Shown: positions 1 through 34,984 of the stretch, piece by piece
Layout of the letters: the number at the start of each line of letters is the position of its first letter
Position numbering within the stretch: the stretch's first letter is position 1
Source of the DNA: a virus
Direction: 5' to 3' (one strand)
DNA length: 34,984 bases
Virus record (IMG/VR): IMGVR_UViG_3300049491_000361
Location: 1 to 34,984 of that record
Notes under the pieces: generated by a model
Seen by the model: the letters and a program-made list of their open reading frames with translations, nothing else
The model's database searches: none
Told to the model about the DNA's origin: nothing
Made by a program: the position numbers and the translations under genes

Positions 1-127
1 TTTTTTTTCGTGTGCGCGTAGTAATATAGCTTTTTTAAAATCAACGTGAAAAAGAGTCATTATTTCGTCCTAATTCCACGCAACCCTACCATAATCATCT
101 AAGTATTCGTGATCTGTACTCGGATAT
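1..127. repeat. Terminal direct repeat, left copy (circular overlap)
   Basis: These 127 bases are identical to the last 127 bases of the window (34858-34984). An exact overlap of 127 is a common assembly k-mer length. It is expected when a circular or circularly permuted genome is written as a line, and it fits the headful packaging implied by the P22-like terminase and portal. The stretch contains the 3' end of the helicase gene and part of the AT-rich duplicated element. A true packaged terminal repeat is possible but less likely. Confidence 0.9.
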
Positions 128-1818
128 TCATCTTGTGTAATCGGACTCCATGTTGCTTTCTTCCATATATCTCTATATTTCCGACCATCTTTACGTGGGT
201 ATAAATGAGCATCATAGCTAGCTTTTGTCCCTACTATTTTATTTTTCGGAACTATTACCGCATTTTCAACAAACTCAATTGGCAACTTATACCGCTCAAT
301 ATACTTTTTAATCAGTTCAGTTCTCATCTTAGGACCATGTTTTATCCCATCCCCTTTATGAGTATCTGTCAGTATCTTATTCAATAATCCATTAGTAATA
401 AATGTAAATCCAGGGTCGGTCATTAACGCAATTGCAGTTGATAACCAAAACGGCTGTTGTTTTTCAAAAAACTTATCGTATGCACGTGGACGAAATGCTT
501 TCACTTTACTCTTATCTATATCCCTCTTTGACATGTGATTCAACCATCTTCCCACTTCTTCCGGCGAGGACAATATCTCTTCACCTTTAGTTTCTACCCA
601 ATGTCTTGCTTCATCTTCGGTCATATCTATATCTTCTTTCTCTTTCATATACCGCACAACTGTCTTATAAATTGTAGTTTCGGAGCTAAAAACACAGAAT
701 CTTTTGTCTGATTCGGTACCAGATAACCGAACCGGACCATTTATATCATTAGAAAATATTAACAACAAGGCAATATTTTTCACTTGAAATGGAGATTGGT
801 ACTTCTCTTCGACCTTAATATATGGACTACCACAAAATTGTTTTAGTGCTTCGTGGTTTGTTTTTTCTATAGCTGCTTCATTTATACAAATTATTGCTTT
901 ACCCGGCACCAATGAGTTGAACTGGCCAACTAAACTAGCCATGCTTAAATTATCTGCAACATTTCCACTGAATAATACCATGCATACACAACCGGACAAC
1001 AACCCTTTCCCGGTACGTCCTAAGTCGGAACATGCTATATGCGGTATCATAATATTGGATGGTTCGGTGTATTTCCAATAAATTAAGTTTTCTAGTTGCT
1101 CTTTACAGCCCGGATCATTTAACTCTCCCGAAACTGATTCGAATTCCGCATCAAAAAACCAATGATAATCTGAATCAGTTGGGTGCATTTCACAAAATTT
1201 AGTGTGTAAAATGTTCAGTTCCATTGGACCAGGAGGATCATAAGTCATTGTTAACGTATTATACAGCCGCGGAATGTTTTGCATTTTAGTGCGGAACTCT
1301 TCAAACGCACTAAAAATAGTACCGTCCGGAGATCTACACGTAAATCTTAGTTGTGCAAATCGATTCAGCAACGTTTGTTGGTCAAGCGAAGTCCATGGGT
1401 ATCTACCATAGGAGTCTGCTATTACTTCTTGTAACATCCACACTGATTTTCTAGCACCGGATTGCCATATATTCTGCGCCGAAATCAACGTATCGATTCC
1501 GGTTGTGCTATCAATCATTTTTTGTTCTTTAACTTCAATACGTGCTTGTTTCTCTTTCTCTATTTTTTCTTGCTTATCTAGCTGTGCTTGGAGCTTATCT
1601 GCTTTTAACTTAGCTCTAGCTAGTTTTTCTTGCGCTTTCTCATCCGCTTTTCTCTTTCTCTCAGTTAATCTACTGATTTGTCGTTCAAGTTGCTTAAACG
1701 ACGGATCCGAATTTGGATGTTCTAATTGGGTTTTTAGAATTTCTTTCAATGCATTCAAAGTTTCTAGATCTTGTTGTTCCTCGTATGTTAAATCTCCATA
1801 AATTTTAATCTTTGCCAT
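70..1818 (-). CDS. Superfamily 3 (D5/DUF5906-type) replicative helicase
   Basis: The 582-residue protein is a probable replicative DNA helicase. Residues about 10-100 form a highly charged coiled coil. An SF3 ATPase core follows: a Walker A loop GRTGKG near residue 268, a Walker B strand IICINE near 309, and a sensor segment with FSND near 355 followed by DKRF near 371, the usual SF3 pattern. The ATG at 1816-1818 has GGAGG nine bases upstream and overlaps the end of the primase gene by 14 bp, so the two are probably translated together. It is the last gene of the leftward replication operon. Family membership rests on motifs read by eye; the substrate and ring form are inferred from the family. 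Confidence 0.85.
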   Translation of the reverse strand: MAKIKIYGDLTYEEQQDLETLNALKEILKTQLEHPNSDPSFKQLERQISRLTERKRKADEKAQEKLARAKLKADKLQAQLDKQEKIEKEKQARIEVKEQKMIDSTTGIDTLISAQNIWQSGARKSVWMLQEVIADSYGRYPWTSLDQQTLLNRFAQLRFTCRSPDGTIFSAFEEFRTKMQNIPRLYNTLTMTYDPPGPMELNILHTKFCEMHPTDSDYHWFFDAEFESVSGELNDPGCKEQLENLIYWKYTEPSNIMIPHIACSDLGRTGKGLLSGCVCMVLFSGNVADNLSMASLVGQFNSLVPGKAIICINEAAIEKTNHEALKQFCGSPYIKVEEKYQSPFQVKNIALLLIFSNDINGPVRLSGTESDKRFCVFSSETTIYKTVVRYMKEKEDIDMTEDEARHWVETKGEEILSSPEEVGRWLNHMSKRDIDKSKVKAFRPRAYDKFFEKQQPFWLSTAIALMTDPGFTFITNGLLNKILTDTHKGDGIKHGPKMRTELIKKYIERYKLPIEFVENAVIVPKNKIVGTKASYDAHLYPRKDGRKYRDIWKKATWSPITQDEYPSTDHEYLDDYGRVAWN

Positions 1819-2848
1819 TTATTGTTGCCTCCAGTGATTTTACTTCTGCCTTAGCAGCTTCTAATTTCTGCTTAAGGGCTTGCATTTTAGGACTTAAAGT
1901 GGGTATCCCAAACTTACTTGTTCCGTTATGCTGTTTAATAAATTCTTCTCTTGTTTCTTTTTTCGCTTCGTTGCCAGGCCATGTGTCCCACGCACCTGCT
2001 CTGCATTTCGGATCAACAAGCGAACTATTTGGTGCCATTATTTGCTGGCAAATATAATCGTACTCTTGAAAATTCATTTTAGCACTTTTGCAAATTGAAA
2101 CTAATGTTAACACATGATGCTTTGTACCTGTCCCATTATAGTGCAGCCCCGAACATGTAATCAAACTTTCATACATCTTTTTTTTGTACTCTGCCCAATC
2201 GAAATCTGTAGTAAAAGTTGGTGCTCGAACTGGTGCTCGTGGGGGAGGAGGTGGTGCATCCTCGAACATATCTATATCGATAAATTGCCCTTTGTTCCAA
2301 TGCGATCTTGCATGCAATGCATTTGGCGCACTGTGAAAGTAAAATGAGTGCGACATTGTGAAACTTGCATTGTCTACATTAGGGAATGTTTCTTTAATTG
2401 AATCAATTTTTCTTATTACTACATCTTTCGGTGCTGCTTTACTAAACGGAATTACTACTCGAAACTTATGAGTTTCTGGTGTATGGCGAAATGAGGTGTA
2501 GAGAATAAATTCTAACTCTCCCAATTCGGCAATTGCATCCTCAATTGTCTTGTCTCCGTCGTAATCCAAAACTATAGCCCATAAATGTGTTGCATTTTCC
2601 TTACAGCGGCGTATAGTATTCGGAATAAGAACAAACTCGCCCGTTTTTCGACCGTCTTTATATAGATTTCTATGACCTTCCTCTCCATTTCTATCCATAT
2701 CCCAAAAACAGAACAAGGGCATATGTTCTTTATCATCGATAATAGTTAGGTGTAGCAACATAGAAGCTATATTTTCCCAGCTAGTATCTATGATTTGGTC
2801 TTTGGTAGTATATGCACCTTTTGTTTGTACAAATGTTGTTAATATCAT
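1805..2848 (-). CDS. Archaeo-eukaryotic-type primase (PrimPol-like)
   Basis: The 347-residue protein resembles phage primase-polymerases of the AEP superfamily. It has the metal-binding LDYDGD near residue 95, a motif around THKFRVVIPFSK near 127 that matches the usual H-x-x-R-V-x-x-P-L-S segment, and VDNASF...FYFHSAP near 158, the usual third motif. The C-terminal part (TGTKHHVL...WDTW, about 235-295) resembles primase C-terminal domains. A proline run near 200 separates the two. I chose the ATG at 2846-2848 because GAGAGG lies just upstream; a TTG ten codons earlier would overlap the previous gene. The SF3 helicase gene follows directly. No family A or B DNA polymerase gene is present, so this enzyme may do more than prime. 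Confidence 0.82.
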   Translation of the reverse strand: MILTTFVQTKGAYTTKDQIIDTSWENIASMLLHLTIIDDKEHMPLFCFWDMDRNGEEGHRNLYKDGRKTGEFVLIPNTIRRCKENATHLWAIVLDYDGDKTIEDAIAELGELEFILYTSFRHTPETHKFRVVIPFSKAAPKDVVIRKIDSIKETFPNVDNASFTMSHSFYFHSAPNALHARSHWNKGQFIDIDMFEDAPPPPPRAPVRAPTFTTDFDWAEYKKKMYESLITCSGLHYNGTGTKHHVLTLVSICKSAKMNFQEYDYICQQIMAPNSSLVDPKCRAGAWDTWPGNEAKKETREEFIKQHNGTSKFGIPTLSPKMQALKQKLEAAKAEVKSLEATINGKD

Positions 2849-2865
2849 ATTCCTCTCTTGTATAT

Positions 2866-3255
2866 TTACGGTATCCAATATATAGTAGCTGGGTTAGCTG
2901 ACAAAGTGGTCCTTTGTTTCTTAGTAGATGATAAAGCACCTAAACTTACTAAGTAATTTAAGAATAGCCATTGTTCTGTTGCGGCCCACTTTTTATAGAA
3001 AGATGGTCCTCTAAGATTTAAGTCAGATTTCGATAATTCCAGATCGGGAGTAAATCGGCCTAACATTAATTTTATATCTGTCGAACTATAGTTATGGGTG
3101 ATGCTAGTATTTGTGGTAACGCTAATACCATTTATACTAGCAGTAACCTGCGTTTGAGTTACTACTTGCGCCATAACCGGAATACTTACCGTGCCGCCAA
3201 ATGTTAAATCGAATAAATCTGCCATTGTTGGGTGTATAGGTTTTGCTTTGCTCAT
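2866..3255 (-). CDS. Hypothetical protein, 129 aa
   Basis: I do not recognise this protein. The first half is rich in Thr, Val and Ser (VTQTQVTASINGISVTTNTS) and looks like beta strands. The second half carries charged and aromatic residues (GPSFYKKWAATEQWLFLNYL). No signal peptide or membrane segment is evident. No good ribosome site precedes the ATG. Its first bases overlap the stop of a 45-codon frame (ATGA), so translation is probably coupled. It lies directly upstream of the primase gene in the replication operon. Confidence 0.7.
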   Translation of the reverse strand: MSKAKPIHPTMADLFDLTFGGTVSIPVMAQVVTQTQVTASINGISVTTNTSITHNYSSTDIKLMLGRFTPDLELSKSDLNLRGPSFYKKWAATEQWLFLNYLVSLGALSSTKKQRTTLSANPATIYWIP

Positions 3256-3389
3256 GATTGTACCGTTTTAGTTTTGACCCTAACTAGTGCCAACGTAGTA
3301 TAAGGTGAAATTGTTAGTGTTGCGCCATTTTTAGTGGCCCATTTTAGATCATACTTCTTCTGTAAAGCTTTTTTTGTGGTATTCTTCAT
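3252..3389 (-). CDS. Small overlapping gene, 45 aa
   Basis: A short frame starts with ATG at 3387-3389, inside the 3' end of the upstream gene, and ends with TGA at 3252-3254, which shares bases with the next ATG (ATGA). The product is basic (MKNTTKKALQKKYDLKWATK...), with a beta-like middle (GATLTISPYTTLALVRV). GGAG lies only two to three bases before the start, so initiation may be weak or coupled. Apart from this frame, 3256-3348 would be empty in an otherwise tightly packed operon. The function is unknown. Confidence 0.5.
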   Translation of the reverse strand: MKNTTKKALQKKYDLKWATKNGATLTISPYTTLALVRVKTKTVQS

Positions 3390-4026
3390 ATCTCCATCCG
3401 TATTGTCCAAGTAAAAATTGTGCTGCTTTTAATTTAAGGGTTTCTATTTGCTGGTGCGGTAAAAATAACTCAGTATGAAAATACTCAGATAGTTTTTCGA
3501 TAATAAATTTCTGAACATACATAAGTTCAATGGTAATTTTATTCCGTAATTGCTCGTCTTGTTTTAGGGCGCGCATTATCATATCGTCTTTGTCATCCGG
3601 ATATTCATACCAGTTGTCGGGAAGCCCGTGCAGTCTAGTGGGTTGTGTAAACTTCCATTTAACTTGTTTAAAAATATCACTTACTGCTGATTTGTGAAAC
3701 TGATCTACTGTCCACCCCCACGAATCAAGAACATCGTCATAATGCGGATAAAGTAATGATTTTAGACTTATGCTTGGATACGGGCGGAAGACCGAGTACA
3801 GTGGAGATATTATTTTTTTCTGAAACCCGCGATCAACACTACAAATTGATCGTAATATATCCATATCAGGGGTTATAGATCGATGATAGGATAGTGCTGG
3901 GTGGTTCGAACTACAAAGCAACGGACGTTCCCCGCGTGTTTTTTTTTCGTTTATCCATTGATTTAACAAAACCAGAAATTCGGGAAGTTGTTGGTTCGCT
4001 AACTCTTTCAGTGTTTTTACATTCAT
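3349..4026 (-). CDS. Hypothetical protein, 225 aa
   Basis: I do not recognise this protein. It appears mainly alpha-helical, with many aromatic residues (SWGWTVDQFH near 125, LGQYGWRYEEYHKK near the C-terminus) and no clear nucleotide-binding or catalytic motif. No signal peptide or membrane segment is visible. The ATG has a good AAAGGAG site upstream. It lies between two other unknown genes in the replication operon, so a DNA-replication or host-takeover role is possible but not shown. Confidence 0.75.
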   Translation of the reverse strand: MNVKTLKELANQQLPEFLVLLNQWINEKKTRGERPLLCSSNHPALSYHRSITPDMDILRSICSVDRGFQKKIISPLYSVFRPYPSISLKSLLYPHYDDVLDSWGWTVDQFHKSAVSDIFKQVKWKFTQPTRLHGLPDNWYEYPDDKDDMIMRALKQDEQLRNKITIELMYVQKFIIEKLSEYFHTELFLPHQQIETLKLKAAQFLLGQYGWRYEEYHKKSFTEEV

Positions 4027-4082
4027 AGGTTCTCCTTTAGTTGATAGTTTGTTCAGAACTAGGGCGTGTTAGGTAAAAAGTG

Positions 4083-4433
4083 TTAGATCACTGAGTATGG
4101 TAAGATGGTTCGGTCTTTTTCAACTGGTTGTACATCCAATACTGCATCAAAGCGGGCATTTTCTTGTCCGCGAACAAATGCATGATCGAATGCATTAGCA
4201 TATCCAGCTAGTTCGGAATTAATAAGTACAAGATTTCGTGCTAATTGGTAGGCATCTTCGAAGATTTCTTCTATGTCTATTTCAAATTCTGCATAATTGG
4301 GATATATTTCTATATATTCGGCCATATACCCGGTTGCAAACTTAGCTGTGTAAATATCGATTTGGTCTTCGGTTAACGGAACGGATTTTGGTTTTGCTGT
4401 GGATTTAGAGTGGGAATTAGATAGGGATTTCAT
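4083..4433 (-). CDS. Hypothetical acidic protein, 116 aa
   Basis: Unrecognised. After a Ser/Lys-rich N-terminus of about 18 residues, the protein is acidic and probably helical (TEDQIDIYTAKFATGYMAEY, DIEEIFEDAYQLARNL). AAGGA precedes the ATG by about six bases. It is the first gene after the 260-bp non-coding gap that holds one copy of the duplicated AT-rich element, so a promoter in that element would read it first. Confidence 0.72.
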   Translation of the reverse strand: MKSLSNSHSKSTAKPKSVPLTEDQIDIYTAKFATGYMAEYIEIYPNYAEFEIDIEEIFEDAYQLARNLVLINSELAGYANAFDHAFVRGQENARFDAVLDVQPVEKDRTILPYSVI

Positions 4434-4552
4434 TGATTGTCCTTAATTAAGTGGAGTACTTCTTCCTGAAATACAAGTAGTGCGGTGTTGTTTTAAGCAA
4501 GTATACAGCGAAAATCTGCAGGTTCACAAGTCGGCTGTCTTGCTAAGACGTA

Positions 4553-4675
4553 GTATTTTCACGTTCTGCAAACAAGTTATAAAAGTTCATTGACCACTTT
4601 TTTATTTTTGAAATAGTGATCAATGAAAAGATTATTTTTTTCTTCACGTGCGTAGTAATATAAAGTCTTTTAAAA
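4553..4675. repeat. AT-rich duplicated intergenic element, copy A
   Basis: This stretch is strongly similar to 34774-34897 (circular 34774-34857 plus 1-40). Shared blocks in the same order include TTTTCACGTTCT, TTATAAAA, TTGACCACTTTTTT, TTTGAAATAGTGA, GATTATTTTTTT and GCGTAGTAATATA. Copy A holds an inverted repeat, TTCATTGACCACT (4586-4598) against AGTGATCAATGAA (4615-4627), with 12 of 13 positions paired. It fills most of the gap 4434-4693, where I see no convincing gene. It could be a regulatory region or a replication origin; direction and role are not settled. Confidence 0.75.
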
Positions 4676-4693
4676 ATATATTTCCGAAACATT

Positions 4694-4891
4694 TTAACTT
4701 GGAGGATATTTTTCAAATTGCGAGATTTTAATCTCAATAAAAGTCGTTCTTGGATCTAACCCTTTTCTCTGAACTTGTTTTTGGTATACAATTAGTTCAT
4801 CACCAATATACCCGAACTCGTTATTGTTTAGTGCCGCTACAAGTTCATCTAATCTATCTAGTGCATCTGCTTCTGAATTATAATGTGTCAT
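4694..4891 (-). CDS. Hypothetical protein, 65 aa
   Basis: A small acidic protein of unknown function, probably helical at the start (SEADALDRLDELVAALNNNE) with a strand-like middle. AAGGT lies upstream of the ATG. It ends the run of small early genes just before the gap that holds AT-rich element copy A. No family was recognised. Confidence 0.65.
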   Translation of the reverse strand: MTHYNSEADALDRLDELVAALNNNEFGYIGDELIVYQKQVQRKGLDPRTTFIEIKISQFEKYPPS

Positions 4892-4902
4892 CTCGGTTAC
4901 CT

Positions 4903-5199
4903 TTAGTGGTTAATGGCTTCGTTTGGTAAATCTTTGTCTATTTCTAATAATGTTTCTAGTGTTCGGACTTGATCGTTTTCCTTGAACTTTATAATTGCTT
5001 CACTAACAGCTTCTTCGATGTGTTGTAAATTATCTTTTCTGTGTTTTGTCGATAAGAAGCCCTCCTCTTCCGCTTTTATAACTATTTCTCTTATACATTT
5101 CTTATATTTGGCTCTTGAAACTTCCATATCCGATAATTCGAACTGAAGTATTTGTGTTTGATCCTTACTGTAAATGCTAAATGTCATCTTCCTAGGCAT
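4903..5199 (-). CDS. Hypothetical protein, 98 aa
   Basis: Unrecognised charged, probably helical protein (KYKKCIREIVIKAEEEGFLS; QHIEEAVSEAIIKFKEND). I chose the ATG at 5197-5199 because AAAAAGGAGATTAAA stands directly before it. A start seven codons earlier would place the ribosome site inside the coding region. The same initiation cassette precedes the next upstream small gene, which suggests a duplicated or exchanged leader. Confidence 0.7.
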   Translation of the reverse strand: MPRKMTFSIYSKDQTQILQFELSDMEVSRAKYKKCIREIVIKAEEEGFLSTKHRKDNLQHIEEAVSEAIIKFKENDQVRTLETLLEIDKDLPNEAINH

Positions 5200-5212
5200 T
5201 TTAATCTCCTTT

Positions 5213-5305
5213 TTAAACACGCTCTAATAGCTTGATTTTATGCTGTGATTCAATTAATTTTTCCATCATTTTAACTAAGTGATCCTTAATTTCCTTATCT
5301 TTCAT
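5213..5305 (-). CDS. Very small protein, 30 aa
   Basis: A 30-codon gene (MKDKEIKDHLVKMMEKLIES...) with an excellent AAAGGAGATTAAA leader before its ATG. That leader is almost identical to the one before the next gene. The product is a single amphipathic, lysine- and glutamate-rich helix. Its TAA stop lies 13 bases before the next ATG. Function unknown; the strong ribosome site is the main support. Confidence 0.6.
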   Translation of the reverse strand: MKDKEIKDHLVKMMEKLIESQHKIKLLERV

Positions 5306-5316
5306 TTTAATCTCCT

Positions 5317-5495
5317 TTAGTAGCCAGAACTATCGTAGCGGTCATTGTCGTACTCTCGTTCCATGTAGTCTTCCTTGTGCAGTTCGTGGTATTCGATTTC
5401 ATCAATTTCTGGTTTAATATACTCAACCAACTTATCCGCTTTTTGTTTAGTTCCTTCTGTTGTTTTTCAAGTGAATCCTTCCTTGTTTTACTCAT
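5317..5495 (-). CDS. Small acidic protein read through a -1 shift (or frameshifted gene)
   Basis: Translation starts at ATG 5493-5495 (ATGA overlap with the upstream gene) as MSKTRKDSLEKQQKELNK. In the same frame the remainder is untypical Thr/Ser-rich sequence ending at 5307. In the -1 frame, from the C-AAA-AAG site near 5436-5442, the sequence reads KADKLVEYIKPEIDEIEYHE and ends in ...DRYDSSGY with TAA at 5317-5319, just before the ribosome site of the next gene. The second reading looks far more like a protein. Either a programmed -1 shift or the loss of one A in a five-A run would explain it. Function unknown. Confidence 0.45.
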
Positions 5496-5863
5496 AGTAG
5501 TTTTCTCTCTTCCTCTTCTTTTAGTTTTGTAAGTTCGGATTCTAATTTTTTATATTCATCGCGTAAATGTATTGCGTAATCGGTTGATATTTCTATCATT
5601 TGTAGTCTGCCCCTACAATTCGCAGTCAATCTATCGTGTTCGGGTACATCTTCAAATATTCTAGTAAGTAATTTCTCCCTTTCTTTATCGTGCGGTTCGT
5701 ATAATTTTAGTAGTTCGAGCCTGCTTCGATTTATTTCAACGAGCCTACATAGTTTTTCGGCATCTTCTCCTCCTAACTCGACAAATTTATTAAAGTTGTT
5801 TTTAGCAGTTCTTATTTCGGCTCGTAATTCCTCTAACTCCCTAACTATTTCTTCTTTGGTCAT
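5492..5863 (-). CDS. Coiled-coil hypothetical protein, 123 aa
   Basis: The protein is dominated by heptad-like charged helices at both ends (EEIVRELEELRAEIRTAKNN; EYKKLESELTKLKEEEERK). It has two cysteines near the middle and no recognised domain. The ATG has AAAAGGAA upstream and follows the GIY-YIG gene stop by two bases. Its stop overlaps the next start as ATGA. Possibly a partner or scaffold protein in the early operon; the function is not known. Confidence 0.7.
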   Translation of the reverse strand: MTKEEIVRELEELRAEIRTAKNNFNKFVELGGEDAEKLCRLVEINRSRLELLKLYEPHDKEREKLLTRIFEDVPEHDRLTANCRGRLQMIEISTDYAIHLRDEYKKLESELTKLKEEEERKLL

Positions 5864-5865
5864 TA

Positions 5866-6399
5866 CTATTTCCTTTTAATATTGAGTCTATCCATTATTG
5901 CTTGTAATGCGGGCGATATTGTTTTTAAGTTAAGATCATCTATAAACACAGCGGGCTCCGTATTATGCGGCTTTTTGATCTTACTATTCAAGATTTCCGC
6001 TTTCTTTCTTGCTTTTTCTTCCTTAATAATTCGTTCTCTTTCAGACAAGAACTCTTTTGCACTTGTAAAGCGCATTTCTTTTCCTTTCATGTACAACATT
6101 GCATCTCGTTCCGCTTGTTGTTTAGCGGAACCGGCCATCATGTTCTGTAATTCTACGCCGTTTATAATAAAATTATAGATCCAAAACTGCTCATAGTTCT
6201 TAGTATCTGGACCTACTTCCTCTAATAAGACCATTTCCCATGGCTTACCATTTAAATTGCGTATGTATTGATACTTGGCCTCTGTTCCGGTTTTACTTGC
6301 ATACTGGTGTTCTTTTAAGCGGCGAGCCATATTAGAGGTACGACCAACATAAAATGGTTGACGGCCCGGTTCAGAGAGATAATAGATGTAATCAACCAT
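5866..6399 (-). CDS. GIY-YIG nuclease-domain protein
   Basis: The 177-residue protein begins with a GIY-YIG fold: YIYYL (residues 4-8) stands for GIY, and FYVGRT (16-21) for YIG and its conserved Arg. R27 and H31 follow, and E70 in NYEQFWI is the likely metal-binding glutamate. The C-terminal half is charged and helical (RERIIKEEKARKKAEI) and has no second domain I recognise. The ATG at 6397-6399 was chosen because AAGGAGATTACA precedes it. Such proteins in phages are free-standing endonucleases or DNA-processing enzymes. Its place in the early operon could suit host DNA breakdown, repair or homing, but no intron is evident nearby. Confidence 0.8.
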   Translation of the reverse strand: MVDYIYYLSEPGRQPFYVGRTSNMARRLKEHQYASKTGTEAKYQYIRNLNGKPWEMVLLEEVGPDTKNYEQFWIYNFIINGVELQNMMAGSAKQQAERDAMLYMKGKEMRFTSAKEFLSERERIIKEEKARKKAEILNSKIKKPHNTEPAVFIDDLNLKTISPALQAIMDRLNIKRK

Positions 6400-6655
6400 T
6401 GTAATCTCCTTGTTTTCCGTATAACAGTGAGTGAATTTCGATATCGAATTCCGATAACCACCACCCATTTTCAATTATAAATGTTGGATCAATAAACATA
6501 TAATCCATAGCGGGAGGTAAGTTTGCAGTTTGTAATGCAAACCATCTCTTCTCAAATGCTAATTGGTTTCTTGCTTTTTGTAGTAGTTCGAGGGCGCTGG
6601 GGCGCTTTAGTTTGCGAAACAGTTGATCTTCGGCTGTCTCTTCTCCGAATGCCAT
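6392..6655 (-). CDS. Hypothetical protein, 87 aa; first gene of the early operon
   Basis: Unrecognised. The N-terminus is charged and helical (ETAEDQLFRKLKRPSALELL); the C-terminus is rich in aromatic residues (PTFIIENGWWLSEFDIEIHS). I chose the ATG at 6653-6655, with AAAAGGAG eight bases upstream, over an ATG thirteen codons earlier. Its end overlaps the GIY-YIG start by eight bases. As the first gene after the terminator at 6783-6807, it needs a promoter within 6656-6782, but I could not identify a clear one there. Confidence 0.68.
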   Translation of the reverse strand: MAFGEETAEDQLFRKLKRPSALELLQKARNQLAFEKRWFALQTANLPPAMDYMFIDPTFIIENGWWLSEFDIEIHSLLYGKQGDYNG

Positions 6656-6782
6656 ACAATTAACTCCTTTTAATTTATGTAGCAATAATAGCACGGCGCG
6701 AACTGGTACGCAAAGGAACTAGATGTGAAATTATTGTTTAGTATTTACAATAAATTGCTCAAAAACCGCTTGTAATGGCCGC

Positions 6783-6807
6783 AAAAAAGCCCGCTTTGTG
6801 GGCGGGC
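6783..6807 (-). terminator. Rho-independent terminator (minus strand)
   Basis: GCCCGC (6789-6794) pairs with GCGGGC (6802-6807) around a seven-base loop. On the minus strand the stem is followed at once by six U (AAAAAA at 6783-6788 on the plus strand). It would stop leftward transcripts arriving from the right before they enter the early operon. Confidence 0.8.
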
Positions 6808-6869
6808 CAAATGGAAACGATAAATTTCAGGAGACTTTCAATTAAAGATAAAACATTCAACTAATTGGT

Positions 6870-6947
6870 GCAACAAGACAACTCAACTTGGCTGAGTAAG
6901 ATAAATTAGGAGTATATATGACTGGTTGAGTCAAATTGTCTAGTTGC
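6870..6947. other. Long imperfect inverted repeat in a 460-bp non-coding stretch
   Basis: GCAACAAGACAACTCAAC (6870-6887) pairs with the region GTTGAGTCAAATTGTCTAGTTGC (6925-6947, given with its spacer). The stems are 5, 5 and 7 bp, with one mismatch and a five-base bulge, around a loop of about 37 bases. It lies between the minus-strand terminator at 6783-6807 and the shared motif at 7038-7075. The whole interval 6656-7116 has no convincing gene. A structured small RNA or a protein-binding region are both possible. Confidence 0.45.
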
Positions 6948-7037
6948 AATATTATTTAGCATTTAGAAAAATATTATTTGGCTTTGCTCGTTACACTTTG
7001 TCTCGCCTAACAGCGGCCACTTTTCCGTCTTACAGCA

Positions 7038-7075
7038 TTAAAATTTCGCTTAATTTGGTGCAAATAAATACCTAT
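7038..7075. promoter_or_regulatory. Shared intergenic motif, copy 1
   Basis: TTAAAATTTCGCTTAATTT (7038-7056) is identical to 33550-33568. In both places AATACCTAT follows at nearly the same distance (7067-7075 here). On the minus strand the two copies lie upstream of the early and virion operons respectively. Here a plus-strand gene also starts just to the right. It is probably a promoter or operator; strand and binding partner are unknown. Confidence 0.55.
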
Positions 7076-7105
7076 ATGACGCACTTGCTATATTGATGCT
7101 ATATT
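7076..7105 (+). promoter_or_regulatory. Candidate tandem sigma70 promoters
   Basis: TGCTATATTG occurs twice in tandem (7087-7096 and 7097-7106). Each copy gives an extended -10 of the form TGnTATATT (7089-7094 and 7100-7105). ATGACG at 7076-7081 is a weak -35 for the second. Only the first would leave the GGGAG ribosome site of the following gene inside the transcript. Confidence 0.4.
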
Positions 7106-7116
7106 GGGAGATTTGT

Positions 7117-7293
7117 ATGAAAACCGCTAGCGAAATTGAAGCTCTAATTGCACAATACTATGACCATAAGACCGGTAATTACAAATGGTCGCTACAACTT
7201 ATTACCATTTATGTAAAAGAGAGAAAGGTCATACCCGCACCATTATTATTAACAGACCCGAAACTACTATTGTTTATACAGCGGACAATATGA
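7117..7293 (+). CDS. Hypothetical protein, 58 aa (plus strand)
   Basis: The ATG at 7117 has GGGAG six bases upstream. The product begins MKTASEIEALIAQYYDHKTG and ends hydrophobic (PAPLLLTDPKLLLFIQ), without a clear membrane helix. It is the first of four small plus-strand genes in the otherwise leftward genome. Such a cluster is a reasonable place for host-takeover or lysis functions, but no family was recognised. Confidence 0.6.
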   Translation: MKTASEIEALIAQYYDHKTGNYKWSLQLITIYVKERKVIPAPLLLTDPKLLLFIQRTI

Positions 7294-7311
7294 GCTTATT
7301 GCGGGTGTAGT

Positions 7312-7339
7312 TTGCTCGTAGGGCTATAACTGCTATAAT
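7312..7339 (+). promoter_or_regulatory. Sigma70 promoter with extended -10
   Basis: TTGCTC (7312-7317) and TATAAT (7334-7339) are separated by 16 bases. TG at 7331-7332 makes an extended -10. It lies about 50 bases before the start of the small membrane protein and is the best host-type promoter I see in the window. Confidence 0.65.
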
Positions 7340-7387
7340 AAGCACATACAAACAAGCAACTAAACGAGTTATTAAGTGGGGTGGTTT

Positions 7388-7525
7388 ATGTTTTGGTTAA
7401 TCTTGTCAGTAATTTTATTTGTTGCAGCACTTCTTAGTTTTCAGATATGGCTTGCTATTCCGTTGGGATGGTGTGTTTATTATAACTGGGAAAAAGAAAT
7501 CACTCCACATAAAAAGCCACAATAA
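7388..7525 (+). CDS. Small membrane protein, 45 aa; possible lysis protein
   Basis: The frame MFWLILSVILFVAALLSFQI... forms one long hydrophobic segment (residues 2-32) with a polar, positively charged tail (EKEITPHKKPQ). It should be an inner-membrane protein. The start has a poor ribosome site (GGGGTGG). A strong promoter lies upstream and a terminator directly downstream, so it may be a single-gene transcript. No holin or endolysin was recognised elsewhere, which makes this the best candidate for a holin-like role, but that is inference only. Confidence 0.6.
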   Translation: MFWLILSVILFVAALLSFQIWLAIPLGWCVYYNWEKEITPHKKPQ

Positions 7526-7537
7526 CACAGAAGATGC

Positions 7538-7563
7538 AAAAGCCCCTAGGATGGGGCTTTTTT
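7538..7563 (+). terminator. Rho-independent terminator, possibly bidirectional
   Basis: AAAAGCCCC (7538-7546) pairs with GGGGCTTTT (7553-7561) around TAGGAT, followed by T to 7563. On the plus strand it ends the transcript of the small membrane protein 12 bases after its stop. The A run on the left lets it also work on the minus strand. Confidence 0.85.
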
Positions 7564-7574
7564 AAGCAGATTAC

Positions 7575-7586
7575 GGATCACCTCCT
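7575..7586 (+). other. 12-base match to the 3' end of 16S rRNA (anti-Shine-Dalgarno)
   Basis: GGATCACCTCCT is identical to the last conserved bases of bacterial 16S rRNA before its final two nucleotides. It lies between the terminator and the next small gene. Flanking bases do not resemble 16S. On the minus strand it would be a perfect ribosome-binding sequence, but no start codon with an open frame follows at a useful distance. Confidence 0.5.
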
Positions 7587-7611
7587 GTAACATATTGCTA
7601 TACAAGTATTT

Positions 7612-7743
7612 ATGAACGACAATAATAAAACAGAAGTATCGGAAGTACCGGAACACGAAAGAGATCCAGAACCAGCTTATCCGCTTTCAGATGAGGAAGA
7701 AGAGAAAGCTGAAAAGGATCTATATTATAGATTTCCTATGTGA
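7612..7743 (+). CDS. Small acidic protein, 43 aa
   Basis: The frame MNDNNKTEVSEVPEHERDPE... is strongly acidic (LSDEEEEKAEKDL) and ends YYRFPM. No Shine-Dalgarno site precedes its ATG; a TGCTATACA -10-like element lies close upstream, so the message may have a very short leader. The next gene starts 13 bases after its stop. The acidic composition is typical of small phage proteins that bind host factors, but the target is unknown. Confidence 0.5.
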   Translation: MNDNNKTEVSEVPEHERDPEPAYPLSDEEEEKAEKDLYYRFPM

Positions 7744-7756
7744 GGAATTAAGGACT

Positions 7757-7948
7757 ATGGATGATTATAATAGTGTTCGAGTGATAACAGGACAAATTTA
7801 TAGTTCTACATTTGAACACGCATTTACTAGCCTCGAATCAAACACAGCCAACGCAATAGTTAGACATATGCACGGGCCAAGATGCGATGGCGATTTTATT
7901 GCAGTTGCGTTAGAAAAATATATAAAATTACTAAGCCCGCACCCGTAG
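7757..7948 (+). CDS. Hypothetical protein, 63 aa
   Basis: I chose the ATG at 7757 because GAGGAATTAAGGA lies just upstream and the 43-aa gene ends before it. A longer frame from 7691 would overlap that gene. The product (MDDYNSVRVITGQIYSSTFE...) has several histidines in HMHGP near the middle but no known domain. It is the last of the four plus-strand genes and converges on the tail-collar gene. Confidence 0.58.
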   Translation: MDDYNSVRVITGQIYSSTFEHAFTSLESNTANAIVRHMHGPRCDGDFIAVALEKYIKLLSPHP

Positions 7949-7967
7949 TATTACTTTAGTGCTAACC

Positions 7968-8002
7968 GCGCTGTAAACGCATTGTAGAGCGTTATACAGC
8001 GC
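7968..8002. terminator. Strong hairpin between convergent genes
   Basis: GCGCTGTA AACGC (7968-7980) pairs with GCGTT A TACAGCGC (7989-8002): 13 base pairs with a single bulged A and an eight-base loop. It lies 14 bases past the stop of the tail-collar gene and 19 past that of the plus-strand gene. There is no U run on either side, so it may act as a transcript-end or RNA-stability structure rather than a classical terminator. Confidence 0.5.
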
Positions 8003-8016
8003 TTATAATACAGCAT

Positions 8017-9030
8017 TTAGGTCTTAATAATATATTGTACAATAACGTTCTTAGGTCTTGTTTCAGTACCCGGGTGATTTGCTGGAGCTGGTATCTGACT
8101 TATTGTCGATGTTACCATTAAGAATGTATTCTTTTTATCCCCATCTTCACCAATAGTAGTCCATTGCGCGTGTCCTGGTGATCCAGTATACAGTGGATTA
8201 TATAGGCTAAGTCCATCATTATAAGTTTCATCTGCTGGAACATAACTTACGTGGTCATGTGCAAAGAAATCGTCTGCTTGGCTACTACCAGTGGCCGCAT
8301 TAAATACTCTACCCGGATCCCTACCAGCACCACTATCGATACCTCTTTGGAAGCGACCGCGGAAGTCTGGTAAGTTAAATGTAGTTGTGCTATCGCCCAG
8401 ACCATAATTAGTACCAATTATAGCAAACAAATCCGCATAAGTTGTGCGTGAAACTGGTGCCCCATCACATAATAAGTAGCCAGCAGGTGCTGTTGCTGCT
8501 CCATATGAGAAGATAGAACCCGGTTCGATTTTGAATGTCGATAGTGCTGCATCAAGTTGTGCAGTCACAGCAGCTTGAATTGCAGTAATTGCAGTATCAA
8601 CATATTGTTTAGTTGCAGCCATTAAGCTACTAGTGGGGTTGCCATTTAAGACCAGTTGACCGAGCATGGTATCGCCTGCAACATTAACTGGTACATAGCC
8701 AAGTGCAGTAATAACATCTGACTGCGAAATACTAAGTCCAGTAATAATACCGCCTATATCATTCCACTCTTCTAATACAGTCGAAGCGAAATCAGTTAAA
8801 CGGAACTTAACTAATGTACTGGCTGTGATCCATATCTCAGTTTGTAGTCTACCACTGGAATCCAACACAAGTGGATTTGTGTTTAAGACAGAGCCAGCTG
8901 CATTACTCCACGTATTAACTGGTGTAGTAGTACCGGAAATATACACATAGATAAGACCGCCTGCTAGTGGATTGCCTTCGTTATCGAAAAATTGTTGTCC
9001 ATTTAGGATACTTGCTAATTGTACGGCCAT
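8017..9030 (-). CDS. Tail-collar domain fibre protein
   Basis: The 337-residue protein is probably a tail fibre or distal tail component. The N-terminus (SILNGQQFFDNEGNPLAGGL) is a known phage fibre start. The centre has LNGNPTSSLMAATKQYVD, a common fibre segment. Residues about 165-230 form a phage tail-collar domain (PAGYLLCDGAPVSRTTYADL ... FNLPDFRGRF). The rest resembles the C-terminal part of collar proteins with HDH and a final VQYIIKT strand. The ATG at 9028-9030 has AAAGGAA upstream and follows the previous stop by one base. It is the last gene of the virion operon. Confidence 0.85.
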   Translation of the reverse strand: MAVQLASILNGQQFFDNEGNPLAGGLIYVYISGTTTPVNTWSNAAGSVLNTNPLVLDSSGRLQTEIWITASTLVKFRLTDFASTVLEEWNDIGGIITGLSISQSDVITALGYVPVNVAGDTMLGQLVLNGNPTSSLMAATKQYVDTAITAIQAAVTAQLDAALSTFKIEPGSIFSYGAATAPAGYLLCDGAPVSRTTYADLFAIIGTNYGLGDSTTTFNLPDFRGRFQRGIDSGAGRDPGRVFNAATGSSQADDFFAHDHVSYVPADETYNDGLSLYNPLYTGSPGHAQWTTIGEDGDKKNTFLMVTSTISQIPAPANHPGTETRPKNVIVQYIIKT

Positions 9031-9031
9031 A

Positions 9032-10384
9032 TTAATTCCTTTGTTTTGCAATTAACATATCGATTTGTTGTAATAATCGTTGTTTTGCAGTTAATGGGTT
9101 AGATGATTGTTTTGCTTCTGAAGTTGCTAGAGGTAATGTAGCATCAACAGGTGAATGATATCCTGGTAATTCTCGATATGGCCTTTTAAATAACTGATCA
9201 ACTGCGCGATTATCAATAGAATGTTTTGCTGCTTTAATTGCCGCAGGACCAAAAACCCCTGTTGCTGCAAGTGCGCCACTAACTAATGGATGACCGCCTA
9301 AAAAATGAGAGACTGCCGCAGCCGGCAACCCTCTAGTTGCGGCTCCTGTATATCCGCCCTCACTAAGATTCTCTTTTACTTTCGTAAAATATCCAGGTGT
9401 AGAAGCAGTTAATGCATCTTGAGCCTCTACTGCACCTCTCATTAGTTCGGATTCGGTCATTTCTGGTGTGCGAAATTTCGGATGTGTTCCGGAATAATCC
9501 GGTGCGTCGCGATATGTACTAATTTCTTTACGCAACTTAGCAAGTGCAGGACCTTGATCGCCTTTTGGCAACTCACTTATAAAGCGTAATTGTTCGGCAA
9601 TCATGCCTTCGCCGGTATAATTACCTGCTGGGTCAACATCATCGGGGTGTGCTTTTTCAAAGCGGCGAGCACCACGTTCGGCCATTATTACATCACCTGC
9701 AGTTTTACCTGCCTCTTTTAGTCCGCGAGCAGCTCTACCTACTGGGAAAATGCCAAGTAGATCTGCTGGCAAGTCCTCGACTGAAGCTCTTACATCCGGA
9801 TATTTCTCTGCATCGACACCGATAGTATCAGCTAAACTTCTACCGCTGCTCTTAAGTTTCTCACCAATTGGTGCAAGAAAGTGTCCTACTTCGCCACTAA
9901 TTCGTTGACCATGTTCGGTTCTCGGCATAAATGTGCCAGCTTGCTGGATTCTAGTCCTATCTGCCTTAATGTCTCTGTCTTCCGGTACTGTATTAAACAA
10001 GTCCTTAGTAATATCGCCAAATGCATAATCGTAACCGCGACCAAGTCCTTCAATTGCCTGCCTACCGCCCGAATATAGCAACGAGCCCAAATCAGAAGCA
10101 GCACCAGTGCCCATTTGTGCAGCAACTTCTCCAAGTCCATATGCTAATTTTGGGTAATCAGATAGCTTAGTGGATTCTACTTCCTTAGTTACTGGTTTAA
10201 ATCCAAGTTGAACTGCCTTACGGAGATTTGAAATATCAGTAAGTTCTTCGCCCTCATAGTCAGGATGTACAGAAACACCATAAAACCCAAGCTTTTTGGC
10301 TTTGTTTAAGTCTTCTTCATCTACCCATTCGTCTGTTACGTATTCTTTCGGGTCTAAATGTGGATTTCTAACTAGATATTTCAT
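9032..10384 (-). CDS. Probable internal virion/ejection protein, 450 aa
   Basis: The family was not recognised. The protein is rich in Ala and Gly, with segments that could insert in or lie on membranes (AAAVSHFLGGHPLVSGALAA, GVFGPAAIKAA). It also has helical charged stretches. The start MKYLVRNPHLDPKEYVTDEW has AAGGAAAACAA upstream. Together with the two genes before it, it occupies the place where P22 carries its ejection proteins gp7, gp20 and gp16. Assignment to that role comes from position and composition only. Confidence 0.55.
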   Translation of the reverse strand: MKYLVRNPHLDPKEYVTDEWVDEEDLNKAKKLGFYGVSVHPDYEGEELTDISNLRKAVQLGFKPVTKEVESTKLSDYPKLAYGLGEVAAQMGTGAASDLGSLLYSGGRQAIEGLGRGYDYAFGDITKDLFNTVPEDRDIKADRTRIQQAGTFMPRTEHGQRISGEVGHFLAPIGEKLKSSGRSLADTIGVDAEKYPDVRASVEDLPADLLGIFPVGRAARGLKEAGKTAGDVIMAERGARRFEKAHPDDVDPAGNYTGEGMIAEQLRFISELPKGDQGPALAKLRKEISTYRDAPDYSGTHPKFRTPEMTESELMRGAVEAQDALTASTPGYFTKVKENLSEGGYTGAATRGLPAAAVSHFLGGHPLVSGALAATGVFGPAAIKAAKHSIDNRAVDQLFKRPYRELPGYHSPVDATLPLATSEAKQSSNPLTAKQRLLQQIDMLIAKQRN

Positions 10385-10393
10385 TTGTTTTCC

Positions 10394-11620
10394 TTATGGG
10401 CGATAAAATATTCCGTCCTTATCTTCGAAACGTTTCTTTGGTGTTGCTACTGGCGTTGGCTCTTTCTTGTTCGGGTTATTGGGCGGCGGAACTTGATTTG
10501 TAGTTTCTGCAGTGGATCTTTTTTGTGCACGTTTAACGTTTGCTTCAGTAGTAGCTGCCAAACTTTCAAGTGCTGTTAATACTGCTTCTGGCCCAGTAGT
10601 TAAATCTAAAGTAACTCCGTGCTGCTCAGCTAAAACATCAAGTACTTGTTTTCCGCCTAGATACTTTTCGTCATTCCAAAATCTCTGCCATTGTTCTTGA
10701 TTGAAATTCTTAAAAATAGTCGGGCTTGCTCTTACTGTACCGACTAACTCTTTTATTGCCGAAATTGCATGAGAAATTGCTTCTAATTTAGTGCCTTCAG
10801 TCGACACAACATCACGTTGTTGTTTTCCTTCTTCCGGGGTAATGTAACGACTATCAAGTGATTTCTCTCTTGCAGTCTTAAATGTTTGGTTATTTTGAAT
10901 ATAAGCTGCCGACTTACCTTGATATACTTCTGGTGGTAGATGATAACCGCGTGCTTCTTCTTGCACTTGTTTAGAAATACTACTACCTGGATCGCGTTCC
11001 GCTGCTGTAGTTGAAGCTTCATATTGACCAGTTGTAGTTCTTGCAACTGTTTCTGCAGTACTTGCTTCAGTAGATTTAATGCCGGCTTGTTCGGCAGCAG
11101 GTAATGTACCAATTTGATTAGCTGCAATAAATGAATTTGCTTTGTCGTGATTAAAAGTACCATCCTCATCAAAGTAATTTAACGGATCGATATTGGCGCC
11201 AAAGTGATTTCGATAACTCGGAATAGCTCGTCTAGCTCCTTCTTCTCTTCGTTCCGGCGGTAAGGCATTCAAATATCCAGCAAATGATTGATTTGCCTTA
11301 TTCTGAAACTCGAGAGCACTACCAGAGCTTTTCAAATATGCATCCGTTACTTGTGCAGCTAGGTCAGGATAGCCTTGCGAAGCTAATTCTGGTGCTAGTG
11401 CTCCATAGTTAATGGTCTTAGTTCCGTCTGCATTAACAATGGTATGCTTCTTAGTTGCTTCGTTGAGCAATTTATAGCCGGCAATTTCTCGCTCGTGCTT
11501 CTGGGCATGAGCTACTTCTTGCCTCATTTCGGCATGTTGGGCTGGTAATGCACGCATCTGACCCGGCAGCGCATTAACATTATTGATGCCTTGTTGTATA
11601 ATTCCTAGATCAATTGCCAT
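10394..11620 (-). CDS. Probable internal virion/ejection protein, 408 aa
   Basis: The protein begins with MAIDLGIIQQGINNVNALPG and a long Gln/Ala/Glu-rich helix, then an Ala-rich body. The C-terminus is proline-rich and basic (QVPPPNNPNKKEPTPVATPK). This matches the look of long helical ejection proteins, but no sequence family was recognised. AAGGAC precedes the start. It follows the p32/gp7-like gene by eight bases, so it should be made late and packed in the capsid if the inference is correct. Confidence 0.55.
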   Translation of the reverse strand: MAIDLGIIQQGINNVNALPGQMRALPAQHAEMRQEVAHAQKHEREIAGYKLLNEATKKHTIVNADGTKTINYGALAPELASQGYPDLAAQVTDAYLKSSGSALEFQNKANQSFAGYLNALPPERREEGARRAIPSYRNHFGANIDPLNYFDEDGTFNHDKANSFIAANQIGTLPAAEQAGIKSTEASTAETVARTTTGQYEASTTAAERDPGSSISKQVQEEARGYHLPPEVYQGKSAAYIQNNQTFKTAREKSLDSRYITPEEGKQQRDVVSTEGTKLEAISHAISAIKELVGTVRASPTIFKNFNQEQWQRFWNDEKYLGGKQVLDVLAEQHGVTLDLTTGPEAVLTALESLAATTEANVKRAQKRSTAETTNQVPPPNNPNKKEPTPVATPKKRFEDKDGIFYRP

Positions 11621-11628
11621 ATTAGTCC

Positions 11629-12504
11629 TTATTGATATTTAAATGCAAAACCGCCACCTGGGTCGGATCTACCTGTACCACTTAAAGCTCCACTAGCGGA
11701 CGGTACACCTGCATAGGCGTTATAATTTTGTGGCAATTGATTATTCATTTGCCCCCATTGATAAGACTGTACGCCTTGTCCTAAGGCGTTTACTCCACCA
11801 AGAACTCCTTGTATGCCAGCAGTTGTGCCAGTTGTGTAGTAATCGGAAGCTCTTTGTGCACCACCAATTGTATTTGCACCTATTTGATTAGCTACATTAG
11901 TACCAACTCCGCCCATTGCATTAGCTGCATTTTGACCAGTATTGGCCAGACCAGATAATCTGTTGTACAAGTTAGTTTGATTAATATTAAATCTATCAAA
12001 TGCAGCTTGATATTCTTGTGATGCAGCACCTTGACCATAATTGGTGATGTCTTTTAGGCCTTGACCAGTTAGCAAGCCACCTCTAGCAGCGGCACTAGAT
12101 TCAAGTTGTTTACGCCCTTGATCAAGTCTAAACTGATAAGAAGGATCGGTGTAAATATCACTAGGCTCGAATGTCTTATTAAGCTGTCCACGAAATTGGC
12201 TACCTGCTTGATTAAGCGCAGTACCGCCTGGGCCATATTCATCTCCTGCACCTTCGTCGTACGTAGGAGCAAGACCAAGTGCACCAGCTAATGCTTGTTG
12301 GCCGAGAGCACCCGATTGCAGGTATGGCTGTTGGCTGCGTAAGTTATTGCCATACATCTCCCGCTGCAACTCATTTGCTTCGCGAGAGGCAGTTAGTTGT
12401 GCATCACCGGCTTTGCCAGCTGCCTTTGCAGCTTTATTGCCTGCATATACATTGGCACCAGCGCCTAATACTGCTGAACCAACGCCCACCCATACCATTG
12501 ACAT
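11629..12504 (-). CDS. DNA transfer (ejection) protein, gp7/p32-like
   Basis: The 291-residue protein has the features of phage DNA-transfer proteins. The N-terminus is hydrophobic, Gly/Ala-rich and signal-like (VGVGSAVLGAGANVYAGNKA). The central segment FRLDQGRKQLESSAAARGGL and the QGAASQEYQAAFDRFN region are common to this family. The C-terminal part is rich in Gly, Asn and Gln. Such proteins leave the capsid with the DNA and help it cross the envelope. A GAGGGA site lies upstream of the ATG. It is the first gene of the probable ejection block. Confidence 0.75.
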   Translation of the reverse strand: MSMVWVGVGSAVLGAGANVYAGNKAAKAAGKAGDAQLTASREANELQREMYGNNLRSQQPYLQSGALGQQALAGALGLAPTYDEGAGDEYGPGGTALNQAGSQFRGQLNKTFEPSDIYTDPSYQFRLDQGRKQLESSAAARGGLLTGQGLKDITNYGQGAASQEYQAAFDRFNINQTNLYNRLSGLANTGQNAANAMGGVGTNVANQIGANTIGGAQRASDYYTTGTTAGIQGVLGGVNALGQGVQSYQWGQMNNQLPQNYNAYAGVPSASGALSGTGRSDPGGGFAFKYQ

Positions 12505-12516
12505 ATGAAATCCCTC

Positions 12517-13017
12517 TTAAAATAATTCTAGTTGTCCGTTGTGGACGATTAGTCGTTGTTGTGTATTTATAAAATTATCGTAGTCCTCAAATGTTTCGAA
12601 TGAGAACTCATCTACAATTTTATCTATATTTGTTTCTTCTGTGCAGTGAAATGTCATCCAATGCGTTTCTTCGTGCGTGTAAAGTAAGCGCTTACTACCC
12701 GGACTTGAAATAAATGTAGCCGGTGCTGCATAAGTTACTCTAGTATCGTGAGTAATAACCGAAACTACTCCCTTTGTAATTACATTTATACAGGCGTGTT
12801 TGTGTATTCGCCCAGTCATCATTGTATCGGCAGGTATCAATATCTTACGTCCATACACGCCCTGTGCAAAATAATGTTCAAGCGGATAATCAGCAATACC
12901 CATTTTATCTGGCTCGCCCATTAGTGCTTTCTCAACTTGTAATATTTGCTCACGAGAAGCACCTACTTGTGGATTAGCTAATGGGTTTTCTCTGAATACT
13001 AAGTCTAAACTGCCCAT
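12517..13017 (-). CDS. Cupin-like virion-module protein, 166 aa
   Basis: Residues about 60-125 look like a cupin barrel: IHKHACINVITKGVVSVIT matches the strand-turn pattern with a His pair, and SPGSKRLLYTHEETHWMTFH carries further His residues. Similar proteins are found in tail regions of other phages, role unclear. The start overlaps the stop of the previous gene (TAATG), so it is probably translationally coupled to the gp10 C-terminal piece. No catalytic activity can be claimed. Confidence 0.6.
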   Translation of the reverse strand: MGSLDLVFRENPLANPQVGASREQILQVEKALMGEPDKMGIADYPLEHYFAQGVYGRKILIPADTMMTGRIHKHACINVITKGVVSVITHDTRVTYAAPATFISSPGSKRLLYTHEETHWMTFHCTEETNIDKIVDEFSFETFEDYDNFINTQQRLIVHNGQLELF

Positions 13018-13502
13018 TAATTAGTTCCTTTTTCCACATCTAGATATGCACCTAACATAGCGCATTGCACTGGTGCTGTAATTATTACTCGGAATACTCT
13101 ATCTCTGGCCGCTCCAAGTCGATGCCATCTTGCTCTTGCTAGATATTGACCTGAAGTACCTAAACTAGCTTGCAGTGAAGCACTCCATGTTTTGCCGCCA
13201 TCGTTACTAATTTCAAGCGAAACTAGTGGTGGAGTAACTGGGTTATTAGTTGGATTGTTTTGTGCCGGATCAGCAATATCACCCACACCAAATTGCAAGT
13301 CCAGTTCGAACATCTTATAAAACATTTTATAAAGTTGTGCGGAGACATGAGGCGACTGCCTCAATCTCATTATTGGTAGGTTGTTGTCCGTATATAAATG
13401 AATAGCCGAATCATATACTATACCTAGCTTATAGTCGCCAAGATAATGCTTTCCTTTAAAGAATGCGTGGCATTGTGCTCTATGTCTTTCAAGTTGACTC
13501 AT
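13017..13502 (-). CDS. C-terminal part of a gp10-like DNA stabilisation (tail hub) protein
   Basis: The 161-residue protein reads like the end of P22-type packaged-DNA stabilisation proteins. ERHRAQCHAFFKGKHYLGDY and the following LGIVYDSAIHLYTDNN normally continue directly after the QWHERQS segment of the propeller. The later SLEISNDGGKTWSASLQASL, a WHRLGAARDRVFRVIIT strand and a final GAYLDVE complete it. The N-terminal two-thirds lies 1.7 kb upstream in the gene at 15173-17833. The two pieces sum to about 500 residues, near the usual family length. AAGGAATATT precedes the ATG. The pieces probably assemble together in the tail; this is inference from family knowledge. Confidence 0.75.
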   Translation of the reverse strand: MSQLERHRAQCHAFFKGKHYLGDYKLGIVYDSAIHLYTDNNLPIMRLRQSPHVSAQLYKMFYKMFELDLQFGVGDIADPAQNNPTNNPVTPPLVSLEISNDGGKTWSASLQASLGTSGQYLARARWHRLGAARDRVFRVIITAPVQCAMLGAYLDVEKGTN

Positions 13503-13510
13503 AATATTCC

Positions 13511-15163
13511 TTATGTGCTAGTAACTTGCCAGCCTTTTGCCGTTGCAATTGCTGGGTTATCTGTTGGTGTACCTGGATTGCCTGCGACAGTAACAGTTTG
13601 TCCTACTACAACTGGTAAATTCGTATACAATTCATTTAGTGAAGTAGCTGATAATTTGGCATTACTAACATCAAAACTAAATCTGAATCCGCTTGCTTTA
13701 AATGTTGATAAGTTTGCACAATTACTAAAAAGTGATAGCATACTCACCGAAGTAGGCGCATTAGTAAAATTCAATGCTGGTATACTTGGCAGCGATGCAC
13801 ACCCACTAAATGTAGCTTGGAAGTTTGTTCCTTTACTAAAATCCATTAATGGAACATATTGCAATAGGTCATTCTGTTCACAGACTGAACTTAGCACAGT
13901 TGCATTAGAAGTATTTAAGTTTGGTAGACGTCTAAACTGTCTGCAGAACTGAAACAGCCCATCGAACGTAACACCGCTACCAGTATCCCAATCTGGGATA
14001 GTTTTTAAGCTAACACAGGTATCGAACATTTCAACAAACGAAGTTACAAATCTAGTGTTAAATGCTGGTAGAGTTGTCAGTGTCGAACAATTTGCAAACA
14101 TTCTATTGAATGTTGTAGCAAGACGAACATCCAATAATGGCACTGTCTTTAATGCAAAACAGCCCTCGAACATACTTGTAAAAGTAGTTCCGGATCCGCA
14201 ATCAAATGCCGGTACAGTTGTCAATGAACGACATTGCCAAAACATGTTGGTGAACGTAACACCTCTTGCTGTATTTAAAAGTGGTACTGTAGTTAGGCTG
14301 CCGCATCCAAAAAACATTGCAGTGAAGTCAGTTACCTTAACTGTATTAAACAGGGGAATTGAAGTTAATGATTGACAGTTTTGAAACATGGCATTAACTG
14401 ATGTGACATTGGCTGTGTTGAACAGCGGAACTGATTGTAATTTATTACAGCCATCGAACATGTTTGTCATTGAAGTACCAGCTGCCGTATTCAGCAGAGG
14501 AACACCAGTTAAATTGCGGCAGTTTTGAAACATAGAACCAAATGTAGTACCTGCTGCTGTATTGAATAAATTCACATATTCAAGTGCCACACACCCAGCG
14601 AACATACTAGTAAAAGTATTTCCTGAATTGGTGTACACATTAAAAGATTTCAATGCTACTAAGTTGGCACAAAACGATGTGAAAGACGTAATAACATTTC
14701 TAGGTGAAGTAATTTGCTCTAACATACCAAGTGGTGCTGGCGGAGATGAGCCTGCAACAACGACACCACCCAATGCATTACCTGCAAAAGCAATATCAAG
14801 CCATGGTGTTCTATATGCCGAAAGTCCAGCAGTTGTATTCTTAATAGTCAAGTTGACTATAGTAAGATTACCTGGTGTTTGTGGTGTAATGGTAATAATG
14901 GACTGCTTGTAACCTCTAGTGGTCAAAGTGCCATTGAATACTGGATTGTTATAATCAAATAGATGCTGAGCTGTTGCTGCACTTGCAAAGTTTTCAACAA
15001 CTCCATCCCCCCAGTTTACTGTATATCCGCCAACTGCGGTTGCCGATAGTGCTATGTAATTGGATTGCTCAAATACAGCAAATAAGCCAACAACGATATT
15101 ATCGCCGTCAACTACCGGAGGCAATGGCAACCAATCAGCGGGTCTTACATAGGGTATTGCCAT
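13511..15163 (-). CDS. BspA/DUF285-type leucine-rich-repeat protein (second array)
   Basis: The 550-residue protein has a short start (IPYVRPADWLPLPP), a beta domain with SNYIALSATAVGGYTVNWGD, and about 13 repeats of 24 residues from about residue 200 (for example FGSMFQNCRNLTGVPLLNTA). It ends with a cap containing LSATSLNELYTNLPVVVGQT and ATAKGWQVTST. The repeats are of the BspA/Mycoplasma-lipoprotein type known from surface adhesins. No signal peptide is seen, so it is probably a virion protein. It lies between the two pieces of the gp10-like hub and has its own AAGGAG site. A receptor-binding role is inferred from fold and location. Confidence 0.85.
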   Translation of the reverse strand: MAIPYVRPADWLPLPPVVDGDNIVVGLFAVFEQSNYIALSATAVGGYTVNWGDGVVENFASAATAQHLFDYNNPVFNGTLTTRGYKQSIITITPQTPGNLTIVNLTIKNTTAGLSAYRTPWLDIAFAGNALGGVVVAGSSPPAPLGMLEQITSPRNVITSFTSFCANLVALKSFNVYTNSGNTFTSMFAGCVALEYVNLFNTAAGTTFGSMFQNCRNLTGVPLLNTAAGTSMTNMFDGCNKLQSVPLFNTANVTSVNAMFQNCQSLTSIPLFNTVKVTDFTAMFFGCGSLTTVPLLNTARGVTFTNMFWQCRSLTTVPAFDCGSGTTFTSMFEGCFALKTVPLLDVRLATTFNRMFANCSTLTTLPAFNTRFVTSFVEMFDTCVSLKTIPDWDTGSGVTFDGLFQFCRQFRRLPNLNTSNATVLSSVCEQNDLLQYVPLMDFSKGTNFQATFSGCASLPSIPALNFTNAPTSVSMLSLFSNCANLSTFKASGFRFSFDVSNAKLSATSLNELYTNLPVVVGQTVTVAGNPGTPTDNPAIATAKGWQVTST

Positions 15164-15172
15164 AGTTTCTCC

Positions 15173-17833
15173 TTAGGTGCCAACCACGGCCCAGCCTTTA
15201 CCAGTCGCAATTGCTGGGTTATCTGCTGTAGTTCCTGGGTTAGTTGTAATAGTGATTGTCTGCCCAACTACCACTGGTAAATTTGTATATAATTCATTTA
15301 ATGCTGCCGCCGATAACTTACAAGCACCAACTGAGAACGAGAACTTAAATCCAGTTGCTTTAATCGATGACAGTGATGGGCAAGTAGAGAACATGCCATT
15401 GTAGTTCCCAATTGCAGGACCACCACAATTCAATGCTGGTACTGTTTGCAATGAACTACAACCTGAGAACATCGAATTGAGTGTTGTTGCATTTGTAGTA
15501 TTCAACAGCGGGATTGTTACTAATGAAGCACATCCTGAAAACATAGAACTAAAATCAGTTACTCCGGCAGTATTCATTGGTGCAATGGATTTCAAATTCG
15601 TACAGTTGAGATACATCGAAGCACAAAGTGAATTGCCTGCATGCGCAACTGCTGAGGTTTCGAGTGCAGTACATCCACTGAACATGGTGCTCAAATTACT
15701 TGCAATTGGCATACTAAATGCTGGTACGCTTGTTAGTGATACAGCACCTAAGAACATATCAACACACGTGAATGCCTTTCTTAAATCAAATAATGGCACA
15801 GTGGTTAATGCAGTAGTTCCGCCAAAGCCATTACTTGCGAACATTCCAGTGAATGTGATTCCGTTACTTGTGTTAAGAAGCGGAACAGAAGTTAAGCTTC
15901 TGCAGTTAGCAAACATAGTACTGAAATTAGTACCTGCCACTGTGTTTAGCAATGGGATAGTTGTCAAAGCAGAACACCTATCAAACATACTTGTGAAATT
16001 TGTACCTTTGATAGTATTAATTGCCGGAACACTAGTTAGACTGCGATTAGCAAAGAACATACTTGCAAAAGAAAGACCATTGGCTGTGTTATATACCGGC
16101 ACACTTGTTAATGAAAGGCAGTTGCTGAACATGCCACTGAAATCAGTACCATTGCTAGTATCCAGTGTCGGTGCTGTTTCTAATTGAGTACAAGCACCAA
16201 ACATGCCATTAAAGTTTGTTCCGTTACTGGTACTGCTCAGTGTTACTGTTTTTAATGCAGTACATCCGCCAAACATCTCTACGAAGTTTGTTCCGCTATT
16301 TGTATATAAGTCAACCTCTTCTAATGATAGAAAGTTTCTAAAGAACTGAAAGAAGTTAGTAATTGTATTATTAGGCGAATATACTTTTTCTATTAGTCTC
16401 GAATCATCAAACCCGCCATCTGTAGTAATATCAAATGTAATTGAACTGAAAGTAGTACCTGCAAATCCAATTTCAATCCATGGCTTCACAAAATTAACTG
16501 TAATTCCGGTTGGGCGAATGCCTAAATTGATTGCAGTGAGTAATCCAGTTTGTGGCTTAATCGATACTTCTGCTGTTTTATAGCCATGGGAAGTTAATCT
16601 ATCAGTACCTAATGATGGATTTGTAAAGTCAAATTGATGCTGAATAGTTGCACCACTAGCAAAGTTTTCAATTACTCCATCGCCCCAATCAACTGTTAAT
16701 GCTGATGTGCCTGTAGCAGAAAGTGCAATGTAATTCGACTGTTCGTAAACAGCCAATGTACCAAGAAATTGTTCTGGTCCAAATACAGGTGGAGGCGGAA
16801 TAGGTTCTTCTACTGGAACAGTATAAGATTGTCTTTCGTGCCATTGATTTTCTGTTAGGTCGTAAACCCATGTGGTGGGTGCACCAGGGACATTCAATAC
16901 ATAAAAATCATGTCCTTCTTCTTGATAGCCATAGGCAACTGATTTTGATAGATCGCCATAACTTTGTAATGCAAGCGAAACTGGTTTGGTTGTTACTTCT
17001 TTTGCGCCTTGCCCTTCCATTATATAAACTGAGCCGCCGCCATTTCTAGTGCGGCCAAGCCATAATATTGTGCTTGCTAATTGCACTATCGAATATGGAG
17101 ATTCACAGCCAGTCGAAATATATTGTCCTTGTATTTGTTCAAATGGAGTTTGAAAGCTACGACCAGTATTTGACCATACCTCAATTGATTGTGTGCCCAA
17201 TACATACAGCAATTTGTTATCTGAAATTACCGCCACAACTGCATCCGATGTAGATGATTTAGTTGCTAGGTTAAGTTCCGGCCATGTTACTGCATATAAA
17301 TCACTTGTAAAAAATTCGGGTGTGCCTTTTCTATTACAAATAAAGTAGCCGTCTTGAAAGTCAATAGTATCCGCTGGGTAGAAGTGCTCACTAACAATCT
17401 TAGTGATAGTAGTTCCGCCAATAGGAATATAATAACCGGATTGGCCATCTACCGCGACCAGATCAATACCATTATCTGCAACTGAGATATAACCAACAAC
17501 TGTATCAAGTTGGCCTGTACATTTTTGCCATACCGAACCATTTAAAGTCATCCATACTTGGTTATCAACAAATGCATACATGCAATCAGTTTGAGCTGTT
17601 CTCAAATTGCCCGCAGGAACATACAGTTGGCGCATCGGATATGTAGTTTCAAAGTCTTTATTCAGCAATATACCTGGCGTGCCAAGTAGAACTGCTCTAT
17701 TATTATCTTTAGCAGTACCAGTTTGGTCAGTTTCAATATACATATTGACAGTCCGTTGGTTATTAAACCTATCGGAAACTGTTTGATAGCTGGGCCCTAC
17801 GAAGCCAGGCAATGGCTGTCTTTGTTCAGCCAT
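15173..17833 (-). CDS. gp10-like tail hub N-terminus fused to DUF285 leucine-rich repeats
   Basis: The 886-residue protein starts MAEQRQPLPGFVGPSY and continues as a P22 gp10-type propeller to about residue 335 (WVYDLTENQWHERQSY). A proline linker (VEEPIPPPPVFGPEQF) leads into a beta domain with ALTVDWGDGVIENF (about 356-480). About 13 LRRs of 24 residues follow (about 515-815), then the cap (LSAAALNELYTNLPVVVGQT). gp10 plugs the portal channel and forms the tail hub; normal relatives end with the segment found here in the gene at 13017-13502. I chose the ATG at 17831-17833: it overlaps the gp4-like stop (TAATG) and GGAGG lies upstream. The fusion would display an adhesin from the tail. Confidence 0.85.
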   Translation of the reverse strand: MAEQRQPLPGFVGPSYQTVSDRFNNQRTVNMYIETDQTGTAKDNNRAVLLGTPGILLNKDFETTYPMRQLYVPAGNLRTAQTDCMYAFVDNQVWMTLNGSVWQKCTGQLDTVVGYISVADNGIDLVAVDGQSGYYIPIGGTTITKIVSEHFYPADTIDFQDGYFICNRKGTPEFFTSDLYAVTWPELNLATKSSTSDAVVAVISDNKLLYVLGTQSIEVWSNTGRSFQTPFEQIQGQYISTGCESPYSIVQLASTILWLGRTRNGGGSVYIMEGQGAKEVTTKPVSLALQSYGDLSKSVAYGYQEEGHDFYVLNVPGAPTTWVYDLTENQWHERQSYTVPVEEPIPPPPVFGPEQFLGTLAVYEQSNYIALSATGTSALTVDWGDGVIENFASGATIQHQFDFTNPSLGTDRLTSHGYKTAEVSIKPQTGLLTAINLGIRPTGITVNFVKPWIEIGFAGTTFSSITFDITTDGGFDDSRLIEKVYSPNNTITNFFQFFRNFLSLEEVDLYTNSGTNFVEMFGGCTALKTVTLSSTSNGTNFNGMFGACTQLETAPTLDTSNGTDFSGMFSNCLSLTSVPVYNTANGLSFASMFFANRSLTSVPAINTIKGTNFTSMFDRCSALTTIPLLNTVAGTNFSTMFANCRSLTSVPLLNTSNGITFTGMFASNGFGGTTALTTVPLFDLRKAFTCVDMFLGAVSLTSVPAFSMPIASNLSTMFSGCTALETSAVAHAGNSLCASMYLNCTNLKSIAPMNTAGVTDFSSMFSGCASLVTIPLLNTTNATTLNSMFSGCSSLQTVPALNCGGPAIGNYNGMFSTCPSLSSIKATGFKFSFSVGACKLSAAALNELYTNLPVVVGQTITITTNPGTTADNPAIATGKGWAVVGT

Positions 17834-18579
17834 TAGAAAAGAAATCCTCCAGCTTTGTACCATTCAAATGGCAAGCCGGTTCCTCTGCGACCATTTAATC
17901 CAGAATCGAATTGGTAAGTTGGAGTAATGGCGTTTTGTTGTTTTAGTTTATCAATTGCAGCATTTGCAATTCCGAGTATCTCAGGACTAACTTGTTTACC
18001 AAATATAGGACAAATTTCAGCAGCTAATGCATAGGTAAATGCTCGTTGGTAGCCAGGAGGAAAATGTACTGGAGCATCTAAATTATCAAGTTCTAGTAAT
18101 GGCTGATATGTCCACATTATAATTTCCATGTTTACTTGCGGAACTGGCCAAAATGTTATCTTTCTATTCGGATAATTTCGATCATCATAAAAGTATAATG
18201 GCAATGTTGAAGTTGACAACTTAACAATAAACGAAGCCCATTGCTTTGGAGTTAGTTGCATAATAGGGAGATCTTGTTGTTGCTGGCCACCGGGGAATTG
18301 GCGTGTTTTCATAGTTGCAATAGACATTGGTCGCTTCATTGACCAATCGGCGCCAAGTGCTTCGCCTAGTTCATAGGATGCTTGTCCTGCTACAATCGGA
18401 AAGACAGATTCTTTTAAACTGAATACAAGTAATTCTTCATTGCTCCAGCTGTCTTCTAAATTAGTTAGTGCTATTTTTGCGGCCGACATATCACTAGCAG
18501 TCGGAGCTTCTCCGCTCTGGTACACTCCAGAAATTGTTAGTGCATTAGTGATGAGCTCGCGAACTGTTAGAGTGGTCAT
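17833..18579 (-). CDS. P22 gp4-like tail accessory (head-to-tail adaptor) protein
   Basis: The 248-residue protein matches the P22 tail accessory factor family. The N-terminus TVRELITNALTISGVYQSGE and the next ALTNLEDSWSNEELLVFSLK are typical, as are the central RKITFWPVPQVNMEIIMWTY and the late GYQRAFTYALAAEICPIFGK. It would bind below the portal and above the gp10-like hub. Some relatives also have murein hydrolase activity. AGAGGAAC precedes the ATG. It is the first gene after the strong terminator at 18629-18657. Confidence 0.85.
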   Translation of the reverse strand: MTTLTVRELITNALTISGVYQSGEAPTASDMSAAKIALTNLEDSWSNEELLVFSLKESVFPIVAGQASYELGEALGADWSMKRPMSIATMKTRQFPGGQQQQDLPIMQLTPKQWASFIVKLSTSTLPLYFYDDRNYPNRKITFWPVPQVNMEIIMWTYQPLLELDNLDAPVHFPPGYQRAFTYALAAEICPIFGKQVSPEILGIANAAIDKLKQQNAITPTYQFDSGLNGRRGTGLPFEWYKAGGFLF

Positions 18580-18628
18580 ATGCGGTGTTCCTCTTTGATC
18601 TACTATTTATGCACGAAAGTCAAGTCAA

Positions 18629-18657
18629 AATAATAGGGCAATTACTGCCCTATTATT
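18629..18657 (-). terminator. Strong intrinsic terminator between head and tail genes
   Basis: AATAATAGGGCA (18629-18640) and TGCCCTATTATT (18646-18657) form a perfect 12-bp stem with a five-base loop. On the minus strand the stem ends in UUAUUUU. It begins one base after the stop of the 75-aa gene at 18659 and should reduce transcription from coat genes into tail genes. Confidence 0.85.
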
Positions 18658-18658
18658 A

Positions 18659-18886
18659 TTACTCTGCTATAAAGCCTTTCTGTCTTAATGCTGCAATAAC
18701 TAGATTAAGCGAAGTAATCGCGGAAGCCGCATCGGTTGCATTTGGGATCGCATTCGATTGATTAGTTCCGTCCTTACCGAAAAAGCCTACACGACTATTT
18801 GGCGCAATTCCAACTAAGGCTCCAAAATATCCTCCCTCTAGAACTGCTTCAATATCGCGTTGTTGCACATTTGGTGAACCTGCCAT
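18659..18886 (-). CDS. Small capsid-associated protein, paralogue 2
   Basis: This 75-residue protein is a clear paralogue of the next upstream gene. Both have a start rich in Gly, Ser, Pro and Asn, VLEGG(Y/A)FG near residue 17, a GF(F/H)GK segment near 35, a run of Ala/Thr/Asp residues, and a final ALR/ARAKG(F/L)IA helix. Similar small proteins occur beside coat genes in other phages as decoration or head-fibre proteins. The role is inferred from position. GGAGG precedes the ATG and a terminator follows directly. Confidence 0.65.
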   Translation of the reverse strand: MAGSPNVQQRDIEAVLEGGYFGALVGIAPNSRVGFFGKDGTNQSNAIPNATDAASAITSLNLVIAALRQKGFIAE

Positions 18887-18899
18887 ATATTACCTCCAC

Positions 18900-19127
18900 T
18901 TACGGCGCAATTAGGCCTTTAGCGCGTGCTGCCACTAAAAGCGCATTGACTGCGGCCATTGTAGTTGCTGGATCTGTTGCTGTGGCAATTGCAGCCGCTT
19001 GCGCGACCGCCTTGCCATGGAATCCAGCCAAACTAGTTGGGCTAATACCGACTGTTTCGCCGAATGCTCCGCCTTCTAAGACTGCTATAATTGCTGCGCC
19101 TTGTGTATTTGGTGTACCTGAAGCCAT
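18900..19127 (-). CDS. Small capsid-associated protein, paralogue 1
   Basis: A 75-residue protein (MASGTPNTQGAAIIAVLEGG...) directly downstream of the coat gene with a strong AAGGAG site. It shares the VLEGG-F-G, GFHGK and C-terminal ALLVAARAKGLIAP features with its neighbour, from which it differs mostly by Ala enrichment. It is probably a decoration or head-fibre component. The pair arose by tandem duplication and may form mixed oligomers; that is inference. Confidence 0.65.
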   Translation of the reverse strand: MASGTPNTQGAAIIAVLEGGAFGETVGISPTSLAGFHGKAVAQAAAIATATDPATTMAAVNALLVAARAKGLIAP

Positions 19128-19138
19128 GATATTTCTCC

Positions 19139-20356
19139 TTAGTTCGCAATTTTTACAGCTAATTGCGGATATGTAGCCGCAAATCCGTACAACACATCGA
19201 ACCTGAAGTTGTTAGTGAAGTTTGGCCCATTAAAATACTTAGTTGTACGAATCCAGATGCCTGTTTCTTCATCTTTATCAACATAAGTATCACCTGCTGG
19301 TACTGCTGGTTCTGCTAAAGGAGCAGATACAAATGTAAATGCATCTGGTTCGAAAGCCAAGCTGTAAGAAGTAACAGCACCGGTTGCACCAACTACAGTA
19401 ATTGGAGCTAATGCTGCTGGACTTCCGCTTACATTTTGATATGGACCAGAGGTTACAATTGCAGGACTAATTGCAATAGCTGACAAGCCACCCGCATCTG
19501 TTACAGTTTTGGTTGTTACTACGAATTTTTGTAGCAAACCAGGAACAACTGATTTAGTATTTGGGTTAACAGTGAATACGTTAGCAATAGTGAAAGTATC
19601 GCCCACGTTCAAGCTTGTAGTAGTTGCAGTCCAACCTTGAGTTAACAAAGTAGAACCTGTTTGGTTAGCAACAGTTACCACTGGAACACCGCCATAAACA
19701 CCAACTGTATGAGCTGTAACGTTGTTCACTTCATACCAACTCATGTTCAACGCTTGCGAAATCAAACCAGTTTTATACTGTTCAGAAATTGCAGGTTGTG
19801 GGTTGAAGAAGTTTACAGTTAAGCCGGAAGCATTTGCAGCCGCAAACGGATCCAATACAATAGTACGATCAGTAGTGTGAGTACCGCCGTTAGAACTAAT
19901 TACTGCGTTAACTTGGTTGTACAATTTAAAATCAGTAATAGGAACACCAGGTGTACCAAGAGTATTATAAGTTGCATCGGTCATTGCGGCCAATGTGTGT
20001 GCTTCAACTTTTTGACGGATGGTATTCATTGCTGGTTTGATGTATCTACGACCGAAGTCATCAATAGACAAATACAGTTCGTTCATATCAAACACGCAGT
20101 CAACGCCGAAGTTCTTATCTAAAGCAAGCGGAACATAAGTTTCGACAGTAGTTTCAGGAATTGCAACAACGCCAGTACGACCGGCATATTGAACTGGTTT
20201 ACGAATGGAAATTATTTCGCCGACTTTCATACCGGTTTTACCGAACTCGCCTTGATATTCGCGATTCAGATGTTTTACAAAGTTTAGATTACCTTTCAGA
20301 ATGCGCAATGCTTCGTAAGTAACTAAGTGGGTCGTTAATAGACTATTAGTGGCCAT
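19139..20356 (-). CDS. Major capsid (coat) protein, P22 gp5-type
   Basis: The 405-residue protein matches the P22 coat family. The N-terminus (LLTTHLVTYEALRILKGNLN) is followed by NREYQGEFGKTGMKVGEIIS, IRKPVQYAGRTG, a DCVFDMNELYLSIDDFGRRY segment and the C-terminal FRFDVLYGFAATYPQLAVKI strand. The middle part (about 215-340) is Thr/Val-rich and fits an inserted beta domain. AAGGA precedes the ATG. It lies after the scaffold gene, as in P22, and before two small paralogous genes. Confidence 0.9.
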   Translation of the reverse strand: MATNSLLTTHLVTYEALRILKGNLNFVKHLNREYQGEFGKTGMKVGEIISIRKPVQYAGRTGVVAIPETTVETYVPLALDKNFGVDCVFDMNELYLSIDDFGRRYIKPAMNTIRQKVEAHTLAAMTDATYNTLGTPGVPITDFKLYNQVNAVISSNGGTHTTDRTIVLDPFAAANASGLTVNFFNPQPAISEQYKTGLISQALNMSWYEVNNVTAHTVGVYGGVPVVTVANQTGSTLLTQGWTATTTSLNVGDTFTIANVFTVNPNTKSVVPGLLQKFVVTTKTVTDAGGLSAIAISPAIVTSGPYQNVSGSPAALAPITVVGATGAVTSYSLAFEPDAFTFVSAPLAEPAVPAGDTYVDKDEETGIWIRTTKYFNGPNFTNNFRFDVLYGFAATYPQLAVKIAN

Positions 20357-20373
20357 GATTTAAATCCTTAGAG

Positions 20374-21222
20374 TTATGAGTTCCTCTTCCTCCATTCAGC
20401 CAATCTCATTTTTTCATACTCTGCAAAAGTAGTAGGAACTATTGGTTTGACAACTGATCCTAAATTACCTTTGGTAGTCTTAATTGGCGGAGGCGGTGCA
20501 CTCGTTTGTTTGTTTGTTCTAGTAGCAGAGCCATCTTTGGCTGTACCACTTAATCTTGTCTCGATTTTTCCGATCTCAACTAAACGTTGTGGAACTTTTA
20601 GTGTATGTAATCGGGCTAATACTTCTTCGTTCTGACTTAGGTAATATGCGATCTCCGGACCAAGTTCTGATTCGTGAATTACGGATGCAGTATCTGGATC
20701 TAGTGGTCGACCTTCAAATGCGTCTTGAATTGATTCGGCAAAGTCAGGAACTTGTTTAGCAAATACTTCGGCTCGTGTTTCAAAGGCTTTTGCAACTTGT
20801 GATTGCTTAACTTTATTTTCTTGTTGTACAAGACGTGCTTCCAATTTCGCTTCTAGTTTCTGATCTACTTTCCAGTCTGTTAATGCTTCTGTATATGCGT
20901 CCATATCATAGCCGTGTTGAGCTAGTGTTGGGCGCTCTGTAGTTGCTTGAACAGGAGTATTGGTTTGTTTTGCAGCTTGTTCGCGTTCAAGTGCAACTTG
21001 TTTCCAATAATTTGTTTCGGCTACAGCAGCTTCGCGGTCTCTGGTAAGCTTGTTGAATCTTTTCTTAATGCCTTTCGGTATATGTTCTTCACTACCTTCA
21101 TCTTCTGTAGTTGCTGAGTCTACAGTGTCTACTTGTTCAGTAGTCTCTACTTCGGTGTCCGAAATAACAGCTTGTTTTTCTTGACTAGATTGAACCTCTA
21201 AGTCTTGATTTAAATCTTCCAT
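20374..21222 (-). CDS. Scaffolding protein
   Basis: The 282-residue protein is highly charged and helical: an acidic start (VETTEQVDTVDSATTEDEGS), a basic segment (KGIKKRFNKLTRDREAAVAE), a Gln/Glu/Lys-rich coiled coil and a basic C-terminus (EYEKMRLAEWRKRNS). This composition, the basic tail that usually contacts coat protein, and the position between portal and coat fit P22 gp8-type scaffolds. I chose the ATG at 21220-21222, six bases after GAGG; a start four codons upstream lacks such a site. Confidence 0.78.
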   Translation of the reverse strand: MEDLNQDLEVQSSQEKQAVISDTEVETTEQVDTVDSATTEDEGSEEHIPKGIKKRFNKLTRDREAAVAETNYWKQVALEREQAAKQTNTPVQATTERPTLAQHGYDMDAYTEALTDWKVDQKLEAKLEARLVQQENKVKQSQVAKAFETRAEVFAKQVPDFAESIQDAFEGRPLDPDTASVIHESELGPEIAYYLSQNEEVLARLHTLKVPQRLVEIGKIETRLSGTAKDGSATRTNKQTSAPPPPIKTTKGNLGSVVKPIVPTTFAEYEKMRLAEWRKRNS

Positions 21223-21290
21223 TAATAACCTCATGGGTGAGTAGGTTGCAAGGTTTTAAGTTCCAGTAAACTTTAAAATGTATTTAGTCC

Positions 21291-21608
21291 TTAGATCTTG
21301 GTTATTGGATAATTGTCTTTTATAAACTTATGAAAGAACTTCCCTTTCGACGATGATTCTCGCCATCGATCAAACACACCTCTAGTAATGTTGTCAACGC
21401 GGTACTTACTACCCGGGTATAGATACATTACTAGTGACTTACCTGGTCTATCATAGGTTAGATCACTTATCCATGCAGAGTCTATTTGGTTGCGATTAGT
21501 ACGAGCAACTCCTTGATTTGGGTTGGTTATATGATCGGGTATCTTACCATATAACTGTGGCCCAAATAATAGCTCTGCAATGGCTGCTGTTTTTCTAGTT
21601 GCTGTCAT
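21291..21608 (-). CDS. KTSC-domain protein, 105 aa
   Basis: The C-terminal 60 residues match the KTSC domain: a strand pair around ISDLTYDRPGKSLVMYLYPG, a YRVDNI strand, and the ending SSSKGKFFHKFIKDNYPITK, which corresponds to the usual K-G-x-x-F-N-x-x-I-k-x-x-Y. The family is small and found in bacteria and phages, with no firm function. It sits between portal and scaffold genes, after the AT-rich tract. The ribosome site is GAGGATGTATAACAC. Confidence 0.75.
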   Translation of the reverse strand: MTATRKTAAIAELLFGPQLYGKIPDHITNPNQGVARTNRNQIDSAWISDLTYDRPGKSLVMYLYPGSKYRVDNITRGVFDRWRESSSKGKFFHKFIKDNYPITKI

Positions 21609-21654
21609 GTGTTATACATCCTCAAAATATGTTTTGATCAACAGCTAAACTTTG

Positions 21655-21712
21655 TTATATAAAAATAAAAATAATTTATTTTTTCTATTTTTTATTTTTA
21701 TTTTTATTTTAC
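21655..21712. repeat. AT-only tract with ATTTTT repeats
   Basis: Almost 60 bases contain only A and T apart from one C. On the plus strand the tract runs from A-rich (TATATAAAAATAAAAATAA) into T-rich, with short tandem TTTTTA units. It occupies most of the 149-bp gap between the portal stop (21758) and the KTSC start (21608). Such DNA is curved and easily melted. It may support a promoter for KTSC, scaffold and coat, but no clear -35/-10 pair is visible. Confidence 0.6.
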
Positions 21713-21757
21713 TTACATCTATATATACTGTTTACAACAACATATTTGTTCTCTATT

Positions 21758-24004
21758 TTATACATCTATGTTTGCACTAACTCCACTATCAACTCCACTA
21801 CTAACTCCTGCATCAACAGCAGATTTCTCAATAGAATCAATGTCATCGCTAGTACCTCCACCTACTGTACCACTTACAACCACAGCATGTTTTCTATCTA
21901 AGTGACTAGTAGTTCTATCAAAGATCTTGTCCTCAACATCGGATGCAGCCCTAATAGATTGAATACCAAGTTGTTGTTTTTTGAGTTCAAGTTCTTCTTG
22001 TTTTAATAGAAATTCGACCTCAGTTTGATGATATTCAAGTTCGATAGTTTGCATTTTTACTTCGTAATCACGTTCAGAATCACGTTCATCTGCTTGTTCT
22101 TTTAGTTTAGTAAGTTTCAATTCGTCTTGTGCTTCTTTAAGTTCAGCTTCAGTTTCTTGCAACTTAGCAATAACCTCTTGATGCATTTGTCCAAGTTCTT
22201 GCATTGCTTTTTGTTGTTGGCCAATCATAGCACCCATTTCTTCTGGTGATGCTTTAGTTTCGGTAGCAGCTAATACTTCCGGCGGTACTTGTGTTTTCAA
22301 TCTAGCAGCAATATCTTTAGCACCCGGCCAATCCATACCACCAATCACTAAATCCCCTATAATGGGCATTAGTTCTGGTTGCCCAGCAACTAGTGTCATC
22401 ATTGCATCCGCTGATTCTTTTCTACGTGTTGCATAGCTAGGACCAGTTTGTACTACAACTTCATATCTACCAGCAGTTAAATCATGTACTTTGCCATCAT
22501 CTAAGTATTGGTTAATTGCAACCAGTTCTTGTTCGTTGTTAGGTTTAACAATTCTAATAGTTCTAGCTTCATTGTAATATGTAGGAATTAACTGAACTAG
22601 AATATTACCTACTTGTCTAACCGATTTAATTAAATTAGTGTAGTAGTGGCTGTTAGATAATTCGCTTTGGCCTTGACGTGCTAAGATTGCCTTACCCGAA
22701 ACTTCATTAGATTCTGCACCTAATGCTGGATCATAGATGCCAGTAATGGCTTTTAGATCTTCGGATGCAGCTTCTGAGGTTGCCATAATTGCAGCAATAT
22801 CAGTAGTCAAACTAGTTCGCATAGGCGGCCCTAACAATTGTCCGTTCTCAGTCACTGCGTTATATCTCAGTACAGCGGAATTGCCAATGTTGGCATTAGT
22901 CCAGTCGTCTTCAAAGCCTTGAATTTGTCGTGCATCTGCGACCCACGGCGACTTAGGAGCCATTGTAACAACTTCAGCTTGTAAGCTGCGGAAGTAATTC
23001 GTCATTCTCTGTGGATCTTTTGCATCGCGTACAATACCCGAAACGTGAAGTTTGCCATCATAGAAGATAGTTTCGCCGTAAACAGGAATAATAGGAATGA
23101 ACTTACCCGGAAAATCTTCTTTATCGAGTATTTCATATCCGTTGAATCTGCACCACTTAATAGAAGTGACCACAATATTCTTCTGCCCTAGTACTTCAAA
23201 CAATAGATCATCCGCTGGTTTCTTATCAGTAAAAAGAAATTCGCCAGTACTTTTATTGAGTAACTTGTATTGTTTCTGTTTCTTACAATCTTTGTAGAAG
23301 TATTCAACTACTTGTACCGAGTCGTGAGTAATCCAGTCGTGATCAACCAACCCAGTCCACGAATTACGCGCAGCAGCTTGAAATGTAATCTTGCTATCGG
23401 GAAATTCATCTTTGTACTCGGAATAAGATAACTTTCTAACAATAAAAGCCCAATCCATATCGCTGCCGTCCGCTTTAGTAGATAGCGGGTCGATTAATAC
23501 CGACTGCGGATTATAAATTGCTTCAATAACAAGCTTTTGTTCATCTGAAGTTTCTTCATCTTCATATTCAGACCGAACTCGTAAGAAGCCTAGACCAGCT
23601 GCTACCGCATAGAATGCAGCTTGACTGTAAGCAGTTTGAGCATCGCTGTTGTATTCGATATCTTTAATTAGGCCAGCAATAACTTCGGCTGTATCGATAT
23701 CAGCACCTGGGCCCTTTGGGTCAATTTGAATGGCCGGGGTGTTCTTAGCGATGCTGTTCACCACATTAGCCACAATAGGTTTCAATCTATTGACTGTCAC
23801 AACTGGTCTACCAGTAGACAAGCGCTCATTCATTGAGTTGTCAGGCCATTGATTGCCATTTAAGAATTTTAAATCATCTGTGGCATCTGCATGATATTCA
23901 GCAAAATAAGAAAGCGAATCATTGTACCTCTTCTTCGCACAAGCAATAAGATCCTCATCGTCTTGTTCGGCTGTTTGTCCTTTAGTGTCATTATCTTCGT
24001 ACAT
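21758..24004 (-). CDS. Portal protein, P22 gp1-type
   Basis: The 748-residue protein matches P22-type portals: an acidic start, RYNDSLSYFAEYHADATDDL, LKFLNGNQWPDNSMNERLST, RPVVTVNRLKPIVANVVNSI, and later DPQRMTNYFRSLQAEVVTMA and GKAILARQGQSELSNSHYYT. From about residue 600 a long Gln/Glu-rich coiled coil follows, and the tail ends in VDAGVSSGVDSGVSANIDV. It forms the dodecameric DNA gate and packaging sensor. AAAGGAAAA precedes the ATG. It follows the large terminase gene by nine bases. Confidence 0.9.
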   Translation of the reverse strand: MYEDNDTKGQTAEQDDEDLIACAKKRYNDSLSYFAEYHADATDDLKFLNGNQWPDNSMNERLSTGRPVVTVNRLKPIVANVVNSIAKNTPAIQIDPKGPGADIDTAEVIAGLIKDIEYNSDAQTAYSQAAFYAVAAGLGFLRVRSEYEDEETSDEQKLVIEAIYNPQSVLIDPLSTKADGSDMDWAFIVRKLSYSEYKDEFPDSKITFQAAARNSWTGLVDHDWITHDSVQVVEYFYKDCKKQKQYKLLNKSTGEFLFTDKKPADDLLFEVLGQKNIVVTSIKWCRFNGYEILDKEDFPGKFIPIIPVYGETIFYDGKLHVSGIVRDAKDPQRMTNYFRSLQAEVVTMAPKSPWVADARQIQGFEDDWTNANIGNSAVLRYNAVTENGQLLGPPMRTSLTTDIAAIMATSEAASEDLKAITGIYDPALGAESNEVSGKAILARQGQSELSNSHYYTNLIKSVRQVGNILVQLIPTYYNEARTIRIVKPNNEQELVAINQYLDDGKVHDLTAGRYEVVVQTGPSYATRRKESADAMMTLVAGQPELMPIIGDLVIGGMDWPGAKDIAARLKTQVPPEVLAATETKASPEEMGAMIGQQQKAMQELGQMHQEVIAKLQETEAELKEAQDELKLTKLKEQADERDSERDYEVKMQTIELEYHQTEVEFLLKQEELELKKQQLGIQSIRAASDVEDKIFDRTTSHLDRKHAVVVSGTVGGGTSDDIDSIEKSAVDAGVSSGVDSGVSANIDV

Positions 24005-24013
24005 AGTTTTCCT

Positions 24014-25474
24014 TTAGAAGCCAGTAAATCGTTTATTTGGCACCATTGATGTATTCGTTAGTATTGGTTTAGCTTTTGCTATGTCCTTAGTGAAGATAGC
24101 GTATCTAAGTGCGTCCATTAAGTGGTCATCTTTCTTAATAATCTTGCCTTTCTCATCTCTGGAATATTTAGTGAATTCCTTAAGAGTGTGCTGTAGGGTT
24201 GAGAATATCTTAAGCTTGCCGCCATATAGAAGTTCCCACACCGAATATAAACCGGCTTCTACTGCGTTATTAGCAATCTTAAGTCCTTTCAATCTTGCTT
24301 TGTATAGTTCATATAACTGTGTACCATCGTCTTGCGTCCGCCCGCGACTTGCCGGATCAATACAACCAGGGATCCAATCTCCACGCGAATTAATAGCTTC
24401 TGCGTGAATAACTGGTTCTGCTTCTCCCCTGTAGTGTTCCGAGAAAGCATAATGGGTATTAGTGTCAGGATCTATAGCGATCCAAATAGCGGCAGTTCTA
24501 TTCCAACCCACATCCAGACCATAACATTTTTTATAATGCGCGGGTATTTCAAATGGAGTAACTGTAATATCATCCACATCAATTGGGTAAACTGCACCTG
24601 TTCCGACTTGAGGTATCCCTTTCGTACGAATTGCACGTTGATGTGGCGGAATACTTCTAAAATAAGCCTCTCTTGTCTCTTGATCTAGGTGCGGAGCATC
24701 ATCCCATGTTGCTGAAATAACAACCTTATCTGGGTCATAGTGCTCTCCTCTATCATTACATTCAATAAATGCAGTAACGACATCGGACATACCTTTTAAA
24801 GGTGTGAATGTGAGATAGATGATACCCTTAGTAGTAACTGTACGCATAAAGCATTCGGTATAGATATCTTCGGGGCATTCTTCGTCTAGCCATATTACGT
24901 GGCCTTCCCATCCTTCGAACGCTTTACGACCTTGTTCATATGACTTAAATTGCAAAGTAGATATGCCGCCACTGATATGTTTAACATTCACCGTATCATA
25001 AGTTTCGGCAGTGCCTTGTGTCTTATATGGCTTACCAGAGATAGTTTCTCTTGGAATAAACCCAGTTCCGATATCGGATGGATCGCCCAATAATTTAAGT
25101 TGAATAGTATCCCTAACTGATTTGGAGTTAACTCCACAAGCCCACGACTTAATCGGCTTATCGAATCTCTTACCTTCCCACCATTCCGGGTATAATCCAG
25201 TTAAGTGGCACACTAATTCATAGGCGCCGCTTTCAGATTTACCTATTCGGTTTGCAGCCATAAAGCAGCGTTGACGGTGAGTAGTACCAGCTTTAAAGAA
25301 ATCCATATGCTTCGCATATTCGGTTCTATTCTCTTTCCAGTGGGTAAAGAAGTGCCTACCACTTTCGCGATATCGCTGTTCCTTTAAAGCTTCATAGAGC
25401 TGTACTTTCTCATCAAAATCAAGCAATGAGAGATGATAGTCTAAATCGGCCTCACTTATTGTCGATAAATCCAT
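24014..25474 (-). CDS. Terminase large subunit
   Basis: The 486-residue packaging ATPase and nuclease has a Walker A loop ANRIGKS at 74-80, a Walker B VIWLDEE near 198, and a coupling motif TFTPLKGM near 226. The nuclease Asp residues lie at GLDVGW (about 320), CIDPASRG and DDHLMDALRY (about 453). The start lies inside the 3' end of the small subunit gene (23-bp overlap), with GTGGA upstream, and the pair is probably translated in balance. The portal gene follows, as expected for headful packaging. Confidence 0.93.
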   Translation of the reverse strand: MDLSTISEADLDYHLSLLDFDEKVQLYEALKEQRYRESGRHFFTHWKENRTEYAKHMDFFKAGTTHRQRCFMAANRIGKSESGAYELVCHLTGLYPEWWEGKRFDKPIKSWACGVNSKSVRDTIQLKLLGDPSDIGTGFIPRETISGKPYKTQGTAETYDTVNVKHISGGISTLQFKSYEQGRKAFEGWEGHVIWLDEECPEDIYTECFMRTVTTKGIIYLTFTPLKGMSDVVTAFIECNDRGEHYDPDKVVISATWDDAPHLDQETREAYFRSIPPHQRAIRTKGIPQVGTGAVYPIDVDDITVTPFEIPAHYKKCYGLDVGWNRTAAIWIAIDPDTNTHYAFSEHYRGEAEPVIHAEAINSRGDWIPGCIDPASRGRTQDDGTQLYELYKARLKGLKIANNAVEAGLYSVWELLYGGKLKIFSTLQHTLKEFTKYSRDEKGKIIKKDDHLMDALRYAIFTKDIAKAKPILTNTSMVPNKRFTGF

Positions 25475-25895
25475 TTTCCACTGAGTTCTCTTGGTCTTTT
25501 AGATCTAATGCGTAGTCAATTACTGCTTGTTCCATATGTTTCGGAGTCGAAACAGGTAGCAAGCTTTTAATTTGCTTGGTAATATCTTCATCACTGAGTT
25601 GACTTGTAGTCACAACAACCTCTTTAGCTGGCTCTTGTTGGCCTACTAGAACTTTACCTAGCCACATAAGCATCTTTGTGTCCTTAGTTTCGATAGCAAC
25701 TTGCCATTGAACTTTGCGTAGTTTATAAGCTAGTTCTGCGTACCACATTTCCATTTGTTTTTGAAAATAGGTGTTCTTGGTCAAAGTATCATAGTGTATT
25801 CCGAGAGCGGCTGCTATTTCCTTTCTTGTACAACCAACTAAGCACATTTCTCGAATGAGCTTCTCGTTGTAATTCTTTGGATTATAATCTGGCAT
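25452..25895 (-). CDS. Terminase small subunit
   Basis: The 147-residue protein has an N-terminal helix-turn-helix (MCLVGCTRKEIAAALGIHYD, residues about 17-40) used for recognition of the packaging site. The central part is helical (QMEMWYAELAYKLRKVQWQV) and the C-terminus is acidic. It immediately precedes the large subunit. AAAAGGAA is upstream of the ATG. It follows the LRR adhesin gene by 32 bases, an unusual neighbour for a terminase. Confidence 0.8.
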   Translation of the reverse strand: MPDYNPKNYNEKLIREMCLVGCTRKEIAAALGIHYDTLTKNTYFQKQMEMWYAELAYKLRKVQWQVAIETKDTKMLMWLGKVLVGQQEPAKEVVVTTSQLSDEDITKQIKSLLPVSTPKHMEQAVIDYALDLKDQENSVENGFIDNK

Positions 25896-25927
25896 AATAT
25901 TCCTTTTGTGTTATTTATTACTTTCTG

Positions 25928-27856
25928 TTAGCTTCCAGTGACTGACCAGCCTTTTGCAGTGGCTATTGAAGGGTCATCGCCCGCTATTCCTACGTTACCA
26001 GATACTGTAATTGTTTGACCAGTAACAGTTGGTAAACTTGTATAAATTTGATTAAGTGCTGCGGCTGATAATTTACAGTTCACTAACGAGAATGTGAACT
26101 TAGGTCCATTACCCGGCGACCAGTTAATTTTAGAAAGTGACGGGCAATTTGTAAACGTAGCCGAATAAGACGCATTGGTTGTAATTGCTGCTCTATTAAA
26201 ATTAATGTCTGGTATTTGTTGTAGTGATGTACAGTTGGCAAACATTGCGTTAAATCCGTTAGTACCGTTGGCAGCTGATGAATCAAACGCCGGGATAGCG
26301 CCAATATTAGTACACGCGTTAAACATGCCATTAAAAGTTGTGACTTTTACTGTGTTAAAAAGTGGGACAGTTTGCAATGAAGTACACGAAGCGAACATAT
26401 TTGATAAACTGTTCACATTTTGTGTATCCAAGAGTGGGACAGTTTGTAATGATTGGCAGTTTTGAAATAAGCTATTCATGTTGGTAACTTTTGTTGTGTT
26501 AAAAAGAGGAATAGTTTCTATTGAGTTACAACCATAAAATGTACCTAGCCCAATACTACCTCCGCCCATTAATGTTACATTCTGTGTATTAAAAAAGGGA
26601 ATAGTTTCAAGAGAGGAACAATTAGTAAACATGCCCGACATGTTGGTTACCGCGCTTGTATTAAACAAGGGTACACTTTTGAGTTTTGTACAACCCGAAA
26701 ACATTGATCCTATATTGTTGACTTTTATAGTGTTGAAAAAAGGGACTGTTGTCAATGAATTACAACCTGTAAATAATCCATTCATTGAAGTAACATTTCG
26801 GGTATCGAATAGCGGTACAGTTTTAAGATTTACGCAATTTGTAAACATACTTGTCATAGCACCGACATTCTGTGTGTCAAATAGTGGTACTGATTGCAGA
26901 GAACTACATCCAGTAAACATGTCTTGCATATTTGTAACTAAGCTTGTGTCGAATAGCGGAACTGATTGCAACGATGTGCAGTTTTGAAACAAACTGTTTA
27001 ATGAAGTATCATTATGACGTAGTATCGTGCATTTTTCCATTAACCTACATAGTGGCAAAGTAGTGGAAGAACTTCCTATAATTAAATTAGTAACTCCGGC
27101 ACTAATTGTTACATCTAATATAGGTTGCGAATATACTTGTAAATTGGCAGTAGTATTCTTAATATTTAGGTTGATAGTAGTTAATGGTGAAGTTCCATTA
27201 GTTGCAGTTACTTTAACCATTGCTTGTTTATATGGTAAAATTGTGCCAGTACCATTTGTTGTTAGTGGTAATATACTTCCACCTAATGTTAAACTTAATT
27301 GAAAAGTGTTAGGAGTGGCATTCACAACATAATAAGTTTGTAATTGAATAATTCCAGTCGTAGTTACAATTTCAGCAAATGAAATCTTCAAGCCATCTGT
27401 GTAACCATGTGCAGTACGATTTACTAAATTTGTTCCAGTTGTAAATGTTACTGCCCCGTCAGTACCTGTTAATCCGGGTACATTGTAATCATAGAGATAT
27501 TGTGCTGCGACGTTTGTTGCCACATTTACTGGTGCTGTTCCATCACCCCAATCAACAGTATATCCTCCAACACAAGCAAAAGTCATTGCAATATAATTGG
27601 ATTCTGGATAAACAGCTACAAGCATATCAACTTGTTCTTGCGCTGAGGTAGTTGCAGGCATAGGTAGCCACGTTGGATTTCTAACCCACGGAATAATAGG
27701 AGGAATAGGATCTCCACCACCAATCTCGACCACTGCACCACCTGAAGTTTTAGTGTACAGTTTGCCAGCAGTAGTATCAATGGCCAATTCGCCCTGTGCT
27801 AATGCACCAGTGGGCGGAATGCCAGTTCCATTCTTTAGAATAATAGTATTTGTCAT
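25928..27856 (-). CDS. Fibre-type adhesin with DUF285 leucine-rich repeats (third array)
   Basis: The 642-residue protein starts with a phage fibre N-terminal domain ([34 protein letters not shown]). It continues with [13 protein letters not shown] and a [20 protein letters not shown] beta domain. An extra domain of about 75 residues ([20 protein letters not shown] ... [15 protein letters not shown]), common in other phage tail proteins, interrupts that beta domain. About 12 LRRs of 24 residues follow ([20 protein letters not shown] and relatives), then the shared cap ([20 protein letters not shown]). It is probably a receptor-binding protein on the virion. No ribosome site stands before the ATG, which overlaps the previous stop as ATGA. 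Confidence 0.85.
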
Positions 27857-27996
27857 ATTGTAATTATTGCTCCAGCAATAGTCTTAAAGAATAGTTTTCC
27901 ATCAGCTGAATTAAGTGCAATTTCACCTAGTTGTAATTGACTTGGCAGTGGTACTTTGCCTGGCACATCACTGAATTTAAATATAATCACGTTCAT
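27853..27996 (-). CDS. Stand-alone fibre N-terminal (adaptor-like) domain, 47 aa
   Basis: A 47-codon frame starts by TAATG overlap with the stop of the large fibre gene and ends by ATGA overlap with the LRR adhesin start. The product ([20 protein letters not shown], then [20 protein letters not shown]) aligns with the first 45 residues of the downstream adhesin ([20 protein letters not shown]). It is therefore a free copy of that virion-attachment domain. It may link fibres to the tail or be a remnant of an older fibre gene. The tight overlaps support real translation. Confidence 0.6.
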
Positions 27997-30900
27997 TAAT
28001 AAGTTCCACCGAATATGGTTGAGTTAGCATCTAGCACTGTAATTCCTGCTTGTGTCATTGCTGTAGTTGAAGCAACACCTGTTGGAGTAATATTACCAAG
28101 ATCAAGTGTGAAACTACCTGAGGTTGTGATTGGGCCTCCAGTAACTACAATTCCGTCATTGCCGACAATGTTTACGGATGTAACTGTACCAGAACCACCA
28201 CCGCCACCTGTTGGTGTTGTCCATATTGGCTGTGCACCCGGTCCCTGTGAAGTGATTACTTGGCCTGCTATACCTGCATCATTGTTGAATAGGAAAGTAC
28301 CTGTTTCATCTACGCGGAAATCTGCACCAAAAATACTATTATAGAGTTGGAAGTTATTACTAAGGAAAATTATCTCTCCATTACCAGCATTAATCGTAAG
28401 TGCCGCACCTACAGTTTGGTCGCCAACAGTAACTTGCCCTGCTTGTACTTTAAAAATTTCATTTGTCAATCCCCTTGTATAAACACCAAATGCTGGTACG
28501 CTAGCATCGGGCGAAGCCTCAATACCAACAGCAGAAAGATATGGTAGGCCGGATGAATCTACCATATCCCTAAAAAGGAATCCAGGTGTTGCTGGAGTAC
28601 TATACCTATCAGCAGATATTTCCCATATTTGTGTGCTGTTCACTGTCAGTGTATTAGGTTCAAAAGCACTTGTTAGTGAGCTTAATGGAACATGCAAGCC
28701 AATAGCTGATGGGTAAACATTGAAACTTAATACAGTTGGCTCTGCGGCATTTGGGTTTACATACGTGCTAAAAAATTCAGTTGCAGAACTGGCTCTCGCC
28801 CATAAGTTAACGGTAGTAAACGGAACTATAGGCTGATCGTAAATTATATTTCCAGTATATCTTTCACGAATGTATTGTGACTTTCTAAATGTTTGAAAGT
28901 ATGTAGTTGGTTCTTCAGAATCAAAACCAATACCAATATCTATTGACCCAAACCCACTGCCACCTTCACTGATGCTTACTTGGAAATTAAACGCACCTGT
29001 ATTTGCCGGGATATCATCGAAAAAACTAAAGTCAATAGATAAACCGGGTGCGATTGCAACCCATGGACTTGGAACTGGATCACCTTGATTATAAATTCCG
29101 AAAATAGTATTTGTGTCGCTATAAGAAACACTATACACTGGTGCTGGTGGTGGATTAGCACCAAGAATAGCGTTACCTTTAGTATCAAATCCAGTTACCA
29201 CTAACTGTGAGCCAACCAATACAGTTGATATATTTGCTGCAAGTAATTCTGCATCTAGGACAATAGAACTACCTTCAACATGCACACCAGTAGATAATTC
29301 ATTTGTTAATACATTTCTACCACTAATTTGAAACGCTTGTGGTGTTATTTGATAATCAGTATTTGTTAAGCGTATTTGTCCACTTATTTCAGGATCATAA
29401 TCTGGAATACCATTTGGTGTAAACTGCAAAGGCCCCCACATGGTATCCCCGCCTCTGTACACTCTATCAGTTACATCTCCACCACCTGATCCATTAGCAG
29501 CTAATGTGATTCTACCAAAAGCATCTACAGTGATATTTGCAGAAGTATAACTTCCAGCAGTAACACCAGTAGCAGGTAATTCGGCAGTAAGTGTTCCATT
29601 TGAAACAATAGGGCCGCCACCAACTGTAATTGTTGCATTAGGTGAACTAATATCTACAGAAGTAACTGTGCCACCCGATCCACCACCTGAACCAAGTACG
29701 GTCACTTTTAGTAAGCTAGGTCGTTCTGAGTTCCTAGCGATAGCTTGGAAGCCATTTTGCCCAAGTCTACCACGTGCATAAAGTTGAAACGTAGTGCCAT
29801 TAGCAATAAAAGTAGAATTAGTTGAAGTATTTGCGTAAAGTTGTTTTACTCCATTGCTGATAGAATATGCAATAGCATTAATTACTAGTGGATCAACTCC
29901 ATCTAATGAAACACCAATCTCAAATTCACCTGGCTTACTACCTGGGTTCTCAACTAATAATTCAAACGTGATACTTCCTGTATTAGCTTCTATGTCTTGT
30001 GTAATAGTGCCAATGTCAGTAACTTGTACCCATGGTCCTGGTAATGCACCACCTAGGTAAATGTCAACATCGGTAGTGCCATTAACGGATTCTACATAAT
30101 CTGGCACTGGAGGTGGTTCAACACCTAGAATTGCATTGCCGCGTTCTGTTAATCCAGCAACAATTACCCTAGAACCTGGTTGTGCAGAGTTAAGTTTAAG
30201 TGAAATATCAGTTGATTCAATAGCAACATAGGAGCCGCCAATGCGCACACCTGTATCTGGTATTGAAGTATCGAAATCTGTATCCCAAACACCGCCAAAT
30301 AATTGTAGTTCTGGGCTGGTTGTTACATCTGGCTTGGCAAGTAAGATTGATGTGTTGTTGTCAATGTTGCCAGTAATAGCAAAATGTAGTGTACCAGTCA
30401 TTGTATCGCCAGCAACATCTACGAACTTATCTACTAAATCAAGCTGATCATTAATGTCACCCTGGATAGTTCCCCACTCAGCAAAGCCAGTTTCAGCAAA
30501 TGTGATGCGACCATATTGATCAACAGTCACATTGGCTGTCGTGTAAGTATCAGGAGTAACACCAGTTGGTATTAAGTCAACGTTAATTGTTCCTGAAGTT
30601 GTGATTGGTCCGCCTACAGTACTGATTGTGGCGGTGGGCGAAGCTAAGTTAACAGATGTAACAGTACCAGCAGCACCAACTGAACTACCTCCACCTAACC
30701 CACCTGCTTGTCTAAATACTGCATCGCCAATATTATTCAAGTTAGCAGCGCCATTTCTAACAGCGAAACGTGCTATTTCAACAACTAAGTCTAGTCCTGG
30801 AAATATGTTTGTAAATGGCGCAGTTGACATTCCTTGAGCTGCATCACCTAAGTTGGCATAAGGAGCTTGTCCAACTTGTAAAACAATATTACCAGTTGAA

Positions 30901-32180
30901 GTAATAATAAATCGTTGCACCGATGCAGTATTTGGCCCACCAGTAGAAACCATAGCTGCACCATTCCAATACTGAGTAGTTTGGACTGCTGTTCCAGGTG
31001 CAGGAAATGCTACCAATGCGGCTGTTCCAGGATTTAACGTGATGAAACTAGTTGGATTTGCTCCAGCAACAGGTTTTTCATGTGGAGTAGCTGTATGCCA
31101 CGCAATATTCTCGCCTTTAATAAAGCCAGGTAGGTTCTGCACAGTCAATCCCGCATTGGGAACTATGCTTACATTCGACTCGAACACATTGAATGTCTTC
31201 GCAAAACCATTGTTGCCAGCCATATCCGGGTAAGTTTGCACATTACGTGGACCTGCTGCGCCATTAGTGAATGAGTTTACACCAGCAACTCTCTTAATGA
31301 ATGCAACACCAAGCATAATAAAGTTAGGGTCGAGTGCTGTTGAATTATTTGTGAAACTTACTACGCCACTGCTATTATACGAAACATACTTTATGTATAG
31401 GCCGTCTGCTGGGAGACTTACGGTAGACAGTGGTATATCTAGCTGTAGAAACGATTTTATAGCTCCTCTAAATCCTGAAGCATCTATTGAGTTGTAAAAT
31501 AATCCTTGTTGAAGTGGTAGTATGCGTAGAGTAGTATCATTCAATGCTACTAATGCAACAGTATCATCGTAAGAAACTACACCAGTGAAGCCGAAAGCAA
31601 TGGCAATAGTGTCAATTATATCGGATAAGTCAAGTTGATCTTCTAGGTCACCAGTAATGTTGCCCCATGACACTTCGGTAGCTACTTCACTTGCTGCTGT
31701 TGTTAAGCCTTTCTCATTAACAGTTATGATTGGAGTAAAGCCAGGTCCACCCCAAGTACCGGGATCAAAGTTGACTGTGTTTAGAGTAAGTGGCAATGTA
31801 GCATCAGGTGCGCCACTAGTTGTACCAGTACCATCCCCGCTTAATGTAACAGAGGCTAATCTATCAACCCAGCCAAGTACACCAAGACCATTAGTCCCAA
31901 GTGTTTGATGTATAATGCCAGCATTGGGCGGATAAGTCCAGCTTAGTGTAGATACTTGATCTGCGGAAGTTTTAAAGTCATGTAGGGCACCGCCACTGTT
32001 AAGTGTCATCTGTGGCCCATTCACATACAAATATTCAGTTTTAAGTGGCCAATAGTTATTTGCAGGATCTTTAACAGCCAGCACACCCGGTTCATTAACT
32101 AGAACAGTTATATCCGCGCCACTAAATCCAATGCTTAGCTGTGGATTATACGTTCCTGTTAGGTTAAGCCACTTTTCCAT
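27996..32180 (-). CDS. Large tail fibre-like protein, 1394 aa
   Basis: The largest gene encodes a modular fibre. The N-terminus (MEKWLNLTGTYNPQLSIGFS) differs from its neighbours. Three related modules carry GTVTSVN/D..., an (A/T)TITxGGPI segment, and then, in two of them, GVTxxxYTxANxTVDxxGRI, the glycine- and threonine-rich sequence of many phage fibres. These are followed by coiled or beta parts, GGDTMWGPLQF-type linkers and Gly-rich breaks. No catalytic site and no C-terminal chaperone domain is recognised. It ends with SAD/trimer-like sequence and TIFGGTY. AAGGAATAACAC precedes the ATG. It is probably virion-attached; receptor unknown. Confidence 0.75.
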   Translation of the reverse strand: MEKWLNLTGTYNPQLSIGFSGADITVLVNEPGVLAVKDPANNYWPLKTEYLYVNGPQMTLNSGGALHDFKTSADQVSTLSWTYPPNAGIIHQTLGTNGLGVLGWVDRLASVTLSGDGTGTTSGAPDATLPLTLNTVNFDPGTWGGPGFTPIITVNEKGLTTAASEVATEVSWGNITGDLEDQLDLSDIIDTIAIAFGFTGVVSYDDTVALVALNDTTLRILPLQQGLFYNSIDASGFRGAIKSFLQLDIPLSTVSLPADGLYIKYVSYNSSGVVSFTNNSTALDPNFIMLGVAFIKRVAGVNSFTNGAAGPRNVQTYPDMAGNNGFAKTFNVFESNVSIVPNAGLTVQNLPGFIKGENIAWHTATPHEKPVAGANPTSFITLNPGTAALVAFPAPGTAVQTTQYWNGAAMVSTGGPNTASVQRFIITSTGNIVLQVGQAPYANLGDAAQGMSTAPFTNIFPGLDLVVEIARFAVRNGAANLNNIGDAVFRQAGGLGGGSSVGAAGTVTSVNLASPTATISTVGGPITTSGTINVDLIPTGVTPDTYTTANVTVDQYGRITFAETGFAEWGTIQGDINDQLDLVDKFVDVAGDTMTGTLHFAITGNIDNNTSILLAKPDVTTSPELQLFGGVWDTDFDTSIPDTGVRIGGSYVAIESTDISLKLNSAQPGSRVIVAGLTERGNAILGVEPPPVPDYVESVNGTTDVDIYLGGALPGPWVQVTDIGTITQDIEANTGSITFELLVENPGSKPGEFEIGVSLDGVDPLVINAIAYSISNGVKQLYANTSTNSTFIANGTTFQLYARGRLGQNGFQAIARNSERPSLLKVTVLGSGGGSGGTVTSVDISSPNATITVGGGPIVSNGTLTAELPATGVTAGSYTSANITVDAFGRITLAANGSGGGDVTDRVYRGGDTMWGPLQFTPNGIPDYDPEISGQIRLTNTDYQITPQAFQISGRNVLTNELSTGVHVEGSSIVLDAELLAANISTVLVGSQLVVTGFDTKGNAILGANPPPAPVYSVSYSDTNTIFGIYNQGDPVPSPWVAIAPGLSIDFSFFDDIPANTGAFNFQVSISEGGSGFGSIDIGIGFDSEEPTTYFQTFRKSQYIRERYTGNIIYDQPIVPFTTVNLWARASSATEFFSTYVNPNAAEPTVLSFNVYPSAIGLHVPLSSLTSAFEPNTLTVNSTQIWEISADRYSTPATPGFLFRDMVDSSGLPYLSAVGIEASPDASVPAFGVYTRGLTNEIFKVQAGQVTVGDQTVGAALTINAGNGEIIFLSNNFQLYNSIFGADFRVDETGTFLFNNDAGIAGQVITSQGPGAQPIWTTPTGGGGGSGTVTSVNIVGNDGIVVTGGPITTSGSFTLDLGNITPTGVASTTAMTQAGITVLDANSTIFGGTY

Positions 32181-32194
32181 GTGTTATTCCTTAA

Positions 32195-33100
32195 TTAGAT
32201 GTCTATCTCTGGTACTCGTTTTGCCGATATTGTTATTCTACTTGTTCCAAGTCCAGTGAGGCCAGCTGTAGTTATGTAGACTTTAGCTGTATAGGAAGTG
32301 ACTGCAATGTTAGAAATGAACAGTTCATAATTACCAATCACAGTAGGGTCGATATAGACTGCGGGCATAAGGAGTTCATTGTCTAAATCATTGCCTACAG
32401 AAATTGTTGTACTGGGTTCGAATGGCTCATGAATTAGTACTTCAACACGTTCCACTATATACTTACTTTCAATAGCAGCGATAGTCTTAGTTGTATCAGT
32501 GTAATTAAAGATTGCTTCGCTGCCAGTACTAGCTGGTGCCCATGCAACTTTAAGCGGATCATCCTCTACTACTGTTAACACATCGCCTGGATTACCATAT
32601 GGTAAATTAGTAACAGTACCATACCCGGTACCAACGATCAAATCACCAATATCAGTAACTGGCCATGCAAATGTGCCGGACTCGATAGCAGTAATGCGGC
32701 CTTTTGCATCAACAGTAACAGTTGCGGAAGTGTAGGTGCCAGGTACCACTCCTGTTTCGGATAGCACTGTTATTTGTGAGAATGCTGGTTTGGTTACATC
32801 GCCCAGTAATGCTGGAGACTGTAATTGCCATTCGCCTGCAGCATTAACAGTGTAAACACCACCAGTATCCAATGAGAAGAACAAGTATTGTTTCTCTGCT
32901 TCTGGTTGATTTTGTAGTAGATCTTGAAAGATAGTAGTTGGATTGCCAGTAATAGGTAGTGAGCCATCCACTACTCCGGTTACACCATCAGGAAATGTGG
33001 CTGTGTTTAATTGACTAAACCATTGCTGCCATGGCACAGACACATACCCTTTCACATCGGATATAGGCGCAAAAGTTGGGGTAGGTCCGCGCACTGACAT
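32195..33100 (-). CDS. Fibre-associated protein, 301 aa
   Basis: The N-terminus (MSVRGPTPTFAPISDVKGYV, VPWQQWFSQLNTATFP) resembles the start of many phage tail or baseplate-associated proteins. The segment PGTYTSATVTVDAKGRITAI is the same fibre repeat found twice in the next gene. The C-terminal third looks like a beta-sandwich (VERVEVLIHEPFEPSTTISV, ELFISNIAVTSYTAKVYITT). AAAAAAGGAAAATAAGCC precedes the ATG. It probably connects or extends the large fibre; this is inference from shared repeats and position. Confidence 0.65.
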   Translation of the reverse strand: MSVRGPTPTFAPISDVKGYVSVPWQQWFSQLNTATFPDGVTGVVDGSLPITGNPTTIFQDLLQNQPEAEKQYLFFSLDTGGVYTVNAAGEWQLQSPALLGDVTKPAFSQITVLSETGVVPGTYTSATVTVDAKGRITAIESGTFAWPVTDIGDLIVGTGYGTVTNLPYGNPGDVLTVVEDDPLKVAWAPASTGSEAIFNYTDTTKTIAAIESKYIVERVEVLIHEPFEPSTTISVGNDLDNELLMPAVYIDPTVIGNYELFISNIAVTSYTAKVYITTAGLTGLGTSRITISAKRVPEIDI

Positions 33101-33103
33101 GGC

Positions 33104-33376
33104 TTATTTTCCTTTTTTAGGCTTAGTTTCTACTTTTTCCGCTTTCTCTGTTACCACTTTCGCTTCATATGGCTTGTCAACTAGTTTCAATGGCACTAGT
33201 GGAGCCTCTTTGTTGCACCACACATCTTCTAAGTCAACACAGTAAGCCACTTCGGTTCCGTTCACTACAACTATCGAAATGACCTCAAAGTCTTTCTCTA
33301 GTAATAGTTTATCAAGCTTGGCACATAGATCGACATCCTCCATCATACCAGACTTCACTTTAAAAAATCTACTCAT
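33104..33376 (-). CDS. Hypothetical protein, 90 aa
   Basis: Unrecognised. The N-terminal 60 residues look like a small alpha/beta domain (DLCAKLDKLLLEKDFEVISI, VVVNGTEVAYCVDLEDVWCN) with three cysteines. The C-terminal 25 residues are lysine-rich and probably disordered (VVTEKAEKVETKPKKGK). Its ATG overlaps the stop of the previous small gene as ATGA. It is part of the start of the virion operon. Confidence 0.65.
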   Translation of the reverse strand: MSRFFKVKSGMMEDVDLCAKLDKLLLEKDFEVISIVVVNGTEVAYCVDLEDVWCNKEAPLVPLKLVDKPYEAKVVTEKAEKVETKPKKGK

Positions 33377-33516
33377 ACAACAATCCTATGTTTTTTAAGT
33401 TTCTTCGCAATGCGTTTTTGGTGGAACTTTCTATGTGCAAATTCCTGTAATGTTTCACCTTCGTGCCGCTGTGGGTACATTATGTGTCCCAGTGCGTCTT
33501 GTTGCTCTTTATTCAT
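33373..33516 (-). CDS. Small basic protein, 47 aa
   Basis: A 47-codon frame (MNKEQQDALGHIMYPQRHEG...) ends in a very basic helix (RKFHQKRIAKKLKKHRI) and overlaps the next start as ATGA. The ribosome site is weak (AGAGAT). It is the first gene downstream, on the minus strand, of the shared motif at 33550-33588. The basic tail could bind nucleic acid; no family recognised. Confidence 0.55.
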   Translation of the reverse strand: MNKEQQDALGHIMYPQRHEGETLQEFAHRKFHQKRIAKKLKKHRIVV

Positions 33517-33549
33517 ATGCTATCTCTAGACTTTAAATGTCGTTTAGTG

Positions 33550-33588
33550 TTAAAATTTCGCTTAATTTAGGCTATATTTAATACCTAT
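33550..33588. promoter_or_regulatory. Shared intergenic motif, copy 2
   Basis: TTAAAATTTCGCTTAATTT (33550-33568) and AATACCTAT (33580-33588) repeat the element at 7038-7075; the spacing differs by one base. It lies in the 87-bp gap between two minus-strand genes, just before the 47-aa gene and the fibre genes. TATATT (33573-33578) between the two blocks would serve as a plus-strand -10, but no gene follows on that strand. A virion-operon promoter or operator on the minus strand is the more useful reading. Confidence 0.55.
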
Positions 33589-33603
33589 GCGGGTAAACGA
33601 ATA

Positions 33604-34278
33604 TCAATGTAGCGACCCCTCATTATTTGCATCTAAAGCTTCTAAAATATCATTTTCGATGTCGCTTTCTATGCAGTCACATTCACAGTCTAGACAATCG
33701 ACTACTTCCGCTTCTTCCGCTTCCTCAATGGCATCACGTTCTCTCTTAAGAATGTCACGTTCCATTTCCGATAGATTGTCTTCGCGGTGTAGATAATCAG
33801 ATTCCATTGCAGTGACTGGGATAGCAATAGATAAGTTCTTATCGCGGTCTACCACTAAGAACAGTGCTTCGCCTACCAAGTAATGTATCTTAGTTGGGTC
33901 AAATGAGAATGCTGATCCTGCTAAGAGCGGAATTGATATCTCCTGTTCTTGATCCACTTCAATAACCTCTTTCTTCGCTCTATCAATTTGTTGCTCCTTG
34001 ATCATACAGTAAAACTTACAGTCTTCCGATGCGGAAATCACAAATACATCGCGGTGAACGTTAGTTTGTTTCACTAATGGGAACACTGTGTTGTCTGCGT
34101 TAAACGTGAATACCTGGAAAATATTCTCAGGTTGAGCAAACTGTGGAGACATTGGAATAATCCACTTATAATTGTTCGCTTTCGTTGCCACTTTCTCCGT
34201 ATCTTCGCGAAGTAACCAATTAGGCTTGCCTTGTTGATAATGCGGTTTCGCTATCCATTCTGTTGTGGTTGGTAACAT
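33604..34278 (-). CDS. Hypothetical protein, 224 aa, with Cys cluster
   Basis: Unrecognised. The N-terminal 165 residues look globular and beta-rich (WIIPMSPQFAQPENIFQVFT, VFVISASEDCKFYCMIKE, VEALFLVV-like strands). The C-terminal 60 residues are acidic and helical and end with a CxxCxCxC cluster (CLDCECDC) that could bind a metal. I chose the ATG at 34276-34278 because GGAG lies five bases before it; a GTG ten codons upstream has no such site. It is the first gene of the virion operon, so it may be structural or regulatory. Confidence 0.65.
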   Translation of the reverse strand: MLPTTTEWIAKPHYQQGKPNWLLREDTEKVATKANNYKWIIPMSPQFAQPENIFQVFTFNADNTVFPLVKQTNVHRDVFVISASEDCKFYCMIKEQQIDRAKKEVIEVDQEQEISIPLLAGSAFSFDPTKIHYLVGEALFLVVDRDKNLSIAIPVTAMESDYLHREDNLSEMERDILKRERDAIEEAEEAEVVDCLDCECDCIESDIENDILEALDANNEGSLH

Positions 34279-34355
34279 ATCTACTCCATTGAAGTTCTCT
34301 TTATTCACTTATTTATCCGCAACCGCTTTCGTGATTTCCCCATAAATAGCTAAAA

Positions 34356-34371
34356 GTTAGTGGTCACTAAC
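34356..34371. promoter_or_regulatory. Operator-like palindrome between divergent genes
   Basis: GTTAGTGGTCACTAAC is symmetric except for the two central bases. It lies in the 117-bp gap between the divergent genes at 34278 (minus) and 34396 (plus). Its AGTGGTCA core also occurs in inverted form (TGACCACT) in both copies of the AT-rich element. It is a candidate repressor or activator site; no promoter close to it is clear. Confidence 0.4.
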
Positions 34372-34395
34372 ATATTTGGAGAACAATAATCAATC

Positions 34396-34707
34396 ATGAT
34401 CAATTTCAAAGCCATACAAAGATATAGAGTTCATTACTCCGATGCTCAACTTCAAGAGCTAGAAAACAAGTTGGGTAAGGCGCTAGAAGAAATACTTGAG
34501 GATTACATCAATAGGACATTAACAGAAGAGTTGTCATTAGACAAATATACATTGGTGTGGCCCAATGTAGTCTTGTTGCGTGATGTCCTTATCACCGAAA
34601 TAGAGTCATCATTAGAGATGAGTCTAGTTCTAGGTCGTACTCCAAGTAGAGCATTTGTTATAGCTGGTAATCACTTACACAAATGTTACGGGCAATATAA
34701 GAAATAG
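34396..34707 (+). CDS. Hypothetical protein, 103 aa (plus strand)
   Basis: Unrecognised. Probably helical with short strands (DAQLQELENKLGKALEEILE, NVVLLRDVLITEIESSLEMS). There is no helix-turn-helix I can defend and no membrane segment. GGAGAA lies 12 bases before the ATG, somewhat far. It is transcribed away from the virion operon, with the operator-like palindrome upstream and a hairpin downstream. A regulatory role is possible from the context only. Confidence 0.65.
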   Translation: MINFKAIQRYRVHYSDAQLQELENKLGKALEEILEDYINRTLTEELSLDKYTLVWPNVVLLRDVLITEIESSLEMSLVLGRTPSRAFVIAGNHLHKCYGQYKK

Positions 34708-34753
34708 AAATTTAACCATAAAAATATGGAAGAATGGTTTTGCTGGAAAATAT

Positions 34754-34771
34754 GCTCTCCTTCCGGAGAGC
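34754..34771. terminator. Hairpin terminator, probably bidirectional
   Basis: GCTCTCC (34754-34760) and GGAGAGC (34765-34771) form a perfect 7-bp stem with a TTCC loop. On the plus strand TTTT follows after five bases; on the minus strand ATATTTT follows. It separates the plus-strand gene from the leftward replication operon, which ends at position 70 of the circle. Confidence 0.65.
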
Positions 34772-34773
34772 CA

Positions 34774-34897
34774 GTGTTTTCACGTTCTCCGCACCAACTT
34801 ATAAAACCTCCTTGACCACTTTTTTTTTTTTGAAATAGTGAACCAGTGAAAGATTATTTTTTTTTCGTGTGCGCGTAGTAATATAGCTTTTTTAAAA
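34774..34897. repeat. AT-rich duplicated intergenic element, copy B
   Basis: The second copy of the element at 4553-4675, with the same order of blocks and the same 18-base distance between TTGACC and TAGTGA. Here the central tract is 12 T and the inverted repeat of copy A is largely degraded. It lies in the gap between two convergent genes (34707 and, across the circle junction, 70). Candidate replication origin or regulatory region. Confidence 0.75.
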
Positions 34898-34984
34898 TCA
34901 ACGTGAAAAAGAGTCATTATTTCGTCCTAATTCCACGCAACCCTACCATAATCATCTAAGTATTCGTGATCTGTACTCGGATAT
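34858..34984. repeat. Terminal direct repeat, right copy (circular overlap)
   Basis: Identical to 1-127, so the last 127 bases should be removed when the circle is closed. They contain part of AT-rich element copy B and the final codons of the helicase gene on the minus strand. Confidence 0.9.

Follow-up and report, generated by a model that had tools for sequence, protein, structure and literature searches.

Can the nozzle of a short-tailed phage still be built when its gene lies in two pieces with leucine-rich-repeat (LRR) modules between them? This question is raised by a P22-like podovirus known from a 34,984-base IMG/VR record, the whole of which we analysed and refer to as the window. 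On its minus strand, terminase, portal, scaffold, coat and a gp4-like adaptor follow one another in that order, as in a P22-type structural operon. The gp10 slot after the adaptor is taken up by three frames, 17833-15173(-), 15163-13511(-) and 13502-13017(-), and the locus reads as follows.

17833..18579, minus strand: adaptor (gp4-like), directly upstream of the N-piece; Pfam SU10_adaptor, 2.8e-9
16823..17833, minus strand: nozzle N-piece, gp10/Hc3 residues 1-337; phrog_578 positions 8-327, E 3.7e-65
16781..16822, minus strand: proline-rich linker TVPVEEPIPPPPVF, identified from its sequence
15173..16780, minus strand: DUF285 LRR module 1, fused in frame to the N-piece; Pfam DUF285, 4.8e-24
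15168..15172, minus strand: GGAGA resembling a ribosome-binding site, 4 nt ahead of the module 2 ATG and immediately behind the fused gene's stop
13511..15163, minus strand: free-standing DUF285 LRR protein (module 2), 550 aa; Pfam, 6.6e-40
13508..13510, minus strand: GGA resembling a ribosome-binding site, 5 nt ahead of the C-piece ATG
13017..13502, minus strand: nozzle C-piece, 161 aa, starting MSQLERHRAQC; phrog_578 positions 330-473, E 8.1e-25
12517..13017, minus strand: downstream 166-aa gene, phrog_12032 'short tail fiber', whose start lies on the C-piece stop codon

The start codon of the N-piece overlaps the adaptor stop (TAATG), and since the adaptor adjoins it upstream, the N-piece occupies the canonical gp10 slot. 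Both downstream cistrons are preceded by gaps of 8-9 nt in which GGAGA or GGA, resembling a ribosome-binding site, stands ahead of the ATG, and neither intergenic gap holds a terminator-like site. Elsewhere in the window, two tandem paralogous 75-aa genes (MAGSPNVQQRDIEAVLEGGYFG / MASGTPNTQGAAIIAVLEGGAFG; 18659-19127) lie between coat and adaptor and perhaps encode decoration proteins. A 1394-aa gene at 27996-32180 gave no match in a Pfam scan, and its PHROG matches, all to families of unknown function, are weak; its product is probably a long fibre or virion protein.

The N-piece, which lies within an 886-aa protein, comprises the first platform part and every propeller blade except the last, while the C-piece comprises the final propeller blade and the C-terminal platform half, including the platform motifs SNDGGKTW and RWHRLGAARDRVF. 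Along the 486 positions of phrog_578, which PHROG names 'head closure Hc3', the matches of the two pieces abut. Nozzle HMMs that we built from 16 intact homologues recognize both the N-piece (E 2.3e-84) and the C-piece (E 4.3e-44), and both match PDB chains 9vyg_M and 7eeq_1, with 8tvr_S matched additionally by the N-piece. Members of gp10/Hc3 are single polypeptides; because the nozzle here is found in two ORFs, 3.3 kb apart, we filed it as a split variant and not as an ordinary phrog_578 member. A preliminary description of this DNA had proposed a gp10-like gene split by LRR modules, and every element that it named is present. The 161-residue gene is the gp10 continuation that it was taken for: a missing gp10 C-terminus would have counted against this, and the gp10-family C-terminus was matched. 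The pieces also sum to the family length, as had been expected (337 + 159 = 496 aa, versus about 440-545 aa in intact relatives). The propeller had been said to stop at QWHERQSY, at about 16840; this part of the chain does end there, at Y337 with its last base at 16823, but the propeller is unfinished at that point, since its last blade is in the C-piece. The description of gp10 as a DNA plug does not hold, gp10 being instead the nozzle or closure ring.

Nothing pointed to an intron or intein as the cause of the split: an Rfam scan gave no match to group I/II intron RNA (no tRNAs were found either) and Pfam scans of the pieces gave no intein family (Hint/intein domain). The C-piece also matches phrog_19101, which we considered as a second split family and rejected, because its full-length members are mostly 1200-1500 aa and share only the last domain; the long members are probably gene-transfer-agent hub proteins. 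This family was matched in 64 of 398 genomes. The last 75 of its positions are common with the nozzle C-terminus, so a phrog_19101 annotation can mislabel nozzle C-pieces.

The material between the nozzle pieces consists of two DUF285 modules that are 45% identical over 540 aa. As the preliminary description had it, a proline linker leads from the N-piece into DUF285 repeats, and the middle gene is a complete second DUF285 gene. Module 2 has a PKD-like N-domain, an LRR solenoid and a C-cap; its AlphaFold2 model (pLDDT 92.8) is predicted as a beta-sandwich plus an LRR solenoid, with generic LRR proteins as the top fold matches, at low TM-score. Set beside the phage DUF285/BspA-type LRR proteins with a WVRPxDWLxLP N-terminus (phrog_9915, phrog_22899), module 2 is a normal free-standing member, and module 1 agrees with them in its core and in how it ends at the C-terminus. 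In other phages such a module is usually its own gene with a short N-terminus, and the stand-alone form is common, whereas the window has one copy fused to the nozzle. The module end ...IATAKGWxVT followed by a stop is the natural C-terminus of the phage DUF285 family and is the same in the window, and we infer that the inserted adhesin gene's own stop caused the nozzle break.

A third DUF285 gene of the window (25928-27856) is tail-fibre-like: its start weakly resembles Mtd_N and it matches tail-fibre PHROGs. It is a possible partner for recombination among the modules. By analogy with this use in tail fibres, DUF285 (PF03382, to which Pfam assigns no function) may act as an adhesin. Locus L139 has an intact nozzle gene and, 1.3 kb further downstream, a DUF285 gene that precedes a homologue of the 166-aa gene; in L028 another receptor-binding-type gene sits between the nozzle gene and that homologue. 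No gene separates the C-piece from the 166-aa gene in the window, where the adhesin-like genes are found one C-piece further upstream, inside the nozzle.

Intact relatives locate the break precisely. A tblastn search against 50,697 phage records found both pieces adjacent within single annotated genes in Vibrio phage 1.184.A, Rhodoferax P26218, VvAW1, Xanthomonas PBR31 and others; in 1.184.A they align back to back, the N-piece to 9912-10838 and the C-piece to 10839-11276. Scanning IMG/VR and the phage records for the family yielded 184 related viral loci (99 + 77 complete, a few of them on contigs already counted, + 8) in which the nozzle is unsplit at the window's site and both parts share one frame. 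Where measured, the loop of intact loci holds 0-15 residues, versus two adhesin-like genes in the window. No second split at this site was found among the 184 viral loci or in about 18 prophage genes; G126 and G007 were set aside, as they have longer frames without a clean split. Relatives ending naturally at QWHERQS, which would have contradicted the earlier reading, were not found. DUF285 was seen inside a nozzle gene in no searched genome besides the window, and it adjoins an Hc3 gene elsewhere only in L139, whose nozzle is unsplit. The window's nearest relative in the tree is L028 (support 0.93). An AlphaFold2 model of the intact relative L029 (48-row alignment, pLDDT 90.4) superposes on P22 gp10 (8eap_D; Z 39.7, 441 aa, 2.3 A) and on the nozzle proteins of Pan3, Sf6 and Pam1. 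The junction maps in this model to the turn that connects strand 309-316 with strand 320-331; no strand is cut, and in chain order the junction lies between the last two propeller blades. The family comparison and the L029 model thus point to an insertion at a variable loop followed by breakage of the chain, which supports the earlier suggestion.

Since the window is a metagenomic contig with three DUF285 genes in one record, their repeats could in principle have joined unrelated reads. Near relatives are also lacking in the collections searched: single-sequence patterns for the C-piece, the N-piece and the LRR gene returned no close relatives from IMG/VR, or three distant ones. However, the longest exact DNA word common to any two DUF285 modules is 19 nt and GC3 is uniform (0.28-0.29), which argues against repeat-driven misassembly and against recent import alike. 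The junctions are moreover in frame, and the linker, stop, ribosome-binding-like sequence and start fall exactly at the family boundary. We consider an assembly artefact highly improbable.

The N-piece (16823-17833) evolves far faster than its counterparts in other phages, while the C-piece appears ordinary. The N-piece keeps 58 of 97 conserved positions (60%; intact relatives 87 +/- 9%), and its terminal branch in a tree of 151 N-parts is 1.0, versus a median of 0.10. This divergence and long branch fit an altered constraint, but they fit partial decay too, and the insertion might simply have broken the nozzle gene of a dying or defective phage, with the C-piece as a relic. The C-piece, however, retains 84% of the strongly conserved positions (31 of 37), much as intact phages do (86 +/- 8%), and has its own start and ribosome-binding-like sequence, making decay unlikely. 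Every frame is open, no frameshifts were seen among the structural genes examined, and a split nozzle with an intact C-piece is retained in 42 loci elsewhere. Decay is thus an improbable account of the locus.

These 42 loci belong to a separate lineage that is broken at another loop. In the prophages G306 and G560, nozzle residues 1-400 are fused to He_PIG and other domains, and the ATG of a separate 74-75-residue C-piece overlaps or abuts the stop. A scan with the two sequences returned 68 loci; with the two prophages added, this second-loop set comprises 42 split, 10 circularly permuted and 10 intact loci, and 8 that are cut by contig ends. The split loci have N-frames of 639-978 aa with Ig/LamG/propeller domains on the N-piece, followed by a second, coupled gene of about 70-110 aa that usually starts within a few bases of the stop. 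Members occur in viruses and prophages (L527-L594; L481, 7427-10091; L491, 5877-8986). As in the window, their nozzle is broken at a module, with the N-piece fused to the module and a coupled C-piece gene. Unlike in the window, the break is at phrog_578 400/408, the inserts are He_PIG plus variable domains, there is no second inserted gene, and some members are permuted. At the same second loop (phrog_578 about 402/409), an unsplit nozzle (L359:11092-13443) carries a 273-residue insert flanked by proline-rich linkers, for which there is no Pfam match.

In the permuted loci (L556, L558, L563-L567, L577, L578 and L591; 4 of the 10 frames run off the contig end), the N-part shares its frame with the C-piece motif ...VRYTKDAGNW..., which stands ahead of it, and the chain now terminates in the added domains. 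The added segments of split and permuted forms match LamG, Ig and propeller domains, and those beyond the Ig domain fall into 16 groups without mutual blastp similarity. A single clade of the N-part tree (support 1.0) contains the split and permuted forms together with intact sequences, and the window lies outside it. This position and the different break site indicate that the window's break was an independent event. The 42 loci split at another loop and the 10 permutants show that nozzle splitting to display adhesin-like domains is recurrent, and they support the view that breakage is a stable, selected state.

By profile and fold, and by its slot after a gp4-like adaptor, the window's nozzle is of the same family as P22 gp10 and the nozzles of Sf6, Pam1 and Pan3 (phrog_578; PF11134). 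Those are one chain, whereas the window has two, with LRR modules between the last two blades. The SU10 nozzle gp17 is a propeller with domains inserted between blades, and fibres dock on a propeller loop (PMC9509320); it is a structural precedent for domains inserted in a nozzle propeller, as in the window. However, gp17 is one chain with Ig-like domains between blades 2 and 3, an arrangement that the window, with its LRR insert between the last two blades, does not have. Because the SU10 domains between blades build an extended nozzle (PMC9509320), the LRR modules might similarly lengthen or stabilise the tail and have no part in receptor binding. We find this rather unlikely, as the distal domains of the parallel lineage are unrelated between phages (the 16 clusters), as expected of host-facing parts, and the same module type occurs in the tail-fibre-like gene of the same phage. 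The type of module, together with module swapping in the parallel lineage, suggests that the LRR modules are receptor-binding.

As the pieces are separate genes, the N-piece fusion could alone be a working nozzle, the C-piece having taken another role. That is quite improbable, given that the C-piece retains its platform motifs, that closure of the propeller needs the last blade, and that the permutants of the parallel lineage re-attach the C-piece in front of the N-part and do not lose it. Assembly of the two chains finds its best indirect support in these permutants, since they demonstrate that the opposite end of the chain can carry the C-terminal piece.

Taken as a whole, insertion of an adhesin, splitting, non-covalent re-assembly and LRR display is the probable explanation of this locus. 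An ancestral phage would have gained a DUF285 LRR adhesin gene in the loop joining the last two nozzle propeller blades, where the module's own stop codon, normally the protein C-terminus, would have ended the nozzle frame. The C-terminal 159 residues of the nozzle would have been kept as a separate cistron, with a start codon and ribosome-binding site gained, and the adhesin would have been duplicated, or a second one would have arrived, leaving one fused and one free copy. The present gene arrangement can be read directly from the DNA, and the order of these events is our reconstruction. The N- and C-chains, made from nearby, tightly spaced cistrons, would join non-covalently, the C-chain contributing half of the platform and the final blade to a normal hexameric nozzle. 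Each of the six subunits would display an LRR module on its proline linker, and the displayed modules may contact the host surface besides the phage's separate fibres. Gene sequences show that the same trade has recurred in the separate lineage, at another loop and with Ig/LamG/propeller modules, and that one branch of that lineage resolved it by circular permutation.

Searches of the open-access literature gave no published account of a gp10-type nozzle that is split or permuted. The nozzle is essential to the tail channel. Its gene has been broken at two loops, in separate events, and a third form is circularly permuted. These forms suggest that separate pieces can build the nozzle fold and that evolution uses this property to place variable adhesin-like domains beside the DNA exit. 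The finding explains why phage and prophage genomes contain separate genes for adhesin-like nozzle fusions and for gp10 C-termini of about 70-161 aa, and it makes the coupling of receptor contact to channel opening in short-tailed phages testable. The chances are about even that P22-like podoviruses use their nozzle ring as a general platform on which host-binding modules are displayed, with adhesins repeatedly put into its loops and three solutions for the chain (one long, two coupled, or permuted); the DNA-gating ring and the receptor-binding organelle would then be the same complex.
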